From Donghicola eburneus (GTDB lineage: Bacteria; Pseudomonadota; Alphaproteobacteria; Rhodobacterales; Rhodobacteraceae), in contig NZ_FOXY01000003.1 of assembly GCF_900115865.1 (NCBI RefSeq), positions 248,001 through 312,000 on the forward strand: a stretch of DNA of 64,000 bases. Direction: 5' to 3'. Positions 1-64,000 of the stretch are shown piece after piece (the stretch's first letter is position 1; each line of letters starts with the position of its first letter). The position numbers were made by a program, and so were the translations under genes. The notes under the pieces were generated by a model, which was given only the letters and a program-made list of their open reading frames with translations, had not been told where the DNA came from and did no database searches.

Positions 1-279
1 CAGGGCAACGCGATTGCATGGTCGTCGGCAGGCACCATGGGCTTCAAGGGTTCGCGTAAGTCGACTCCCTATGCTGCTCAGATGGCTGCTGAAGATGCAG
101 GCCGCAAGGCTCAGGACCACGGCATGAAATCGCTCGAAGTTGAAGTTCAGGGCCCCGGCTCTGGTCGTGAAAGCGCACTGCGCGCTCTGGCGGCTATCGG
201 CTTCAACATCACCTCGATCCGTGACGTGACCCCGATCGCCCACAACGGCTGCCGCCCGCCCAAGCGTCGTCGCGTCTGA
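1..279 (+). CDS. rpsK: 30S ribosomal protein S11 (C-terminal part)
   Basis: The reading frame is open at the left edge of the window, so the first residues lie upstream; 92 codons are present. The protein is a small-subunit platform component that contacts the 3' end of 16S rRNA and the Shine-Dalgarno helix. The sequence reads through the typical S11 core ([14 protein letters not shown]) and ends in the basic tail CRPPKRRRV that marks S11 C-termini. It is followed by rpoA and rplQ, the standard alpha-operon order, so it would be co-transcribed with them. Nothing is unusual apart from truncation by the window edge. Confidence 0.98.
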
Positions 280-298
280 TCTATATTACTATTTCGAG

Positions 299-326
299 GG
301 CCGCGCAGACTGTGCGGCCTTCGTTT
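299..326 (+). terminator. Hairpin between rpsK and rpoA (possible attenuator)
   Basis: An inverted repeat GGCCGCGCA / TGTGCGGCC (299-307 and 311-319) makes a 9-bp stem with one G-U pair and a GAC triloop, followed by TTCGTTT. The T-tract is weak and rpoA follows within the operon, so partial termination or an mRNA-processing hairpin is more likely than full termination. Confidence 0.5.
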
Positions 327-391
327 CGCCATCTGAAACCTCGGGAGTCTGGTCCTTTGGACATGGGGACTAGGCAAGAATGGAGGGCCGC

Positions 392-1408
392 ATGATCCAT
401 AAGAATTGGGCCGAGCTGATCAAGCCGACACAGCTAGAGGTAAAGCCGGGCAACGATCCCGCGCGCAAGGCGACTGTCGTTGCCGAACCTCTGGAGCGTG
501 GCTTTGGTCTGACGCTCGGTAACGCGCTGCGCCGCGTTCTGCTGTCGTCGCTGCAAGGCGCAGCGATCACCAGCGTTCAGATTGACAACGTTCTGCACGA
601 GTTCTCGAGCGTCACCGGTGTACGCGAAGACGTCACCGACATCGTTCTGAACCTCAAGGGCGTGTCTCTGAAGATGGAAGTCGAAGGGCCCAAGCGCCTG
701 TCGATCAATGCCAAAGGCCCAGGCGTCGTCACCGCAGGTGACATCGCAGAGACTGCAGGTATCGAAGTTCTGAACCGTGACCACGTGATCTGCCACCTCG
801 ACGATGGTGCCGATCTGTTCATGGAACTGACCGTCAACACCGGCAAAGGCTATGTTGCAGCAGACAAGAACCGTCCCGAAGATGCGCCCATCGGCCTGAT
901 CCCGATCGACGCGATCTACTCGCCGGTCAAGCGCGTCAGCTATGATGTTCAGCCCACTCGTGAAGGCCAGGTTCTGGACTACGACAAGCTGACCATGAAG
1001 ATTGAAACCGACGGTTCGATCACGCCCGAAGATGCCGTTGCTTACGCAGCACGTATCGTTCAGGACCAGCTGTCGATCTTCGTCAACTTCGACGAGCCCG
1101 AGTCGGCAAACCGTCAGGACGAGGACGAAGGTCTCGAGTTCAACCCGCTTCTTCTCAAGAAAGTGGACGAGCTGGAACTGTCTGTCCGTTCGGCAAACTG
1201 CCTCAAGAACGACAACATCGTCTACATCGGCGATCTCATCCAGAAGACCGAAGCAGAAATGCTGCGCACGCCGAACTTCGGCCGCAAGTCTCTCAACGAG
1301 ATCAAAGAAGTGCTGTCGGGCATGGGTCTGCACCTTGGCATGGACGTCGAGGACTGGCCGCCGGACAACATCGAAGAGCTGGCCAAGAAGTTCGAAGACC
1401 AGTTCTAA
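392..1408 (+). CDS. rpoA: DNA-directed RNA polymerase subunit alpha
   Basis: RpoA dimerises to start RNA polymerase assembly, and its C-terminal domain binds UP elements and activators. The 338-residue product has the N-terminal assembly domain (about 1-230, with the [13 protein letters not shown] motif) and the C-terminal domain (about 255-330, with [12 protein letters not shown] and [10 protein letters not shown]). The start at 392 is chosen because a GGAGG sits about 6 bases upstream and the protein then begins MIHKNWAEL, as is usual in this order. An in-frame ATG at 380 has no comparable ribosome site. It lies between rpsK and rplQ in the alpha operon. Length and motifs are normal for the family. 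Confidence 0.98.
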
Positions 1409-1418
1409 TCAGTTTTAT

Positions 1419-1445
1419 GGCGGGCGCTACGTATGTACGCCCGCC
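1419..1445 (+). terminator. Hairpin between rpoA and rplQ
   Basis: A perfect 8-bp inverted repeat, GGCGGGCG (1419-1426) and CGCCCGCC (1438-1445), with an 11-base loop. No T-run follows, so it is probably an attenuating or mRNA-stabilising hairpin and not a full terminator. The 162-base rpoA-rplQ gap holds nothing else that I can identify. Confidence 0.4.
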
Positions 1446-1570
1446 ATACGCTTGCCATACGGGAAACATACCTGTAATTGGCGGCACACTCGGGCAGAAT
1501 CGCCCCAAGGAGCGCGGTTGACACGCATCAATCGCCAGACAAAGCAAAACCAGATCTTAGGAGACTTCAA

Positions 1571-1987
1571 ATGCGTCACGCACGTGGTTACCGCCGCCTG
1601 AACCGTACTCACGAACACCGTAAAGCGCTGTTCGCAAACATGGCTGGCTCGCTCATCGAGCACGAGCAGATCAAGACCACTCTGCCGAAAGCAAAAGAAC
1701 TGCGCCCCATCATCGAAAAGATGATCACCCTTGCAAAGCGCGGTGACCTGCACGCACGCCGTCAGGCAGCTTCGCGCCTGAAGCAGGACATGCACGTCGA
1801 GAAACTGTTCGCAGTTCTGGGCCCCCGCTACGCAGAGCGTCAGGGCGGCTACGTTCGCATCCTGAAAGCCGGCTTCCGCTATGGTGACATGGCGCCCATG
1901 GCGATCATCGAATTCGTCGACCGTGACGTCGCAGCCAAAGGCGCTGCTGACAAAGCACGCATCGAAGAAGTTGCTGTAGAAGACTAA
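1571..1987 (+). CDS. rplQ: 50S ribosomal protein L17
   Basis: L17 is a large-subunit protein located near the peptide exit tunnel. The 138-residue product opens with the family signature [13 protein letters not shown] and continues with the conserved [20 protein letters not shown] segment. The start at 1571 is preceded by AGGAGA 8-10 bases upstream; an in-frame extension back to 1478 has no family similarity. The C-terminal 20 residues are an Ala/Asp/Lys-rich tail, common in alphaproteobacterial L17. It is the last gene of the rpsK-rpoA-rplQ operon and is followed by a clear intrinsic terminator. Confidence 0.98.
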
Positions 1988-2016
1988 GTCTTCCGGCGCT
2001 TCGCCAAGAATTGCAG

Positions 2017-2048
2017 GACCCTCGCCAGTGGCGGGGGTCTTTGCTTTT
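2017..2048 (+). terminator. Intrinsic terminator of the rpsK-rpoA-rplQ operon
   Basis: GACCCTCGCC (2017-2026) pairs over its full length with GGCGGGGGTC (2030-2039, one G-U pair) around an AGT triloop. TTTGCTTTT follows directly. This is a classical rho-independent terminator about 30 bases after the rplQ stop. Confidence 0.88.
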
Positions 2049-2118
2049 GCGGGCATGGGTTGCGCAATCGGGCGTGGCTACGCATATCAGGGGCCAGACA
2101 AGCTTAAGAGGTGCCCCA

Positions 2119-3507
2119 GTGCGCAAGACCCTTCTCGCCGCTCTCGTTCTCGCTCTTCCCATGACCCAGCCCGCGCTGGCCCAGATGCAGGTGCCCGCGT
2201 CGCAAGCCGAGATTTCCATGGGCTTCACGCCTGTGGTCGAGCAATCCGCGCCCGCGGTGGTGAATATCTACGCCAAGCGGATCGTGTCGGAGCGCGTCAG
2301 CCCCTTCATGAACGACCCCTTCTTTGGCTCGATCTTTCGCGGTCAGGGGCAGGTGCGGCAACGGGTATCCAACAGCCTTGGGTCGGGTGTGATCCTGTCG
2401 GGCGATGGCATTGTTGTCTCGAATTACCACGTGGTTGGGGATGCGACCGAGATCCGCGTGGTCCTGCGCGATCGCCGTGAATTCAACGCAACAGTGCTCT
2501 TGGCTGACGAAGAGTCGGACCTCGCGATTTTGCAGTTGGATGACGCCGAAAATCTACCGCACCTCAACCTGCGGGACAGCGATGGCGTGGCTGTGGGCGA
2601 ATTGGTGCTGGCCATCGGCAATCCCTTCGGTGTCGGACAGACGGTGAGCAGCGGCATCGTTTCTGGCCTTGCGCGATCCGGTGTTGGCGGCGAAGGCGGG
2701 CGGGGGTATTTTCTGCAGACCGACGCGCCCATTAACCCTGGCAACTCTGGTGGCGCATTGGTGGATATCAACGGGCATCTGATCGGAGTGAATACCTCGA
2801 TCCTGACGCGCTCGGGTGGGTCCAATGGCATCGGCTTCGCGATCCCTGCGAACCTCGTTGCGCGGTTTGTGGAGCAAGCGCGGGCAGGGGAGACGACCTT
2901 CCAACGCCCTTGGGCGGGCGTTACGGGTCAAGCGGTCGATTTCGACATGGCGGGCGGGCTCGGCCTGTCGATCCCCGAGGGTGTGATCCTGTCGTCGATC
3001 CACAGCGAGAGCCCCTTTGCCGAGGTTGGCTTCGAGCCCGGTGACATCGTGGTCGCCGTCGATGAGCAGCCCGTGAATACGCCTCAAGAGATGATTTTCC
3101 GCATGTCGGTCGCAGGCATTGGCCAAAAGGCCGCTGTCACCCGTTTGCGCGATGGCACGCGCGAAACGTTCGAGGTCGCCATGATCACTCCGCCGGACCG
3201 CCCTGCACGGGACGAGGCGACCCTATCGCGGCGCGTGGTGTTGGCGGGCATGACGGTCGCCAACGTCAACCCTGCGGTGATCTCTGAAATGGGTCTGCCG
3301 CTGGATGCCACGGGTGTTGTGATAATGGATGCAGGCCCGATTGCGCCGCGCCTTGGCTTGCAGACTGGGGATATTTTGCTGGGGATCAACGGCACTCAGA
3401 TCACCCAGTCCACAGAGGTCGAAGAGGCATTGCGGGACGCTGGCCGTTCTGGGGTGATCGAGGTGCTCCGTGCTGGACGCCGCATGGCCTTCCGGTTCAG
3501 GGTCTGA
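2119..3507 (+). CDS. Periplasmic DegQ/HtrA-type serine protease
   Basis: This is a Do-family protease that degrades or chaperones misfolded envelope proteins. The GTG start at 2119 follows AAGAGG and yields a clean signal peptide (residues 1-22, ending ALAQ); an in-frame extension back to 2011 would bury it. The trypsin-like domain carries the full triad: His104 (SNYHVV), Asp134 (ESDLAIL) and Ser210 (NPGNSGG). Two PDZ domains follow, about 280-360 and 375-455. At 462 residues it is a normal DegQ/MucD length. It is followed 3 bases later by rarA, a common pairing in this order. The exact paralog (degP, degQ or mucD) cannot be decided here. Confidence 0.93.
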   Translation: MRKTLLAALVLALPMTQPALAQMQVPASQAEISMGFTPVVEQSAPAVVNIYAKRIVSERVSPFMNDPFFGSIFRGQGQVRQRVSNSLGSGVILSGDGIVVSNYHVVGDATEIRVVLRDRREFNATVLLADEESDLAILQLDDAENLPHLNLRDSDGVAVGELVLAIGNPFGVGQTVSSGIVSGLARSGVGGEGGRGYFLQTDAPINPGNSGGALVDINGHLIGVNTSILTRSGGSNGIGFAIPANLVARFVEQARAGETTFQRPWAGVTGQAVDFDMAGGLGLSIPEGVILSSIHSESPFAEVGFEPGDIVVAVDEQPVNTPQEMIFRMSVAGIGQKAAVTRLRDGTRETFEVAMITPPDRPARDEATLSRRVVLAGMTVANVNPAVISEMGLPLDATGVVIMDAGPIAPRLGLQTGDILLGINGTQITQSTEVEEALRDAGRSGVIEVLRAGRRMAFRFRV

Positions 3508-3510
3508 CCC

Positions 3511-4818
3511 ATGGATTTATTCGACTCGTCTTCACAGGCCGAAGAAAAGGCCCACCGCCCGCTGGCCGACCGCCTGCGCCCTCAGAAACTGTCCGAGGTG
3601 ATCGGGCAGGACCATTTGCTGGGGCCGGATGGGCCTTTGGGCGCGATGCTGGCGGCGGGGTCTTTGGGCTCGCTTATCCTGTGGGGGCCGCCGGGGGTGG
3701 GCAAGACCACGATCGCGCGCCTTCTGGCGGATGAAACCGATCTGGAGTTCGTGCAAATCAGTGCGATTTTCAGCGGCGTGGCCGATCTGAAAAAGGTGTT
3801 CGAAGCCGCCAAATTGCGCCGCCGTGCGGGGCATGGGACGTTGCTGTTCGTGGACGAAATCCACCGCTTTAACAAAGCGCAGCAAGACAGCTTCTTGCCC
3901 CATATGGAGGACGGGACGATCCTGCTGGTGGGGGCAACCACCGAGAATCCTAGCTTTGCCCTGAACGCCGCGGTCCTGAGCCGCGCGCAGGTTTTGGTGC
4001 TGGAGCGGCTGGAGGTCGACAGCATGAAGCTGCTCGCCACCCGCGCCGAAGAGGAAATGGGGCGGGACCTGCCGCTTGATCCCGATGCCCGCCAGCAGTT
4101 GATGGACATGGCCGACGGGGACGGGCGCGCCATGTTGAACCTGATCGAACAGGTCGCTGCGTGGAAGGTCGACACCCCCCTAACCGCCGAGCAGATGGGC
4201 AAGCGTCTGATGCGGCGGGCGACCCAATACGACAAGTCCGGCGACCAGCATTACAACCTGATTTCAGCGCTGCACAAATCGATCCGTGGCAGCGATCCAG
4301 ATGCGGCAATGTACTGGTTTGCGCGGATGCTAGAGGGGGGCGAAGACCCCCGTTATTTGGCGCGTCGCCTGACCCGCATGGCGGTCGAGGATATTGCCTT
4401 GGCCGACCCTCAGGCCATGACCATCTGCCTTCACGCATGGGAGGCCTACGAACGCCTTGGCAGTCCCGAGGGCGAGCTTGCCTTGGCCGAGGCTGTGGCC
4501 TATCTGGCTCTGGCCCCGAAATCGAACGCCAGCTACGTGGCTTACAAGACTGCGCGCAAACTGGCGAAGTCCACGGGCAGTGCTCCACCCCCGAAACACA
4601 TTCTGAATGCCCCGACATCCCTGATGGAGGACATCGGATACGGGGCCGGCTACCAGTACGACCACGATGCCGAAGACGGGTTTTCAGGGCAAAATTACTT
4701 CCCTGACGGGGTCGAGCGCCCTGATTTCTACCAGCCTGTCGAACGCGGCTTTGAGCGCGACCTGAAAAAGCGTAAAGATTACTTCGCAAAACTCAGAGCG
4801 AAACGTCAGGGCGGTTGA
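3511..4818 (+). CDS. rarA: Replication-associated recombination protein A (AAA+ ATPase)
   Basis: RarA (MgsA, the Mgs1/WRNIP1 homologue) is a cytoplasmic AAA+ ATPase related to clamp-loader subunits that acts at stalled replication forks. The 435-residue protein has an N-terminal RPQKLSEVIGQDHLLG segment, a Walker A GPPGVGKTT at 59-67 and a Walker B with VDEIH at 114-118. A sensor region with GATTENPSF follows, then the C-terminal tetramerisation part. It begins 3 bases after the protease stop and is followed by crcB after 31 bases, so translation is probably coupled within one operon. The family assignment is secure. Confidence 0.96.
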   Translation: MDLFDSSSQAEEKAHRPLADRLRPQKLSEVIGQDHLLGPDGPLGAMLAAGSLGSLILWGPPGVGKTTIARLLADETDLEFVQISAIFSGVADLKKVFEAAKLRRRAGHGTLLFVDEIHRFNKAQQDSFLPHMEDGTILLVGATTENPSFALNAAVLSRAQVLVLERLEVDSMKLLATRAEEEMGRDLPLDPDARQQLMDMADGDGRAMLNLIEQVAAWKVDTPLTAEQMGKRLMRRATQYDKSGDQHYNLISALHKSIRGSDPDAAMYWFARMLEGGEDPRYLARRLTRMAVEDIALADPQAMTICLHAWEAYERLGSPEGELALAEAVAYLALAPKSNASYVAYKTARKLAKSTGSAPPPKHILNAPTSLMEDIGYGAGYQYDHDAEDGFSGQNYFPDGVERPDFYQPVERGFERDLKKRKDYFAKLRAKRQGG

Positions 4819-4849
4819 CTCCGGCGGGGCAAAGCGAAAGACAGCGCCC

Positions 4850-5227
4850 ATGATCCTAACTGTACTTCAAGTCGCCCTTGGTGGCGCGATCGGGGCGTCG
4901 CTCCGGTATTTGACGAATGTGGGCGTGATGCGTCTGGTGGGGCCTGGGTTCCCATGGGGCACGGTGGTGGCCAACGTGGTCGGTAGTTTTGCCATGGGCG
5001 TCCTTGTCGTGCTGCTGGCAAACACCGGCTACAACAAGTTTGCGCCGGTGCTGATGACCGGCTTGCTTGGCGGCTTTACCACATTCTCGGCCTTTTCGCT
5101 GGATGCGGTGACGTTGTTTGAACGCGGCGCAATCCTGCCGGCGGCATCCTATATCTTGGTGACAGTTGTGGTGTCGATCATTGCCCTGACGATGGGGCTG
5201 CTATTTGCACGGGGAATGGTGTCATGA
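4850..5227 (+). CDS. crcB: Fluoride-specific ion channel CrcB/Fluc
   Basis: A small inner-membrane protein (125 residues, four predicted helices) that exports fluoride as a dual-topology dimer. It carries the Fluc signatures: an N-terminal GGAIGASLRY, a GTVVANVVGSF segment and the pore motif GGFTTFSAFSLD around residues 72-83. It overlaps the next gene, rluC, by 4 bases (ATGA), indicating translational coupling. No fluoride riboswitch is apparent in the 31-base gap upstream, so regulation by fluoride at this locus is unlikely. Confidence 0.95.
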   Translation: MILTVLQVALGGAIGASLRYLTNVGVMRLVGPGFPWGTVVANVVGSFAMGVLVVLLANTGYNKFAPVLMTGLLGGFTTFSAFSLDAVTLFERGAILPAASYILVTVVVSIIALTMGLLFARGMVS

Positions 5228-6267
5228 GCGGTGTACAAACAGTTCAGGTCGAAAAGGGCGAGGGCGATCAGCGGCTGGACCGTTGGTTCAAGCGTCGGTT
5301 CCCCCATATTGCGCAGGGCCGCATCGAAAAGATGTGCCGCAAGGGAGAGATCCGCGTCGATGGTGGCCGCGTCAAGCCTGCGACCCGTCTGGAAGAGGGG
5401 CAACAAGTGCGTGTGCCGCCTCTGCCCAAACCGGGCGAAGTGAGCAGCGCGCCCAAGCCCAAGGTTTCGGACAAGGACACGGACCTGATCCAGTCCTGCG
5501 TGATCTACCGTGACGACCACATCATTGCCCTGAACAAGCCTGCCGGTCTGCCCGTCCAAGGCGGCAGCAAGCAAACCCGCCACGTGGATGGATTGGCCGA
5601 GGCGCTGAAGTTCGGATACGAGGAAAAGCCTCGTCTTGTGCACCGTCTGGACAAGGATACCTCTGGTGTTCTGATCATGGCGCGCACGCGTCAGATCGCG
5701 GCGGGCCTGACCAGTGCGTTCCGCGCCCGCGAAACCCGCAAGATTTACTGGGCCATTGTCGCGGGCGTGCCGCACCCGCGGATGGGCTCGGTCCGCTATG
5801 GTCTGGTCAAAGCCCCCGGCCACGGCAAGGACGGTGAGGGTGAAAAAATGCTCTGCGTCCACCCCAAAGAGATCGATAACGTCGAAGGCGCCAAGCGCGC
5901 TCTGACCGACTACGCTGTGATGACCACGCTGGGTCAACGGGCGTCGTGGGTGGCTCTGGTGCCAGTGACGGGCCGAACCCACCAGTTGCGCGCGCACATG
6001 GCCGAAATGGGCCATCCGATCATCGGCGACGGCAAGTACGGCGGCTCGGGGCAAGAGAACCTTGGTGACGGCTGGGGGGCGCAGTTGGGCGGCGAGATCA
6101 GCCGCAAATTGCACCTGCATGCGCGGTCTTTGACCCTGACGCACCCTGCCACTGGCAAGCGACTGAGCCTGATGGCCGAACTGCCCGACCACATGTCTCG
6201 CACGTGGGATTACGTCGGTTGGGACATCCGCGATGTGCCCGAGGACCCGTTCGAGGATATGGAATGA
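5224..6267 (+). CDS. rluC: RluC/RluD-family 23S rRNA pseudouridine synthase
   Basis: This enzyme isomerises uridine to pseudouridine in 23S rRNA. An N-terminal S4 RNA-binding domain (about 15-75, QRLDRWFKRRFP) precedes the catalytic domain with HRLDKDTSG, in which Asp143 is the nucleophile. At 347 residues the length is normal. The start overlaps crcB by 4 bases and the end overlaps the HAD gene by 4 bases. RluC (positions 955/2504/2580) is the most usual name for this neighbourhood in Rhodobacterales, but the substrate sites cannot be read from sequence. Confidence 0.92.
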   Translation: MSGVQTVQVEKGEGDQRLDRWFKRRFPHIAQGRIEKMCRKGEIRVDGGRVKPATRLEEGQQVRVPPLPKPGEVSSAPKPKVSDKDTDLIQSCVIYRDDHIIALNKPAGLPVQGGSKQTRHVDGLAEALKFGYEEKPRLVHRLDKDTSGVLIMARTRQIAAGLTSAFRARETRKIYWAIVAGVPHPRMGSVRYGLVKAPGHGKDGEGEKMLCVHPKEIDNVEGAKRALTDYAVMTTLGQRASWVALVPVTGRTHQLRAHMAEMGHPIIGDGKYGGSGQENLGDGWGAQLGGEISRKLHLHARSLTLTHPATGKRLSLMAELPDHMSRTWDYVGWDIRDVPEDPFEDME

Positions 6268-6938
6268 CCCTAGGCCTCCTGCGCCTGATCATCTTTGACG
6301 TGGACGGCACGCTGGTCGACAGTCAGGCTGATATTCTGGCGTCCATGGCGGCAGGCTTTGCGGCGGGTGATGTGCCCGTGCCAGAGCGCGCTGCGATCCT
6401 TTCGATTGTGGGCATGTCGCTGGAAAAGGCGATCCCCGTGCTGGCCCCCGATGCCTCTGCGGCGACCCACGCGGTCATCGTGGACGGTTACAAGAGCGCC
6501 TATCAACGCCTGCGTGCTGAAAAGGGCGCGGCGTCCAGCCCCTTTTATCCCGGCGTGCGCGACACGTTGGAGCACCTGTTCAATGTCCCTGAATATCTGG
6601 TGGGTGTCGCCACGGGCAAATCGCGCCGCGGCCTGACGGCTTTGCTGGACAGCCACGGACTGACCGGACGCTTTGTGACCGAACAGGTCGCGGACTTTCA
6701 CCCTTCCAAACCCCATCCGGCGATGATCCATGCAGCTCTGTCCGAAACAGGCGTTGAGCCCGAGAATGCGGTGATGGTGGGGGACACGACCTTTGACATG
6801 GATATGGCGCGGGCCGCAGGCATCGGGACCATCGGAGTCAGTTGGGGCTATCACAGCCCAGACAAGCTGAACGCCGACGTGACCCTGACCCAAATGACCG
6901 ATCTGCCTGCCGCGCTGAAAACGATCTGGAGAGACTGA
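6264..6938 (+). CDS. HAD-superfamily hydrolase (phosphoglycolate phosphatase-like)
   Basis: A soluble HAD phosphatase of 224 residues. Motif I is FDVDGTLVDS, with nucleophile Asp12 and acid/base Asp14. Motif II lies in GVATGKS, and motifs III/IV in KPHP and VMVGDTTFDMDMA. The cap domain resembles Gph/YjjG-type enzymes. The ATG at 6264 overlaps the rluC stop by 4 bases; an in-frame upstream ATG at 6204 lies inside rluC and lacks support. The substrate is uncertain: phosphoglycolate or another small phosphomonoester is plausible. In this order the gene commonly sits between rluC and the ATP12 gene. Confidence 0.88.
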   Translation: MTLGLLRLIIFDVDGTLVDSQADILASMAAGFAAGDVPVPERAAILSIVGMSLEKAIPVLAPDASAATHAVIVDGYKSAYQRLRAEKGAASSPFYPGVRDTLEHLFNVPEYLVGVATGKSRRGLTALLDSHGLTGRFVTEQVADFHPSKPHPAMIHAALSETGVEPENAVMVGDTTFDMDMARAAGIGTIGVSWGYHSPDKLNADVTLTQMTDLPAALKTIWRD

Positions 6939-7642
6939 TGAGCGAGTGGAAAGCCAAACGCTTCTGGAAAGAAACCACCCACGAGGCCACCGAAGGCGGC
7001 TGGACGATCCGCTTGGATGGTCGGCCGGTCAAGACGCCTGCCAAGATCGCTCTGGTCGTGCCGACCGAGGAACTGGCGCGCGAAATCGCCGCAGAATGGA
7101 ATGCTCAGGAAGAGGTTATCCAGCCTTTGACCATGCCATTTACCCGCTGTGCGAACGCTGCGATTGATCGCGTGGCAAACCAGCGCGATGCCGTGGTCGA
7201 GATCATTGCGGCCTATGGTGAAACCGATCTGCTATGTTATCGGGCAGAACAACCTTACGAATTGATTGAGCGCCAAGCCGCGTCTTGGGATCCGCTGCTC
7301 GCATGGTCAAAAGACGAGCTTGCCGCAGAACTGACCGTGCATTCGGGTGTGATGTTTGGCAGCCAGCCCGAGGCAGCGCTTAAGACGCTTTTCGCACATG
7401 TAGACGAAATGAGCCCATTCCAGCTGTCTGCGCTACATGATCTGGTGGCGATGTCTGGATCTTTGGTTCTGGGCTTGGCAGTGGCCAAGGGCCGGATTGA
7501 TTCTGAAACGGCATGGGACGTGTCGCGCATTGACGAAGAATGGCAGATTCAGCAGTGGGGCCGCGACGAAGAAGCAGATGCCCTTGCTGCACGGAAGCGC
7601 GAAGAATTCCTACGTGCTGAAAAACTATTGCGTATGGTGTAA
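6938..7642 (+). CDS. ATP12-family F1-ATPase assembly chaperone
   Basis: Bacterial relative of mitochondrial Atp12/ATPAF2, which binds the F1 alpha subunit before assembly; the family is largely alphaproteobacterial and mitochondrial. The 234-residue protein begins MSEWKAKRFWKE and contains the family segments WTIRLDGRPVKTP and MPFTRCANAAID. A near-C-terminal conserved segment, DEEWQIQQWGRDEEA, corresponds to the region linked to chaperone activity in the mitochondrial protein. The start overlaps the HAD stop by one base (TGATG). It ends the degQ-to-ATP12 run of tightly packed genes. The function is inferred by family only. Confidence 0.9.
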   Translation: MSEWKAKRFWKETTHEATEGGWTIRLDGRPVKTPAKIALVVPTEELAREIAAEWNAQEEVIQPLTMPFTRCANAAIDRVANQRDAVVEIIAAYGETDLLCYRAEQPYELIERQAASWDPLLAWSKDELAAELTVHSGVMFGSQPEAALKTLFAHVDEMSPFQLSALHDLVAMSGSLVLGLAVAKGRIDSETAWDVSRIDEEWQIQQWGRDEEADALAARKREEFLRAEKLLRMV

Positions 7643-7849
7643 GGCAGACGAAATAAAAGTGCCCCTGTTGGGCAAATGATCAAGGAATGTGCGAAAGCCC
7701 ATGGGATTTCGTGATTGCGCCCTTGACGATTCCTGATGATCTCGGCCACTCTTTGTTCATCGGGTCAAAAAAGGCTCGGTACTTACCGATGGGCTGGGAT
7801 GGCCCACTAGAACCGCTGATCAACAGCGGGAAATCAGGAAGAGGTAAAA
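7643..7849 (+). promoter_or_regulatory. bztA leader region with a stem-loop before the ribosome site
   Basis: A 207-base gap that must contain the bzt promoter. I cannot identify a convincing -35/-10 pair; TTGACG at 7723 lacks a matching -10. A perfect small hairpin, CCGCTG (7813-7818) and CAGCGG (7824-7829), lies just before the ribosome site AGGAAGAGG of bztA and would be part of its 5' UTR. A short TGCCC/GGGCA hairpin lies at about 7661-7675. Confidence 0.4.
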
Positions 7850-8866
7850 ATGAAAAAATCCGTGTTTCTGGGTGCTCTGACCGTCGCTGGTCTGACCGCA
7901 GGCGCAGCAGCCGCAGCTACCCTTGATGATGTCAAGGCGCGTGGCACGCTGAACTGTGGCGTGACCACCGGTCTCGTAGGCTTTGCAGCACCCGATGCGA
8001 ACGGCGAATGGCAGGGCTTTGACGTCTCTGTTTGCCGCGCAGTTGCAGCTGCAGTGCTGGGTGACCCCACCGCTGTTGAATTCGTACCCACCACAGGTAA
8101 GACCCGTTTCACCGCGCTTGCGTCGGGCGAAATCGACCTGCTGGCACGTAACACAACTTGGACCTTCTCGCGCGACACTGACCTGAAGTTCGATTTCGTC
8201 GGCGTGAACTACTACGACGGTCAGGGCTTCATGGTGCCCAAAGCGTTGGGTGTCACCTCGGCCAAGGAACTGGACGGCGCGACTGTCTGCATTCAGACCG
8301 GTACCACCACCGAGCTGAACCTGGCGGACTTCTTCCGCACCAACAACATCGAATACACCCCCGTTCCGATCGAGACCAACGCAGAAGCACAGCCTCTGTA
8401 CCTCGAAGGCGCGTGTGACGTGTACACCACCGATGCTTCGGGCCTGGCCGCGACTCGCGCCGCGTTCGAAAACCCCGGTGATCACGTGATCCTGCCCGAA
8501 ATCATCTCCAAAGAGCCTCTGGGCCCGCTTGTCCGCCACGGCGACAACGACTGGGGTGATATTGCAAGCTGGACCCTGATGGCGCTGATCGCAGCCGAAG
8601 AGTATGGCATCACCTCGGCAAACATCGAAGAGATGTCGGCTGGCACCAACAACCCCGAAATCAATCGTATCCTGGGCACCGAAGGTGAACTGGGTGCGAT
8701 GATCGGTCTGGACGCCGAGTGGGCCAAGCGCGCAATCGCAGCTGGCGGCAACTACGGTGAAATCTTTGCTAAGAACATCGGCGAAGAGACCCCCGTTGGC
8801 CTGGCACGTGGCCTGAACGCTCAGTGGACTGATGGTGGCCTGCTCTACGCACCGCCCTTCCGCTAA
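7850..8866 (+). CDS. bztA: Glutamate/glutamine/aspartate/asparagine ABC transporter, binding protein
   Basis: Periplasmic solute-binding protein of the polar amino-acid uptake family. A signal peptide covers about residues 1-22 (MKKSVFLGALTVAG, ending in an Ala-rich stretch). The mature part shows the family features RGTLNCGVTTGLVGFA, GFDVSVCRAVAAAV and TGKTRFTALASGEID. The 338-residue length and the two-permease operon behind it match BztA/AapJ. A strong ribosome site (AGGAAGAGG) suggests high expression. A GC-rich hairpin after the gene fits the pattern of a binding protein made in excess of the membrane components. Confidence 0.94.
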   Translation: MKKSVFLGALTVAGLTAGAAAAATLDDVKARGTLNCGVTTGLVGFAAPDANGEWQGFDVSVCRAVAAAVLGDPTAVEFVPTTGKTRFTALASGEIDLLARNTTWTFSRDTDLKFDFVGVNYYDGQGFMVPKALGVTSAKELDGATVCIQTGTTTELNLADFFRTNNIEYTPVPIETNAEAQPLYLEGACDVYTTDASGLAATRAAFENPGDHVILPEIISKEPLGPLVRHGDNDWGDIASWTLMALIAAEEYGITSANIEEMSAGTNNPEINRILGTEGELGAMIGLDAEWAKRAIAAGGNYGEIFAKNIGEETPVGLARGLNAQWTDGGLLYAPPFR

Positions 8867-8884
8867 GACCGACTAGACGGTTAC

Positions 8885-8913
8885 GGGGCGCGGTTGATCC
8901 GCGCCCCTTCTTC
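8885..8913 (+). terminator. GC-rich hairpin after bztA (attenuator or mRNA stabiliser)
   Basis: A perfect 9-bp stem GGGGCGCGG (8885-8893) / CCGCGCCCC (8899-8907) with a 5-base loop, followed by TTCTTCT. It lies within the bzt operon, so it probably causes partial termination or protects the 3' end of the bztA message, raising binding protein over permease. Confidence 0.65.
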
Positions 8914-9003
8914 TATACCCCCATAACGATAATCAAAACACGACAGGACATGTGAAGGCTGCAGCCCTCGCAACCACCTTCTGTTACCTTCCGGGAAGCA
9001 AAT

Positions 9004-10215
9004 ATGACGGCATATACCGACCCTCCGAAAGAGTCGTTCCAGCTGTCCCAGCTGATCCATGATACGCGTTACCGGTCGTATACCTTTCAGTTCATAGCGC
9101 TTGTGCTGCTGCTGTTCGGTCTCGGCTACTTGACGATGAACCTGATCACCAACCTGCGTGTGGCTGGTCTGAGTATCTCCTACGGGTTTCTGGGTCAGCC
9201 TGCTGGATACGATATCAACCAGTCTCTGATCGAATATAATAACCAAGACTCGCATTTGCGGGCCTCGATCGTTGGTGTTCTGAACACCCTGCTCGTGGCT
9301 TTCTTGGGCTGTATTACCGCGACCATCCTCGGCGTGTTCGCCGGCGTGGGCCGACTGTCCAAAAACTGGCTCGTTGCAAAACTGATGTCGGTTTATGTCG
9401 AATCCTTCCGGAACGTCCCCGTTCTGATTTGGATTCTGATCATCTCGACCATCGTGACAGTGATGCCTGCGCCCCGCGCCTATCGCGGAGAGACGCCGGA
9501 TGCCGAGATGTTCCTCGGGATCATCGCCTTTACCAACCGTGGCATTTACGTTCCCAAGCCGCTTTGGCTCGAAGGGTCGTGGGTTGTGGTAACGGTCTTT
9601 GTGCTGTCAGTCATCGGTGCCTTTGCCTATCGCGCCTACGCCAAAAAGCTGCTGTTCTCCACGGGTAAGCTTCTGCCCATGGGCTGGCCGACGCTGGCCA
9701 TCCTGTTCGTTCCCGCGATCCTTGTGTATTTCATCATGGGCCGTCCCATTGGTGTCGAAATACCTGAGTTGGGTGGCTTCAACTTCTCTGGCGGCATTGC
9801 GATGCAGCGCCCGCTGATTGCGCTCTGGCTCGCTTTGTCGGTGTATACTGGCGCCTTTATCGCAGAGAACGTCCGCGCGGGCATTCAGGCGATCAACCGT
9901 GGTCAGACCGAGGCTGCTGCGTCGCTGGGTCTGCGCCCCGGCCGCATTATGAGCCTGGTTGTCCTGCCCCAAGCTCTGCGCGTTATCATCCCGCCGGTGA
10001 TCTCGCAGTTCCTGAACCTGACCAAGAACAGCTCGCTCGCGATTGCCGTGGGCTACATGGATCTGACCGGCACTCTGGGTGGGATCACCCTGAACCAGAC
10101 GGGTCGCGCGATCGAATGTGTTCTACTGCTGATGCTGTTCTACCTGGTCATCAGTCTCGGGATTTCGGCCGTGATGAACACCTACAACAACCGCGTTAAG
10201 TTGAAGGAGCGTTGA
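9004..10215 (+). CDS. bztB: Amino-acid ABC transporter permease BztB
   Basis: First of two inner-membrane permeases of the importer, 403 residues. It has the long N-terminal half typical of BztB/AapQ and, near the C-terminus, the HisM-type permease core with the EAA loop QTEAAASLGLRPGRIMSLVVLPQALRVIIPP, given here as separate parts QTEAAASLGL and LPQALRVIIPP. TM segments are visible around 30-55, 95-120, 130-160 and several beyond 210. It is followed after one base by bztC. BztB and BztC are known to form a heterodimer in Rhodobacter capsulatus. Confidence 0.93.
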   Translation: MTAYTDPPKESFQLSQLIHDTRYRSYTFQFIALVLLLFGLGYLTMNLITNLRVAGLSISYGFLGQPAGYDINQSLIEYNNQDSHLRASIVGVLNTLLVAFLGCITATILGVFAGVGRLSKNWLVAKLMSVYVESFRNVPVLIWILIISTIVTVMPAPRAYRGETPDAEMFLGIIAFTNRGIYVPKPLWLEGSWVVVTVFVLSVIGAFAYRAYAKKLLFSTGKLLPMGWPTLAILFVPAILVYFIMGRPIGVEIPELGGFNFSGGIAMQRPLIALWLALSVYTGAFIAENVRAGIQAINRGQTEAAASLGLRPGRIMSLVVLPQALRVIIPPVISQFLNLTKNSSLAIAVGYMDLTGTLGGITLNQTGRAIECVLLLMLFYLVISLGISAVMNTYNNRVKLKER

Positions 10216-10216
10216 G

Positions 10217-11509
10217 ATGAGCGATATGCATTCCCACCTCGCCTTCGTGCGCACTGAAATGCTTGCGCAACAAGAACCGCCCATCAAAGAAAAGGGCATC
10301 GTTAAATGGGCGCGCTCTAACCTGTTTTCGAACTGGGTGAACAGCGTGCTGACCATCGTGGCGCTCTACGTCATTGTGCGTCTGATTTTCTCGGCGGGTC
10401 CGTGGTTCCTAAACGGGATCTGGGACACCAGCTCGCTGGCGCAATGCCGTGAAATTCTGGACGGCGCACGCGGGGCCTGTTTCTCGGTCTTGAGCGAACG
10501 CTGGCAGCAGCTCTTGTTCGGCATTGCCTATCCGTCCGACCAATACTGGCGCCCGACCTTGGCGTTTGTGCTGATGCTGGTCGCCGCAGCACCAGTGCTG
10601 TTCGTGGCACTGCCGCGTGCGATGCTGATCATCACCGGTCTCTTCCCCTTTGTCGCCTACTGGCTGCTGTGGGGTGGCACCATCATGACCTCGGTTTTCG
10701 TGCTGATCGGTGTGGTTGTCGGCTACCTCGTTTTCACCAAGGCAGAGCGTTTCGGCTTTGTCCTTGGGCTTGTTGCGGGTCTGATTGCTGCGGTTGTCGT
10801 CTGGAAGATCGGCGGAGCGATCACGCCCGCGGTTGATGGCATTATGGTGCTAGAGCCTGTCGCCAGCCGCGACATGGGTGGCTTTATGCTGAACATGATG
10901 CTGGGTGTCGTCTGTATCTCGCTGTCGCTGCCCATTGGTATCATGCTGGCGCTGGGGCGTCAGTCGCACATGCCGATCATCAAGGGCATCAGCGTGGTCT
11001 TCATCGAGTTTATTCGCGGTGTGCCTCTGATTACCCTGCTGTTCGTAGCGAGTGTGGTTCTGGCCTACTTCTTCCCGCCGGAAACCAACATGGACCTGAT
11101 CCTGCGCGTGATTATCATGATCACCATGTTCTCGTCGGCCTACATCGCCGAGGTGATCCGTGGTGGTCTGGCCGCGCTGCCCAAGGGCCAGTACGAAGCC
11201 GCAGACAGCCTTGGTCTGGACTACGCGCAGGCCATGCGCCTGATCATCCTGCCACAAGCGCTGAAAATCTCGATCCCCGGTATCGTGAACGTCGCCGTTG
11301 GCCTGTTCAAAGACACCACGCTGGTGTCGGTGATCTCGATGTTCGATCTGGTAGGTATGATCCGTGGCCCGATCTTGGCCTCGACCGAATGGAACGGCGT
11401 GTATTGGGAGCTGTATGGCTTCGCCGCGCTTCTGTTCTTTGTCACCTGCTACAGCATTTCCCAATATTCCCAGTGGCTGGAGCGTCAGCTCCGCACGGAT
11501 CATCGTTAA
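10217..11509 (+). CDS. bztC: Amino-acid ABC transporter permease BztC
   Basis: Second permease of the importer, 430 residues, with an N-terminal cytoplasmic part of about 40 residues and multiple TM segments. The permease core lies at about 210-420 and the EAA loop at YEAADSLGLDYAQAMRLI followed by LPQALKISIPG. It starts one base after the bztB stop with GGAGC upstream and is followed after 15 bases by the ATPase gene. The AapM/BztC type is recognised by the extended central membrane region before the core domain. Confidence 0.93.
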   Translation: MSDMHSHLAFVRTEMLAQQEPPIKEKGIVKWARSNLFSNWVNSVLTIVALYVIVRLIFSAGPWFLNGIWDTSSLAQCREILDGARGACFSVLSERWQQLLFGIAYPSDQYWRPTLAFVLMLVAAAPVLFVALPRAMLIITGLFPFVAYWLLWGGTIMTSVFVLIGVVVGYLVFTKAERFGFVLGLVAGLIAAVVVWKIGGAITPAVDGIMVLEPVASRDMGGFMLNMMLGVVCISLSLPIGIMLALGRQSHMPIIKGISVVFIEFIRGVPLITLLFVASVVLAYFFPPETNMDLILRVIIMITMFSSAYIAEVIRGGLAALPKGQYEAADSLGLDYAQAMRLIILPQALKISIPGIVNVAVGLFKDTTLVSVISMFDLVGMIRGPILASTEWNGVYWELYGFAALLFFVTCYSISQYSQWLERQLRTDHR

Positions 11510-11524
11510 GAAAGGTGCCCTACT

Positions 11525-12292
11525 ATGGTTGACACCACACAAATGAAAGTCTCCGACGAGATCGCGATCTCGATCGAGAAGATGAACAAATGGTACGGTC
11601 AGTTCCACGTGCTGCGGGACATTGATCTGAGCGTCTACCGCGGTGAGCGTATCGTTATCGCGGGCCCTTCGGGCTCTGGTAAATCGACGTTGATCCGCTG
11701 CATCAACGCTCTGGAAGAGCATCAGGCCGGCAAGATCGTGGTGGACGGTGTTCACCTGACATCTGACCTGAAGAACATTGATGCGATCCGGTCCGAAGTT
11801 GGCATGTGCTTCCAGCACTTCAACCTCTTCCCGCACTTGACCATTCTTGAGAACTGCACTCTGGCGCCGATCTGGGTTCGCAAGATCCCCAAGAAGCAAG
11901 CCGAAGAGACCGCGATGCACTTCCTCGAAAAGGTGAAGATCCCTGATCAGGCCAACAAGTACCCCGGTCAGCTGTCGGGTGGCCAGCAGCAGCGTGTGGC
12001 GATTGCCCGTTCGCTCTGTATGAAGCCGCGCATCATGCTGTTCGACGAACCGACGTCTGCGCTTGATCCCGAGATGATCAAAGAGGTTCTGGATACCATG
12101 GTCGAACTGGCCGAAGAGGGCATGACCATGCTCTGCGTGACCCACGAGATGGGCTTTGCCCGTCAGGTGGCGAACCGCGTGATCTTTATGGACCAAGGTC
12201 AGATCGTCGAGCAGAACGAGCCTGAAGAGTTCTTCAACAACCCCAAGAGCGAGCGGACCAAGCTGTTCCTCAGCCAGATCTTGGGGCACTGA
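11525..12292 (+). CDS. bztD: Amino-acid ABC transporter ATP-binding protein
   Basis: Cytoplasmic ATPase that powers the Bzt importer, 255 residues. It has Walker [10 protein letters not shown] (47-55), the signature LSGGQQ (150-155), Walker B MLFDEP (171-176) followed by TSALDPE, and the switch His in CVTHEMGF. This is the PAAT-family GlnQ type. It is the last gene of bztABCD and ends 4 bases from the oppositely oriented sixA stop, with no terminator in between. Confidence 0.96.
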
Positions 12293-12296
12293 TCGC

Positions 12297-12794
12297 TCAG
12301 TCGGTCAAGTCTCTTGGCACAATGAAATCTATGGCGCGGGCGGTGTGGAAACGCACCGCCCGCCATTCGTTTTCGGGGAATTCAGCGACAAGTGTGGCGC
12401 AAGTCGGATAGCGGGTGAACTGAGGGTGCGCAGGCGTGTTGGACAGCAAGCGGGTTGCGAAATCCGCGATACCGGGATTGTGGCCAATCATCATCACAGT
12501 TCGCCCGGTCGCGCGTTTCAGCACATCCATCATCGTGTCGCTGGACGCATGATAGAGACGCTGGACATACTCGGTCTCCGCCTGCGGCAGTCCCAAACGA
12601 TCCAGAGTTTCGCGTGTCCGTGCCGCTGTCGAACACAGTACCTCGTCCGGCAAATAGCCTTGCTTCTGCAGCCATGCGCCAATTGCAGGCGCTGCGGTGC
12701 GGCCACGCTCGTTCAGAACTCGGTCGTGATCCTCTTGCAGAGGATCATCCCAGCTGGATTTGGCATGCCGAGTCAAAATCAGGCGCAGGGTCAT
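12297..12794 (-). CDS. sixA: SixA-type histidine phosphatase
   Basis: Short member of the histidine phosphatase superfamily, 165 residues. SixA enzymes dephosphorylate phosphohistidine on proteins such as HPt domains or PTS components. The catalytic motif is TRHAKSSW with the phospho-accepting His10, and a second active-site His lies in MIGHNPG. The start at 12794 overlaps the preceding Fe-S gene by 4 bases; a longer in-frame ORF to 12920 lies within that gene. It is the last gene of the argB-Fe-S-sixA group on this strand. The physiological target is unknown. Confidence 0.85.
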   Translation of the reverse strand: MTLRLILTRHAKSSWDDPLQEDHDRVLNERGRTAAPAIGAWLQKQGYLPDEVLCSTAARTRETLDRLGLPQAETEYVQRLYHASSDTMMDVLKRATGRTVMMIGHNPGIADFATRLLSNTPAHPQFTRYPTCATLVAEFPENEWRAVRFHTARAIDFIVPRDLTD

Positions 12795-13438
12795 TTGTGA
12801 AAACTCTTCATATGAAAGGCGGATTGCTCGGGCAGCCTGCCAAAGGCCGCGCCCACTGGACAAGCGCGGCGCACAGCACAGCCTTGGCTCATGCAGTCTG
12901 CCTCGGGCCGTTCCAGCCAACTGTGGCAGGCCGCAGTGTCGTACCCGTCACTCAGCGCGCCCACAGGGCAGGCAGAGAGACAGGAGCGCGGGACACAAGT
13001 CTCGCATGGGTTCTGTAGTGGGACAGGCAACGCCACAGAGTAGGGCAGGGCAATCGCGCCGCGGTAGCTGATCCAAAGGCCCGCGTCATTATGCACGAGC
13101 ATGCCAACAGCAGAGCTGTGTGCGCGGCCTGTCCGTATGGCCCACTGCAAAAACGGACGATACGGCGGTCCACCAAACGGGAAAAGCGCCTTGCCTCCGA
13201 GACGCTGTGCAAGGTCTGTTAGGACCCGTTGCGACCAGCGGTCGATCGGATCGGGGGCGCCATCGTTGTATTCAGAGCTGCGCGTGAACAAGGGCCAGAA
13301 ATCAGCGCCATTGGGGCTGATCATCAAGAGGCTCTTTATCTGGGGTAAATCGTCGCCCGCTTCCGGAACCAGCCCACCGGAAACACAAAGGCCCTGCTGA
13401 TCCAGCAGGGCCTCGATATCGTTCAAACGAGCGGTCAC
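12791..13438 (-). CDS. QueG-like ferredoxin-domain protein
   Basis: A 215-residue protein of unknown function with a GTG start one base after argB. The C-terminal third carries eight cysteines at about 145, 148, 153, 157, 171, 182, 187 and 193. They are arranged as C-x2-C-x4-C-x3-CP and C-x4-C-x5-CP, which fits two [4Fe-4S] clusters. The middle segments FGGPPYRPFLQWA and VGMLVHNDAGLWISYRGA resemble the substrate-domain end and ferredoxin domain of QueG or reductive-dehalogenase-like proteins, but it is much shorter than QueG and lacks its cobalamin-binding part. It is probably an electron-transfer or reductase protein conserved in Rhodobacterales. Confidence 0.7.
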   Translation of the reverse strand: MTARLNDIEALLDQQGLCVSGGLVPEAGDDLPQIKSLLMISPNGADFWPLFTRSSEYNDGAPDPIDRWSQRVLTDLAQRLGGKALFPFGGPPYRPFLQWAIRTGRAHSSAVGMLVHNDAGLWISYRGAIALPYSVALPVPLQNPCETCVPRSCLSACPVGALSDGYDTAACHSWLERPEADCMSQGCAVRRACPVGAAFGRLPEQSAFHMKSFHK

Positions 13439-13439
13439 G

Positions 13440-14318
13440 TCAGCTGCCCTTGGGCTGCATACGAATCAAAGATCCAGCACCGTGATCTGTGAAGAGCTCT
13501 AGCAAACAGGCGTTCGGCAGGCGGCCATCCAGAATAACGACTGCCCGAACACCGGCCTCGACAGCCTCAAGCGCTGTTTGGGTTTTGGGGATCATCCCGC
13601 CTGCGATCACGCCAGACTCGGTCATTTCGCGAACCTGCGACGCCATCAATTCGGTGACAACCTCGCCATCTGCATTCTTTACGCCCGACACGTCTGTCAG
13701 CAGCAGCAGGCGATCGGCCTTGAGCGCAGCGGCGATGGCACCAGCGGCCGTGTCGCCGTTGATGTTGAATGTCTCGCCATTCTCGCCCGCGCCCAAGGGC
13801 GCAATCACTGGGATGGTGTCGTCTTCGAACAGAGCATTCAGAACGTTCGGATCGACTTTGGACGGTGTGCCCACCAAACCCAGCGCGGGGTCGGTCTGCT
13901 CGCAGATCATCAGGTTCGCGTCCTTGCCCGACAACCCAACAGCGCGGCCACCCTGACGGTTGATCGCTTGGACAATACGTTTGTTCACCTGACCAGACAG
14001 CACCATTTCGACCACGTCGACAGTCGCCTGATCCGTGACGCGCTTGCCATTCACGAACTCTGACTTAACGCCGAGTTTGCCAAGCATTTCATTGATCATG
14101 GGGCCGCCGCCGTGGACGACAACAGGGTTCAGGCCCACTTGACGCATGAGGACCACATCTCGGGCAAAGCTGTCCATCGCATCTTCGCTGCCCATCGCAT
14201 GGCCACCAAGTTTGATCACGACAATCGCGTCATCATAGCGCTGCAGATAGGGGAGTGCCTCGGAGAGTGTCCGGGCGGTGGCGATCCAGTCCGTCGTCAT
14301 TGCCATTTGCTTCTTCAT
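13440..14318 (-). CDS. argB: Acetylglutamate kinase
   Basis: Second enzyme of arginine synthesis: phosphorylates N-acetylglutamate. The 292-residue product has the amino-acid kinase motifs KLGGHAMG near the N-terminus, [13 protein letters not shown], and the nucleotide-binding part [13 protein letters not shown]. The start at 14318 ([12 protein letters not shown]) has GGGACAGG upstream and matches relatives; an in-frame ORF to 14408 extends into the intergenic palindrome. It follows engB after a 181-base gap and precedes the Fe-S protein gene by one base. The N-terminal helix seen in arginine-sensitive NAGKs is present, so arginine inhibition is plausible. Confidence 0.95.
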
Positions 14319-14393
14319 GTCCTGTCCCTCTGGGTGTCCCTCATGGGTATCCCAGCCCCCGACCGAGGGGAAGTGCGTCTGCCGATCCGACAT

Positions 14394-14455
14394 GGGTATT
14401 TTTACCAAGATGAAAGCAAGGGCGCGCCTGCTTTTTCTGCTTTGCGGAAATACTC
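14394..14455. repeat. Palindromic intergenic element, copy A
   Basis: Outer arms GGGTATTT (14394-14401) and AAATACTC (14448-14455) enclose inner arms AAAGCA (14413-14418) and TGCTTT (14429-14434). The inner arms are extended by GG/CC around a small GC loop. The same design (GRGTATTT, AAAGCA, TGCTTT, AATACTC) recurs at 41271-41319. It lies between engB and argB, where it could act as an RNA hairpin or terminator on either strand. The remainder of the 14319-14499 gap shows nothing further. Confidence 0.6.
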
Positions 14456-14499
14456 ACGGCACTGGCCATGACGTGTCGGAACGAGACCTGCAGAGCGGA

Positions 14500-15150
14500 T
14501 TACTCGAGGTTCGCGATCACAGCGCGCAGAGTGCCGATGCCCCAACCCTTTTCCGACGAAGTGCTGATGATCTCTGGGAAAGCGGCAGGGTGACGGGACA
14601 ATGCTGCACGGACCTGCCTGAGCATAGGCTCGCGGTCCTTTTCCTTGATCTTGTCTTCTTTGGTTAGAACGCACTGGAAGGTAACCGCCGAGGTGTCGAG
14701 CAGCTTCATGATCTCTTCGTCGACTTTTTTCACACCGTGGCGCGAATCGATCAGGACAAAGGCGCGGCGCAGGGTTTGACGGCCGGACAGGTACTGTTTC
14801 AGCAGGCGCTGCCATTTCTCCACGACAGCGACAGGTGCGTTCGCGTAGCCATAGCCGGGCAAGTCGACAAGGAAGTGATCCTCGCCCACGGTGAAATAGT
14901 TAATTTCCTGCGTGCGCCCGGGCGTGTTCGACGCGCGCGCGAGCGCTTTGCGCCCTGTTAGCGCGTTGATCAGGCTGGATTTCCCGACATTCGAGCGACC
15001 CGCAAAGCAGACCTCGATGCGCTCGGCTGGCGGGAGGCCATCCATTTTGACGACACCTTTGAGGAAGTCCGTCTCGCCCGCGAACATCTTGCGCGCGGCT
15101 TCGAGTGTTTCGGCATCCGGTTCCTCGACCAAGGGGAAGGGCAGTTGCAT
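14500..15150 (-). CDS. engB: Ribosome biogenesis GTP-binding protein YsxC/EngB
   Basis: Small essential-type GTPase for 50S subunit assembly, 216 residues. G1 is GRSNVGKSS (51-59), G2 lies in TPGRTQEINYF, G3 is DLPGYGYA and G4 is TKEDK. The ATG at 15150 overlaps the MOSC gene stop by one base, so the two are translationally coupled. An in-frame ORF to 15234 lies inside the MOSC gene. The yidC-MOSC-engB order fits a membrane/ribosome-biogenesis operon that is common in Rhodobacterales. Confidence 0.95.
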   Translation of the reverse strand: MQLPFPLVEEPDAETLEAARKMFAGETDFLKGVVKMDGLPPAERIEVCFAGRSNVGKSSLINALTGRKALARASNTPGRTQEINYFTVGEDHFLVDLPGYGYANAPVAVVEKWQRLLKQYLSGRQTLRRAFVLIDSRHGVKKVDEEIMKLLDTSAVTFQCVLTKEDKIKEKDREPMLRQVRAALSRHPAAFPEIISTSSEKGWGIGTLRAVIANLE

Positions 15151-15884
15151 CACAGGACCTCTAGCGTATCGCCAAGGCGTACCTCGCCCGGCTTCGTGAC
15201 CCGTGCGTTTACACCGAAGTAAACGTGATCCCAATGGCCTTTCAGAGTTTTTATGAGATTTGCGTCAAAGACGCCGGTCTCCGGGTTCGCTTCGATGGCG
15301 CGGCAGCGGATGATCGGCTCAATGATCGTCGCTTCGGCTGTGCCGATACGCAGTGTGCGGTTTGTCCAATTGTTCTCTGCCCACGGGGGCAAGTCCTCGA
15401 TCCAAATGTTTCCGCGGAACCGGCGAGGATCAACGAGCTGCTCTGCGGCGTCTTGCAAAGCGGCCAAAGAGGCGCGCGACATGATCGAAACAGAGGGATA
15501 ATTGGCATCTGTCATGCCTGTGACGGGGGCGGGGATCAGACTTGTAGGGGGCTGCAGGGCGTCGCCCCAAATTGGAGTCAACCATTCTAGCAGGCGCTGG
15601 TCATCCAACCCTGGCTCGAACCGTAGCGGCGGAAGATCGGGGTGCGTGACGGTGATTGCGCTGCCGTCAACCGCAGTGCGGGTCGGGGCGAGTCGCGGTC
15701 CTCTGGCCACGTGACCAAAGGTGCCGCGGCGCTGCCATGTGCCGGTGTCCCGCTGTCCTTCTTGCAAAATCGCCCACTGCCGGTCGTGCGGCAGCGGGCG
15801 ATCTTTGTGCAGAGCAGTCTCGGTAATGGCTTCACCACCGAGACCTTTGATCGGGTGACGGAAGAGATCTGTCACCCGTGCCAT
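15150..15884 (-). CDS. MOSC-domain protein (mARC/YcbX-like)
   Basis: A 244-residue molybdenum-cofactor sulfurase C-terminal (MOSC) protein. MOSC N-terminal beta-barrel residues (VTDLFRHPIKGLGGE) precede the MOSC core. The putative molybdenum-coordinating Cys194 lies in IIRCRAIEANPETGV, in the position of the mARC/YcbX cysteine. Related proteins reduce N-hydroxylated compounds. No fused ferredoxin domain is present, unlike YcbX, so an external electron donor would be needed. The start at 15884 is one base from the yidC stop. The substrate is unknown. Confidence 0.85.
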   Translation of the reverse strand: MARVTDLFRHPIKGLGGEAITETALHKDRPLPHDRQWAILQEGQRDTGTWQRRGTFGHVARGPRLAPTRTAVDGSAITVTHPDLPPLRFEPGLDDQRLLEWLTPIWGDALQPPTSLIPAPVTGMTDANYPSVSIMSRASLAALQDAAEQLVDPRRFRGNIWIEDLPPWAENNWTNRTLRIGTAEATIIEPIIRCRAIEANPETGVFDANLIKTLKGHWDHVYFGVNARVTKPGEVRLGDTLEVL

Positions 15885-15885
15885 A

Positions 15886-17697
15886 TCAGGCTTCTTTCTT
15901 CTTCTTTTTGGCAAAGCTCTTCTTGATGTTGCCAAAGACGTCCGGTTTGTACCCGTGGCTGCGCATGATCAGGTACTGCTGGATAAAGGTGATCGTGTTG
16001 TTCGTGATCCAGTACAGAACCAGACCGCTGGCAAAGTTGCCGAGCATGAACATGAACACCCAAGGCATCCAGGCAAAGATCATCGCCTGCGCGGGATCTG
16101 TGGGCGCCGGGTTCAGCTTTTGCTGCAGGAACATCGAGATACCCAGCAGGATCGGCAGGATGCCGAGCGAAATGATCGCAAGGAACGACTCGGGGCTGGG
16201 AGCCGCGAAGGGCAGCAGGCCAAAGAGGTTCAGGATCGAGCTCGGATCAGGTGCCGAAAGGTCTTGGATCCAGCCGAACCAAGGTGCGTGACGCAGTTCC
16301 ATGGTCACAAAGATCACCTTGTAGAGCGAGAAGAAGATCGGGATCTGGATCAGCATCGGCAGACAGCCGGATGCAGGGTTCACCTTGTTCTTCTTGTATA
16401 GCTCCATCATGCCCTGCTGCATTTTCATGCGGTCATCGCCTGCGGATTCCTTCAGCTTTTCCATCTCGGGCTGAAGTTCACGCATGCGTGCCATCGAGGC
16501 ATAGGATTTGTAGGCCAGCGGCAGCACCAGCGCCTTGATCACAACGGTCAGGGCGATGATCGACCAGCCCATGTTGCCAATCAGGTTGTTCAGGTTGTGC
16601 AGCATCCAGAAGATCGGCTTGGTGAAATAGAAGAACCAGCCCCAGTCGATCGAGTCGACAAAGCCGGTAACGCCTTCGTCCTCTTCGTAGTGCTTCAGCG
16701 TTTCCCATTCCTTGGCGCCGGTGAACAGGCGGGTGCCTGCTTCGGCGGTTTCGCCAGCGGCAACGGTCACGGCGGGCAGCACGGCTTCGGCCTGATAAAT
16801 CTCGCGCGATTCAAAGAATTTCGCAGTTGAGCGGAAAGGCGCGTCGCCATCGGGGATCAGGATAGTCTGCCAGTAGTGGTCAGTGAAACCGATCCAACCG
16901 TTTTCTTGGACCTCGAGACGCTCGGCATTGGTGCCTTCGCGATCGTCGATGTCCATCTTGCTGAGCGCTTTGTAGTCCAGTTCTTGCAGCTCGCCATCCG
17001 ACATGCGGATCAGGCCTTCGTGCAGGATAAAGAACTTGGTCGTGTCAGGCTCGCCGTGGCGACGCACGATACCGTAGGGGCGCACAGTGATCGGATTACC
17101 GCTGGTGTTCTCGACGGTCTGGTTCATGCGGAACATGAAGTTGTCGTCGATTTCCATCACGCGGGTAAAGATCTGGCCAGCCCCGTTGTCCCACGTCAGG
17201 GTGACGGGGGTGTCTTGGGTCAGGACCGCGTCGGCGGGCGCGGACCAAAGAGTCTCTGGGCCGGGCACGTTCGCTGCGTCGATACCGTCAACAGGGGCCC
17301 AACCGAACAGTGCGTAGTAAGCGTTGGGCGAGCCGACGCGCGACAGGACCTGCACGTTTTCCGAGTCAGGGTCTGTGGTGACGTCGTAATCCAAGAGTTG
17401 GATGTCATCCACACGGCCGCCAAGCAGCGAGATCGAGCCTGCAATACGGTCAGTCTGGACCTGAATGCGGGGCGCGTCGCCTTCGGGGCTGAGTACGGGA
17501 GCAGCGGTTGTTGCACCGTCTGCGGTCGGCAAGTCACCGTCGGCGATCGCGGGCTGGTCACCCACGGTCTGTTCGGTCACTGCGGGGGCGTTGGGGTCTT
17601 GTACCGGTTCCTCGGGCGGGAAAAGCACAAACCAAATCACAAGCACGACACCGCTCAGTACGGTTGCGAGCAAGAGGTTCTTATTCTGATCGTCCAT
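15886..17697 (-). CDS. yidC: Membrane protein insertase YidC
   Basis: Inserts and folds inner-membrane proteins, alone or with SecYEG. The 603-residue protein has an N-terminal TM anchor (about 7-25) and a large periplasmic domain (about 60-350). The conserved five-TM core follows, with MARMRELQPEMEKLKE and PASGCLPMLIQIPIFFSLYKV split between loop and TM. The C-terminal tail is Lys-rich (AKKKKKEA). In many bacteria it directly follows yidD; here ttcA and an alpha/beta hydrolase gene separate them. The 103 bases upstream probably hold its promoter, though none is obvious. Confidence 0.97.
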   Translation of the reverse strand: MDDQNKNLLLATVLSGVVLVIWFVLFPPEEPVQDPNAPAVTEQTVGDQPAIADGDLPTADGATTAAPVLSPEGDAPRIQVQTDRIAGSISLLGGRVDDIQLLDYDVTTDPDSENVQVLSRVGSPNAYYALFGWAPVDGIDAANVPGPETLWSAPADAVLTQDTPVTLTWDNGAGQIFTRVMEIDDNFMFRMNQTVENTSGNPITVRPYGIVRRHGEPDTTKFFILHEGLIRMSDGELQELDYKALSKMDIDDREGTNAERLEVQENGWIGFTDHYWQTILIPDGDAPFRSTAKFFESREIYQAEAVLPAVTVAAGETAEAGTRLFTGAKEWETLKHYEEDEGVTGFVDSIDWGWFFYFTKPIFWMLHNLNNLIGNMGWSIIALTVVIKALVLPLAYKSYASMARMRELQPEMEKLKESAGDDRMKMQQGMMELYKKNKVNPASGCLPMLIQIPIFFSLYKVIFVTMELRHAPWFGWIQDLSAPDPSSILNLFGLLPFAAPSPESFLAIISLGILPILLGISMFLQQKLNPAPTDPAQAMIFAWMPWVFMFMLGNFASGLVLYWITNNTITFIQQYLIMRSHGYKPDVFGNIKKSFAKKKKKEA

Positions 17698-17800
17698 CAG
17701 ATCGGGCCACCTTGTCCTTTAAAGTCAGGCTGGTTCAACAATTCGAGGGGGCAAAGGTCAAGCGGTTTTCCCGTGATGACCGCCCCCGTCGCGCCGCAAA

Positions 17801-18664
17801 TCAGCGCAGTTTCGGGATTCCGTCGGTGTCTTCGGGGCGTGCGCCACGCTCCAAACCGGCAAAATCAAAGAGCCCCGCATCCAGCAGATGGCTGGGGCGG
17901 GCATTCATTAGAGCGCGGAACATGACCTGGCGGCGACCGGGGCTGTTCTTTTCCCATCCGTCAAGGATCTGCTTCACCTGCTGGCGCTGGAGCCCGTCCT
18001 GCGAGCCGCAGAGGTCGCACGGAATGATCGGATAGTTCATCGCGCGGGCGAACTTCTCACAATCGTCCTCGGCCACAAAGGCCAGCGGGCGATAGACAAA
18101 CAGGTCACCTTCTTCGTTCACCAGTTTCGGCGGCATGGTCGCAAGGCGCCCGCCGTGGAACAGGTTCATCATAAAGGTTTCCAGAATGTCGTCGCGATGG
18201 TGCCCCAGCACGACTGCGCTGCACCCTTCTTCTCGGGCAATGCGATACAGGTTGCCGCGGCGCAGGCGCGAGCAGAGGGCACAGTAGGTACGGCCTTGGG
18301 GGACCTTGTCCATCACGACACTATAAGTGTCTTGATATTCGATCCGGTGGGGCACCTTCATCTTTTCCAGAAACTCGGGCAGGACCGTCGCCGGAAAGCC
18401 GGGCTGACCCTGATCCAGGTTACACGCCAGGATTTCGACAGGCAAAAGCCCGCGCCACTGGAGTTCGTGCAGAACGGCCAGCAGGGTGTAGCTGTCCTTG
18501 CCGCCCGATAGACAAACGAGCCAACGGGCGCCACGTTCGATCATACCGAACTGTTCGATCGCCTCGCGCGTCTGGCGCACGATGCGTTTGCGGAGTTTCT
18601 TGAACTCTGTCCCCGAAGGGGCCCCGGCAAAGAGCGGGTGAATCTCGTCATGTTCATCAAGCAT
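17801..18664 (-). CDS. ttcA: tRNA 2-thiocytidine(32) synthetase TtcA
   Basis: [4Fe-4S] enzyme that thiolates C32 in a subset of tRNAs, including tRNA-Arg. The 287-residue product has the PP-loop SGGKDS, the first CxxC in [11 protein letters not shown] and the second in PCDLCGSQ; these cysteines bind the cluster. The start at 18664 ([12 protein letters not shown]) is the best family match. In-frame starts at 18727 and 18853 exist but run into the divergent hydrolase gene. A tRNA-Arg(ACG) gene, a possible substrate, lies 6 kb away. The start choice is moderately sure; the family is certain. Confidence 0.93.
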
Positions 18665-18739
18665 GGCGCGGGGTATGCCAAACCCGACTGGATAGGAAAA
18701 GCCTTTTGCTGTTGCCTCGTTTTGCATTTGAGAGGGAAC

Positions 18740-19720
18740 ATGGATTACATTTTTACGGTCCGCCGGATTCGTAACGGGACATTTCAGCCCGAGCCCGGCC
18801 AAAATAGCTTCTTGGTGGTGCCGCCAGAGGCCGAAGATATCAGCCCCGCGCACCGCATTGGTGGTGCTGTGAAAAAGATGCCTGACAGTTGGGCGCGGCG
18901 GGTTTTACACGAATCCAAGCTGGATCACGTGCCCGAAGGTCAGCCCAATCGCGGTGACATCGTGGTGCATATCCACGGCTTTAATGTTTCGACCAGGAAG
19001 ATGTTGCGCAGGCACCGATTGCTGGCCAAAGGCTTGCGGGATCAAGGGTTTGAAGGTGTCGTGGTCAGTTACGATTGGCCCTCGGCGGACAAGGCCCTGA
19101 ACTATTTAGAGGACCGGACAGATGCCAAGATCACCGCGATCCGACTGGTAGATTCTGGGATCACAGGCTTTGCGCAGCGGCAGACACCTGACTGCCCGAT
19201 CAACCTTCATATCGCCGCGCATTCGATGGGCGCGTTTGTGTTGCGAGAGGCGTTCGACGATGCCGATGACCGCCGCTACGTGGCGGGTCATGCTTGGAAT
19301 GTCAGTCAGGTGCTTTTGATGTCAGCGGACGTCTCTGCGGCGGGGATGTGCCAGCATGCGGGAAAAAGCAGCTCTTTGTATCGGCATTGCACACGCCTGA
19401 CCAACTACAACAACCCCCATGATTCGGTGCTGTCCCTGTCGAACATCAAACGGCTCGGGGTGGCGTCTCGGGCGGGGCGCGTGGGTCTGCCGGACACGGC
19501 GCCGGATCATGCGGTGAATGTGGATTGTGGTGCGTATTTCGACGCCAATCGCGCAAACTACGCAGATATCGAGTATGGTCAGCACACTTGGTATTATCAT
19601 GACCCCGTTTTCATGCGGGATGCCTATGAGACCATTCTTGGGATAAGCGACCGATCGACCTTGGCGACGCGCGCAACGATTCCTGCAGCCCTGAAGAACC
19701 GGTTGGCGCTGGTTGGTTAG
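18740..19720 (+). CDS. Alpha/beta hydrolase (DUF900/COG4782 esterase-like)
   Basis: A 326-residue esterase/lipase-superfamily protein. The DUF900 signatures are the oxyanion-side [10 protein letters not shown] (about 75-84), the VVVSYDWPS segment (108-115) and the nucleophile elbow AAHSMGAF with Ser162. A C-terminal His in the [10 protein letters not shown] region may complete the triad. No signal peptide is visible, so it is probably cytoplasmic. The start at 18740 follows AGAGGGA; an upstream in-frame ORF start lies inside ttcA. It is divergent from ttcA (75 bases) and converges on yidD with a shared TTAG stop overlap. The substrate is unknown. Confidence 0.8.
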
Positions 19721-19956
19721 TGGTGGTCGTGCTTGCAGGGCGGGACGGGATCATAACCCGATCCGCCCCAAGGATTGCACCGTATGATGCGGTGAATGGT
19801 CAGATATGTGCCCTTGATCGCGCCATGCTTTTCCAGCGCCTCGAGCGAGTAGACAGAGCATGTGGGCTGGAACCGGCAACTTGTTCCGATCCAAGGTGAC
19901 AATGTCAGCCGATACAAACGCACAGGCAGCGCAACAATATGGGCGAGCGGGCTCAT
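19717..19956 (-). CDS. yidD: Membrane protein insertion efficiency factor YidD
   Basis: Small amphipathic membrane-associated protein that aids YidC-dependent insertion. The 79-residue product has the family signatures [20 protein letters not shown] and the conserved [13 protein letters not shown] near the end; the cysteines are typical. It overlaps rnpA by 4 bases. Its stop codon overlaps that of the convergent hydrolase gene. It is the third gene of rpmH-rnpA-yidD. Confidence 0.95.
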
Positions 19957-20387
19957 TTCTGCGGGGGCTTCGGGCTGTGGACCTTGCGCAAGGCATAGCG
20001 CAGGTCGCCGCGCAGGGCGTCAAAGTCTCGATCAATGGTCGCCTTGGGGCGGCCAATCAGCACGTAATCCCAACCCGCACGGCCGAGTTCAGGGACCAAC
20101 TCGCGTGCAATTTCGCGCATCCGGCGCTTGGCGCGATTGCGGGCGACAGCATTGCCGATCTTTTTAGAGCAGGTAAAACCGATGCGGATCAGGTCTTGAT
20201 CGCATTCGTCGGGCGCACGTTTCCGGCCTTGCAGCATGAGCCCTGCAGTGCCTTGCTTGTTAGCGCGCGCAGCTCGCAGGAAATCCGACCGATTTTTCAG
20301 ATTTTCCATGCGAAAGGGCACCGCCTCGTCCCGAGCCGGAGCCTGTGTAGGTGCCGGCGCGGGCGATGACGGTGCCCGATCAGTCAT
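19953..20387 (-). CDS. rnpA: Ribonuclease P protein component
   Basis: Protein subunit of RNase P, which removes 5' leaders from precursor tRNAs. The 144-residue protein has the conserved RNR block ([18 protein letters not shown]). The core begins near residue 27 ([13 protein letters not shown]), and a Pro/Ala-rich N-terminal extension precedes it. The start at 20387 is taken because it follows rpmH by 14 bases; a start at Met27 would also give a complete domain. It overlaps yidD by 4 bases. Confidence 0.93.
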
Positions 20388-20401
20388 AACTCTGACCCGG
20401 A

Positions 20402-20536
20402 TTAGGCGCTAAGGCTCTTGCGGCCACGCGCGCGGCGTGCGTTCAGAATCTTGCGGCCAGCTTTGGTCGCCATACGAGCGCGGAACCCGTGGCGGCGCTT
20501 GCGAACCAGGTTTGAGGGTTGGTAAGTGCGTTTCAT
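20402..20536 (-). CDS. rpmH: 50S ribosomal protein L34
   Basis: A 44-residue ribosomal protein with the sequence start [18 protein letters not shown] and basic tail ending SLSA, a textbook L34. It leads the rpmH-rnpA-yidD operon. A good sigma-70-type promoter lies about 70 bases upstream (20604-20632). In many bacteria this operon sits near dnaA/oriC; dnaA is not in this window. Confidence 0.98.
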
Positions 20537-20603
20537 CGCAACGTCTCCGTACTAATGGCGGCTAGGCTTGCGGATTCGCCCAAGCCGTTACATTCGAAGC
20601 CCG

Positions 20604-20632
20604 TCCTTAGGGGTGATGCTGAAATAAGTCAA
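20604..20632 (-). promoter_or_regulatory. Probable rpmH operon promoter
   Basis: On the minus strand, TTGACT (20632-20627) and TAAGGA (20609-20604) are separated by 17 bases, about 68 bases before the rpmH start. TTGAC-type -35 boxes are typical of strong alphaproteobacterial housekeeping promoters. The rest of the 20537-20800 gap contains a small palindrome, TTTCGCGAAA (about 20646-20659), of unknown role. Confidence 0.55.
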
Positions 20633-20800
20633 ACGGGTTCTCGGCCTTATTTCGCGAAAATGTTTCAATTCGCGCGCATCCCGCGGGAATCTCGACGTAT
20701 CCCATCACCCCTGATCAAGCACCCGTGAGGCCCCTATCAGTCCCTGTTTAACTCCTGCATCTTGGGCGCACCTCAACGACTCTGCAAGGACGCCTCTGCA

Positions 20801-21535
20801 ATGACATCGACCAAATCCAAGCCTGTGCTAGGGGCTGTCCAAAAGCAGGTGCCGTTGATTCTACTCGTGGCGGGCGGCATAATCGGAGCGATCTTTCTTA
20901 AAGATATCCTTGATTTTCAGACATTAGCCGAGAATCGCGAGCGGCTCATTTCGCTGCGAGATGCCCATTACGGCTGGGTCGCGGCGGCCTTCGTGCTTGC
21001 TTATGCTGTGCTGGTTGCGTTTTCCTTGCCAGGTGCGACGGTTGCCACGTTGACCGGCGGCTTCTTGTTTTCCACCTTTCCTGGCGTGCTGTTCAATGTC
21101 AGTGGCGCCACCATCGGCGCAGTTCTGTTGTTCTTGGCAGCCCGCTGGGGGCTTGGGGATCGGCTGGCGGAAAAAATGCAGACCAGTGAAGGCCGAATCC
21201 GGAAAATCAAGGAAGGAATCGATGCGAACCAATGGGAAATGCTGTTCCTCATCCGATTAATTCCCGTCGTGCCCTTCTTTGTCGCGAATCTGGTGCCTGC
21301 GCTCGTCGGGGTCGCCTTCCTGCCGTTTCTGGTCACGACCTTCCTGGGGATTATGCCAGGAGCGCTGGTCTATACATCTGTCGGCTCGGGACTCGGCGCG
21401 ATCTTCGAACGCGGTGAAACGCCGGATCTTGGAATTATCTTTTCACCGTCTGTGCTGCTGCCTTTGCTAGGGTTGGCGGCACTGGCGGCCTTGCCTGCTG
21501 TGGTGCGGGCCTTTCGCAAAACACCTGGGGTCTAA
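20801..21535 (+). CDS. TVP38/TMEM64 (VTT/DedA-like) membrane protein
   Basis: A 244-residue inner-membrane protein of the VTT/SNARE-associated family. A first TM lies at about 20-40. The conserved core has FSLPGATVATLTGGFLF (about 75-92), GATIGAVLLFLAARW, and the reentrant/Arg motif LIRLIPVVPFF NLVPALVGV (about 150-170). A last TM lies near 220-240. The start at 20801 is the first ATG; upstream in-frame codons lack support. It is followed after 3 bases by a flavoprotein gene. Fused versions of these two families exist in other bacteria, which argues for a functional link. Lipid scrambling or transport is a family-level guess. Confidence 0.85.
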   Translation: MTSTKSKPVLGAVQKQVPLILLVAGGIIGAIFLKDILDFQTLAENRERLISLRDAHYGWVAAAFVLAYAVLVAFSLPGATVATLTGGFLFSTFPGVLFNVSGATIGAVLLFLAARWGLGDRLAEKMQTSEGRIRKIKEGIDANQWEMLFLIRLIPVVPFFVANLVPALVGVAFLPFLVTTFLGIMPGALVYTSVGSGLGAIFERGETPDLGIIFSPSVLLPLLGLAALAALPAVVRAFRKTPGV

Positions 21536-21538
21536 ACA

Positions 21539-22957
21539 ATGAAGCATATTAAAACAGACCTGCTGGTCGTTGGCGCAGGCTCTGGCGGACTGTCTGTTGC
21601 AGCTGGTGCCGCGCAGATGGGGGCGAAGGTTGTCCTGTTGGAGCGGGGCAAAATGGGCGGCGATTGTTTGAACTACGGCTGCGTGCCGTCCAAGGCGCTG
21701 ATCGCCAGCGCGGCCCGCGCACATCAGATGGCGACAGCTGACGCGTTTGGGATCAAGGCGGTCAAACCCGAAGTGGACTACGCTGCGGTCAAGAAGCGCG
21801 TCGCTGAAGTCATTGCCACCATCGCTCCCCATGACAGTCAAGAGCGGTTTGAAGGCTTTGGCATAACGGTTCTCCGCGAAGAGGGCTGCTTCGTCGGCGC
21901 GAACCGTATGGTCGCGGGCGAGACAGAGATTGAGGCGCGGCGGATTGTGTTGGCCACGGGTTCCCGCCCGGCTGTCCCGCCAATTCCTGGGATTGAGGAC
22001 GTGCCCTACCTGACCAATGAAACGCTTTTCGATCTGCAAGAGAGGCCGGAGCACTTAATTATCATCGGGGGCGGGCCGATCGGCTTAGAGATGGCTCAGG
22101 CCCATGTGCGTCTTGGGTGTCAGGTCACTGTGCTCGAGGCGGGCGGTGTCCTCGCCAAAGAGGATCGCGATGCGGCTTCGTTGGTCGCCGAGACCTTGCG
22201 CGAAGAAGGTGTTGATATTCAGGAATACACATCGGCTCTTCGGATCGGGGGCGAGGCGGGCGCGCTCTGGGTCGAGACGAATACGGCGCGCAAGATCGAA
22301 GGCACACATCTGCTGATCGCTGCGGGGCGTCAGCCGAATATCGAGTCTCTTAACCTGAGTGAAGCTGGGATCGACTTTTCCAAGACAGGGATCACGGTGG
22401 ACGAGGGACTGCGGACATCGAATCGCAAGGTTTATGCCATTGGGGATGTCGCGGGCGGCATGCAATTTACCCACGTCGCAGGTTATCACGCAGGAATTAT
22501 CATTCGCTCTGCGCTTTTGTCTTTGCCCGCCAAGGCGAAGACATCCCACATTCCACGGGGGACATACACCGCGCCCGAATTGGCCCAGATCGGGATGACC
22601 GAAGATGAGGCACGCCATGCTCATGGTGATGACATAGAGGTAGTGCGATTCGACTACGACGGGAATGATCGCGCCATTGCGACAGGCCGTACGACAGGCT
22701 GGATCAAGGTCATGGTGCGCAAAGGTCGGCCGGTTGGTGCGACAATTGTCGGGCCCGACGCAGGCGAGATTATAAACCTGTGGGCTATGGTGCTCGCGAA
22801 CGGTTTAAAGATGTCGCATCTCACGAATATGGTCTCGCCATATCCCACGATGGGAGAAATAAGTAAGCGCGCGGCAGGGAACTATTTTTCGCCCCGTCTG
22901 TTTGATAACGAAATAGTGAAATACGTGGTTCGGGCTGTGCAGGCACTGCTGCCCTGA
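21539..22957 (+). CDS. FAD-dependent pyridine nucleotide-disulfide oxidoreductase (MerA/Lpd-like)
   Basis: A 472-residue class I flavoprotein disulfide reductase: FAD-binding GAGSGG (12-17), redox pair Cys43-x4-Cys48 in GGDCLNYGCVPSK, NAD(P)-binding GGGPIGLEMA, and a second FAD motif YAIGDVAGG. The dimerisation domain near the end has SPYPTMGE, where Tyr435 stands where lipoamide dehydrogenase has its catalytic His. This resembles MerA-like and SthA-like members and argues against a true lipoamide dehydrogenase. There is no N-terminal HMA domain and no C-terminal Cys pair, so mercury reduction is also unlikely. It is coupled to the VTT gene upstream. Confidence 0.85.
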   Translation: MKHIKTDLLVVGAGSGGLSVAAGAAQMGAKVVLLERGKMGGDCLNYGCVPSKALIASAARAHQMATADAFGIKAVKPEVDYAAVKKRVAEVIATIAPHDSQERFEGFGITVLREEGCFVGANRMVAGETEIEARRIVLATGSRPAVPPIPGIEDVPYLTNETLFDLQERPEHLIIIGGGPIGLEMAQAHVRLGCQVTVLEAGGVLAKEDRDAASLVAETLREEGVDIQEYTSALRIGGEAGALWVETNTARKIEGTHLLIAAGRQPNIESLNLSEAGIDFSKTGITVDEGLRTSNRKVYAIGDVAGGMQFTHVAGYHAGIIIRSALLSLPAKAKTSHIPRGTYTAPELAQIGMTEDEARHAHGDDIEVVRFDYDGNDRAIATGRTTGWIKVMVRKGRPVGATIVGPDAGEIINLWAMVLANGLKMSHLTNMVSPYPTMGEISKRAAGNYFSPRLFDNEIVKYVVRAVQALLP

Positions 22958-22975
22958 CCAGACCGAGGGATATAG

Positions 22976-24367
22976 ATGTTCAAGTCGCTCTCAGGGCGGT
23001 TCCTGATCCTCACGATCATTTTCGTGATGCTCGCCGAAATCCTGATCTTTGTGCCCTCGATTGCGCGTTATAGAGAGGACTTTCTTCTGGCGCGCATCGA
23101 ACGGGCCCAGATTGCGTCGCTGGCCTTGCTGGCGAACGGCGCAGTCGATCGCGATCTTGAAGAAGAACTGCTGCTGAATGCTGGCGTCTATAACGTCGTG
23201 CTGCGCCGGAACGAAGCACGCCAACTTGTTTTGTCCTCTCCCATCCCATCGCCAGTCGCGGCCACATACGATCTGCGCGACACCCCCGCTTGGGAGCTTA
23301 TCCGCGATGCCATGGTTGCCCTGTGGAACCCGCAAGACTCCGTGCTGAGGGTGATCGGTTATCCGACACAGGATGCGGGTATGCTGATCGAGGTGACGCT
23401 GCCGTCTGCGCCCTTGCGTGCAGCCCTTCTGGATTACGGGCTGCGAATCCTATGGCTCTCATTAGCGATTTCGCTGATCGCGGCGGCTCTGTTGTTTTTT
23501 GCGGTGCGCAAAGTCATCGTCTCGCCCATGCGCAGTGTGGTGCGCCAGATGGCACGCTATGCCGAGGCACCAGAGGACGCCCGCCGGATTATCACGCCCT
23601 CGAATGGAATCACTGAATTGCGAGAGGCCGAAGAAGCGCTGAAGTCCTTAGAGACTGAATTGACCGCGGCCCTACGCCAGAAAGAGCGGCTTGCTCAACT
23701 TGGCGGGGCTGTTGCGCGGGTCAGCCATGATTTGCGCAATATCCTGACGAGCGCGCAGCTTTTCGCTGACCGCCTGGAAAGCAGCGATGACCCGACCGTT
23801 GCTCGAATGGCGCCGAAGCTCGTGCGGTCTATTACGCGGGCTGTAACCCTAACCGAGAGCACCTTGGCCTTTGGCAAGGCGCAAGAGCCGCCCCCCAGCT
23901 TGTCGCGCGTCCCGCTTGCGGATCTAGTTAACGATGTGCTGGAAAGCGAACGCCTCGCGATCGGGGACGAGGATATCAGTCTGTCCGCCGACGTGATGGC
24001 AGGAACTGTGATCCGCGCGGACAGCGAACAACTGCATCGGGTGCTCTCTAATCTGGTCCGGAACGCACGACAGGCCATCGCAAGCGCAGGCACGGGCGGG
24101 GAGATTTGCATTCACAGCGAAGAAGACGATGAATGCTGGCGCATCCACGTGCGTGACACGGGCCCCGGTCTGCCGGCCAAAGCGCGAGAGCATCTGTTCC
24201 AACCTTTCGCAAGCAGCAGCAAGAGGGGCGGTACCGGTCTGGGGTTGACGATTTCTCAAGAGCTTATCCGTGGACATGGCGGCCAATTGCGGCTGGAGCC
24301 TGATTATGATGGGGGCACGGCCTTTGAAATTTGGCTCCCCAAGGGCGATGCCGAAATTAATTTCTAA
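22976..24367 (+). CDS. Sensor histidine kinase (orphan)
   Basis: A 463-residue two-TM kinase. TM1 is at about 8-28, a periplasmic sensor domain at about 30-155, and TM2 at about 156-177, followed by a HAMP-like linker. HisKA has RVSHDLRNILTS with phospho-accepting His251; HATPase has the N-box NLVRNARQAI, G1 DTGPGLP and G2 GGTGLGL. No response regulator is adjacent. It starts 18 bases after the flavoprotein stop, so it is probably in the same operon as the VTT and flavoprotein genes. The sensed signal is unknown. Confidence 0.88.
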   Translation: MFKSLSGRFLILTIIFVMLAEILIFVPSIARYREDFLLARIERAQIASLALLANGAVDRDLEEELLLNAGVYNVVLRRNEARQLVLSSPIPSPVAATYDLRDTPAWELIRDAMVALWNPQDSVLRVIGYPTQDAGMLIEVTLPSAPLRAALLDYGLRILWLSLAISLIAAALLFFAVRKVIVSPMRSVVRQMARYAEAPEDARRIITPSNGITELREAEEALKSLETELTAALRQKERLAQLGGAVARVSHDLRNILTSAQLFADRLESSDDPTVARMAPKLVRSITRAVTLTESTLAFGKAQEPPPSLSRVPLADLVNDVLESERLAIGDEDISLSADVMAGTVIRADSEQLHRVLSNLVRNARQAIASAGTGGEICIHSEEDDECWRIHVRDTGPGLPAKAREHLFQPFASSSKRGGTGLGLTISQELIRGHGGQLRLEPDYDGGTAFEIWLPKGDAEINF

Positions 24368-24424
24368 TTTTTTGTTTTTTGCTCTTGCGGCCCCCAGTCG
24401 ATAACCGTAGAAGGCCCCCACGAC

Positions 24425-24501
24425 GCACCGGTAGCTCAGCTGGATAGAGTATCTGACTACGAATCAGGGGGTCGGGGGTTCGAATCCTCCCCGGTGCGCC
24501 A
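24425..24501 (+). tRNA. tRNA-Arg (anticodon ACG)
   Basis: A complete 77-base cloverleaf. The acceptor stem is GCACCGG (24425-24431) / CCGGTGC (24491-24497) with discriminator G and encoded CCA (24499-24501). The D-loop is AGCTCAGCTGGATAGAGT, the anticodon loop CTACGAA gives ACG (read as ICG after deamination), and the T-loop is TTCGAAT with a five-pair stem including one G-U. It decodes CGU, CGC and CGA. No integrase or repeated 3' end follows it. Confidence 0.96.
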
Positions 24502-24928
24502 CTTAACTTATCCACAAATTCCAGCACAGCAATCCGCCACAGTGGGCGAGCGATGCCTGCCTTATTGGTCTGTATTTTGCCTGTGGTGGCCTAAGATACC
24601 GGCCATTAGATCAGCGATGCGTCAATTCAGCCGATTTATGCTGCAATTGCGAAACGAAGCTTGAATGCAGGTGCAGAAAAACGCACTCTGAACATGGTCA
24701 AGAAGTGACTGTCTGTGTGTTCGGCCGCTTTTCCAGACTTCGCCGCATGTTTCGCGATCAACATGACCGGCAGGGCAGGCAGGTGGCATATTTTCGTGTC
24801 GCGCGACTCGCGTGGCAAAGCGGCGCTGCGGGTCCTAAAACTCTCTCCAGAACGCAGTGTTGGTATGGTTTTCAGTGATGGCGGTCACGGGAGAGTGCGC
24901 AACACTTTGATCGTAAAGGAATTTACTA
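24502..24928. other. Intergenic region with one perfect DnaA box
   Basis: 427 bases without a convincing gene. A perfect DnaA-box consensus TTATCCACA lies at 24508-24516, 7 bases after the tRNA. A TGCTGCAATTGCG segment (about 24639-24651) is somewhat palindromic. The promoter of the downstream gene must lie here but is not obvious. Short ORFs on both strands have no family resemblance. Confidence 0.45.
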
Positions 24929-25609
24929 ATGCTGACGATCACAAACCCCGTAGAAATCACAGCCGCATCAATGGCCTATTGGGCCAAGGGCCTGCGGATG
25001 CAGCAGGAAATGATGAGCTGCTCTTATCGTCTGATGATGGTCTGGTCGCCGTTCTCCTCTCTGAACCTGAAGCTATCGAGCGAAGAAGCGGCAGCCCCCG
25101 CGCTGAAGGCCGTGGCGACGCCAGCAGAAAAGCCCAAAGCAGCGCTGAAGCCTCGCTCGACCCGAGCCCCCGCGCGCAAAACGACTCGCAAGCCTGCAGC
25201 GAAGCCTGCCGCGGTTGAGGCCGCTGCGCCCAAAGTCGCCGAGGCTCCGAAGCCTGCCCCTAAGGCCGAGGCCCCGAAGCCCGCACCAAAGGCTGAAGCT
25301 CCCAAGGTGGAGGCGCAGAAGCCTGCACCCAAAGCCGAAGCGCCCAAGCCTGCTCCGAAAGCCGAGATATCAAAGCCCGCTGCCAAGGCAGAGGCGGCTA
25401 AGCCCGCTGAGGCGCCGAAACCGGCTGAAGTAAAGCCAGCACCCGCGAAGCCGGCAGAGCCTGCAAAGCCCGCAGAGGCGGCGAAACCTGCGCCTCAGGC
25501 AGCGAAACCTGCAGCACCGCAATCCAAGCCCGCAACGACTGCCGCGGCACCCACGAAAACACGCGCTCCGTCAGCGCCGCCGTCGATGCCCGCAGCGAGC
25601 AAGAAATAA
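24929..25609 (+). CDS. Ala/Lys/Pro-repeat protein with Met-rich N-terminal helix
   Basis: A 226-residue protein not recognised as a known family. Residues 1-45 form a Met-rich, probably amphipathic helix (AKGLRMQQEMMS, RLMMVW), reminiscent of the short helical starts of small granule- or membrane-associated proteins in this order. From about residue 55 the chain is low complexity, made of Ala, Pro, Lys and Glu, with tandem PKPAPKAEA-type units, like histone H1 or TonB/DamX-type linkers. The ATG has AAAGGAA upstream. It is flanked by the tRNA gap and by a strong terminator, so it is monocistronic. The phasin-like or nucleoid-associated suggestions are guesses. Confidence 0.7.
   Translation: MLTITNPVEITAASMAYWAKGLRMQQEMMSCSYRLMMVWSPFSSLNLKLSSEEAAAPALKAVATPAEKPKAALKPRSTRAPARKTTRKPAAKPAAVEAAAPKVAEAPKPAPKAEAPKPAPKAEAPKVEAQKPAPKAEAPKPAPKAEISKPAAKAEAAKPAEAPKPAEVKPAPAKPAEPAKPAEAAKPAPQAAKPAAPQSKPATTAAAPTKTRAPSAPPSMPAASKK
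25241..25394 (+). repeat. Degenerate tandem repeat encoding EAPKPAPKA units
   Basis: Within the AKP-rich gene, codons 105-155 repeat a 9-residue unit (EAPKPAPKA) at least four times with small changes and insertions. At DNA level the units are about 27 bases, with synonymous differences. Such tracts vary in copy number between strains and can be collapsed by assemblers. Confidence 0.75.
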
Positions 25610-25632
25610 AACTGCGGTAAATTCGGTTCTTG

Positions 25633-25665
25633 AACGCCACCCTACCGCGGGTGGCGTTTTTCGTT
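25633..25665 (+). terminator. Intrinsic terminator after the AKP-repeat gene
   Basis: A perfect 10-bp stem AACGCCACCC (25633-25642) / GGGTGGCGTT (25649-25658) with a TACCGC loop, followed by TTTCGTTT. Good rho-independent terminator 24 bases after the stop codon. Confidence 0.88.
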
Positions 25666-25804
25666 TCTAGATCTTTGGCGTTAACGCTGCATTGCGGCAT
25701 ACGTGAAGCGGCTATGCAGAAATGGAAGTGTTGCTGACCAACTCGATGCCTTAGGTTGGATGACAGGGGGGAAACCCACACACCAAACACCAGAGGGTTT
25801 TCTT

Positions 25805-26032
25805 ATGGCAATCTCGACCACAGAATTTCACGTTGAACGTCCCACCATCCGCGCACGCTTTGACCGCTTCTTCTCGGCACTGGCTGGTGCATATACCGCA
25901 TATGCCAACAGCCGTTCGCGCATCGGTGAGATCCGCGCACTGGAAGCAAAATCGGACGCCGAGCTGAAGGCGATGGGCATCAAGCGCGACCAGATCGCTC
26001 AGTACGTATTCCGCGACGTTTTCTACGTCTAA
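25805..26032 (+). CDS. DUF1127 (YjiS-like) small protein
   Basis: A 75-residue protein ending in the DUF1127 signature RIGEIRALEAKSDAELKAMGIKRDQIAQYV; the key parts are the EIRALE helix, the SDAEL turn and MGIKRDQI. In Rhodobacter and Agrobacterium, Arg-rich DUF1127 proteins bind RNA and influence stress or sRNA turnover, but this one is less Arg-rich. The ATG at 25805 is the family start; an in-frame ORF reaches back to 25703. It is flanked by terminator-like hairpins on both sides, so it forms its own transcript. Downstream I find no CCTCCTCCC motif of the CcsR sRNAs that follow a related gene in R. sphaeroides. Confidence 0.88.
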   Translation: MAISTTEFHVERPTIRARFDRFFSALAGAYTAYANSRSRIGEIRALEAKSDAELKAMGIKRDQIAQYVFRDVFYV

Positions 26033-26070
26033 GCCGGAACGGCCTTCGGGTCGAAACGTGTGAAAATACA

Positions 26071-26118
26071 GGGCAGGCAACTGACCGCTGCGGCGACCAG
26101 TGCCTGCCCGTACTTTTA
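26071..26118 (+). terminator. Long hairpin after the DUF1127 gene
   Basis: GGGCAGGCA-(A)-CTG (26071-26083) pairs with CAGTGCCTGCCC (26098-26109), a 12-bp stem with one bulged A and a 14-base loop that can pair further. TACTTTTA follows. It is probably a terminator, and could also form the 3' end of a small RNA processed from this transcript. Confidence 0.6.
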
Positions 26119-26218
26119 TGTAGAACCGCCTTCGTGCGCCGGTGCAGGCGCGACTCTGCGGTAATCCTGTTAGTGACAGTCGGGAAATTGGCCTACATAC
26201 GGGGCCAAGGAGCCTGAT

Positions 26219-27157
26219 ATGACCGATATTCTAACACTCGAAGGCGTGGAAAAGACCTATGACAGCGGCTTTATCGCGTTGCATGGGGTCGATCTGACGC
26301 TGAAAGAGGGCGAAATCCTCGCCTTGCTGGGTCCAAACGGGGCCGGAAAAACCACTCTCATTTCTTGTATTTGCGGAACTGTGATGCCCACCGGCGGCAA
26401 GATCACGGTCGGTGGATTCGATGCGTTAACCAATTTTCGCAAAGCGCGGAGCCTAGTAGGCCTCGTCCCGCAGGAAATTCACCTGGAACCGTTTTCGCGC
26501 GTTTGGGACACCGTGCGCTACACGCGCGGCCTTTTCGGCAAGAAGCATGATGATGCTCATCTAGAGCGCGTTCTGAAGGATCTGTCTCTGTGGGATAAGC
26601 GCGATTCGCGTGTGGTCGAATTGTCGGGCGGCATGAAGCGCCGTGTGCTGATCGCCAAAGCCCTGAGCCACGAGCCTCGAATCCTGTTTCTGGATGAACC
26701 GACGGCCGGTGTGGACGTCGATCTGCGCAAAGAGATGTGGGAGGTTGTGGCGAAACTGAAGGCCAGCGGTGTCAGCATTGTGCTCACGACACACTACATC
26801 GAAGAGGCCGAGGCGATGGCTGATCGGATTGGTGTGATCAACGGCGGGCGACTCGCCCTGATCGAAGAAAAAGATGCGCTGATGTCTCGGTTGGGCCGGA
26901 AATCCCTCAAGATCGATTTGGAAACTCCGGTAGATGTGATCCCCGATACGCTATCTAGCTATAATCTGAAGCGCGCTGATGATGGCTTTGCGCTTGTTTA
27001 CGAGTATGAGGCTGGTGCCTCGCGGACCGGCATCACGCGGTTGCTCGCAGACCTTCGGGACGCTGGACTTTGTATGAATGACCTGTCGACGCGCCAAAGC
27101 TCGCTTGAAGAGATTTTCGTGAGCCTTGTGCAAAGTGAACAGGAGGAGCGGGCATGA
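26219..27157 (+). CDS. ABC-2-type transporter ATP-binding protein (YadG-like)
   Basis: ATPase of a two-gene exporter, 312 residues. Walker A is GPNGAGKTT (38-46), the signature LSGGMKRRV, Walker B ILFLDEP followed by TAGVD, and the switch His lies in TTHYIEE. The C-terminal 80 residues form the extension typical of YadG/CcmA-type ATPases. The ribosome site AAGGAG precedes the ATG. It overlaps the permease gene by 4 bases. The substrate is unknown; relatives export drugs, polysaccharides or lipids. Confidence 0.92.
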
Positions 27158-27915
27158 ACCTGACAGCAATTCGCGCCATGTACGTCAGTGAGATGGCACG
27201 CTTTTTCCGCACTTTTATGCAGAGCTTTCTCTCGCCTGTGATCTCGACCTCTCTTTACTTCGTAGTGTTTGGGGCCGCGATCGGCAGCAGGATCGACGAA
27301 GTGGAGGGGGTGAGCTACGGCTCTTTCATCGTTCCCGGCCTGATCATGCTGAGCGTGATGACCCAAGGGATCAGCAACGCCAGCTTTGGGATCTATTTCC
27401 CGAAATTTACGGGCACGATCTACGAGCTGCTGAGCGCTCCGATCAACTTCCTTGAGGTGGTCATCGGCTTCGCGGGCGCGGCAGCGACCAAGGCTCTGTT
27501 CATCGGGACTGTGATCTTGGGAACGTCGGCGCTGTTTGTTGAGATGGAGGTCCAGCACCCACTGGTCATGGTCCTCTTTCTAATCCTGACCTGTGTGAGC
27601 TTTGCACTCTTCGGGTTCATCATCGGCATTTGGGCCAAGAATTTTGAGCAGTTGCAGCTGATTCCCCTCTTGGTAATCACACCGCTCGTGTTCCTTGGGG
27701 GATCTTTCTATTCGATCAACATGTTGCCCCCGATTTGGCAGACCATCACCATGTTCAATCCAGTGGTCTATCTGATTTCAGGCTTCCGCTGGTCCTTCTT
27801 TGGGGTGGCCGACGTGCCGATCCTGACCAGCCTGCTGGCGATTGGGTTATTTCAGGGGCTTTGCCTCTTTGCAGTGTGGTGGATTTTTAAAACCGGCTGG
27901 CGCATTCGGAAATAA
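27154..27915 (+). CDS. ABC-2-type transporter permease (YadH-like)
   Basis: Inner-membrane partner of the preceding ATPase, 253 residues with six predicted helices. The ABC-2 signature is at the end of the membrane domain: [17 protein letters not shown] followed by [12 protein letters not shown]. The [15 protein letters not shown] segment is also typical. Its start overlaps the ATPase stop (ATGA). No third component is encoded nearby, so the transporter is probably a dimer of these two proteins. Confidence 0.92.
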
Positions 27916-27984
27916 GTGGCAACCTGTGGGATTTCCCTGTGCCAGCGCTTGTTTGCAGGTACAGGGCAAATTACATCCCATGTC

Positions 27985-28779
27985 ATGTTGCACCGTATTC
28001 CTTTCATTAAAACACCTCCGCGCGTGTCGGTGGTGCGCCTGTCTGGGATGATCGCAAACAGCGGTCGCGCCCTGAATGATGCAAATGTCGGCCCCTTGAT
28101 CGAGGCCGCATTCACCAAAGGCAAGCCGGCTGCTGTGGCGCTGGTGATCAATTCGCCCGGTGGCTCACCGGTGCAGTCTTCGCTGATTGGCGCGCGAATC
28201 CGCCGCCTGTCCGAAGAAAAAGGCATTCCCGTGCACGCCTTCGTCGAAGATGTTGCGGCATCCGGCGGCTATTGGCTGGCCAGTAGCGCAGACGACATTT
28301 ACGTCGATAACTGCTCTGTCGTGGGATCGATCGGGGTTATCTCGTCGGGTTTTGGGGCGCACGTGTTCTTGTCCCGCCAAGGGATCGAGCGCCGCGTGCA
28401 CACCGCGGGCAAATCCAAGAGCATGATGGATCCTTTCAAGCCCGAAACCCCCGAGGATGTTGAGCGTCTGGACAAGATCCTGAACCAAATTCACGGCTCG
28501 TTCATCGAGCAGGTCAAATCGCGCCGCGGTGACAAGCTGGCCAACGATGATGATCTGTTTACCGGCGAAGTCTGGATTGGATCGCGCGCGGTCGAGGTTG
28601 GGCTGGCCGATGGTATCGGGCATCTGAAGCCAAAGCTCAAAGAGCTGTATGGCGAGAAGGTTAAGTTGGTCCCATATAGCCGACGTCGCGGTTTGTTCGG
28701 ACGTCTTGGTGCGTCGATGGCGATCGACGCGATGGCGGGGATCGAGGAGCGCGCCGCTTACGCGCGCTTTGGCCTCTGA
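27985..28779 (+). CDS. S49-family peptidase (SppA/SohB-like)
   Basis: Membrane-associated serine protease that degrades cleaved signal peptides or membrane protein fragments. The 264-residue protein has INSPGGSPVQS (about 55-64), the nucleophile Ser92 in VAASGGYWLA and the likely catalytic Lys144 in TAGKSKSMMDP. The start is uncertain: the ATG at 27985 gives LHRIPFIKTPPRVSVVRL, which matches the usual beginning, while a GTG at 27916 would add 23 residues. There is no strong ribosome site for either. No N-terminal TM is visible in the shorter form. It is followed one base later by a zinc-ribbon microprotein gene. Confidence 0.87.
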   Translation: MLHRIPFIKTPPRVSVVRLSGMIANSGRALNDANVGPLIEAAFTKGKPAAVALVINSPGGSPVQSSLIGARIRRLSEEKGIPVHAFVEDVAASGGYWLASSADDIYVDNCSVVGSIGVISSGFGAHVFLSRQGIERRVHTAGKSKSMMDPFKPETPEDVERLDKILNQIHGSFIEQVKSRRGDKLANDDDLFTGEVWIGSRAVEVGLADGIGHLKPKLKELYGEKVKLVPYSRRRGLFGRLGASMAIDAMAGIEERAAYARFGL

Positions 28780-28780
28780 C

Positions 28781-28942
28781 GTGATCATCAAAGCGGTCAC
28801 CCTCTTTCTCGTGGCGATCATCGTGCTCGCCATGTTCGGGCGTGGGATCGTCGGTCGACGGTTGCGTCAGGCCAAGTGTCCTCGGTGCGGGCGATACAAA
28901 ATAGGCTCGGGGCCATGCCCCTGCAGTCGAAATAAAGGGTAA
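28781..28942 (+). CDS. Single-TM zinc-ribbon microprotein
   Basis: A 53-residue protein starting with GTG one base after the peptidase stop. A TM helix (AVTLFLVAIIVLAMFG, about 5-20) is followed by a basic linker and a compact Cys cluster CPRCGRYKIGSGPCPC (about 31-46), likely a zinc ribbon. This fits a membrane-tethered adaptor or a regulator of the adjacent protease, which is inference from position only. Similar short ORFs seem to follow S49 peptidases in related bacteria. It is easily missed because the ORF track start is far upstream within the peptidase gene. Confidence 0.65.
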   Translation: MIIKAVTLFLVAIIVLAMFGRGIVGRRLRQAKCPRCGRYKIGSGPCPCSRNKG

Positions 28943-28948
28943 ATTCCA

Positions 28949-29899
28949 ATGGAATGGTTGATGGCCGGTGTCGGCCTTCTGATTTTGATCCTTGCCGGGG
29001 ATTTTCTGGTCAAGGGCGCAGTGAACTTGAGCCTGCGGATCGGTATCCCGTCAATGATCGTGTCTTTGACGGTCGTGGCGTTCGGTACGTCAGCGCCAGA
29101 GCTGCTCATCTCAATCCGCGCCGTGCTTGATAATGTGCCTGGGATTGCGCTGGGGAACGTGGTCGGCTCGAACACGGCCAACATCCTGATGGTTCTAGGT
29201 ATCCCTGCGTTGCTCGCGACGATGCACACGTCCGAATGCGACTCTAGAAAGAGCTTTGTGATGATGATCGCGGGCTCTTTGTTGTTTATCGCGCTGGCAT
29301 TCACCGGCATTCTCACATGGTGGACCGGTCTGATCCTGCTTGCGGCGCTGGCCCACGTGCTTGGCGATGCGATCCGAGACTCCTATTTACACCGAAAGGC
29401 TGCCAAAGCCGCGATCCCAGTCGAAGAGGAGGTCGAGGGCGCAGACCCGAGTCTGCCATGGTGGCGAATCCTCTTTTATCTGAGCATCGGCCTGATTGGC
29501 CTGCCTGTTGGCGCGCAAATTCTTGTCGAGAACGCGCAGGTCATTGCGCGTGAGTTCGGCGTGTCTGACACCGTTATCGGTCTGACGTTGGTGGCGCTCG
29601 GGACATCTCTACCTGAGCTGGCCACAACGACCATGGCCGCGATCCGTCGACAGGCTGATGTGGCCTTGGGGAACGTGATTGGATCAAACCTGTTCAACTT
29701 GCTCGCGATCATTGGTGTTGCGTCTTTGGTCGGCCCAATTCCGGTCGATCCGGAGTTCTTGCGTGTGGACTTGTGGGTCATGCTTGGGGCGTCGCTCCTC
29801 CTGATCCCCTTCGTTTTCATGAAGATGAATATCACCAAGGTCTGGGGGATTTTGTTCTGCGCTCTATATGGGTTCTACGTCGTATCAATCGTGACGTAA
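28949..29899 (+). CDS. CaCA-family sodium/calcium exchanger (YrbG-like)
   Basis: Inner-membrane cation antiporter with the internal duplication of the family, 316 residues and about ten helices. The two alpha-repeats carry GTSAPELLIS with GNVVGSNTANI in the first half and GTSLPELATT with GNVIGSNLFNL in the second; the Glu residues bind the cation. A short acidic cytoplasmic loop (EEEVEGADP) separates the halves. It starts 6 bases after the microprotein gene. Calcium export is the likely role; the coupling ion is assumed. Confidence 0.92.
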   Translation: MEWLMAGVGLLILILAGDFLVKGAVNLSLRIGIPSMIVSLTVVAFGTSAPELLISIRAVLDNVPGIALGNVVGSNTANILMVLGIPALLATMHTSECDSRKSFVMMIAGSLLFIALAFTGILTWWTGLILLAALAHVLGDAIRDSYLHRKAAKAAIPVEEEVEGADPSLPWWRILFYLSIGLIGLPVGAQILVENAQVIAREFGVSDTVIGLTLVALGTSLPELATTTMAAIRRQADVALGNVIGSNLFNLLAIIGVASLVGPIPVDPEFLRVDLWVMLGASLLLIPFVFMKMNITKVWGILFCALYGFYVVSIVT

Positions 29900-29918
29900 T
29901 TCCAAAGGATCAGAGCAG

Positions 29919-30698
29919 ATGACAGCAGCATTGGTGACAGGCGCCGCACGGCGGCTGGGGCGAGAACTCGCGCTGGAGTTGGCAAAGCAAGGCCACGACG
30001 TTGCGGTACACTATAGCTCTTCCGAAGATGCTGCAGAGCAAACCGCAAGTGACATCCGCGCGCTCGGGCGCAAGGCCATCACCGTGCAAGCAGACCTGCT
30101 GAGCGAGAGTGAAACGCAAACACTCGTGGATCGCGCGGCCAAAGGATTGGGCGCCCCGCTGACGTGTTTGGTGAACAACGCGTCAATCTTTGAGTACGAC
30201 ACGATCGACACGGCCAACCGAGAGACTTGGGATAGGCACCTAGAGAGCAATCTGCGGGCTCCTTTCGTGTTGATGCAGAACTTCGCAGCGCAAGCCCCCG
30301 CACCAGAGCCTGATGAAAACGGAGAAATCTACGCTCGCGGGTTGGTTGTAAATATGATTGACCAACGGGTCCGCAAGCTGACGCCTGAGTTCACGACCTA
30401 CACAATTGCAAAGGCCGCGTTGTGGACTCTCACACAGACTGCCGCGCAGGCGCTCGCGCCGAATATCAGAGTGAATGCGATTGGGCCTGGGCCAACCCTG
30501 CAGGGCGGACGGCAGGACGCCGACAAGTTCGCCCGACAACGCGAGGCAACCCTCTTGAATCGTGGGGCGAATCCCGACGACATCCGCGGGGCGTTGGGAT
30601 ACTTTTTGCATTCACGTGCTGTAACAGGGCAGCTGCTTTGCATCGATGGAGGGCAGCATTTGGCATGGGAGACACCCGATGTCGTGGGGGTGGAATAA
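29919..30698 (+). CDS. SDR oxidoreductase of the FolM/pteridine reductase type
   Basis: NAD(P)H-dependent short-chain dehydrogenase, 259 residues. The cofactor motif is TGAARRLGR (7-15), with the Arg-rich form of pteridine reductases. The active site is Asp148-Tyr161-Lys165 (NMIDQR and YTIAK); an Asp replaces the usual Ser, as in PTR1 and FolM. NNAS at 86-89 is present. A dihydromonapterin/dihydrofolate reductase role is therefore likely but unproven. It starts 20 bases after the exchanger gene and is followed by a 302-base AT-rich gap. Confidence 0.85.
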   Translation: MTAALVTGAARRLGRELALELAKQGHDVAVHYSSSEDAAEQTASDIRALGRKAITVQADLLSESETQTLVDRAAKGLGAPLTCLVNNASIFEYDTIDTANRETWDRHLESNLRAPFVLMQNFAAQAPAPEPDENGEIYARGLVVNMIDQRVRKLTPEFTTYTIAKAALWTLTQTAAQALAPNIRVNAIGPGPTLQGGRQDADKFARQREATLLNRGANPDDIRGALGYFLHSRAVTGQLLCIDGGQHLAWETPDVVGVE

Positions 30699-31000
30699 CC
30701 TTTGGCACATGCGACTGTCGCAAAGTTTTACACTGGTCCTGTGTCTATTAGGAAACTGTCGTGATTTTGTTAGGCTTTTCAGGAAATTGCCGCGGTGAAA
30801 GATTTTTTCGACGCAGAATCAGTAAGTTATGAAATCGCCTAAAAATTAGGCTTGTTAATGAAGTGACGTAAAAACAAGGGAAATTTAGGGATCTCCAAAA
30901 CTTTCCCACCAACTTATCCACAGTTTCCGTGGATACCTTTTCTCTTGAACTACCCCCTGTATCATTGCAGCGCAGGGCGGGAATCACAGATCTGTTACAA
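30699..31000. promoter_or_regulatory. AT-rich uvrC upstream region with DnaA-box palindrome
   Basis: The 240 bases from 30721 to 30960 are about 40% GC by hand count, far below the surrounding genes. A perfect DnaA box TTATCCACA (30914-30922) forms an inverted pair TATCCAC/GTGGATA (30915-30921, 30929-30935) with a 7-base spacer. A second perfect inverted repeat GCCTAA-AAA-TTAGGC lies at 30837-30851, and TTAGG recurs at 30748, 30770 and 30846. Two GANTC sites are present (about 30816 and 30981). A DnaA-controlled promoter, or an origin-type region, is possible. Confidence 0.45.
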
Positions 31001-32863
31001 ATGAGCGAAACTACTCCACCAGAAACTGGTCACAGCGTCATCCAAGGCTATTTGAAGACGCTGGATAGCTCTCCCGGCGTCTATCGGATGCTGGATGCTG
31101 AATCGCGTGTTTTGTACGTGGGGAAGGCGCGAAGTCTCAAAGCGAGAGTCTCGAATTATGCCCGCCCCTCGGGGCACAGCGGGCGCATTGCGCGGATGAT
31201 TTCGGAAACCGCGTCGATGATGTTTCTGACCACGCGGACAGAGACAGAAGCGCTTTTGCTGGAACAGAATCTGATCAAGCAACTTAAGCCACGATACAAC
31301 GTGCTGTTGCGCGACGATAAGTCCTTTCCAAATATTCTGGTGACCAAAGACCACGATTTTCCTCAGATCAAAAAGCACCGAGGGAAAAAGGTGCAGAAGG
31401 GCAGCTACTATGGTCCTTTTGCCAGCGCGGGTGCTGTGAACCGGACCCTGAATCAGCTTCAGAAGGTCTTCTTGCTGCGCAATTGCACGGACTCGGTGTT
31501 CAACACGCGCACGCGGCCTTGCTTGCTCTATCAGATCAAACGATGTGCGGCCCCCTGTGTGGGGAAGGTGACGGAAGAGGAGTATGGCGCGCTGGTGGCT
31601 GATGCCGAACGGTTCCTGTCTGGTCGCTCGACCAAGGTGCAGGAAGAGTTGGCCACCCAGATGGCGGAAGCTGCCGAAGCGATGGAGTTCGAACGTGCCG
31701 CCGCGCTGCGGGACCGCATTCGCGCTTTGACGCAGGTACAGACGGCTCAGGGCATCAACCCCCGCGGCGTGGTCGAGGCCGACGTGATCGCGCTACATAT
31801 GGAAAAGGGGCAGGCCTGCGTGCAGGTCTTCTTTATTCGTGCCAACCAAAACTGGGGCAACCGCGATTTCTATCCCCGTGTGAGCGGGACGGATGCGTCC
31901 GAGGCGGAGGTGCTTCAGGCGTTTATCGGTCAGTTCTACGATGACAAAGAACCGCCGCGCCTTCTGCTGCTCTCTCATCCAGTCGAAGATCCCGACCTCT
32001 TGTCCGAAGCGCTGGCTGAAAAAGTGGGGCGCAAGGTCGAGATTGCAGTGCCGCTGCGTGGGGAAAAGGCCGAATTGATCGAAGGCGCTGCCCGCAATGC
32101 CCGCGAAAGTCTGGCACGCAAGATGTCCGAGAGCGCGACTCAGGCTAAGCTGTTGGACGGCGTGGCCGAGGCGTTTGGCCTAGAGGGACCGCCCCAGCGG
32201 ATTGAGGTCTACGATAACTCGCATATCCAGGGCACTAATGCGGTTGGCGCGATGATTGTGTCCGGCCCCGAAGGCTTCATGAAAAACCATTACCGCAAGT
32301 TCAACATTCGTGGCGATGACCTGACGCCTGGCGATGACTTTGGCATGATGAAAGAGGTGCTGACCCGCCGCTTTCAACGCTTGCTCAAGGAGGATCCTGA
32401 TCGAGACAAAGGCCTGTGGCCGGACCTGCTGTTGATCGACGGTGGCGCGGGGCAGGTGAGTGCGGTGCGCGAGATCATGATTGAACAAGGGGTCGAAGAT
32501 GTGCCCATGGTGGGTGTGGCCAAAGGCGTCGATCGCGACCACGGCAAAGAGGAATTCTACCGGACCGGCGAGCGGCCCTTTGCTCTGCGCCACAACGATC
32601 CGGTGCTCTACTTCATCCAACGCCTGCGCGATGAGGCGCACCGATTTGCGATCGGGACTCACCGAGCGAAACGGGCGAAGTCCATGGCGGCCAACCCCTT
32701 GGACGATGTGCCCGGCGTGGGCGCCACACGGAAACGTGCGCTGCTTGCGCATTTTGGTAGCGCCAAGGCCGTGAGCCGTGCAAATCTGGCCGATCTCAAG
32801 GCTGTAGACGGTATTTCCGAAGCGCTGGCCGAGTCGATTTACAACTTCTTTCACGACAAATGA
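31001..32863 (+). CDS. uvrC: Excinuclease ABC subunit C
   Basis: UvrC makes the dual incisions in nucleotide excision repair. The 620-residue protein has the GIY-YIG nuclease (about 25-100, SSPGVYRML and LYVGKARSL), a Cys-rich region ([15 protein letters not shown]) and a UVR domain near 215-250. The RNase H-like domain carries [15 protein letters not shown] and LLIDGGAGQ, and two C-terminal helix-hairpin-helix motifs follow ([14 protein letters not shown]). The start at 31001 ([10 protein letters not shown]) is preferred over 30929, which lies across the DnaA-box palindrome. It is followed by pgsA after 54 bases. Confidence 0.96.
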
Positions 32864-32917
32864 CGCGGGCACTAGGTCGCGCTTTCACAAGTCGATTTTC
32901 GCAGGTAAACAAGCGCC

Positions 32918-33583
32918 ATGATCTGGACTGTGCCCAATATTCTGACCGTTCTTCGCCTGCTGGCTGCGCCTGCGCTTGGGGTGATGTTTTTGTACTTTAC
33001 GCGGCCCTATGCGGATTGGTTCGCACTGGCCCTGTTCGTTGGGGCGTCGGTGACTGACTGGTTTGATGGCTATCTGGCCCGCGCTTGGAAGCAGGTCAGC
33101 AAGATGGGCGCGATGCTGGACCCGATCGCCGACAAGGCCATGGTGAGCATCGCGCTGCTGGTGCTGGTGTGTGTCTCGCAGGTGAAGCTGTTCATTCTGC
33201 TGCCAGCCGTACTGATCATGTTCCGCGAAGTGTTTGTGTCCGGCCTGCGCGAGTTCCTCGGGGATACGGCGGGTCTGCTCAAGGTCACCAAACTGGCAAA
33301 GTGGAAAACCACCGTTCAGATGGTCGCCATTTCGGTCCTATTTGCCCAAGGCATTTTCGAGCACTATTTCGTCATGGGCTCAATGGGGATGGACAACGTA
33401 ATGGTTGCTGACATCCTTCAGGGGGCGGTGCCTGACCACGGCGGTCTTGCCAACCTTTACCAAGGCATGGTCTGGTCTGGCTACGCTGGCATCGCGCTGC
33501 TGTGGTTGGCAGCCGTACTGACAGTGGTGACGGGCTTCGACTACTTCCGCAAAGCGATGCCCTATCTGAAGGAGGGGGCATGA
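32918..33583 (+). CDS. pgsA: CDP-diacylglycerol-glycerol-3-phosphate 3-phosphatidyltransferase
   Basis: Commits CDP-diacylglycerol to phosphatidylglycerol. The 221-residue protein has about six TM segments and the CDP-alcohol phosphotransferase motif D-G-x2-A-R-x8-G-x3-D-x3-D, visible as WFDGYLAR and GAMLDPIADK. A ~35-residue stretch between helices 5 and 6 (about 155-185) is longer than in E. coli PgsA. It overlaps moaD by 4 bases, coupling phospholipid synthesis and molybdenum-cofactor genes in one operon, a conserved arrangement in the order. Confidence 0.93.
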   Translation: MIWTVPNILTVLRLLAAPALGVMFLYFTRPYADWFALALFVGASVTDWFDGYLARAWKQVSKMGAMLDPIADKAMVSIALLVLVCVSQVKLFILLPAVLIMFREVFVSGLREFLGDTAGLLKVTKLAKWKTTVQMVAISVLFAQGIFEHYFVMGSMGMDNVMVADILQGAVPDHGGLANLYQGMVWSGYAGIALLWLAAVLTVVTGFDYFRKAMPYLKEGA

Positions 33584-33831
33584 AGTTGGATGTAATGTAT
33601 TTCGCGTGGGTCCGTGAACGGATCGGCGTGCCGCGTGAAACCGTCGAGACCGAAGCGGCAACTGTGGCCGATCTGGTGCGCGAGCTGTCGGCTCGCGAGG
33701 GTCGTTACGAACTAGCCTTCAGCGATTTAGAGGCACTGCGCGTGGCGGTTGACCAAGACCTGACAGACTTCGACGCCTCGATCACCGGAGCCCGCGAAGT
33801 CGCATTTTTCCCCCCGATGACGGGCGGCTGA
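33580..33831 (+). CDS. moaD: Molybdopterin synthase small subunit
   Basis: Ubiquitin-like sulfur carrier, 83 residues, ending in the required Gly-Gly (PPMTGG), which becomes a thiocarboxylate and donates sulfur to precursor Z. The start overlaps pgsA by 4 bases (ribosome site GGAGGGGG) and the stop overlaps moaE by one base. The MoaD beta-grasp pattern is clear (YFAWVRERIGV, PPMTGG). Confidence 0.95.
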   Translation: MKLDVMYFAWVRERIGVPRETVETEAATVADLVRELSAREGRYELAFSDLEALRVAVDQDLTDFDASITGAREVAFFPPMTGG

Positions 33832-34286
33832 TGCGCATTCTTGTCCAAGAGGCCCCGTTCGACGTAGGCGCGGAACTGAACGCGTTTCAAGCGGATAAGA
33901 CAGATATGGGCGCGGTTGTGACCTTTTCGGGATTGGTCCGTGATCTGCCCGAAGCGCCCCTGCGCCATATGCTTATTGAACACTACCCGGGCATGACGGA
34001 ACGCGCTCTGACCAAGATCGCCGAAGACGCCTGCGCGCGGTGGTCGCTTGGCGATGTGCTGGTGATCCACCGCTACGGTCAGATGGCGCCTGGCGATCAG
34101 ATCATGATGGTCGCGACCGCCAGTCCGCACCGCAAGGATGCCTTTGCTGCGGCCGACTTCCTGATGGATTACCTGAAATCCCGCGCCCCTTTCTGGAAGA
34201 AAGAGGTCACGGCGGACGGTTCCGACTGGGTCGCCGCAAAGGACGAAGACGAAGAAGCCCTGCGCCAGTGGCAGCAGGGCTCTTAA
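33831..34286 (+). CDS. moaE: Molybdopterin synthase large subunit
   Basis: Catalytic subunit that converts precursor Z to molybdopterin with MoaD. The 151-residue product has VTFSGLVRD, the HYPGMTER region and the catalytic-site segment PHRKDAFAAADFLMDYLKSRAPFWKKE (Lys and Arg residues, shown here in part as PHRKDAF and APFWKKE). It starts one base into the moaD stop (TGATG) and converges on a minus-strand gene after 25 bases. Confidence 0.96.
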   Translation: MRILVQEAPFDVGAELNAFQADKTDMGAVVTFSGLVRDLPEAPLRHMLIEHYPGMTERALTKIAEDACARWSLGDVLVIHRYGQMAPGDQIMMVATASPHRKDAFAAADFLMDYLKSRAPFWKKEVTADGSDWVAAKDEDEEALRQWQQGS

Positions 34287-34311
34287 ATCTTAGTTGAAGC
34301 GGCGGGGCAGT

Positions 34312-34644
34312 TCACTTGGCCTGCTGCTGAATTTTCCGCATATAGCTACGCAGCTCTTCAGCCTCGGCGCGGGCATCGCGCAGGCCGTCCATAGCAGCCG
34401 AGAGTTCTGCCTCCGATTGGGTCAACTGGTTGGTCAGTTCGGCTTCGCGCTGCTGCAAATAGGTGATCGCTTGATCGCGGGTTTCCTCGGCTTCATGCAA
34501 CTCTCGGGCGAGTCGCTCTAGTTCGTCGATGTCATTTTTTGAAACGCGAGAGAATGTGTGCAACAGCCAATGTGAAAACCATCCGATCATGTAGGACACA
34601 AACAGAATAATTGCGGTGGCAAAAATAAACTCAGTCCGGTTCAT
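34312..34644 (-). CDS. Single-TM coiled-coil protein
   Basis: A 110-residue protein of unknown function. One TM helix (about 6-28, FATAIILFVSYMIGWFSHWLL) is followed by a long, heptad-rich coiled coil (about 38-105) with many Glu, Gln, Arg and Leu residues. No signal peptide cleavage site is seen, so it is probably an N-anchored inner-membrane protein; the side of the coil is not certain. Its start lies 14 bases inside the OmpA-type gene, so the two are translationally coupled and may form a complex. Confidence 0.72.
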   Translation of the reverse strand: MNRTEFIFATAIILFVSYMIGWFSHWLLHTFSRVSKNDIDELERLARELHEAEETRDQAITYLQQREAELTNQLTQSEAELSAAMDGLRDARAEAEELRSYMRKIQQQAK

Positions 34645-36538
34645 CCGTCGGGGCGTCCTCGGTCACTTCGGTTGTTGTCTCTTCTGCGCTGTTATCGGCC
34701 TCGGTTTCAAGACCTTCTTCAGCTTCAGCGGGTGTTTCGCTTGTCAACATGCGGAATTCGATGCGTCGGTTGGCTTCTCGGCCCTCTTCGGTGCCGTTGT
34801 CGGCAATGGGGTCTTCTTCGCCATAACCTTTTGACAGGAAGCCCGAAACCAGCACGCGGCGATTCATCAGTTCTGTCAGAACCGACGAGGCGCGACTCTC
34901 GGACAGGGCTTGGTTCATTTCTTCGCGGCCTTGGCTGTCGGTATAACCTGCGATTTCCATTTGGAACTGCGGGCACTCCTGCAGAACCTCGGCAATCCGG
35001 TCCATGCTGCTCAGGGAGTCTGCAGAAATGGTGGCCGAGCCCGGCTCGAAGGTGATCTTGTTTTCTGCATTGATAGCTTGGATCGATGCAATGCACTCTT
35101 CCGGCGTGGGAATATTTGCGAGCGGATCCAGCATTTCGTCGTAGGTTACGTTGATCGAGAAATCCGCAGCGTCGCCAAGTTTCGAGGACAGGATACGCGC
35201 GATATCGGCGCTGGCGGTTTCAATGCCGGTATTGCCCGTCACAACGATGTCAGAGGCTGTGACGCGCGCGCTGCCGTCATGCAGTTGGTCCAGCGCCTCG
35301 AGCGCGGCGAGCACACGCAACCCCCAGCCCATCGGCAGATCCTCGTCGATGCGGGCGGTCATTTCGACCACGTCCGCACCGAAGCGCGCACGGGCATAAC
35401 TCTCGCTGGTGCGGCGGCTGAGTTCGTCACCGATCCGGCCGGCGAGTAGTACCTCGCCATCTTCGCCAAGTGTCGCGGTGAAATCGACGGGACCTTCTTC
35501 GGCATCGGGCGTTTCGGGCAGCACAGCGTGCAGTGAGAAGACGTCGGGCAGGTCGTTCTCTAGCTTGCCGACAACGCGGTCAAAGACAGCCTGATCGGTG
35601 CCCTCTGCGGCCAGCAAACTGATATCTGCGTCAGAAATGGTGACCGAGCCTTGGCCAAGCTGCGCCAGACCATTGATCGCCAGAACCGCCGCGTCGCCCC
35701 ATTGCGTCGAGGGCGAGCCAAGGCCCACCACGCAGTTTGAGTTGGCGGGGGCACCTACGGCAATCGCGGTGCGCATGATTTCGGTGCGGGCTTCTTCGGT
35801 GTCGGCGGTGCAAGCATCGAAGCGCGCGCCGCTTTCGTCGCGCACCATACGCAGGGTAAATGGCGTGATGACAGGGCGGGGCGCGGTGATGTCGAGGACG
35901 ACCTTCAGGCCTGTCGGCGTGGCACGGCGCAGCTCAGCTTCGGCGCGGCGTTTGGCTTGGATGCTGTCGGTGATGGCCTTGACCACCACTTCGTCCGCAG
36001 AGATCGAGATTTTCGAGCGTGGCAAACCGGCCAGAGCATTCTCGGCAAAGCGCAATGCGCGATCCCAGCCTTTGGGCACAGGATAGTTTGCGGTCTGAAG
36101 CAGGTCAGTGACTTCGCCATTCGTGACATTCGCCACAGTCTCGACAATTAATTCGCGGTCGGTTTTCGCAGGGATCAGCCCGATCAAAGAGGTTCCGCTG
36201 TCGTTGCGCAAAAGTTCGATAGAGAACCGAGGTGCCAGAACCCGTGAGGTGCGTTTGACGCTCATTTTGTCTGCAACGCGTGCGCCGTCCACAACCTTGG
36301 ATGCCACGTTGACCGCAGTAAAGCGCTGCGCTTCACTCGGGGCTTCGCCGAACAGATTGACTTGTAGGCCATCAGCTTCGACTTCGGCCCAGTCCAAGCC
36401 CGCGTCATCCAAGGCTTCTCGGATCGACAGTTCGGAGTTTTCTTCCATCACGGTCGCGGCCATGCCAGCCCCAAAGTACGCCAGTCCCGCGGCCACGCTG
36501 AGGAAAACAATGATGATCGCAAACGACTTGAGGCGCAT
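34631..36538 (-). CDS. OmpA-family protein with BON-like N-terminal repeats
   Basis: A 635-residue envelope protein. The N-terminal TM segment (about 5-25) may be uncleaved. The middle (about 40-490) consists of BON-like alpha/beta repeats recognisable from recurring Ala-rich helices and strands (EALDDAGLDWAEVEADG, GLQVNLFGEAP). The C-terminal OmpA domain (about 495-610) has GYTDSQG and ANRRIEFRM and should bind peptidoglycan. An acidic tail ends the protein. The ATG at 36538 has AGGA 7 bases upstream; a GTG six bases further is less likely. Resembles the ArfA/OmpATb layout. Function inferred only. Confidence 0.82.
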   Translation of the reverse strand: MRLKSFAIIIVFLSVAAGLAYFGAGMAATVMEENSELSIREALDDAGLDWAEVEADGLQVNLFGEAPSEAQRFTAVNVASKVVDGARVADKMSVKRTSRVLAPRFSIELLRNDSGTSLIGLIPAKTDRELIVETVANVTNGEVTDLLQTANYPVPKGWDRALRFAENALAGLPRSKISISADEVVVKAITDSIQAKRRAEAELRRATPTGLKVVLDITAPRPVITPFTLRMVRDESGARFDACTADTEEARTEIMRTAIAVGAPANSNCVVGLGSPSTQWGDAAVLAINGLAQLGQGSVTISDADISLLAAEGTDQAVFDRVVGKLENDLPDVFSLHAVLPETPDAEEGPVDFTATLGEDGEVLLAGRIGDELSRRTSESYARARFGADVVEMTARIDEDLPMGWGLRVLAALEALDQLHDGSARVTASDIVVTGNTGIETASADIARILSSKLGDAADFSINVTYDEMLDPLANIPTPEECIASIQAINAENKITFEPGSATISADSLSSMDRIAEVLQECPQFQMEIAGYTDSQGREEMNQALSESRASSVLTELMNRRVLVSGFLSKGYGEEDPIADNGTEEGREANRRIEFRMLTSETPAEAEEGLETEADNSAEETTTEVTEDAPTDEPD

Positions 36539-36600
36539 AGACACGTCCTTTGGTAGCCCAACCTCCGATAGGGTCTAGGCTGTTGCTGCTGAAGGATCAA

Positions 36601-37563
36601 TCAAACGAACAGTGCAACGGCGAAAAACAGCACAGGCAAGAGCCCCGCATTCCGATTTGCACGGAAGAGCCGCAAGCAGATATCCGGATCGTTGATGTCC
36701 AATTGGCGCAGTTGCCAAATCATGTGCCACGCCATGGCCCAAGCCGCACCAAGTGCAATCACGAACCGCAGCACATTGGCGGCGGGTAGAGCAGTGACGA
36801 TAGCGGCGGTCATCAGGAGGATAGTCAGAACCATAAACAGACGAAGGATGCGGGGGCTGTTCTCTCCGAACAGGCGCGCGGTTGACTTGACCCCGATGAG
36901 CGCATCGTCCTCAGCGTCTTGGTGGGCATAGATCGTGTCGTAAAAGATCGTCCATGCCATGCCTGCAAGGTACAACAGGATCGGTGGCCATCCCAGCGTG
37001 CCGGTGACCGCCGCCCACCCCAAGAGGGCGCCCCAGTTGAATGCAATCCCGAGGAAAACCTGAGGCCACCATGTAAAGCGTTTGGCAAAGGGGTAAATGC
37101 AGACGGGCGCCAAGGACAGAATTCCCAGCAGAATAGCGGTGGGGTGCAATGTCAGCAACAGGCCAAAGGCGACCAGAGCTTGGGCCACCATCCAGACGGC
37201 CGCTTGTTTGACGGTAACCTGACCCGAGGGGATGGGCCGAGAGCGGGTGCGCGCCACTTCGCCATCAATCTTGCGGTCAGTGATGTCATTCCATGTGCAG
37301 CCTGCCGCACGCATCAGGAACGCGCCAATAGCGCAAACGATCATAACCCACAGTGCGGTCCAAGAGAACGACCCCAGATGCAAGCTCGCCAGCAGCACGG
37401 ACCACCAGCACGGTAAGAGCAACAGCCACGTGCCCGCAGGTCGGTCTGCACGGCTCAGGCGCAGATAAGGGCGGGTGACCGGTGGTGCTAGTCTATCGAC
37501 CCAGTTGCCGACCGAATCCGCAACGGTGCCTGCGCCCTCTGGCGCTTGGTTCTGAGCGGGCAT
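36601..37563 (-). CDS. ubiA: 4-hydroxybenzoate polyprenyltransferase
   Basis: Membrane prenyltransferase that joins the ubiquinone side chain to 4-hydroxybenzoate; 320 residues with about eight helices. The first Asp-rich motif is NDITDRKID and the second is YAHQDAEDD. The start ATG at 37563 is the first one that does not run into the divergent rsmE gene: the reading frame remains open to 38025 but that part is antisense to rsmE. Only 12 bases separate its start codon from that of rsmE, so the promoter of each must lie inside or across the other gene. Confidence 0.93.
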   Translation of the reverse strand: MPAQNQAPEGAGTVADSVGNWVDRLAPPVTRPYLRLSRADRPAGTWLLLLPCWWSVLLASLHLGSFSWTALWVMIVCAIGAFLMRAAGCTWNDITDRKIDGEVARTRSRPIPSGQVTVKQAAVWMVAQALVAFGLLLTLHPTAILLGILSLAPVCIYPFAKRFTWWPQVFLGIAFNWGALLGWAAVTGTLGWPPILLYLAGMAWTIFYDTIYAHQDAEDDALIGVKSTARLFGENSPRILRLFMVLTILLMTAAIVTALPAANVLRFVIALGAAWAMAWHMIWQLRQLDINDPDICLRLFRANRNAGLLPVLFFAVALFV

Positions 37564-37575
37564 ATGGTGGCCTCC

Positions 37576-38301
37576 ATGTCGACGAACGCAAAAATTCGCC
37601 TCTATGTAGAGCAGCCCTTGGGTCAGGGGCAATCCATTCCCTTGTCGCGGGATCAGGCCCACTACCTGTTCGGGGTAATGCGGCTGAGTGTTGGTGCCCA
37701 TGTTCTGCTGTTTGACGGCCAGACCGGAGAATGGTTGGCCGAGGTGGTCGAGGCAGGCAAACGTGGCGGCACGCTGAGCTGTGTTGAACAGACCAAACCA
37801 CTGCAAATGCCCCCTGATCTCTGGCTGATGTTCGCCCCGATTAAAAAGGCGCGCACTGATTTTATCGTCGAAAAGGCGGCAGAGATGGGTGCAGCGCGGA
37901 TCATGCCTGTTCAGACCGACTTCACAAACTCGGAGCGCATCCGTCAGGACCGATTGCAAGCCCATGCGGTCGAGGCAGCCGAGCAATGCGGTGGTACTTT
38001 TGTCCCCGAAGTGACGGACCTGCAAAAGCTGGACCGCCTGCTCGCTGAGTGGCCCGAGGACCGACAGCTTATGTTTTGCGATGAGGCGCGCGTTGGCGAA
38101 GCGTTGGGGCTAGGCGATGTGTCTCGTGGCCCGTGGGCCATCCTGATTGGTCCCGAGGGCGGCTTTTCCGACGCGGAACGCAATCGTCTGTCCGCTTTGG
38201 CGCAGGCCCGCGTGGTCAGTCTAGGTCCCCGTATCCTGCGCGCAGACACGGCGGCTGTCGCGGCAATGACCCTGTGGCAACAGCAACTTGGGGATTGGTG
38301 A
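37576..38301 (+). CDS. rsmE: 16S rRNA (uracil-1498-N3)-methyltransferase
   Basis: SPOUT methyltransferase that modifies U1498 of 16S rRNA; 241 residues. N-terminal PUA-like domain (KIRLYVEQPL), then the SPOUT knot with IGPEGGF and LGPRILRADTAAVAAM. The start at 37576 (MSTNAKIRL) is chosen by family; upstream ATGs at 37564 and the frame start at 37546 fall in the ubiA start region. It is divergent from ubiA. It is followed by a phosphotransferase gene, a membrane protein gene and gshA, the RsmE-GshA neighbourhood being common in alphaproteobacteria. Confidence 0.93.
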   Translation: MSTNAKIRLYVEQPLGQGQSIPLSRDQAHYLFGVMRLSVGAHVLLFDGQTGEWLAEVVEAGKRGGTLSCVEQTKPLQMPPDLWLMFAPIKKARTDFIVEKAAEMGAARIMPVQTDFTNSERIRQDRLQAHAVEAAEQCGGTFVPEVTDLQKLDRLLAEWPEDRQLMFCDEARVGEALGLGDVSRGPWAILIGPEGGFSDAERNRLSALAQARVVSLGPRILRADTAAVAAMTLWQQQLGDW

Positions 38302-38305
38302 AGCG

Positions 38306-39235
38306 GTGGCAGCGTGGCTGGATCCGTCCCAAGAGACCGGATTGATCGCTGAACTCGGAGAGCTCTTGGAACGTGCGGGGTTGTCCCACCGCTCGGATGT
38401 GAAGGCGATCCTGAAGGACGGCAAAGATGCGCTTGTGGCGCTTGGTCATTTCGACGGTCGGAGTGCGGTCTTCAAAGCCTATCGATCGGAAGACGCGGCA
38501 AAGCTCGTCGAAAATTCCGTTGCAGCGCTGATGCGATACGGGGCCCGACTCGACGGCTTAGGGAGTGCAGTGGTCCAAGTGTTGGCATCTTCTCCTGCGA
38601 GCGGCCTTTTGGTGATGGAAGAGGCACAGGGCACGCAAGCCAGCCGCCTGCCAGACCGTTTGGATGTTGACCAAGCCGCTCACATGCGACGCGCAGCACG
38701 CTGGCTCACCCAGTGCGCTGGCTCAGATACCGTTGAGCGCGGCTTTGCTCCAAACAAGTCTTTGCGCCCGCTCGAGGATTACATTCGGGGCCACGATGCA
38801 CTTGCGGCCGAATGTACGGACCTCTTGAAATCGCTCAAAAGCCAGTGTCCCGCTTTGCGTGGCCATCCTCTGATTTGGGGCCCAACTCATGGCGATTTTG
38901 CTCCGGTGAACTTGGTGGATGACGGGCGTTGCTTGATCGCGTTCGACGTGCAGGGTGTACCAACTTTACCTCTGATCAAGGTCGCAGCCCACTTCCTCGT
39001 GGCTCGCGACTTCAAGCGCGCGATTACACAGCCTCTGCAGTGGGGCCTTGATGCTCAGACCACTCGGGATTTCTTGCAAGAATTCGAGAGGCAAATAGCT
39101 GTCGACACCTTGGCGATTCGGTTCTTTGTGGGGCATGCGATTCTTCGGCGGCTTCTCTTTGACAGTTTCAAAGGGAAAGGTCGCGAAAACGCCAAAGTCC
39201 GCGCGCAACATTATCTGCAAGATTTGCGGGAATAG
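38306..39235 (+). CDS. Aminoglycoside phosphotransferase-fold kinase
   Basis: A 309-residue protein of the APH/choline kinase fold. The catalytic loop is THGDFAPVN (Asp and Asn as usual) and the metal-binding position is the Asp of AFDVQG, in place of the usual DFE/DWE. A conserved Lys lies in AVFKAYRSED. An initiation codon is not clear: GTG at 38306 is given; TTG at 38288 would overlap rsmE by 14 bases. No ribosome site is strong for either. The substrate is unknown; nothing indicates antibiotic resistance. Confidence 0.72.
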   Translation: MAAWLDPSQETGLIAELGELLERAGLSHRSDVKAILKDGKDALVALGHFDGRSAVFKAYRSEDAAKLVENSVAALMRYGARLDGLGSAVVQVLASSPASGLLVMEEAQGTQASRLPDRLDVDQAAHMRRAARWLTQCAGSDTVERGFAPNKSLRPLEDYIRGHDALAAECTDLLKSLKSQCPALRGHPLIWGPTHGDFAPVNLVDDGRCLIAFDVQGVPTLPLIKVAAHFLVARDFKRAITQPLQWGLDAQTTRDFLQEFERQIAVDTLAIRFFVGHAILRRLLFDSFKGKGRENAKVRAQHYLQDLRE

Positions 39236-39308
39236 AGGCGCGGGCTTGGAATTTCCTGCCGCTCTCATACATGCTTTACAGATGGAATTAATTAACCCTC
39301 GAGGCCCC

Positions 39309-39815
39309 ATGATACGCAAAGAAGCCAAAGACGCCCTGATGCGCTGGCGCGGCGTGATCTTAGCGGCCCTGATCGGGGCGTTTGGCCTACGCCTTCTGCT
39401 GGCGACGTTCGGAATCATGCCCTGGATTGGCGGGCTTTTGGTGGCGCTGTCAGTTGTAATGCTTTTCGCCAGTCTCCAACGCATGCGATTTTTCTCGGGG
39501 CGTGACGGACCCGGTGTCGTTCAGGTCGTTGAGGGGCAACTCTCTTATTTCGGGCCACTTGATGGCGGCATTGTCTCGCTGACAGAAATGAACCGGATTG
39601 AGTTGGATCCGACCTGCCAGCCCGCGTGCTGGCGGTTTTTCCAAGGCGGCCAAAATCCGGTTCACATACCTGTGAATGCCGAGGGCTCGGAACAGCTGTT
39701 CGATATATTTGCAAGGCTTCCGGGCATCGACACGGGCCGTATGCTGGACGAGTTGCGCGGAAATGCACAGCAGCCTGTTGTGATTTGGCGCAAGGACGAC
39801 TTGCGGCTGCATTGA
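39309..39815 (+). CDS. Conserved membrane protein of unknown function
   Basis: A 168-residue protein with two adjacent TM segments near the start (about 15-33 and 38-57) and a soluble C-terminal domain (about 65-168). The second part includes SYFGPLDGGIVSLTEMNRIEL and CQPACWRFF. The ATG at 39309 is preceded by GAGG; an in-frame ORF to 39126 overlaps the preceding gene and lacks support. It lies between the phosphotransferase gene and gshA. I recognise no catalytic motif. Confidence 0.7.
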   Translation: MIRKEAKDALMRWRGVILAALIGAFGLRLLLATFGIMPWIGGLLVALSVVMLFASLQRMRFFSGRDGPGVVQVVEGQLSYFGPLDGGIVSLTEMNRIELDPTCQPACWRFFQGGQNPVHIPVNAEGSEQLFDIFARLPGIDTGRMLDELRGNAQQPVVIWRKDDLRLH

Positions 39816-39876
39816 CTTGGGCTACAAAACGGGCACAGGTGTTGACCTCAATTTCTGACAAAAGCGGAGTGCGCCG

Positions 39877-41247
39877 ATGTCCATCCCCCAGTCCGGTGGC
39901 GGCCTAATCGAAGATCAAAGCCAGCTGGCCGAATACCTCGCCTCGGGGTGCAAGCCGCGTGAAGATTGGCGGATCGGGACCGAGCATGAAAAGTTCGGCT
40001 ACTGCAAAGACAGCTTGCGCCCGCTGCCCTATGAGGGCCCGCGCTCCATTCTGGCCGTTCTCGAAGGCCTGCGCGATCGCCACGGCTGGGACCCCGTCCT
40101 AGAAGGGGACAAGCTGATCGGCCTGACCAAAGACGGCGCGAATGTCAGCCTCGAGCCCGGTGGCCAGCTGGAATTGTCGGGCGCACCGCTTGAGACGATT
40201 CACCAGACTTGCGACGAGGTGAACCAACACCTGCGCGACGTCAAAGATATCGCGGATGAAGTGGGCGTTGGTTTCATCGGACTTGGCGCTGCACCAATCT
40301 GGTCGTTCGAGGACATGCCCCGCATGCCCAAGGGCCGGTATCGCCTGATGACCGATTACATGGACCGCGTGGGCACCATGGGCAAGTCCATGATGTACCG
40401 GACCTGTACGGTTCAGGTGAATCTCGATTTCGATACCGAAGCGGACATGGTGCAAAAGATGCGCGTGGCGCTGGCCCTGCAGCCGGTCGCAACCGCGCTC
40501 TTTGCAAACTCTCCTTTCTTTGACGGTCAGCCGAATGGCCACAAGAGCTGGCGCAGCCGCGTGTGGCGCGATCTGGACAGCAGCCGGACCGGTATGCTTC
40601 CTTTCGTGTTTGAAGAGGGCTTCGGGTTCGAGCGCTGGGTCGACTACGCACTCGATGTGCCGATGTACTTCGTCTACCGCGACGGGAAATACATCGACGC
40701 GCTCGGCCAGTCTTTCCGCGACTTCCTAAAGGGCGAGCTGCCCGCGCTGCCCGGCGAGAAACCGACGCTGTCGGATTGGGCAGACCACCTGACCACCATC
40801 TTTCCCGAAGCGCGCGTGAAGAAATTTATCGAGATGCGTGGTGCTGACGGCGGACCATGGCGCCGCCTGTGCGCGCTGCCGGCGTTCTGGGTTGGTCTGA
40901 TGTACGACCAGTCCGCGCTCGATGCGGCGTGGGACCTGTGCAAGGACTTTACCGCTCCGCAGCGCGAGGCTCTGCGCATCGCGGCATCTGAACAGGGTCT
41001 CCAAGCTCAGGTCGATGGTATCAACATGTTGGATCTGGCCCGCAACGTGGTCGATATCGCCGAGGGCGGCTTGAAAGCCCGCGGCAAAGAAGGTGCGGGT
41101 GGTCTGGTGCCAGATGAGACGCACTTCTTAAACGCTCTGAAAGAGAGCATCGAAAGTGGTAAAACGCCCGCCGACGAACTTCTGGATCGCTATAACGGCG
41201 AATGGGGCGGGGACTTAACCCGCATTTACCAAGACTTCAGCTACTAA
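39877..41247 (+). CDS. gshA: Glutamate-cysteine ligase (plant/alphaproteobacterial type)
   Basis: First enzyme of glutathione synthesis: ATP-dependent joining of glutamate and cysteine. The 456-residue length and motifs (RIGTEHEKFGY, LEPGGQLELSGAP, MMYRTCTVQVNLDF) match the proteobacterial-plant GCL family and not E. coli GshA. Two Cys residues in plant GCL form regulatory disulfides; their equivalents are not evident here. AGCGGAG precedes the ATG. It is followed by the palindromic element and converges on plsY. Confidence 0.95.
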   Translation: MSIPQSGGGLIEDQSQLAEYLASGCKPREDWRIGTEHEKFGYCKDSLRPLPYEGPRSILAVLEGLRDRHGWDPVLEGDKLIGLTKDGANVSLEPGGQLELSGAPLETIHQTCDEVNQHLRDVKDIADEVGVGFIGLGAAPIWSFEDMPRMPKGRYRLMTDYMDRVGTMGKSMMYRTCTVQVNLDFDTEADMVQKMRVALALQPVATALFANSPFFDGQPNGHKSWRSRVWRDLDSSRTGMLPFVFEEGFGFERWVDYALDVPMYFVYRDGKYIDALGQSFRDFLKGELPALPGEKPTLSDWADHLTTIFPEARVKKFIEMRGADGGPWRRLCALPAFWVGLMYDQSALDAAWDLCKDFTAPQREALRIAASEQGLQAQVDGINMLDLARNVVDIAEGGLKARGKEGAGGLVPDETHFLNALKESIESGKTPADELLDRYNGEWGGDLTRIYQDFSY

Positions 41248-41270
41248 GATTTTGGCCCGCCGCGTACCTT

Positions 41271-41319
41271 GAGTATTTAGACAAAGCAGAAAGGTAGACT
41301 TCTTTTTGCTTTAATACTC
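41271..41319. repeat. Palindromic intergenic element, copy B
   Basis: Outer arms GAGTATT (41271-41277) and AATACTC (41313-41319), inner arms AAAGCA (41283-41288) and TGCTTT (41307-41312), with partial pairing of the central AGAAAGG and TTCTTTT parts. It shares its design with the copy at 14394-14455. It lies between the convergent gshA and plsY genes, where it could serve as a bidirectional terminator (T-rich on both strands). Confidence 0.62.
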
Positions 41320-41340
41320 GCAGCGCGCGGCCAGCCAATG

Positions 41341-41949
41341 TCACTTCTGCCCGATCTTGGGTTCTGTGCCTGCCATCAGGCGCGAAATGTTCGCAGCGTG
41401 GCGGTAGTAGATCAGCACCGCCAGCGCGATTGCCAATCCGACCAGCTGCGGTGCCCCCAGCACATAAGCCCAAATTGGTCCCAGTGCTGCCGCGACAAGT
41501 GCGGACAATGACGATATCTTCAGAGTCTTTGCGGTCACCAGCCACGTGAGGCAGCACGCAACTCCTGCGGGCCAGAACAGCGCGAGCATGGTACCGAGGT
41601 AAGTCGCAACGCCCTTGCCGCCTTTGAACTTCAGCCAGATTGGGAAGCAGTGTCCGAAAAACGCGGCAAGGCCTGCAATCTGCGCGGCGTCTGGGCCAAT
41701 GGCAAAGCGCGCGATCAGGACGGCGATTGCGCCTTTGCCGCTGTCCAGAACCAAAGTCGCAGCGGCGGCTGGCTTGTTGCCGGTGCGCAAGACGTTGGTG
41801 GCGCCGATGTTTCCTGATCCGATTTGGCGTAGGTCGCCAAGGCCGCAGATACGCGCAATGACCAGACCGAACGGGATAGAGCCAAAGAGATACCCGAGCA
41901 CCGCCGCAGCAGCCAGAAGGGTCGGGGCAGAGGTGAAGTCGGGGAACAT
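41341..41949 (-). CDS. plsY: Acyl-phosphate glycerol-3-phosphate acyltransferase PlsY
   Basis: Inner-membrane enzyme that acylates glycerol-3-phosphate using acyl-phosphate; 202 residues, five TMs. The three motifs are GSIPFG, GSGNIGATNVLR and GHCFPIWLKFKGGKGVAT (split here by its key residues GHCFP and GGKGVAT). The ATG at 41949 lies one base after the pyrC' stop; an in-frame ORF to 42000 overlaps that gene. It ends the pyrB-hypothetical-pyrC'-plsY group. Confidence 0.95.
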   Translation of the reverse strand: MFPDFTSAPTLLAAAAVLGYLFGSIPFGLVIARICGLGDLRQIGSGNIGATNVLRTGNKPAAAATLVLDSGKGAIAVLIARFAIGPDAAQIAGLAAFFGHCFPIWLKFKGGKGVATYLGTMLALFWPAGVACCLTWLVTAKTLKISSLSALVAAALGPIWAYVLGAPQLVGLAIALAVLIYYRHAANISRLMAGTEPKIGQK

Positions 41950-41950
41950 A

Positions 41951-43234
41951 TCAGAGCGCTCCGTAGACGAAATTGCCGCCGACGATCGTGGCGCGGACAC
42001 GGCCTTCCATGCGGGCGCCGTCGAAGGGGGTGTTCTTGGACTTTGAATTCAGGCGCCAACGGTCCAACACAAAGGGCGCGTTGGGATCAAAGACGACCAG
42101 ATCGGCAGGCGCATCTGGTGACAGGCGGCCTGAGGGCAGGCCGAGGCGTTTGGATGGGTTCAGTGACATGGCGCGGAACAGGGTCGGCAGGTCCAATTGG
42201 CCCGCGTGATACAGGCGCATCGCTGCGGGCAGTAGCGTTTCCAGTCCGACAGCACCGCTTGCCGCTTCTTCGAAGGGCAGGCGTTTGCTCTCTTCGTCCT
42301 GAGGGGTGTGCATGGAGCAGACGATGTCGATCAATCCCGAAGCGACGGCTTCGATCGCGGCTTGGCGATCCTCTTCGTCGCGTAGGGGCGGGGTGACTTT
42401 GAAGAACGTCCGGTAGTCCGCCACGTCCAGCACGTTCAAAGTCAGGTGGTGGATTGAGATGCCTGCGGTGATATCCAGACCGTTGCGCTTGGCGCGTTCC
42501 AACGCGGGCAGAGCGCGGGCAGTCGTGATCTGGTCAGCGTGGTATTTCGCTCCGGTCATTTCCAGAAGGGCGATGTCGCGGTCCAGTCCCATGCGTTCGG
42601 CCATCGGGCTGACCGAAGGCAAGCCACGCAGGGTGGCGAATTTACCGCCCGTGATGCAAGCGCCCGAGGACAGGCCAGGCTCTTGGGGGTGACCGATGAC
42701 CAGCGCATCAAGGCTGCGGGCATAGGTCAGTGCGCGGCTCAGGACTTTGGTGTTCTGGATCACGCGGGTGGTGTCGGTGAAGGCGACTGCGCCAGCGTCC
42801 AGCAAGAACCCGATTTCGGTCATTTCCTCGCCGCGGAGGCCCTTGGTCAGGGCGGCCATGGAGTGCATGCGGACGGGCGTGACTTCGCGGGCGCGTCGCG
42901 TCACGAACTCCAGCGTTTCGGGCGTGTCGATGACCGGGTTGGTGTCGGGGCGGGTCGCGATGGTGGTCACACCGCCCGCCGCGGCTGCCAGACCTGCGGT
43001 TTTGAAGCTTTCCTTGTGGCGCTCGCCGGGTTCGCAGACTTTGACGCCGATATCGACGATGCCGGGGGCGACGCACATCCCGTCGCAGTCATAGGTCTGA
43101 TCCACACGCGGGGCAGGCGCTGCGCCCTCTTTGCCGGTGGCAAGGATGTGACCGACGTCATAGGCCAGCCAGCCGCGGTATTCAGTGCCTGCTTCGGGGT
43201 CGATCAGGCGGGCGTTGGTGAGCAGAGTGGTCAT
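41951..43234 (-). CDS. Dihydroorotase homologue lacking metal ligands (PyrC'-like)
   Basis: A 427-residue amidohydrolase-fold protein of the dihydroorotase family, but with key residues missing. The metal-binding HxH of the family (DLHVHLREPG) is DIGVKVCEPG here: residues 63 and 65 are Gly and Lys. The late catalytic block (TDHAPH in active enzymes) is CSMHTPQ, lacking the Asp. The remaining fold motifs (GVTTIATRPDTNPV, GHPQEPG) are retained. It is therefore probably a structural PyrC' that partners PyrB, as in Pseudomonas class A ATCases. Catalytic activity is unlikely. It is in one operon with pyrB. Confidence 0.85.
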   Translation of the reverse strand: MTTLLTNARLIDPEAGTEYRGWLAYDVGHILATGKEGAAPAPRVDQTYDCDGMCVAPGIVDIGVKVCEPGERHKESFKTAGLAAAAGGVTTIATRPDTNPVIDTPETLEFVTRRAREVTPVRMHSMAALTKGLRGEEMTEIGFLLDAGAVAFTDTTRVIQNTKVLSRALTYARSLDALVIGHPQEPGLSSGACITGGKFATLRGLPSVSPMAERMGLDRDIALLEMTGAKYHADQITTARALPALERAKRNGLDITAGISIHHLTLNVLDVADYRTFFKVTPPLRDEEDRQAAIEAVASGLIDIVCSMHTPQDEESKRLPFEEAASGAVGLETLLPAAMRLYHAGQLDLPTLFRAMSLNPSKRLGLPSGRLSPDAPADLVVFDPNAPFVLDRWRLNSKSKNTPFDGARMEGRVRATIVGGNFVYGAL

Positions 43235-43265
43235 GCCGCTGGGTCCGTTCGTTTGGGGCGTGCGA

Positions 43266-43796
43266 TCAGGCGGCCAGCCAAAGGGCTAGCGCGATCAGCA
43301 GCGCAATCAGAAAGATGGCGAGAAGGGTCGGGAATTTCTTGCGCGGGGCGACTGGGTCAGAGTCCACGCCGGTCAGCACACCTTGGGACGATTCCTGCGG
43401 CAGGCTTTCGAAGACCACAGGGGGGACGTCCTCGGGGTATTCGCCAATCAAGGTTAGACGCGGATCAAGGGTTAGATCGTGCTCGCGGCCCGCAAAGGCA
43501 GCGGACATCAGGATCATCACATGTCCGTCCAGCGCATTCAGGCGGGCGCGGTCGGGGGCGAGCACATCCTCGGCGATGCCTTGGCCTTCGATCAGGTAGC
43601 CAACAAGGCCGAGCCCTTCGAGATCGCTGATGGGGAACACCTCGACATACTGGGGGTCGATCAGATCGATCCCGAGCAGTTCAGAAACCTTGGTGTTCAC
43701 TTCGAGGTAGGGCTGGACCTCGAACGCATCCATCGAGAGGGCAAAGACGCGGATTGCGCCGGCCTCGTTCTCTTTGATGTGCAGGGTCTGGATCAT
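43266..43796 (-). CDS. C-terminally membrane-anchored protein between pyrB and pyrC'
   Basis: A 176-residue protein of unknown function. Residues 1-140 are soluble and acidic, with a beta-rich pattern; the last 20 residues (about 152-174, [17 protein letters not shown]) form a TM anchor preceded by RKKF, a tail-anchor arrangement. It overlaps pyrB by 4 bases and precedes pyrC' by 31 bases. The position suggests a link to ATCase or pyrimidine control, but no motif supports it. Confidence 0.7.
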
Positions 43797-44752
43797 GCCA
43801 TCACACCCGCGTCTGTGCGGCGAGCGCGCAGGTTGCGGGCCAACAGGTCCATCGCGGCCATACGGACGGCGACACCCATTTCGACCTGTTCTTGAATGAC
43901 GCTGCGATTGATGTCGTCGGCGATTTCCCCATCAATCTCGACGCCGCGGTTCATTGGGCCAGGGTGCATGACGATCGCGTCGGGCTTGGCATAGGCCAGC
44001 TTTTCCGCGTCCAAACCATAGCGGTGGTAGTACTCGCGTTCAGACGGGATAAAGCCGCCGTCCATGCGTTCTTTTTGAAGGCGGAGCATCATGACCACGT
44101 CCACATCCTTCAGGCCGTCGCGCATGTCGTCGTAAACCTCGACGCCAAATTCCTTGAAGGGGGCGGGCAGCAGGGTCGGCGGGCCGATCAGGCGGATACG
44201 GTTTTCCATCTTGCCCAAGAGCAGGATGTTAGAGCGTGCCACGCGGCTGTGGGCGATGTCCCCGCAGATGGCGATGTTCAGGCGCTGGAGGCGACCGCCC
44301 TTGGCGCGGCGAATGGTCAGCGCGTCCAGCAGAGCCTGTGTAGGGTGCTCGTGCTTGCCGTCACCCGCATTCAGGACCGCGCAGTTCACCTTTTGCGCCA
44401 GCAGGTCTACGGCGCCGGAATGGGGGTGCCGCACCACAAGCAGGTCGGGGTGCATCGCGTTCAGGGTCATCGCGGTGTCGATCAGGGTCTCGCCCTTTTT
44501 GATCGAGCTGGCCTGCATCGCCATGTTCATCACGTCGGCGCCCAAACGCTTGCCCGCCAGTTCGAAACTGGCCTGCGTGCGGGTCGAGTTCTCGAAGAAC
44601 ATGTTAATCTGGGTCAGGCCGGTCAGAGCATCCGAATGCTTGATGTCGCGCCGGTTCAGGTCAACGTAGACCTCGGCCAGATCAAGCAATGTGGTGATGT
44701 CGAACGGGTTGAGTTGTTCGATCCCCAGCAGATGGGCGTGCGCGAAACTCAT
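43793..44752 (-). CDS. pyrB: Aspartate carbamoyltransferase catalytic subunit
   Basis: First committed enzyme of pyrimidine synthesis: carbamoyl phosphate plus aspartate. The 319-residue product has the carbamoyl-phosphate motif [12 protein letters not shown] and HPTQALLD, and the aspartate-side MRLQKER. There is no PyrI gene; the neighbouring PyrC'-like gene implies a class A (PyrB-PyrC') holoenzyme. The ATG at 44752 has GGAGG 6 bases upstream. It leads a four-gene minus-strand operon. Confidence 0.95.
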
Positions 44753-44853
44753 GGAACCTCCGTAGTCGTTGGGCACGGTATAGCAGGGCTTTGGCCTGCG
44801 GCAAGGCATAGGGTCCCTTTACGCCGCACGAAACCGCCCCTAGCTTGCGCGGT

Positions 44854-45666
44854 ATGGAAGAACACTGGGATTCTCATGCCGCATTAGCGGCGCTGGCATG
44901 GCAGCTCGAGGCTGGCGTGACCGATGCTGTATGCGATGACCCTGTGGACCGGTTCGCAGCCGCAGAAGAGGTTGCGAAAGCCGCCGAAGCCGCAGCGCCC
45001 ACCGGTGTGCAGATGCCCCAAAAGAAAGCTGCGCCGCCCCCGAAGATCGCTGAAAAAGATCCTGTGGTCGAGGCACAAGAAGCAGCGAACGCCTGCCATG
45101 ATCTGGTGTCCTTGCGCAGCGCGATGGAGCGTTTCGATCTATGTCACTTGAAGCGAGGGGCCAAACAGTTGGTCTTTTGCGACGGGCATCCCTCTGCTCG
45201 CGTGATGATTCTCGGCGAAGCGCCAGGTCGGGACGAGGACCGCGAAGGGCGTCCCTTTGTCGGGCGCGCGGGGCAACTCTTGGACCGGATGCTGGCTGCG
45301 ATTGGACTGGACCGTCAGGTGGAAGGCGCGGACGGGTGCTATATCACCAATGTTCTGCCGTGGCGCCCGCCCCAGAATCGTGACCCGAACACGCAGGAAA
45401 TCGCGATGATGATGCCCTTTGTGCAGCGTCATGTGCAGTTGGCGGCGCCGGATGTGATTGTGTTGATGGGAAACATCTCGTGTCAGGCAGCGCTGGGAAA
45501 ACGCGGGATCACCCGTTTGCGCGGTCAGTTCACGCAGGCTTTTGATCGGCCTGCACTTCCGATGTTTCACCCCGCTTTCCTGCTGCGCAACCCTGCCGCC
45601 AAGCGTGAGGCATGGACGGATCTTTTGACCCTGCGCGCGCACCTTAATGAAAGGGCCAAATCATGA
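44854..45666 (+). CDS. Family-4-like uracil-DNA glycosylase without Fe-S ligands
   Basis: Removes uracil from DNA in base-excision repair. The 270-residue protein has the family-4 motifs GEAPGRDEDREG (121-132), VGRAG, LPWRPP (168-173) and HPAF (239-242). The four cysteines that hold [4Fe-4S] in typical members are mostly absent: only Cys97 (FDLCHLK) aligns with the first CxxC, while the positions in LPWRPP and MMMPF have no Cys. The N-terminal ~75 residues are an Ala/Lys/Pro-rich extension. Fe-S-less relatives are known in alphaproteobacteria. It overlaps moaB by 4 bases. Confidence 0.87.
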   Translation: MEEHWDSHAALAALAWQLEAGVTDAVCDDPVDRFAAAEEVAKAAEAAAPTGVQMPQKKAAPPPKIAEKDPVVEAQEAANACHDLVSLRSAMERFDLCHLKRGAKQLVFCDGHPSARVMILGEAPGRDEDREGRPFVGRAGQLLDRMLAAIGLDRQVEGADGCYITNVLPWRPPQNRDPNTQEIAMMMPFVQRHVQLAAPDVIVLMGNISCQAALGKRGITRLRGQFTQAFDRPALPMFHPAFLLRNPAAKREAWTDLLTLRAHLNERAKS

Positions 45667-46205
45667 GCCGAATCGACGAGACCAAGGAATTCATTCCTGT
45701 TCGTATCGCCGTCCTAACCATCAGCGACAGCCGCTCGATGGACGAGGACCGCAGCGGTGACGTGCTGGTCCAACGTATCCAAGAGGCGGGCCACGTGGTG
45801 GTCGATCGCATGATTGTACGCGACGAGCGCGATGAAATCGCCTCGCGGCTACGGATGTGGAGCGAGACGCCCGTGATCGACGTCGTCATCTCAACCGGCG
45901 GAACGGGTTTGACGGGGCGCGATGTCACTGTCGAGGCGCACCGCGATGTCTATGAGAAAGAGATCGACGCTTTTGGCACCGTGTTCACCATGATCTCGAT
46001 GCAAAAAATCGGGACCTCGGCGGTACAAAGTCGTGCGACCGGCGGTGTGGCCAATGGCACCTACATGTTCGCCCTGCCGGGCAGTCCCGGCGCGTGCAAG
46101 GACGCATGGGACGAAATCCTGAAATGGCAACTCGATTACCGTCATCGCCCCTGTAACTTCGTTGAAATCATGCCCCGTCTCGAAGAGCACAAGCGCCGCA
46201 AATGA
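45663..46205 (+). CDS. moaB: Molybdenum cofactor biosynthesis protein B
   Basis: MoaB/MogA-fold protein that adenylylates molybdopterin. The 180-residue product has the signature TGGTGLTGRDVT and the preceding VLTISDSRS. It overlaps the UDG gene and the Nudix gene by 4 bases each. With moaD, moaE and the MOSC protein it is one of four molybdenum-cofactor genes scattered in this window. Confidence 0.93.
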   Translation: MSRIDETKEFIPVRIAVLTISDSRSMDEDRSGDVLVQRIQEAGHVVVDRMIVRDERDEIASRLRMWSETPVIDVVISTGGTGLTGRDVTVEAHRDVYEKEIDAFGTVFTMISMQKIGTSAVQSRATGGVANGTYMFALPGSPGACKDAWDEILKWQLDYRHRPCNFVEIMPRLEEHKRRK

Positions 46206-46639
46206 CCGGATTTGTCAAAGTTGGTAACGTCCCCGAGGTGATCGGATGGCGTGCTGCCGTTGTCGCGGCCTTTGACGTGCAGGGCCGCGTGCTGATGCAG
46301 TTGCGCGATGACATGCCCCATGTGGCGGGCGCAGGTCGGTGGAGCATGTTTGGCGGCGCGGTCGAAGAAGGCGAAGACCTGCTGACCGCCGCGCGTCGCG
46401 AATTCCGCGAAGAGACCGGCATTTCCCTCGCTGTGCATGAGCTGATTCCGTGGGCCGTACTGCCCGCGACCAAGCGGGCGGATGGCGCTTTGTTTATCCA
46501 CCGCTGTACCCGCCTCATTGATCCGTCAGAGATTTCATTGGGCGAAGGCGCTGGCTTCGGTTTTCTGACCCGAGGCCAAGTGGCACGGTTCGACGTGATC
46601 CCTCAGATGCAACAGATGTTAGCCCAACTCTGCGTTTGA
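46202..46639 (+). CDS. Nudix hydrolase
   Basis: A 145-residue nucleotide-diphosphate hydrolase with a complete Nudix box, GGAVEEGEDLLTAARREFREETGI (key parts GGAVEEGED and REFREETG), at about 49-72. The substrate is not determinable; a MutT-like or NADH-like role is possible. It overlaps moaB by 4 bases and ends 112 bases before the RND adaptor. Confidence 0.9.
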   Translation: MTGFVKVGNVPEVIGWRAAVVAAFDVQGRVLMQLRDDMPHVAGAGRWSMFGGAVEEGEDLLTAARREFREETGISLAVHELIPWAVLPATKRADGALFIHRCTRLIDPSEISLGEGAGFGFLTRGQVARFDVIPQMQQMLAQLCV

Positions 46640-46751
46640 CTTTTTTCTGCGACGGAAAGACGGTCTCGCTTCGTAACAGTGTTGTGGCTTGGCATATGCC
46701 CTGCCGCACCTATTCTTTTCGCGGACACCATTTTGTGAGCGGGGACGTGCC

Positions 46752-48197
46752 ATGCGCTTTTTGCGTCAGGCTATGACAGGACTCTTTCTTGCGGCGTTGA
46801 CGGCTGCCTTGCTGGTCTGGGCTGGCGCCTTGGTGCGCGATGCGGTTCAAGAGAGATTAGCGGATTCTCCGCGCGGGCGCCCCGCCCAAGAACGCGTTTT
46901 TGCCGTAAATATCGTCGAGGCGCAGCCCGATACGATCCAGCCCGTTTTGCAGGCTTTTGGTCAGGTTCAAAGCCGCCGCACGTTGGAAATCCGCGCGTCC
47001 GCCGCAGGCACAGTGGTCGAAGTTGCCGAGAATTTTGTTGAAGGCGGCTTGGTAAAGGCGGGCGAAGTTTTGGCCCGTATTGATCCGGCGCAAGCCGAAG
47101 CTGCCTTGCGAAGCGCTGAGGCGGATTTGTTGGATGCTGAGGCCGAGGTGCGCGACGCCGACCGGGCGCTGCTCTTGGCCAGAGATGATCTGACAGCGAC
47201 CAGAGGTCAGGCGGAACTGCAAGAGAAGGCGTTGCAGCGCCAGCTCGACTTGCAAAATCGCGGGGTCGGTAGCGCGTCCGCAGTTGAGACGGCGGAATTG
47301 GCGGTTGCACAGGCCAGCGCGAACGTTTTGTCATCCCGTCAGGCACTTGCGAATGCCGAGGCGCGAATCGATCTGGCTAAAACCGCTCTGTCTCGGGCTC
47401 AAATAGCGCGGGATGAGGCCGAGCGCGACTTGAATGACACTGTGATCCGCGCCGGATTTGATGGCGCATTGTCAGCGGTCAATGTGGTCGAGGGCGGTCT
47501 TGTTTCCCAGAACGAAGCTATGGCGACCGTGGTGGACCCGATGCTGTTGGAGGTCAGTTTTCGCGTTTCAACGGAACAGTTCGCGCGTTTGCTGGATGAA
47601 ACAGGCGCATTGCGGCCCGCGCCAGCCAACGTAGTGCTGGATGTGGCTGGCGGAAATATCGAGCGCCCGGCGACACTGACCCGCGCCAGTGCCTCCGTGG
47701 CCGAAGGGCAGAGTGGTCGACAACTTTTTGCCCGCATCGACGATCCACGCGGTTTGAAACCGGGTGATTTTGTGCGGGTCGAGACGATGGAACCCGCGCT
47801 TGAGAATGTGGTGCGCTTGCCTGCGACCTCGGTGGATTCGTTGCCGACCGTGCTGGTGATGAACGAGGATGATCGTCTGACAGCGCTGCCCGTAACCTTG
47901 CTCCGCCGGCAGGGCGATACCGTGCTGGTCCGCGGCGATGGACTGGCGGGTCAGCGCGTGGTGGCAGAACGGACGCCTTTACTCGGGACAGGCATCAAGG
48001 TCCGCGCTCTGGGGCAGCCCGAAGCACCGCCCGAAATGATTGAACTGTCCGAGGAACGCCGCGCCGCGCTTGTGGCCTATGTCGATGCGAACACGCGAAT
48101 GCCTGCCGCAGCCAAGGAACGGATAAAAGCGGAATTACAGGAAGAAACCGTATCTAAGGAAACTGTCGATCGGCTGGAAAGCCGGATGGGGAGCTAA
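46752..48197 (+). CDS. RND efflux periplasmic adaptor
   Basis: Membrane fusion protein of a tripartite efflux pump, 481 residues. An N-terminal signal anchor (about 8-30) precedes the lipoyl/barrel-sandwich halves (SRRTLEIRASAAGTV) that flank a long alpha-helical coiled-coil hairpin (about 115-225), and the beta-barrel follows (about 270-330). The ATG at 46752 is the first good codon with GAGCGGGGA upstream. It is followed by the RND pump after 3 bases. No TolC-type gene or regulator is adjacent, so the outer-membrane channel must come from elsewhere. The 46640-46751 gap shows nothing recognisable. Confidence 0.9.
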   Translation: MRFLRQAMTGLFLAALTAALLVWAGALVRDAVQERLADSPRGRPAQERVFAVNIVEAQPDTIQPVLQAFGQVQSRRTLEIRASAAGTVVEVAENFVEGGLVKAGEVLARIDPAQAEAALRSAEADLLDAEAEVRDADRALLLARDDLTATRGQAELQEKALQRQLDLQNRGVGSASAVETAELAVAQASANVLSSRQALANAEARIDLAKTALSRAQIARDEAERDLNDTVIRAGFDGALSAVNVVEGGLVSQNEAMATVVDPMLLEVSFRVSTEQFARLLDETGALRPAPANVVLDVAGGNIERPATLTRASASVAEGQSGRQLFARIDDPRGLKPGDFVRVETMEPALENVVRLPATSVDSLPTVLVMNEDDRLTALPVTLLRRQGDTVLVRGDGLAGQRVVAERTPLLGTGIKVRALGQPEAPPEMIELSEERRAALVAYVDANTRMPAAAKERIKAELQEETVSKETVDRLESRMGS

Positions 48198-48200
48198 CAA

Positions 48201-51200
48201 ATGCAGGGGGCAGGGCGCGGGATCCTATCGTATTTCACCCGTCACGGGACGGCAGCGAACCTGCTCTTGGTGATCCTGCTGGCCTCTGGTTTGCTCGCAA
48301 TCCCGCAGATGCGGGCGCAATTCTTTCCCGATGTGGTGGTCGATGATCTGGATGTCTCGATCACGTGGGATGGCGCTGGGGCCGAGGATGTAGACGGCGC
48401 CATCGTCCAGCTTTTGGAGCCGGTTTTGCTGGCGGTTGAAGGAGTGACTGACGCGTCATCGTCCAGCCGCGAGGGCGGGGCGACGATCACGCTCGAATTC
48501 GAACCGGATTACGACATCGACCGTGCTGTAGACGAAGTGCAGTCCGCACTCGACCAAGTGAACGACCTCCCCGAAGACGCCGAGGACCCGCAAGTGGTGC
48601 GCGGCGGCTGGCGAGATCGCGTGACCGATGTGGTAGTCACCGGTCCGATTGGGGTGGATCAGTTGGCTCGCTTTGCCGATGAATTCGTGGTCCGCCTATT
48701 CGATTCAGGTGTCACCCGCACAACGATCCGTGGCGTCGCTGCCCCGCAAACCTTGATCGAGGTGCCGTCTTATCAGCTGATTGCCCATGACCTTAGCATG
48801 GCCGAAATCGCCTCTGCCATCGCAGCAGAAGTCAGCGCAAACCCCGCGGGCGACGTGGATTCGGCGAACGCACGGGTTCGGACTGGGGTCGAAAAACGCG
48901 GCGCAGACCAGATCGCCGCGATCGTGCTGAAATCCAATCAGGATGGAACGTCGCTGACCGTCGGCGATGTGGCTGACATACGAGTCGAAGGCGTCGACCG
49001 AGCGCGCACCTATTTCGTAGGCTCTGATCCGGCGATCACAATCCGTGTGGACCGATCGCCTACGGGCGACGCCATCGGCATCCAGCGCAGCGTCGAAGAG
49101 GTGGCGGCGCAGATGCAGGCCACCTTGCCCGAGGGCACGACGATTGATCTGATCCGCACGCGGGCCGAAGCGATCACGGGACGTCTGAACATTCTCCAAG
49201 AGAACGGACTCATGGGTTTGGGCTTGGTTGTTCTGTTGCTGTTCCTGTTCCTGAACGCGCGCATTGCGTTGTGGGTCGCGGCGGGCATTCCGGTGGCGAT
49301 GCTGGCCGGGATCGCGCTGATGTATGCCTTTGGGATCACGATCAACATGATCTCTCTCTTTGCTCTGATCATCACATTGGGCATCGTGGTGGATGACGCC
49401 ATCGTGGTTGGTGAACACGCGGATTTCCGTGCCCGGAGGCTGGGAGAGGACGCCGTCACAGCAGCAGAAAACGCGGCACGGCGGATGATTTTGCCGGTGT
49501 TTGCGGCGACAATTACGACCGTCACGGCGTTTTTTGGACTGGTCACGATTGGTGGCCGGTTTGGCGAGTTGATCGCAGACATCCCGTTTACGGTGATTGT
49601 GGTGCTGATCGCTTCGATCGTGGAATGCTTCCTGATTCTGCCCAACCACTTGTCCCATGCGCTGGCGCATACGGCCCAAAACCACTGGTACGACTGGCCC
49701 TCGCGTCAAGTGAACAAAGGCTTCCGCTGGGTGCGCGATGTGGTCTTTCGCAGGGTGATGCAGGTAGTGGTGACCTTGCGCTATCCGGTTCTGGCCCTGG
49801 CGATCCTGCTTCTGGCGTCGCAGGCGGCGCTGTTTATCTCTGGCCAGGTGACATGGCGGTTCTTTAACGCGCCAGAGCGGTCGAGCGTGTCGGGCAACTT
49901 TGTCATGATCAACGGTGCGGATCGCAGCGATAGCATCGAGATGATGCGCGAATTGCAACGTGCCACCGAGGCTGTCGCGAGCCGATTCGAGGGCGAACAT
50001 GGCGTGAACCCCGTGACATATGCAGTTGCGGAAATCGGGGGCAATACGGGCCGACCGATTTCTGGCAGCGGGGACAAGGACAGCGATCTGCTCGGCTCTA
50101 TCGCGATTGAACTCGTGGAGGCCGACGCCCGCCCCTATTCCAGTTTTGAATTCGTGGTCGCGCTGCAAGAAGAGGTCAACCAGCACCCCTTGGCCGAGAT
50201 TGTTAGCTTCCGCGGGTTCCGCTCGGGGCCGGGGGGCGATGCGCTGGACGTCCAGTTCTACGGTGCCACCGCCGAAACTCTAAAAGCCGCGTCCGAGGCG
50301 CTGAAGGATGCGCTGATCCAGTTCCCCGAAGTCTCAGCGGTCGAGGACAATCTGGCTTACGACAAGCAAGAACTGGTGCTGGAACTGACTGCCCAAGGGC
50401 AGGCGCTTGGGTTTGATATCGACAGCCTTGGCACCGTGATCCGCAACCGTCTGAACGGAATTGAGGCGGCGAGCTACCCCTTGGGGCCGCGTAGCGCGAC
50501 CATTCGCGTAGAATTGCCCGAAGGTGAAACAGCTGCTGATTTTCTAGACCGGATGATGATGCGGACGGCGCAGGGTGAATATGTGCCCTTATCGGACATC
50601 GTTTCTGTCACCCGCCGCGATGGATTTTCGACAGTCCGCCGCGAAAACGGGATCCGACTCATTTCGATCACAGGTGATATTTCCGAGGATGACCCCGCCC
50701 GTGCTGCCGAAATCCAGAGCATCATGGAGCAAGATATCCTGCCGCAAATCGCATCTGAGTATCAGGTGGAGTTCCGAATCGCCGGCCTGTCAGAGCAAGA
50801 GGACGAATTTTTGTCCGATGCGCGGACGGGTCTGATTCTGGTTCTACTGACGATCTACCTGATTCTCGCTTGGGTCTTTGCCAGCTGGTCGCGCCCCTTG
50901 GTGGTGATGAGCGTGATTCCCTTTGGTCTTGTCGGGGCGATCTGGGGGCACTTCATCTGGGATGTGCCGCTGTCGATGTTCACTGTTGTCGGCCTGCTTG
51001 GGATGACGGGGATCGTGATTAACGACTCGATCGTTCTAGTGACCACAATCGATGAATACGCCAAGGAGCGTGGGATCATTCCTTCGATCATCGACGGGGC
51101 TACCGACCGGTTCAGGCCCGTTCTGCTCACCACGCTCACCACGGTTCTCGGACTTGCGCCGTTGCTTTACGAGACCTCAGCCGATGCGCAGTTCCTGAAG

Positions 51201-51572
51201 CCTACGGTGATCACGTTGGCCTACGGGCTTGGCTTCGGGATGTTCCTCGTGCTGCTGGTCGTGCCAGCGCTGATAGCAATCCAGACTGATATCGGTCGTC
51301 TGATGGGGGCAGCGCGCACTGCGAGCAAAGCGTCTCGTGCGCCAGTCGTGCAGCGGGGCACACAGTTGACGGCTTTGGCGATTTTCCTGTGGGGGGCTTT
51401 GACGATCGGTTGGGTGGCTGTCACCGGCGCTGCGCTGCCGCAGGTAGCAGCTGTGCTGCCGATGGTTCAAAGCATGGGTGGCGCGTTTTTGGTTTTTGCA
51501 GTCGGAACGATGGTGCTGACCCTGATCGGGTTTGGGCTGACGGCATCAATGATGGGCCGCCGCGCGGCTTAA
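48201..51572 (+). CDS. RND efflux transporter inner-membrane pump
   Basis: An AcrB/HAE1-family proton-driven pump, 1123 residues with twelve TMs in two repeats. Features include the N-terminal TM, large periplasmic loops, and the central proton-relay helices with GIVVDDAIVVGEHAD (Asp pair in TM4). The second half has GMTGIVINDSIVLV. The C-terminal ~70 residues contain two further hydrophobic stretches (ALAIFLWGALTIGWVAV), longer than usual. The stop overlaps that of the convergent DsbD-like gene (TTAA). The substrate cannot be predicted. Confidence 0.92.
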   Translation: MQGAGRGILSYFTRHGTAANLLLVILLASGLLAIPQMRAQFFPDVVVDDLDVSITWDGAGAEDVDGAIVQLLEPVLLAVEGVTDASSSSREGGATITLEFEPDYDIDRAVDEVQSALDQVNDLPEDAEDPQVVRGGWRDRVTDVVVTGPIGVDQLARFADEFVVRLFDSGVTRTTIRGVAAPQTLIEVPSYQLIAHDLSMAEIASAIAAEVSANPAGDVDSANARVRTGVEKRGADQIAAIVLKSNQDGTSLTVGDVADIRVEGVDRARTYFVGSDPAITIRVDRSPTGDAIGIQRSVEEVAAQMQATLPEGTTIDLIRTRAEAITGRLNILQENGLMGLGLVVLLLFLFLNARIALWVAAGIPVAMLAGIALMYAFGITINMISLFALIITLGIVVDDAIVVGEHADFRARRLGEDAVTAAENAARRMILPVFAATITTVTAFFGLVTIGGRFGELIADIPFTVIVVLIASIVECFLILPNHLSHALAHTAQNHWYDWPSRQVNKGFRWVRDVVFRRVMQVVVTLRYPVLALAILLLASQAALFISGQVTWRFFNAPERSSVSGNFVMINGADRSDSIEMMRELQRATEAVASRFEGEHGVNPVTYAVAEIGGNTGRPISGSGDKDSDLLGSIAIELVEADARPYSSFEFVVALQEEVNQHPLAEIVSFRGFRSGPGGDALDVQFYGATAETLKAASEALKDALIQFPEVSAVEDNLAYDKQELVLELTAQGQALGFDIDSLGTVIRNRLNGIEAASYPLGPRSATIRVELPEGETAADFLDRMMMRTAQGEYVPLSDIVSVTRRDGFSTVRRENGIRLISITGDISEDDPARAAEIQSIMEQDILPQIASEYQVEFRIAGLSEQEDEFLSDARTGLILVLLTIYLILAWVFASWSRPLVVMSVIPFGLVGAIWGHFIWDVPLSMFTVVGLLGMTGIVINDSIVLVTTIDEYAKERGIIPSIIDGATDRFRPVLLTTLTTVLGLAPLLYETSADAQFLKPTVITLAYGLGFGMFLVLLVVPALIAIQTDIGRLMGAARTASKASRAPVVQRGTQLTALAIFLWGALTIGWVAVTGAALPQVAAVLPMVQSMGGAFLVFAVGTMVLTLIGFGLTASMMGRRAA

Positions 51573-52366
51573 TCGCAGCCGTGCACTTCGACCGCGTAGT
51601 CGCTGCCAAGCACAGTAAAGGTGATCGCCGAACGGTCGATCATCATGCTGCTGCCGGAGATCGCGCTCAAATCCGCAGAAATGTGCAGGGTGTTCCCCGC
51701 GCGGCGCGTTTCAGCTGGATCGACCCAAATGCGCGGGTTGTTTACCTCGACTACAGAGCTCTCGCGCGTTCCCGAGGGCGGCATGGCCAATGTTGCGTTC
51801 AGGGTCAGTCCAGCGCTGGTGGGGTCCAGATCACAGTCGACGTCGCGCACGCCTGCTTCGGACCGGCTAAACGGGCGAGAGGCCATGGCCGCAGCGATTT
51901 TGGGGTCACGGTGACCTTGGAGCGGGAGGTCTGCTGAAAAAGGCAGCGTGACCGGCATGCAGATTTCCTCGCAGACGCCCATATCCACTTGGCCGCGTAA
52001 AATGATCGGTTTGCTCGGGTCTTGGGGGACGAGGCGCATGGGCAACACGAGCCCGTCTTTGTAGCCAATCGTCTTGTAACCACTGCTCTCGAAGACCTCT
52101 GGCGCAGGCCAGATGAAGCCGACGGACTTCAGATTCTCGGACCCACTCCAGTCGAAGTAGGGGGGGATCCCGGCCTCGCCCGGCGCACGCCAGTAGGTTT
52201 TCCAGCCCGGCGCCAAAGCCACATCCAGCGCCGCGATGTGAGATCCATCAGATTCTTTCCACCCAGACAGGATCTGGTGGTGGATTGTGTCATCGTAACT
52301 ACCGGCCATAGCGGGCGCGGCAGCACACAAAGCGAGGGTCAGAGAAAGGGCGCGGCTGTGTTTCAT
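51569..52366 (-). CDS. Periplasmic DsbD-alpha-domain protein
   Basis: A 265-residue secreted protein with signal peptide MKHSRALSLTLALCAAAPAMA (about 1-21). The body resembles the N-terminal (alpha) domain of DsbD, a thiol-reducing domain, with the conserved redox pair C-x3-C in GVCEEICMPVTLPF. It lacks the DsbD membrane and thioredoxin domains. It may pass electrons to or from a separate membrane partner, or bind copper; the partner is not in this window. It converges on the RND pump gene with stop codons overlapping in TTAA. Confidence 0.8.
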   Translation of the reverse strand: MKHSRALSLTLALCAAAPAMAGSYDDTIHHQILSGWKESDGSHIAALDVALAPGWKTYWRAPGEAGIPPYFDWSGSENLKSVGFIWPAPEVFESSGYKTIGYKDGLVLPMRLVPQDPSKPIILRGQVDMGVCEEICMPVTLPFSADLPLQGHRDPKIAAAMASRPFSRSEAGVRDVDCDLDPTSAGLTLNATLAMPPSGTRESSVVEVNNPRIWVDPAETRRAGNTLHISADLSAISGSSMMIDRSAITFTVLGSDYAVEVHGCD

Positions 52367-52450
52367 CTCTTACAAATGCGATGTGTCCTTGGTTTTTCCA
52401 AGTCACATTGCAGCGAGAGAGTGTGTTACAACGCCTTGCCAGTGACAGAA

Positions 52451-53041
52451 ATGCAGCACATGCTGTTCAGTATGAGCAGCAACACCACAGACCTGACCGG
52501 CAAACTTCTGATCGCGATGCCAGAAATGGGCGACCCCCGCTTTGAGCGGAGCGTCGTTTATTTGTGTGCCCACTCTGACGAAGGCGCGATGGGCTTGATC
52601 GTTAATAAACCGACTGACGATGTTGTCCTCGGCGACCTGCTCGAGCAGTTGGATATCCCGCAAGGGCCGTCGACACGCAATATCATCGTGCATTACGGTG
52701 GACCGGTCGAGCATGGCCGCGGTTTTGTCCTACATTCAAGCGATTACCAGTCGGACACAGCCACGTTGCAGGTCGATTCCCGCTTTGGGATGACGGCCAC
52801 AGTGGACATCTTGCAAGAGTTGGCGCGCGGCGAAGGACCGTCCAGCGCGCTTATGGCGTTGGGCTATGCGGGCTGGGGACCAAACCAGCTGGAAGAAGAG
52901 CTGCAAGAGAACGGCTGGCTCGTCTGTGATGCTGAGTTGGAACTCGTATTCGGGACAAGCGACACCGATAAATGGATGAGCGCGTTGCACTCTATGGGCA
53001 TCGACGCGCTGAACCTGTCCGCGAGCCAAGGCCGCGCTTAA
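52451..53041 (+). CDS. YqgE/AlgH-family protein
   Basis: A 196-residue DUF179 protein. The signatures are LLIAMPEMGDPRFERSVVYL (key MPEMGDP), GAMGLIVNKP and YGGPVEHGRGF. The start is uncertain: ATGs at 52451, 52460 and 52472 are in frame and none has a good ribosome site; the longest is given. The earlier reading frame to 52022 is antisense to the upstream gene. The role is unknown; in Pseudomonas AlgH affects alginate regulation. The stop overlaps that of tsaC. Confidence 0.9.
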   Translation: MQHMLFSMSSNTTDLTGKLLIAMPEMGDPRFERSVVYLCAHSDEGAMGLIVNKPTDDVVLGDLLEQLDIPQGPSTRNIIVHYGGPVEHGRGFVLHSSDYQSDTATLQVDSRFGMTATVDILQELARGEGPSSALMALGYAGWGPNQLEEELQENGWLVCDAELELVFGTSDTDKWMSALHSMGIDALNLSASQGRA

Positions 53042-53985
53042 TCGCGAGGGGCAGCCGCGCGATTCAAGCGGTCATTGATGGCCAAACCCAATCCGTGATT
53101 CGGAATCGGTGCGACCGCTATGCCGTGGGGGGCGAGCGCATCTAGTGTGTGGAGCGCAGGGAACAGGTTGGTTGCCGCTTCGGTCACGTCCCCAGTCTCT
53201 GACAGGTTCAGATCGCAGTCCATCTCTCCGAAACCCAACAGCAGTTCGTCGCCTTCGCGGGTTGTGGCGTTCAGGCGGACTTTGGCTCCGGGCGCGTAAT
53301 GAGAGACGAGCTGACCGGGGGCGGTGATGCCTGCGCCTGCGCCAGCCAAGGGCCGGCCAAGAGCGCCCTCGGCATCTTCCATCGACAGCCCGCCTGGACG
53401 TAGCAGGCGCGGGGTGCCGTCATATACGCCGATGATCGTGGACTCGACGCCGACGGGGCAGGGGCCGCCATCCAGAATTGCAGCAATGCGTCCGTTCAGA
53501 CCGGCCATGACGTGGCCAGCCGTCGTGGGGCTGATTTTTCCTGACGGATTGGCCGAGGGCGCGGCGAGGGGGCATTCGCTCACGGTCAGCACTTTGCGTG
53601 CCAAGTCGTGGGCGGGCAGGCGGATCGCCACGGTCTCCAATCCAGCGGTGACCAGCGGTGACAACCCGTGTCCCTCTTTCAAGGGTAGCACCAAAGTCAT
53701 CGGGCCAGGCCAGAAGGCGTGGGCCAGCGCCTCTGCCATCTCGTTCCAGACGACATAGCGGTGCGCAGCCTCGACGCTCGGCAGGTGCACGATCAGGGGG
53801 TTGAAACTGGGGCGCCCTTTGGCTTCGTAGATTGCGGCGACGGCGGCATCGTTTCGCGCGTCACCGGCCAATCCGTAGACCGTTTCAGTGGGCAGCGCGA
53901 CCAAATGGCCACTGCGCAAAAGCTCGCTAGCGTGGTGCACGCCTGCGTCGGTGTCCGGTAAAATCAGGGTATTTTCTACGACCAT
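53038..53985 (-). CDS. tsaC: L-threonylcarbamoyladenylate synthase (Sua5 type)
   Basis: Makes threonylcarbamoyl-AMP for the t6A37 modification of tRNAs. A YrdC domain (about 15-200) has PTETVYGLAGDA, KGRPSFNPL and SANPSGKISPT. A C-terminal Sua5 domain (about 215-315, GQLVSHYAPG linker) makes this the longer 315-residue form. The start at 53985 is followed by MVVENTLIL; the ORF continues to 54099 without family support. It converges on yqgE with a shared TTAA. Confidence 0.92.
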   Translation of the reverse strand: MVVENTLILPDTDAGVHHASELLRSGHLVALPTETVYGLAGDARNDAAVAAIYEAKGRPSFNPLIVHLPSVEAAHRYVVWNEMAEALAHAFWPGPMTLVLPLKEGHGLSPLVTAGLETVAIRLPAHDLARKVLTVSECPLAAPSANPSGKISPTTAGHVMAGLNGRIAAILDGGPCPVGVESTIIGVYDGTPRLLRPGGLSMEDAEGALGRPLAGAGAGITAPGQLVSHYAPGAKVRLNATTREGDELLLGFGEMDCDLNLSETGDVTEAATNLFPALHTLDALAPHGIAVAPIPNHGLGLAINDRLNRAAAPRD

Positions 53986-54102
53986 AGTTTCTGTGACGCG
54001 GCGTTTCAGTTGATGCAAAGAGGGCAACAGATAGGGTTCCCAGTGACCAGACCCATAACGGGGCCGAAGCCCAAGGCCAAGCCCGCTTGAGAGGAGCACG
54101 CC

Positions 54103-55818
54103 ATGCCCTATCGCGCGCCGATAAACGAATTCAGCTTTATTTTTGACAAGATCGTCGGTCTCGGCGACGTCACCAGCACGCCTCTATTCGAGGATGCTTC
54201 GCACGATGTGGTGACCGCCATTCTGGCCGAAGCCGCCAAGCTGAGCGATGAAAAGCTGGCCCCCGTGAACCGTTCGGGCGACGAGCATCACACGGTTCTT
54301 GAGAATGGCGTCATGCGCGCAGCCCCCGGATATGGCGAGGCCTATCAGGCGATTGCAGAGGGTGGTTGGGTCGGCATCGCCGCGCGTCCCGAGTCCGGTG
54401 GCATGGGTCTGCCCATGACCGTGGCGAGCGCGGTGAACGATATGATGGGCGCAGCCTGTCTGTCGCTGCAACTGGTGCCACTGCTATCCATGGGGCAGAT
54501 CGAGGCGCTGGAGCATCACGCCCCGGACGCCATCAAGGAACTCTATCTGCCCAAGCTGACCAGTGGCGAATGGACCGGCACGATGAACCTGTCCGAACCG
54601 CAGGCTGGCTCGGATGTAGGCGCGCTGGCGACCAAAGCAGAGCCCAATGGTGACGGCACATTCTCGATCACTGGTCAGAAGATCTGGATCAGCTGGGGCG
54701 ATGCAGATTTCGCGGAAAACATCTGCCATCTGGTTCTGGCCCGCCTGCCCGACGCGCCCAAGGGGACCAAAGGCATCAGTCTGTTCATGGTGCCCAAGTT
54801 CCTGCCCGACGCAGACGGCAATCCGGGTGAGCGTAACGACCTGCGTGTCGTCAGCATCGAGGGCAAGATGGGCCTGCACGGCAGCCCAACCTGTGTGATG
54901 GAATATTCCGGTGCCAAAGGCTGGCTGGTTGGCCCCGAGGGCGGCGGTATGGCGGCGATGTTCACCATGATGAACAACGCGCGTCTTGGCGTGGGCGTGC
55001 AGGGTGTTTCGGCGGCTGAAGGCGCCTATCAGCACGCGCTGGCCTACGCGATGGAACGCAAACAGGGCCGCACTCCGGTCGAGGGGCCCGGCACCATCGT
55101 CGACCACGCCGATGTGCGCCGGATGCTGGCCGAATCGAAGTGCGACATCTTTGCGGCGCGCTGTATTGCGCTGGCCTGTGCGGCGGCGATCGATATGGGC
55201 AACGCGACCGGTGATGCGGCGTGGAAGGCCCGCGCAGCTTTCCTGACCCCTATTGCCAAGGCATTCGGCACCGAGACGGGCATGCGCGTGTCCGAAACCG
55301 GTGTGCAGATCTTTGGAGGCATGGGCTTTGTCGAGGAAACTGGCGCAGCGCAATACTACCGCGACGTCCGCGTGACCGCGATTTACGAGGGCACCAACGG
55401 CATTCAGGCCATGGACCTTGTGGCGCGGAAACTGATGGATGGCGGCGAGGCGGCGTATGCCCTGCTGGACGAGATTGAGGCTGATGCAGAAAAGGCCCGC
55501 GCGACCCTGCCCGAATTGGCCGAGCCCGTCTGGCAGGCGACGGAGACTCTGCGCGAGGCGACCGAATGGCTGGTTTCTCAGGGGGACTTGCAGGACCGTT
55601 TCGCTGGCGCGGTGCCGTTCCTGATGGGCTTTGCCCGTGTGTTGGGGGGCTACTACCACTTGAAGGCCGCGCTGGCCGAAGGGGGCGAGGGCACCCGCAG
55701 CCGTCTGGCCAAGTTCTACATTGACCGCCTGCTGCCAGAGCATATTGGTCTGCTGACACATGCACGTCAGGGGGCGGTTGACCTTTATGCGATCACCCAC
55801 GATGACCTCGTGGCATGA
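54103..55818 (+). CDS. Acyl-CoA dehydrogenase (DmdC-like)
   Basis: A 571-residue flavoprotein with an N-terminal extension (MPYRAPINEFSFIFDKI) and a C-terminal domain characteristic of DmdC-type acyl-CoA dehydrogenases. The active-site base is Glu429 in AIYEGTNGIQAMDL. FAD-binding segments EPQAGSDVG and WISWGDAD are typical. In Roseobacter species, DmdC oxidises methylmercaptopropionyl-CoA from DMSP, but several paralogs act on other acyl-CoAs. No dmdA, dmdB or dmdD is nearby. It overlaps the MBL gene by 4 bases. Confidence 0.87.
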   Translation: MPYRAPINEFSFIFDKIVGLGDVTSTPLFEDASHDVVTAILAEAAKLSDEKLAPVNRSGDEHHTVLENGVMRAAPGYGEAYQAIAEGGWVGIAARPESGGMGLPMTVASAVNDMMGAACLSLQLVPLLSMGQIEALEHHAPDAIKELYLPKLTSGEWTGTMNLSEPQAGSDVGALATKAEPNGDGTFSITGQKIWISWGDADFAENICHLVLARLPDAPKGTKGISLFMVPKFLPDADGNPGERNDLRVVSIEGKMGLHGSPTCVMEYSGAKGWLVGPEGGGMAAMFTMMNNARLGVGVQGVSAAEGAYQHALAYAMERKQGRTPVEGPGTIVDHADVRRMLAESKCDIFAARCIALACAAAIDMGNATGDAAWKARAAFLTPIAKAFGTETGMRVSETGVQIFGGMGFVEETGAAQYYRDVRVTAIYEGTNGIQAMDLVARKLMDGGEAAYALLDEIEADAEKARATLPELAEPVWQATETLREATEWLVSQGDLQDRFAGAVPFLMGFARVLGGYYHLKAALAEGGEGTRSRLAKFYIDRLLPEHIGLLTHARQGAVDLYAITHDDLVA

Positions 55819-56852
55819 GCGCAAAGACAGGCATCCGTTATCCATTCCCCGACCCGCCCGCCGAAGGCGAGGCTATTGAAATCGCAGAAGGCGTCCTCTG
55901 GATCCGCCTTCCGCTTCCCATGGCGCTGGACCATGTGAACGTCTACGCCCTGCGCGACGCGGGCGGCTGGACCATCATCGACACCGGCATGAACAGCCGC
56001 CGCACCCGTGCGATCTGGGAGCATTTGATGGCTGGCCCGCTGCAAGGCCTGCCCGTGCAGCGCGTGATCGGCACTCATCACCACCCCGACCACATCGGTT
56101 TGGCCGGTTGGTTTCAAGCCAATGGCGCAGAGCTCTTGATGGCCCGCACAGGCTGGCTGATGGCGCGGATGCTGCAGCTGGACGAGCAAGAGCGGCCGAC
56201 AGAAGAAGCCGTCACCCACTGGCAGCGCGCTGGCATGGACGATGCCATTCTGGAGCATCGCCGGAATGAACGTCCCTTTAACTTTTGCGATATGGTCCAC
56301 CCGATGCCGCTGGGGTACACCCGCCTGCAGCAGGACGACACGATCCGCATGGGCGGGCGCGACTGGACCGTGCACACCGGCGGCGGTCACGCGCCTGAGC
56401 ATCTGACTTTTTGGTCCAACGACGACCATCTGGTGATTTCCGGCGATCAGATCATCAGCTCGATCAGCCCCAACGTTGGCGTCTACGCCACCGAGCCAGA
56501 GGCGGACCCGCTCGCCGACTGGATCGAGGCCTGCGAGCGGCTTGGTGCGATGGCCCGAGAGGACCATTTGGTGCTGGCGGGGCACAAGCTGCCCTTTACC
56601 GGTTTGCCGACCCGCATGCGTCAAATGAAAGAGAATCACCACAATGCGCTGCCGCGTCTGGTAGACTGGTTGGACGAACCCAAAAAGGCGACCGACTGCT
56701 TTCCCGTCTTGTTCCGTCGCAAGATCGGGGAGGGGGAATACGGCCTTGCACTGGTTGAAGCCGTTGCTCACTTGAACCATTTGCACCACCAAGGTCTTAT
56801 TACACGCGATTTGGGGGCGGATGGCGCTTGGCTTTGGCGCAAGGCTGGCTAA
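55815..56852 (+). CDS. MBL-fold metallo-hydrolase
   Basis: A 345-residue metallo-beta-lactamase-fold protein with the complete metal motif HxHxDH at 88-93 (THHHPDHIG). A second His is in TGGGHAPEH, an Asp in VISGDQI and a final His in LAGHKLPF. A C-terminal winged-helix of the LACTB2/BLACT type (KIGEGEYGLALVEAVAHLNHL) follows. It overlaps the acyl-CoA dehydrogenase by 4 bases and may act on a thioester product; this is inference. Beta-lactam resistance is not implied. Confidence 0.88.
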   Translation: MSAKTGIRYPFPDPPAEGEAIEIAEGVLWIRLPLPMALDHVNVYALRDAGGWTIIDTGMNSRRTRAIWEHLMAGPLQGLPVQRVIGTHHHPDHIGLAGWFQANGAELLMARTGWLMARMLQLDEQERPTEEAVTHWQRAGMDDAILEHRRNERPFNFCDMVHPMPLGYTRLQQDDTIRMGGRDWTVHTGGGHAPEHLTFWSNDDHLVISGDQIISSISPNVGVYATEPEADPLADWIEACERLGAMAREDHLVLAGHKLPFTGLPTRMRQMKENHHNALPRLVDWLDEPKKATDCFPVLFRRKIGEGEYGLALVEAVAHLNHLHHQGLITRDLGADGAWLWRKAG

Positions 56853-56945
56853 AACTCTGCGGCAACACACCCCTTCGACGAAGTGGTGACAGGGCCGCTA
56901 AAATCGAATAAACGCGGCAGCGACGAACAGGAAAGGACGCCCGAG

Positions 56946-57080
56946 ATGGCTGAACACAAGCACGGCAGCATGGACATCACCGACCAGCAGAACACCTTTG
57001 ATGGGTTCATCAAGTTCACCAAGAACGCGACGATCCTCATCATCCTGTTCCTGATCTTCTTGGCCCTGACCGGCGCCTAA
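56946..57080 (+). CDS. coxIV: aa3-type cytochrome c oxidase subunit IV
   Basis: A 44-residue single-TM subunit that is non-catalytic in the Rhodobacter/Paracoccus oxidase. The soluble N-terminus MAEHKHGSMDITDQQNTF is followed by the helix (ATILIILFLIFLALT). The start at 56946 is the family one; the ORF reaches back to 56883. The catalytic coxI/coxII/coxIII genes are not here, so the subunit is encoded apart from them, which is usual in this order. Confidence 0.9.
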   Translation: MAEHKHGSMDITDQQNTFDGFIKFTKNATILIILFLIFLALTGA

Positions 57081-57099
57081 GTTTCCCACCGGGGGTTTT

Positions 57100-57738
57100 A
57101 TGAAACGTCGTTTTTTCCTGCTGGGTGCACCAGCAGTGTTGGCTGGTTGTGCCGCAGAACCGATTTGGGCCCCCGATAATGAAGTGAACCGCTGGCGGTA
57201 CCGACATGACGGTCCGCCCGCGATTACCCTTTATACGATGATCAGCAATGACACGGATGCCGGCGCGCACTCGGGGCTGATGATCAATGCCAGCGAGCGG
57301 ATCCTGTTTGATCCCGCAGGCAGCTACCATTTTGCCGAAACGCCCGAACGCAACGATGTCTTCTTTGGCATCACAGAGCGGATTCGCGATTTCTACGAGC
57401 GGTACCATTCGCGCGTGACCTTCCGCGTCGTCGCGCAAGAGGTCATCGTCACCCCCGAGGTCGCGCAGACCATCTACAACCGCGCTCTGAATTTCGGTGC
57501 GGTGCAAAAAGCGAACTGCACCCGTGCGGTCAGCACGGTGCTGCAGGACTTGCCACCGTTCGAGAATGTGCGTGTGACGTGGTTCCCCAAAACGCTCATG
57601 CGCGATTTTGAGGATATTCCTGGTGTCAAAGAGCGCCTGATCTTTGAAACCGATGAGGATAACAAGGATCTGGCGCTCAAGGCATTTAACGCCGAGGCAG
57701 AGTTCAACGCCCGTCAGGCGACCAAAGCCGCCAATTAA
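57100..57738 (+). CDS. Predicted lipoprotein of unknown function
   Basis: A 212-residue protein with a lipobox LAGC at about 14-17 after MKRRFFLLGAPAVLAG. The rest is a soluble domain with strands such as ITLYTMISNDTDAGAHSGLMINA and SRVTFRVVAQEVIV; Cys and His spacing shows no metal motif. It begins 19 bases after coxIV. Conserved hypothetical proteins of this type are common in Rhodobacterales; I cannot assign a role. Its stop overlaps azlD (TTAA). Confidence 0.75.
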   Translation: MKRRFFLLGAPAVLAGCAAEPIWAPDNEVNRWRYRHDGPPAITLYTMISNDTDAGAHSGLMINASERILFDPAGSYHFAETPERNDVFFGITERIRDFYERYHSRVTFRVVAQEVIVTPEVAQTIYNRALNFGAVQKANCTRAVSTVLQDLPPFENVRVTWFPKTLMRDFEDIPGVKERLIFETDEDNKDLALKAFNAEAEFNARQATKAAN

Positions 57739-58073
57739 CCCAAGATGTAGAGCAATGAGTACAGCGTCACCGCTCCGCCTACGATGGCGAGGATGACGTT
57801 GCGTGTGACGTAGCCCAAGGCTGCGGTTACGAATGCTGCACCCAGACGTGCGGGGTCCGGCACTCCGCCCGTTGCGGCGGGGAACAGGATCGCGGGCGCG
57901 ACCAATCCGGGCAGAACGGCTACGGCGGTGTAACGCAGATGGCGCAGCACCCATTCAGGGAGTTCGCGGTCTCCAATCAGGCCAAGAAACACAAAGCGCA
58001 GGAAATAGCTGCCTGCGCCAAGGCCAAAGATCACGATCCAGAGTTTGAGTGTGGGGATATCGGTCATGATCAT
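57735..58073 (-). CDS. azlD: Branched-chain amino acid transport protein AzlD
   Basis: A 112-residue membrane protein with four helices that partners AzlC for export of branched-chain amino acids (or their analogues). The family pattern SYFLRFVFLGLIGDRELPEWV is followed by LRYTAVAVLPGLVAPAI. It overlaps azlC by 4 bases. It is the second gene of the minus-strand azlCD pair. Confidence 0.92.
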   Translation of the reverse strand: MIMTDIPTLKLWIVIFGLGAGSYFLRFVFLGLIGDRELPEWVLRHLRYTAVAVLPGLVAPAILFPAATGGVPDPARLGAAFVTAALGYVTRNVILAIVGGAVTLYSLLYILG

Positions 58074-58780
58074 GCTGCCTTTGCGGTCATGCGACGTTCG
58101 ACTTCTGCGCCGACGGCCATCGCTGTGATGGCGGCGATCAGAAGGCCAAGGTTATAGGGCAGGCCCATGAACACGAGCGCTAGTACGATCGACGTAAATG
58201 CGGCCGCGATATGTGCCAGCGTGCGCAGAGCGGGCGCAATGATCGCGAGGAACGTAATCGGTACGGCAAAATCCAAGGCAAGCCCGTCGGGAATCGAACT
58301 GCCGAGAAGTGCTCCTGCAATGGTCGAGGCGTACCACAGGGGGACAACCGAACTGGCGGTGCCAACAAAGTAGGCAAACTTCTGTGATGGCGTCCGGTCG
58401 GGGTTCTTTTCAAACTCTAGCACAGAGGTCGCGTAGGTCTGGTCCACCAAGAGATAGGCGGCAAAAGCGCGCTTCCACAGGGGCATGTGGCCCAAATGGG
58501 GCGTGATCGACGCGGAATACATCGCCATCCGCAAGTTCACGGCCAGCGCAGAGATGAGCGCAATCGCGGCGGGCAGGTTGTCCGATAGCAATTGGAGCGC
58601 AGTAAACTGAGCCGCTCCTGCGATCACGACAACCGAGAAGGCCAGCGCCTCGAACACGTTTAGGCCCGCTTCGGTCGCAACAACACCGAACAGCAGGCCA
58701 AAGGGAACGATCACCAAAATGAACGGTGCGCCAGCTTTCATACCTTGGAAGAACTGGCTGCGGTCAGAGACGGCTTGCAT
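58070..58780 (-). CDS. azlC: AzlC family transporter
   Basis: A 236-residue inner-membrane protein with about seven helices. Family parts are GMKAGAPFILVIVPFGLLFGVVATEAG and AGAAQFTALQLLS (key GAAQF), plus NLRMAMYSASI. It partners AzlD in amino-acid efflux. An ATG start at 58780. The upstream 58781-58925 gap (145 bases) probably holds its promoter, but I see no clear motif. Confidence 0.93.
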   Translation of the reverse strand: MQAVSDRSQFFQGMKAGAPFILVIVPFGLLFGVVATEAGLNVFEALAFSVVVIAGAAQFTALQLLSDNLPAAIALISALAVNLRMAMYSASITPHLGHMPLWKRAFAAYLLVDQTYATSVLEFEKNPDRTPSQKFAYFVGTASSVVPLWYASTIAGALLGSSIPDGLALDFAVPITFLAIIAPALRTLAHIAAAFTSIVLALVFMGLPYNLGLLIAAITAMAVGAEVERRMTAKAA

Positions 58781-58925
58781 GAGGGATCCTGCGGCTATTT
58801 TGCCTGAGAATCGCTAGTCCATCATTCGCGCTGATGCAATTAGGCGCGATGATAAAGTTTTGTTGGGTTGATCGTCACAATGCTTGCTTGTGATCTCGCA
58901 CCAATGGGCGGGACGGGCTTACAAT

Positions 58926-59942
58926 TTAGTCGAATGTGCCCGCTGCGCGGCCTACTAGCATGAAAGCCCTGGCAGACCGGGTGTCGGCGAAAAGGTTGAT
59001 TTCCTCGTCGCTTGCTTTGTCCGCAAAGCTGGCGAACACCTTGTCGAACCGGCGCAGGAAGTGGTGCGCTGCATCACGAAAAATAGGGTCCTGACGCATG
59101 CGTCCTGCGGTCAGCGCCAGCGAGGACCGGTCCCGAATGCCGCCAAGGGTCGAAACCGCTCCGCCTCTCTCTCCTGCCGCAAATTTACGCCACAACTCGG
59201 GGCGGGCGCGGTCAGGGCGTAGGTCATCCATGTAGATGCCGTCTTGGCTGAGCAGGGTCAGAACATCTTGGGCTGCTTGGATGAGTTGCGAGGCCCGATG
59301 ATCCGCGAGCCCGCGGCGCAGTGCAGCGAAGCCCTCTTTGTCATCGGGGGTCTCGGGGAAGTGGAGGGCACGGATGAAATCTGTGTTAGACAGCGGCTGC
59401 GCATCGTCCTGATCTGAAATCCCAAGCGCTAGGGTGGGCTGATCTTCGGACTCGGAGACACTCGGGGTGGCAGGCAAGGCACGGATCGCATCCATCCGGC
59501 GCGAGGACGAGAACATCGCCAACGCGCTCTCGGTTTGCTGTTGGGTGGCGACCAGATCCTCGAGCTTCTTGATCAAGGCGGGGTCTACGCCTGTGTTGCG
59601 CGGGGCATGCTGCTGGCTGGCCAGATAGGTCTGACGAATACCATCGATGGCAATCTGAAGGCGCGCCGCCTCTTGGCGCATGATGCGCGCGGAACGGGCC
59701 GCGGTTGCGCCGACCCACATCATGCCGATGGGCATGAAGACGGCCAGCACTTCGATCACAATGCGCAGGCTGTCGCCGTCGTTTTCCGTCTCGATCCCAA
59801 AGAAAAAGAGTGCGCACAGGGCGAGCCAGACAATCGTCAGCGCCACGGCAATCCACTCGCCGGGGCTGACGTCGAATTTGGGCTCTGCATCGCTGCGGTC
59901 GTAAAGACCCGGCGGTGTGCTGCCCTGCGTACTGTTGGACAT
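58926..59942 (-). CDS. Two-TM protein of unknown function
   Basis: A 338-residue protein. Two adjacent TMs (about 30-48 and 60-78) precede an alpha-helical and low-complexity linker (about 85-175) and a C-terminal globular domain (about 180-338). I recognise no catalytic motif; an ERGG-AVS segment and DFIRALHFPE are notable. It follows greA by 10 bases, so the two are one operon. Conserved in relatives by general resemblance; function unknown. Confidence 0.72.
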   Translation of the reverse strand: MSNSTQGSTPPGLYDRSDAEPKFDVSPGEWIAVALTIVWLALCALFFFGIETENDGDSLRIVIEVLAVFMPIGMMWVGATAARSARIMRQEAARLQIAIDGIRQTYLASQQHAPRNTGVDPALIKKLEDLVATQQQTESALAMFSSSRRMDAIRALPATPSVSESEDQPTLALGISDQDDAQPLSNTDFIRALHFPETPDDKEGFAALRRGLADHRASQLIQAAQDVLTLLSQDGIYMDDLRPDRARPELWRKFAAGERGGAVSTLGGIRDRSSLALTAGRMRQDPIFRDAAHHFLRRFDKVFASFADKASDEEINLFADTRSARAFMLVGRAAGTFD

Positions 59943-59952
59943 AGTCGTGTCC

Positions 59953-60423
59953 TTAGACGTAGGAAATCTTCAGGACTTCGTAGGACTTTTCGCCGCCGGG
60001 GGTGCGAACCTCGACGCTGTCACCCTCTTCTTTGCCGATCAGGGCGCGGGCGATGGGCGATTTGATGTTCAGTAGACCCTTTTCGATGTCGGCTTCGTAT
60101 TCGCCAACGATCTGCCAAGTTTTCTCGGCATCGGTATCCTCGTCTACGACAGTCACGGTCGCGCCGAACTTGATCGAGCCCGATAGCTTGGCCGGATCGA
60201 TGACATCTGCCAGCGAAATGATGCCTTCGAGTTCCTTGATGCGGCCTTCGATGAAGGACTGCTTTTCGCGCGCCGAATGGTATTCGGCGTTTTCCGACAG
60301 GTCGCCGTGTTCACGCGCTTCGGCGATCGCTTTGATGATCGCAGGGCGTTCCACCGACTTCAGGTGCTTCAATTCGCTCTCGAGCGCGGTTGCGCCCGCG
60401 CGGGTCATAGGTACTTTTTCCAT
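59953..60423 (-). CDS. greA: Transcription elongation factor GreA
   Basis: Restores backtracked RNA polymerase by stimulating transcript cleavage. The 156-residue protein has the N-terminal coiled coil with the acidic tip ([20 protein letters not shown], shown as [13 protein letters not shown]) and a C-terminal FKBP-like domain ending in [14 protein letters not shown]. Length and sequence are typical. Its gene is divergent from the ETF-QO gene over a 401-base gap. Confidence 0.96.
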
Positions 60424-60824
60424 GGCCTCAGAATCCGTTATCGGCCTTGCCCCTGTCAGGGATGGCCGGTTTTTAGGGTTCCGCTACCTGAACTGAGGCG
60501 AGCGGTAATTTCAAGAGCCATATGAATATGGGACGGGATTCCTGCGATTCCGGCGCAAAAGGGCCGGCGTTTCTGCGCGCACATGAAAGCGGGCCTACAT
60601 TTTGATAGGAATGCTGTGTCTAGGGTACCTATTTGCTCTGCCTATACTCGGGGGGCAAAAAATAGGCTGTGCTTTGAGTGTTTGTGCTCTAGCAGGGCTT
60701 GTGCCGCAATGCCGCATTCAGCCATTTTAACGTCGTGTCGCGATTGACCGGCAGGGCTGATCCTGCGTAACACTGCGCCAAGTTTGAAATATTATTGCGC
60801 GAACGAGACAGAGGAGCCAGCAGC
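60424..60824. promoter_or_regulatory. Intergenic region between greA and ETF-QO with a candidate promoter
   Basis: 401 bases between divergent genes. A candidate promoter for the ETF-QO gene is TTGACC (60744-60749) and TAACAC (60768-60773) with 18-base spacing, about 50 bases before the start codon. The greA promoter is not obvious. No further coding potential or repeats are seen. Confidence 0.35.
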
Positions 60825-62477
60825 ATGACCGAGATTGTGCGCGAAGCCATGGAATATGACGTCGTCATCGTTGGGGCCGGACCTGCCGGTCTGTCGGCGG
60901 CGATCCGTCTCAAGCAGCTGGACGCCGATCTAGACGTCGTCGTTCTGGAAAAGGGCTCAGAAGTGGGTGCCCACATCCTGTCGGGCGCGGTGCTGGACCC
61001 CTGCGGTTTGGATGCCCTGATCCCTGACTGGAAAGAGAAGGGCGCGCCGATCAACGTGCCCGTCAAAGAAGACAACTTTTACGTGCTGGGTGAGGCGGGC
61101 AAAATCCGTGTGCCGAACTTCCCCATGCCGAGACTGATGAACAACCACGGCAACTATATCGTCTCGATGGCGAATGTCTGCCGCTGGATGGCCGAGCAAG
61201 CCGAAGAACTGGGTGTCGAGATTTTCCCCGGCATGGCTTGTTCCGAACTGGTCTACGGCGAGAATGGCGAAGTCAAAGGCGTCGTTGCAGGCGAATTCGG
61301 CAAGAACGCCGACGGCACCCAAGGCCCCGGTTACGAGCCCGGCATGGAGCTGCACGGCAAATACGTGTTCCTGTCCGAGGGCGTGCGCGGTTCGCTGTCC
61401 AAAGAAGTCATGGCGAAATACGACCTGTCCAAGGGCCATTGCCCGCAGAAGTTCGGCATCGGCATGAAGGAAATCTGGGAAATCGACCCCGAGAAGCACC
61501 GCGAAGGCACCGTGACCCACACCATGGGCTGGCCTCTGGGCTCGAACGCGGGCGGCGGCTCGTTCATCTACCACCTCGACAATAACCAAGTGTATGTCGG
61601 CTTCGTGGTGCACCTGAACTACGAAAACCCGCACCTGTTCCCCTACATGGAATTCCAGCGTTTCAAGCACCATCCGATGGTCGCCGAGCTGCTGAAAGGC
61701 GGCAAGCGCGTGGCCTATGGCGCCCGTGCGATCTCCGAAGGTGGCTACCAGTCGATCCCCAAAGTGACCTTCCCCGGTGGTGCGCTGCTGGGTTGTTCGG
61801 CGGGTCTGGTGAACGTGCCCCGCATCAAGGGCAACCACAACGCGATGCTCTCTGGCAAAGCGGCTGCCGAAGCAGCGTTTGACGCGATCAAAGCGGGCCG
61901 TCAGTCGGATGAGCTGACCAGCTACGAAGCTGAACTGCGCGAAGGTGCGATTGGCCAGGACCTGAAGAAGGTCCGCAACGTGAAGCCGCTGTGGTCTAAG
62001 TTCGGCCTGACTGCGAGCCTCGCTCTGGGTGGCTTGGACATGCATATGAACGAAAAGTTCGGCAAGTCTTTCCTTGGCACTCTGCGTCACGGCAAAACCG
62101 ACGCGGCAGCGACCGGCAAAGCGGCGGATCACAAGCCCATCGACTACCCGCGTCCCGATGGTGTTTTGTCGTTCGACCGTCTGACTAACGTTAGCTTCAG
62201 CTTCACCAACCACGAGGAAAGCCAGCCTGCGCACCTGCAGCTGAAAGACCCGAGCATCCCCGTGAACGTGAACCTGCCCGAATACGCGGGCCCCTCGGCG
62301 CGGTATTGCCCCGCAGGCGTCTATGAATTCGTCGAGGAAGAGGGCAAGGACACCCGCTTTGTCGTGAACTTCCAGAACTGCGTGCACTGCAAGACCTGTG
62401 ACATCAAGGACCCCAGCCAGAACATCAACTGGACCACGCCTCAGGGCGGCGACGGGCCCAACTACCCCAACATGTGA
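60825..62477 (+). CDS. Electron transfer flavoprotein-ubiquinone oxidoreductase
   Basis: Passes electrons from ETF (from fatty-acid and amino-acid oxidation and sarcosine-type reactions) to ubiquinone; the protein is peripheral on the inner membrane. The 550-residue enzyme has an N-terminal FAD motif VIVGAGPAGLSAAI (about 13-26), the GGSFIYHL segment and C-terminal [4Fe-4S] ligands CVHCKTCDIKDPSQNINW (key CVHCKTC, plus an upstream CPAGVYEF). The start at 60825 follows GAGGAG. It has the acyl-CoA dehydrogenase some kilobases upstream as a possible client. Confidence 0.96.
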   Translation: MTEIVREAMEYDVVIVGAGPAGLSAAIRLKQLDADLDVVVLEKGSEVGAHILSGAVLDPCGLDALIPDWKEKGAPINVPVKEDNFYVLGEAGKIRVPNFPMPRLMNNHGNYIVSMANVCRWMAEQAEELGVEIFPGMACSELVYGENGEVKGVVAGEFGKNADGTQGPGYEPGMELHGKYVFLSEGVRGSLSKEVMAKYDLSKGHCPQKFGIGMKEIWEIDPEKHREGTVTHTMGWPLGSNAGGGSFIYHLDNNQVYVGFVVHLNYENPHLFPYMEFQRFKHHPMVAELLKGGKRVAYGARAISEGGYQSIPKVTFPGGALLGCSAGLVNVPRIKGNHNAMLSGKAAAEAAFDAIKAGRQSDELTSYEAELREGAIGQDLKKVRNVKPLWSKFGLTASLALGGLDMHMNEKFGKSFLGTLRHGKTDAAATGKAADHKPIDYPRPDGVLSFDRLTNVSFSFTNHEESQPAHLQLKDPSIPVNVNLPEYAGPSARYCPAGVYEFVEEEGKDTRFVVNFQNCVHCKTCDIKDPSQNINWTTPQGGDGPNYPNM

Positions 62478-62501
62478 TGTCGATTGCAGTGTTGTGATCA
62501 A

Positions 62502-62530
62502 AAAGGGGCGGCCATTTGGTCGCCCTTTAT
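62502..62530 (+). terminator. Hairpin after ETF-QO
   Basis: AAAGGGGCGGCC (62502-62513) pairs with GGTCGCCCTTT (62518-62528) with one bulged G, one G-U pair and an ATTT loop; TATT follows. It is a likely intrinsic terminator between the ETF-QO gene and the TPR gene. Confidence 0.7.
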
Positions 62531-62588
62531 TGCAACAGCCTGCATGCACCCGTAGGCTTGGCGCCAATCAAGACAACAGGAGGCGCCC

Positions 62589-64000
62589 TTGTCACCACTC
62601 CGCCCGTTCGTATTGGCTGCAGCTTTTGCCTGCGCAGGATTGCCAGCACTGGCCCAAGGGGTCTCTGGCGCCTATCTGGCCGGCCGCGTGGCGGAAACGG
62701 ACCGCAACTTCTCTGAGGCGGCGAACCGCTTTGCCGAAGCGCTGGTGATGGACAAGGAGAACCCGCAGATCATGCAGGGCCTCGTCGGTGCGAATATCGC
62801 GCTGGGTGAGGTCGACCTGATTGCGCCTGTCGCGCAGGATATGGCCAATCTGGGGGTTGGCAGCCAGCTGGCGCATATGGCCCTGATCGCCCATGCCGCC
62901 AAGACCGAGGACTGGGGCACGGTCGTCACCATGATCGAGGACGAGCGCGGTGTTGGTCCGTTGGTCGATGGTCTGAGCCGTGCATGGGCGTTGGTTGGCC
63001 AAGGTGAAATGGGCGCCGCGCTAGAGGCGTTCGACGCCGTCTCCCAAGAGGAGGGGCTGAACAGCTTTGGCCTCTATCACAAGGCACTGGCCCTTGCGTT
63101 GGTCGGTGATTTCGAGGGCTCTCAGGACATCTTTGCGGGGCGTCTGCAGATCACACGTCGCGGGGCTATGGCCAATATCGAAGTGCTGAGCCAGCTGGAT
63201 CGCAACGACGAAGCGATCGAAATGATAGACGCGACCTTTGGGCCCGAACTCGATCCTGCCTTGCGCCGGATGAAAGAACAGATGGCAGCGGGCGAGCGTC
63301 TGCCCTTTACCCATGTGGGCAACGCCACGGATGGTTTGGCCGAGGTGTATTTCGCTGTGGCGAGCGCGCTAGAGGGCGAGGCGGGTCCTGATTACACGCT
63401 GCTGTATTCCCGTATCGCCGAATATCTGCGCCCCGACCATGTGGATGCGACCTTGTTGTCCGCCGATTTGCTGGATGTGATGGGCCGCTATGATCTGGCC
63501 GAAGCGACCTATCGCGAAGTTCCTGAAACCGATCCGTCCTATCATGCCGCCGAACTGGGCCGCGCCGATGCGCTGCGCAGCGCGGGCAAGGAAGATGCGG
63601 CGATCGAAGTGTTGCAATCCTTGTCCAAGACCCACAGTGAACTGCCGGTCGTGCATCTGACACTGGGGGATTTCTACCGCGCGGATGAACGCTATGCCGA
63701 GGCCGTTAAAGCCTATGACAAGGCGATCTCGCTTTATGAAGATCCGCAGGATGCCCGCTGGTTTGCCTACTACACACGGGGCATCGCCTATGAGCGTCTG
63801 GGGGAATGGGACAACGCAGAGGCGGACTTCCGCAAGGCATTGGAGCTGAGCCCCGGTCAGCCGCAGGTGCTGAACTATTTGGGCTATTCGCTGGTCGAGA
63901 TGGGCACCAAGCTGGACGAAGCCCTTGGGATGATCGAGCAGGCTGTTGCGACCTCGCCCAACAGCGGGCACATCGTCGATAGTCTGGGCTGGGTTCTGTT
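62589..64000 (+). CDS. Tetratricopeptide-repeat protein (partial, continues past window)
   Basis: Open to the right edge, so the end is missing; 470 codons are seen. It starts with TTG at 62589, with GGAGG about 5 bases upstream, followed by a signal peptide (PFVLAAAFACAGLPALAQ, about 4-21). TPR units are recognised by the helix pairs (EAANRFAEALVMDKENPQIM near the start; ERLGEWDNAEADFRKALELS and NYLGYSLVEMG near the end). It is probably periplasmic and may be an assembly or scaffold protein of the NrfG/BamD-like kind; the function is unknown. A no-ATG start explains why it is missing from simple ORF calls. Confidence 0.85.
   Translation, partial: MSPLRPFVLAAAFACAGLPALAQGVSGAYLAGRVAETDRNFSEAANRFAEALVMDKENPQIMQGLVGANIALGEVDLIAPVAQDMANLGVGSQLAHMALIAHAAKTEDWGTVVTMIEDERGVGPLVDGLSRAWALVGQGEMGAALEAFDAVSQEEGLNSFGLYHKALALALVGDFEGSQDIFAGRLQITRRGAMANIEVLSQLDRNDEAIEMIDATFGPELDPALRRMKEQMAAGERLPFTHVGNATDGLAEVYFAVASALEGEAGPDYTLLYSRIAEYLRPDHVDATLLSADLLDVMGRYDLAEATYREVPETDPSYHAAELGRADALRSAGKEDAAIEVLQSLSKTHSELPVVHLTLGDFYRADERYAEAVKAYDKAISLYEDPQDARWFAYYTRGIAYERLGEWDNAEADFRKALELSPGQPQVLNYLGYSLVEMGTKLDEALGMIEQAVATSPNSGHIVDSLGWVL

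Follow-up and report, generated by a model that had tools for sequence, protein, structure and literature searches.

The window, that is, the whole stretch of 64,000 nucleotides from Donghicola eburneus that was analysed, carries three consecutive genes on the + strand. The first (20801..21535) encodes a membrane protein of the VTT/DedA superfamily, COG0398 (TVP38/TMEM64) type, of 244 aa with five hydrophobic stretches and no Cys; the second (21539..22957) encodes a CxxxxC flavoprotein of 472 aa, here called FLV; the third (22976..24367) encodes an orphan sensor histidine kinase of 463 aa. Reading frames, strand and gaps in the window (3 bases between VTT and FLV, 18 between FLV and kinase) are as the initial annotation gave them. 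A tRNA-Arg(acg) gene (24425..24501, +) forms the downstream boundary of the putative operon; upstream, the divergent rnpA (19953..20387, −) serves as locus anchor together with ttcA (17801-18853) and yidC (15886-17697), each of the three scoring above an NCBIfam cutoff. The promoter between FLV and kinase that would have spoken against a common transcript did not appear: a sigma-70-type consensus scan of 22957-22976 on the + strand returned neither a promoter- nor a terminator-like site, both kinds being near chance level regionally.

The VTT protein matches VTT_dom with 80.6 bits (Pfam cutoff 33.9). In an alignment of 49 sequences R152, P155, P158, F159 and N163 are invariant, S75, P77, G78 and G86-F90 are conserved, and half of the rows have Cys at column 226, where the window has another residue; judged by eye, with loop limits set without structure mapping, the first re-entrant loop holds no conserved acid. 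COG0398 proteins are, according to the part of PMC10127716 available, tied to aerobic life, their function in bacteria being without demonstration, and are called essential in Caulobacter crescentus and Dinoroseobacter shibae, the copy not being specified. The same part names pyridine nucleotide-disulfide oxidoreductases as their most common fusion; the earlier remark that fused VTT/flavoprotein proteins elsewhere link the two families is correct and already in print.

FLV shows Pfam matches to Pyr_redox_2 and Pyr_redox_dim. Its only Cys residues are at positions 43, 48, 117 and 194, of which Cys43/Cys48 form the CxxxxC motif. Tyr435 and Glu440 stand in place of the His-Glu pair of lipoamide dehydrogenase (Lpd); Tyr435 aligns to the APYLT of mercuric reductase (5x1y), where Lpd (1ebd) has HAHPT, and is Tyr in 46/46 family and 23/24 class sequences. 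Across the 24 class sequences both Glu200 and Tyr435 are at least 90% conserved, and Glu200 points to NADH as the electron donor. To the initial annotation's use of Tyr435 one detail is to be added: it does argue against Lpd, but, being itself a MerA trait, it is no argument against MerA. Beyond the Lpd/MerA fold lies an amphipathic C-terminal helix (residues 456-472, codons at 22904..22954, +), a candidate membrane-docking element. It spans residues 458-470 in the model (pLDDT 84 for block 461-470, below 50 for the linker 449-455), and its hydrophobic moment ranks at the 99th percentile among the 17-residue windows of FLV itself; its net charge of 0 in the window's FLV counts against the docking reading. 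In a single genome (G350) a full-length FLV beside the kinase has lost CxxxxC, Tyr435, Glu440 and His312.

The kinase consists of TM1, a periplasmic domain, TM2 and a core with Pfam matches to HisKA and HATPase_c, TM1 and TM2 being the two hydrophobic stretches of its frame. The phospho-acceptor H251 is present in all 138 family and all 27 class rows, and TM1 carries a motif of E21 (136/138 family, 26/27 class), P27 (137/138, 27/27), S28 (135/138, 26/27) and R33 (137/138, 27/27); the sole class kinase without E21 is that of G350. The periplasmic domain is small and of mixed alpha/beta type, as judged from the strands and helices of the model only; the sensor part has no Pfam match at E 0.001, and two fold searches for the sensor domain returned kinase cores. 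A profile made from class members, with six candidates scored per genome, gave 48 full-length matches, all from the same family or class; the best match outside the class (139.3 bits) covers the kinase core only. The kinase was initially described as having no regulator beside it, and this stands: none of the genome's 65 receiver domains lies in the window, and a stand-alone response regulator is absent beside the kinase from the stretches examined, many of which are no longer than 8 kb or are cut off where a contig stops. A receiver domain occurs in 2 of 188 loci (E 1e-5). In L131 it belongs to a hybrid kinase of the build PAS-HisKA-HATPase-receiver-Hpt, which is convergent and lies some 0.7 kb beyond the kinase; in L337 it makes up a 168-aa frame 3.4 kb away. 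A stand-alone regulator next door is ruled out by the receiver searches of the window and the 188 loci. A receiver fused to the kinase was considered as well, and no receiver match was found at the four loci that have long open frames (G215, G192, G347, G329). The window's kinase has no Cys outside the ATPase domain; kinase alignments reveal no conserved sensor Cys, their sole Cys column being C293 in the DHp domain. For the window, a thiol relay that runs through VTT and a kinase that senses by Cys are both ruled out, Cys being absent there at C293 and at VTT column 226.

The ordered, co-directional triad VTT > FLV > kinase was found at 120 of 137 kinase-bearing loci of the family. Neighbouring genes were identified by tblastn, greedy ORF gene-strings being unreliable in high-GC loci. 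The arrangement is thus more than chance, which these counts rule out as an explanation. The triad also stands at 74 of 80 named loci, a set that overlaps the family set and holds the best 80 among 595 or more pattern matches. Median distances between match ends within family triads are 16 and 24 bases, and the triad mostly adjoins rnpA-yidC. Throughout the class (Alphaproteobacteria, as judged from named relatives) FLV and kinase are adjacent in 71 of 101 genomes having both genes; their non-adjacency in the other 30, some of them at contig ends, counts against a single module. At the thresholds used, 14 further class genomes have the kinase without FLV and 26 have FLV without the kinase. The prospect raised at the outset, that relatives might show no conserved co-occurrence of the kinase with the VTT/flavoprotein pair, clearly fails, and the putative operon is supported by this co-occurrence, the common strand and the small gaps. 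By comparison the cluster has been kept across the family and much of the class, and in the reading favoured below the locus would be ancestral to the class.

The kinase stands without VTT and FLV at 11 of the 137 family loci: nine times directly beside rnpA (L100, L102, L104, L106-L110, L112), once at a contig end (L111) and once with the VTT-FLV pair on another contig (L125). Besides this last genome, four of the eleven have a fused VTT-flavoprotein elsewhere (G010, G012, G016, G124), and six have no flavoprotein relative above 224 bits. Of 12 loci where FLV is gone from the rnpA side and the kinase is kept, 9 have lost VTT as well; this suits a VTT-flavoprotein pair without binding the kinase to that pair. 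A second flavoprotein, read as a replacement, is found in 8 of 22 family genomes lacking canonical FLV (some of them incomplete) versus 1 of 127 having it, and is VTT-fused in four of the eight; the contrast is not independent of descent, the kinase tree giving four supported independent pairs and a sign test that is not significant. For that tree, internal stops in kinase rows were replaced by X. Of the alignments, A2 excludes the kinase of L313; A3 and A4 add the window to 67 of 78 usable kinase rows and to 45 of 76 flavoprotein rows, respectively. In another class, open frames of 710-832 aa, of which lengths only were considered, were seen for 47 of 89 flavoprotein relatives; they are counted with the fusions in favour of a VTT-flavoprotein link.

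Conservation of the triad across much of the class points to an undescribed system for sensing and repair of the cell envelope. The reading we tentatively favour, at somewhat less than even chances, is a conserved envelope-homeostasis module, in which an NADH reductase docked at the membrane works beside an orphan kinase that senses the membrane. VTT would move or scramble a lipid, or some molecule soluble in lipid, within the inner membrane; FLV would dock on VTT or on the membrane via its C-terminal helix and would hand electrons from NADH, by way of FAD and the Cys43/Cys48 pair, to an acceptor on the membrane's inner face. With its TM1 motif and its small domain in the periplasm, the kinase would monitor the condition of membrane or envelope and pass the signal to a regulator encoded elsewhere. 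It and the enzyme pair would share one physiological task and yet be separable.

The cluster might instead owe its persistence to a rnpA-yidC region that is rarely rearranged, with VTT and FLV cooperating and the kinase lying next to them without relation, in control of a regulon of its own. This is rather unlikely, though rnpA, ttcA and yidC recur as neighbours at great distance, the kinase persists alone directly beside rnpA at the nine family loci, and it is not adjacent to FLV in 30 class genomes. The small gaps and common strand within the family are harder to reconcile with it, as are full triads without rnpA (L120 and L147, at least 4.6 kb upstream being examined) or on its other side (L144); joint loss of VTT and FLV also speaks against it, albeit with the kinase not tied by that loss. 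An unlikely alternative of a different kind is homeostasis of metals or thiols: FLV would reduce metal ions or polysulfides/disulfides in the manner of MerA/RclA, and the kinase would report periplasmic metal or thiol stress. The closest solved relative of FLV is indeed mercuric reductase (265.7 bits), which has the same Tyr, and in at least 8 of 40 class loci secreted-looking CNPCAAK, CSPCAAE or CGACKAK repeat proteins are encoded on the kinase's strand, upstream of it; the scan for Cys content yielded mostly antisense noise, so that only L324 and separately confirmed rows are counted and other variants may be missed. Matches at L163 and L385, one stretch by sequence, look like noise and are uncounted. 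All 18 class genomes having a CNPCAAK array have the kinase, and in seven such an array starts or ends no more than some 650 bases upstream of it; however, no array is beside the kinase in the other eleven, and genome size accounts for much of the co-occurrence (p 0.003 at ≥2.0 Mb, 0.07 at ≥2.5 Mb). The CNPCAAK pattern is found in 0 of 149 family genomes, and the main text of PMC12452194 (MNIO/bufferins) mentions neither CNPC nor VTT. MerA relatives use NADPH, to which the Glu200 of FLV stands opposed, and FLV neither has a C-terminal Cys pair nor reaches the MerA or RclA cutoffs.

The initial annotation offered a membrane-linked redox-sensing unit as a reasonable guess. The conserved unit was borne out; one redox-sensing machine with FLV as redox input of the kinase is the least probable of the readings, in view of the absence of Cys from the window's VTT and kinase sensor, the lone kinases at 11 of 137 loci and the 30 genomes in which the genes are apart. 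Adjacency is as it predicts, and the residue-less FLV of G350 beside the one kinase of 27 without E21 is what an extra non-catalytic, perhaps signalling, role would lead one to expect, although this is a single genome; FLV is predicted to be cytoplasmic and the variable sensor domain periplasmic, and six family genomes keep the kinase with no flavoprotein relative above 224 bits. Hardly more probable is class-specific signalling at the inner membrane, in which the kinase would read a lipid- or thiol-borne signal by its E-P-S-R motif, a VTT-docked NADH-dependent FLV would be its co-sensor or would erase the signal, and in other families secreted CNPC-repeat proteins would bring the periplasmic signal; FLV could then persist as a pseudo-enzyme, as in G350. 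The conserved partner enzyme, the partner kinase and, elsewhere, the Cys-repeat protein are genetic handles on COG0398 function in tractable marine bacteria. The kinase being an old class-wide orphan, phosphotransfer profiling would by itself show where in the regulatory network the module belongs.

Among known systems, MerA shares with FLV the fold, CxxxxC and the Tyr at the Lpd His position; FLV differs by its Glu200, its extra C-terminal helix and the lack of both an N-terminal heavy-metal domain (Pfam search) and, all Cys positions being checked, a C-terminal Cys pair of the Hg(II)-binding type, and its 349.6 bits against TIGR02053 are below the cutoff of 454.45. With Lpd it has in common the fold, CxxxxC and the Glu at the NAD site, but Tyr435 replaces the catalytic His, the score against TIGR01350 (346.9 bits) falls short of 408.8, and no lipoyl-complex ORF was recognised beside it. 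Resemblance to RclA and hypothiocyanous acid reductase is distant, with scores far below the cutoffs (238 against 740 bits for NF040477, 224 against 650 for NF041853). FLV as a classical Lpd, MerA or RclA is ruled out by residues and curated cutoffs, and "neither classical Lpd nor mercury reductase", as first stated, holds on both grounds. The kinase shares its HisKA/HATPase core with ZraS/AtoS-type kinases (141.8 bits against NCBIfam AtoS; ZraS, PDB 9jfj, is second in its Foldseek list), yet has its own TM1 motif, a sensor part without Pfam match and no adjacent regulator. In the literature examined, of which PMC10127716 alone was relevant, COG0398 was not found together with "histidine kinase", and what is available of that paper mentions no kinase. 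Like the COG0398 DedA proteins described there, the window's VTT protein has the VTT domain, lacks a conserved acid where COG0586 has acidic residues in the first loop and is linked to the same flavoprotein family; the fusions, however, are single proteins, whereas the window has separate genes and, as the third, a class-restricted kinase.

The genes for a VTT protein of the COG0398 (TVP38/TMEM64) type (20801-21535), a CxxxxC flavoprotein of 472 residues (21539-22957) and an orphan histidine kinase of 463 residues (22976-24367) lie on the forward strand with gaps of 3 and 18 bases, and AAGGA/GAGG-like sequences precede the starts at 20801 and 22976. The products fall into the VTT, pyridine nucleotide-disulfide oxidoreductase and HisKA/HATPase families; no NCBIfam model listed for them reached its cutoff (best 25 of 74 for the flavoprotein, best 25 of 79 for the kinase, none listed for the VTT protein). 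Upstream are a divergent rnpA (19953-20387), a DUF900-type ORF, ttcA (17801-18853) and yidC (15886-17697); downstream is a tRNA-Arg. The genome has six VTT-domain matches and 65 receiver domains, none of the latter inside the window. The DUF900-type ORF, an alpha/beta hydrolase (18638-19720) between ttcA and rnpA, has relatives in only two of 60 other loci by a rough gene caller, and a 226-aa ORF (24929-25609) with a long Ala/Lys/Pro-rich tail has no Pfam or NCBIfam match at E 0.001.

Genome comparison demonstrates the co-location of the three genes, the restriction of the kinase to the class and the conservation of residues. At the level of the family Rhodobacteraceae, the kinase was matched in 138 of 149 genomes, the VTT protein in 138 and the flavoprotein in 136, the last two counts including weak matches to other copies. 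The kinase is present in 137 of 148 fetched loci, and 120 of these hold the full triad, ordered and on one strand, the ends of neighbouring matches being a median of 16 and 24 bases apart; the others have neither partner (11), the VTT gene only (three), the flavoprotein gene only (L118 and L225, both on short contigs) or a rearranged order (L116). Among the 11 partnerless loci, rnpA is directly upstream of the kinase in nine, L111 stops at a contig end, and the genome of L125 has a VTT-flavoprotein pair on another contig. Full triads also occur without rnpA in the locus (L120 and L147, at least 4.6 kb upstream being covered) or with rnpA on the opposite side (L144). The triad recurs in 74 of 80 named-genome loci, which are the best 80 of at least 595 pattern matches, overlap the family set and belong mostly to the Roseobacter group (Shimia, Ruegeria, Roseovarius, Octadecabacter, Loktanella and others). 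A Roseobacter-type kinase (66% identical) and flavoprotein are also found in L390 (PALD01000006.1), titled a Cytophagaceae MAG; this record is probably mislabelled or a mixed bin.

Among 240 genomes of the class Alphaproteobacteria, a kinase match at E 1e-30 or better is present in 115 and a flavoprotein match at E 1e-75 or better in 127; at these thresholds 14 have only the former, 26 only the latter and 101 both. The two genes are co-directional and adjacent within 2.5 kb in 71 of the 101 and non-adjacent in 30, many on different contigs and some at contig ends. By manual count, divergent rnpA is followed by VTT, flavoprotein and kinase genes in 20 of 40 class loci, a non-random sample picked mostly for adjacency and exceptions; L332 is a 21st, but with rnpA 4 kb away, and five further triads have no rnpA in the stretch. 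A kinase profile built from class members, with six candidates scored per genome, gave 48 full-length matches in 249 genomes of the phylum, all from the same family or class; the top match elsewhere (139.3 bits) covered the kinase core only. Flavoprotein relatives occur in 89 of 185 genomes of another class, and 47 of the 89 (manual count) sit within open frames of 710-832 aa, as long as a VTT fusion would be. This is a comparison of lengths alone, and a frame read from stop to stop may be long by chance.

The canonical flavoprotein is absent from 22 of the 149 family genomes, some of them incomplete. A second flavoprotein (42-44% identical) occurs in eight of these 22 versus one of the 127 that have the canonical one (Fisher 5e-7), where it is 38% identical and perhaps of another type. 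Where the canonical VTT is lost too (G010, G012, G016 and G124; loci L455, L458, L459 and L461), the second flavoprotein carries a fused VTT domain of its own; where that VTT is kept (G024, G034 and G111; L454, L456 and L460), it is unfused, and in G077, which has no canonical VTT, an apparent shortened VTT remnant accompanies it. This distribution, which is not independent of shared descent, suggests that the VTT protein and the flavoprotein are required together; on the kinase tree there are six changes, only four supported independent pairs and a sign test that is not significant. Six further genomes (G023, G030, G042, G046, G068 and G085) keep the kinase and lack both VTT and flavoprotein, with no flavoprotein relative above 224 bits, which speaks against a strict need.

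The closest solved relative of the flavoprotein is the mercuric reductase 5x1y (265.7 bits), followed by the lipoamide dehydrogenase 1ebd (238.1). C43, C48, E200, Y435 and E440 are at least 90% conserved across the class. E200 follows the second beta strand of the NAD fold, a place where Glu is a sign of NADH; the equivalent residue is Glu in 1ebd and Gln in 5x1y. The confident model (pLDDT 90.3) has an extra amphipathic helix (residues 458-470) past a loose linker, with a mean net charge of about +2 over the 45 family rows measured out of 46 and 0 in the window's own protein; this helix is a candidate membrane-docking element. One single-contig genome, G350, is the sole case of a kinase-adjoining flavoprotein ORF (L314; 474 aa, full length) without both Cys, Tyr435, Glu440 and His312. 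That frame is the only flavoprotein match listed for G350 at E 1e-75 or better, and among 27 kinases only that of G350 lacks E21 and S28.

These two residues, with P27 and R33, lie in TM1 of the kinase and the stretch after it. The kinase model (mean pLDDT 76.6; sensor blocks 76-93) runs from a long TM1 helix through a helix, three strands, a helix and two strands to TM2. In the class set the periplasmic part is least conserved (mean majority share 0.49), and DHp (0.70) and TM1 (0.68) most; the sensor part of the window's kinase contains no Cys. Receiver domains were found in two of 188 loci: in L131, where the domain belongs to a hybrid kinase in convergent orientation about 0.7 kb beyond the kinase, and in L337 at 3.4 kb.

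Small ORFs with CNPCAAK, CSPCAAE or CGACKAK repeats and, by eye, a signal-peptide-like start lie upstream of the kinase on the same strand in eight of the 40 class loci. The distance from the end of the ORF to the kinase match is about 180-260 bases in L316, L320, L323, L324, L327 and L329 and about 1.3 kb in L309; in L313 (G149) another small ORF intervenes. This ORF (165 aa, or 155 from an inner Met) looks secreted and, by eye, cupredoxin-like near its C terminus, and has no Pfam or NCBIfam match. None of three Cys-repeat proteins tested reached a Pfam or NCBIfam family cutoff. In L316, L320 and L324 the kinase has no adjoining flavoprotein and the repeat gene lies with the kinase. As a DNA pattern, CNPCAAK is present in 18 of the 240 class genomes (reversed control, 0), all with the kinase (overall p 8e-7; p 0.003 among genomes of at least 2.0 Mb and 0.07 among those of at least 2.5 Mb); genome size accounts for part of this co-occurrence. 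Arrays often lie elsewhere in the genome than the kinase: seven of the 18 (G149, G176, G227, G230, G261, G344 and G357) have one about 180-650 bases upstream of it and 11 have none there, an adjacency far beyond chance by an estimate that uses a manual count of about 28 clusters. Since the pattern is found in none of the 149 family genomes, the Cys-repeat proteins are a lead on the kinase and not a component of the window.

On the preferred reading the triad may constitute an envelope-homeostasis module, in which a VTT carrier would move lipid, a membrane-docked NADH reductase would serve an electron acceptor, and an orphan membrane-sensing kinase would relay a signal to a regulator. The redox-sensing unit proposed in the initial annotation survives as one of several readings only. 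Its description of the system as poorly described still holds. A search of the available literature found no report adding the kinase; the coupling of VTT protein and flavoprotein is already in print (PMC10127716).
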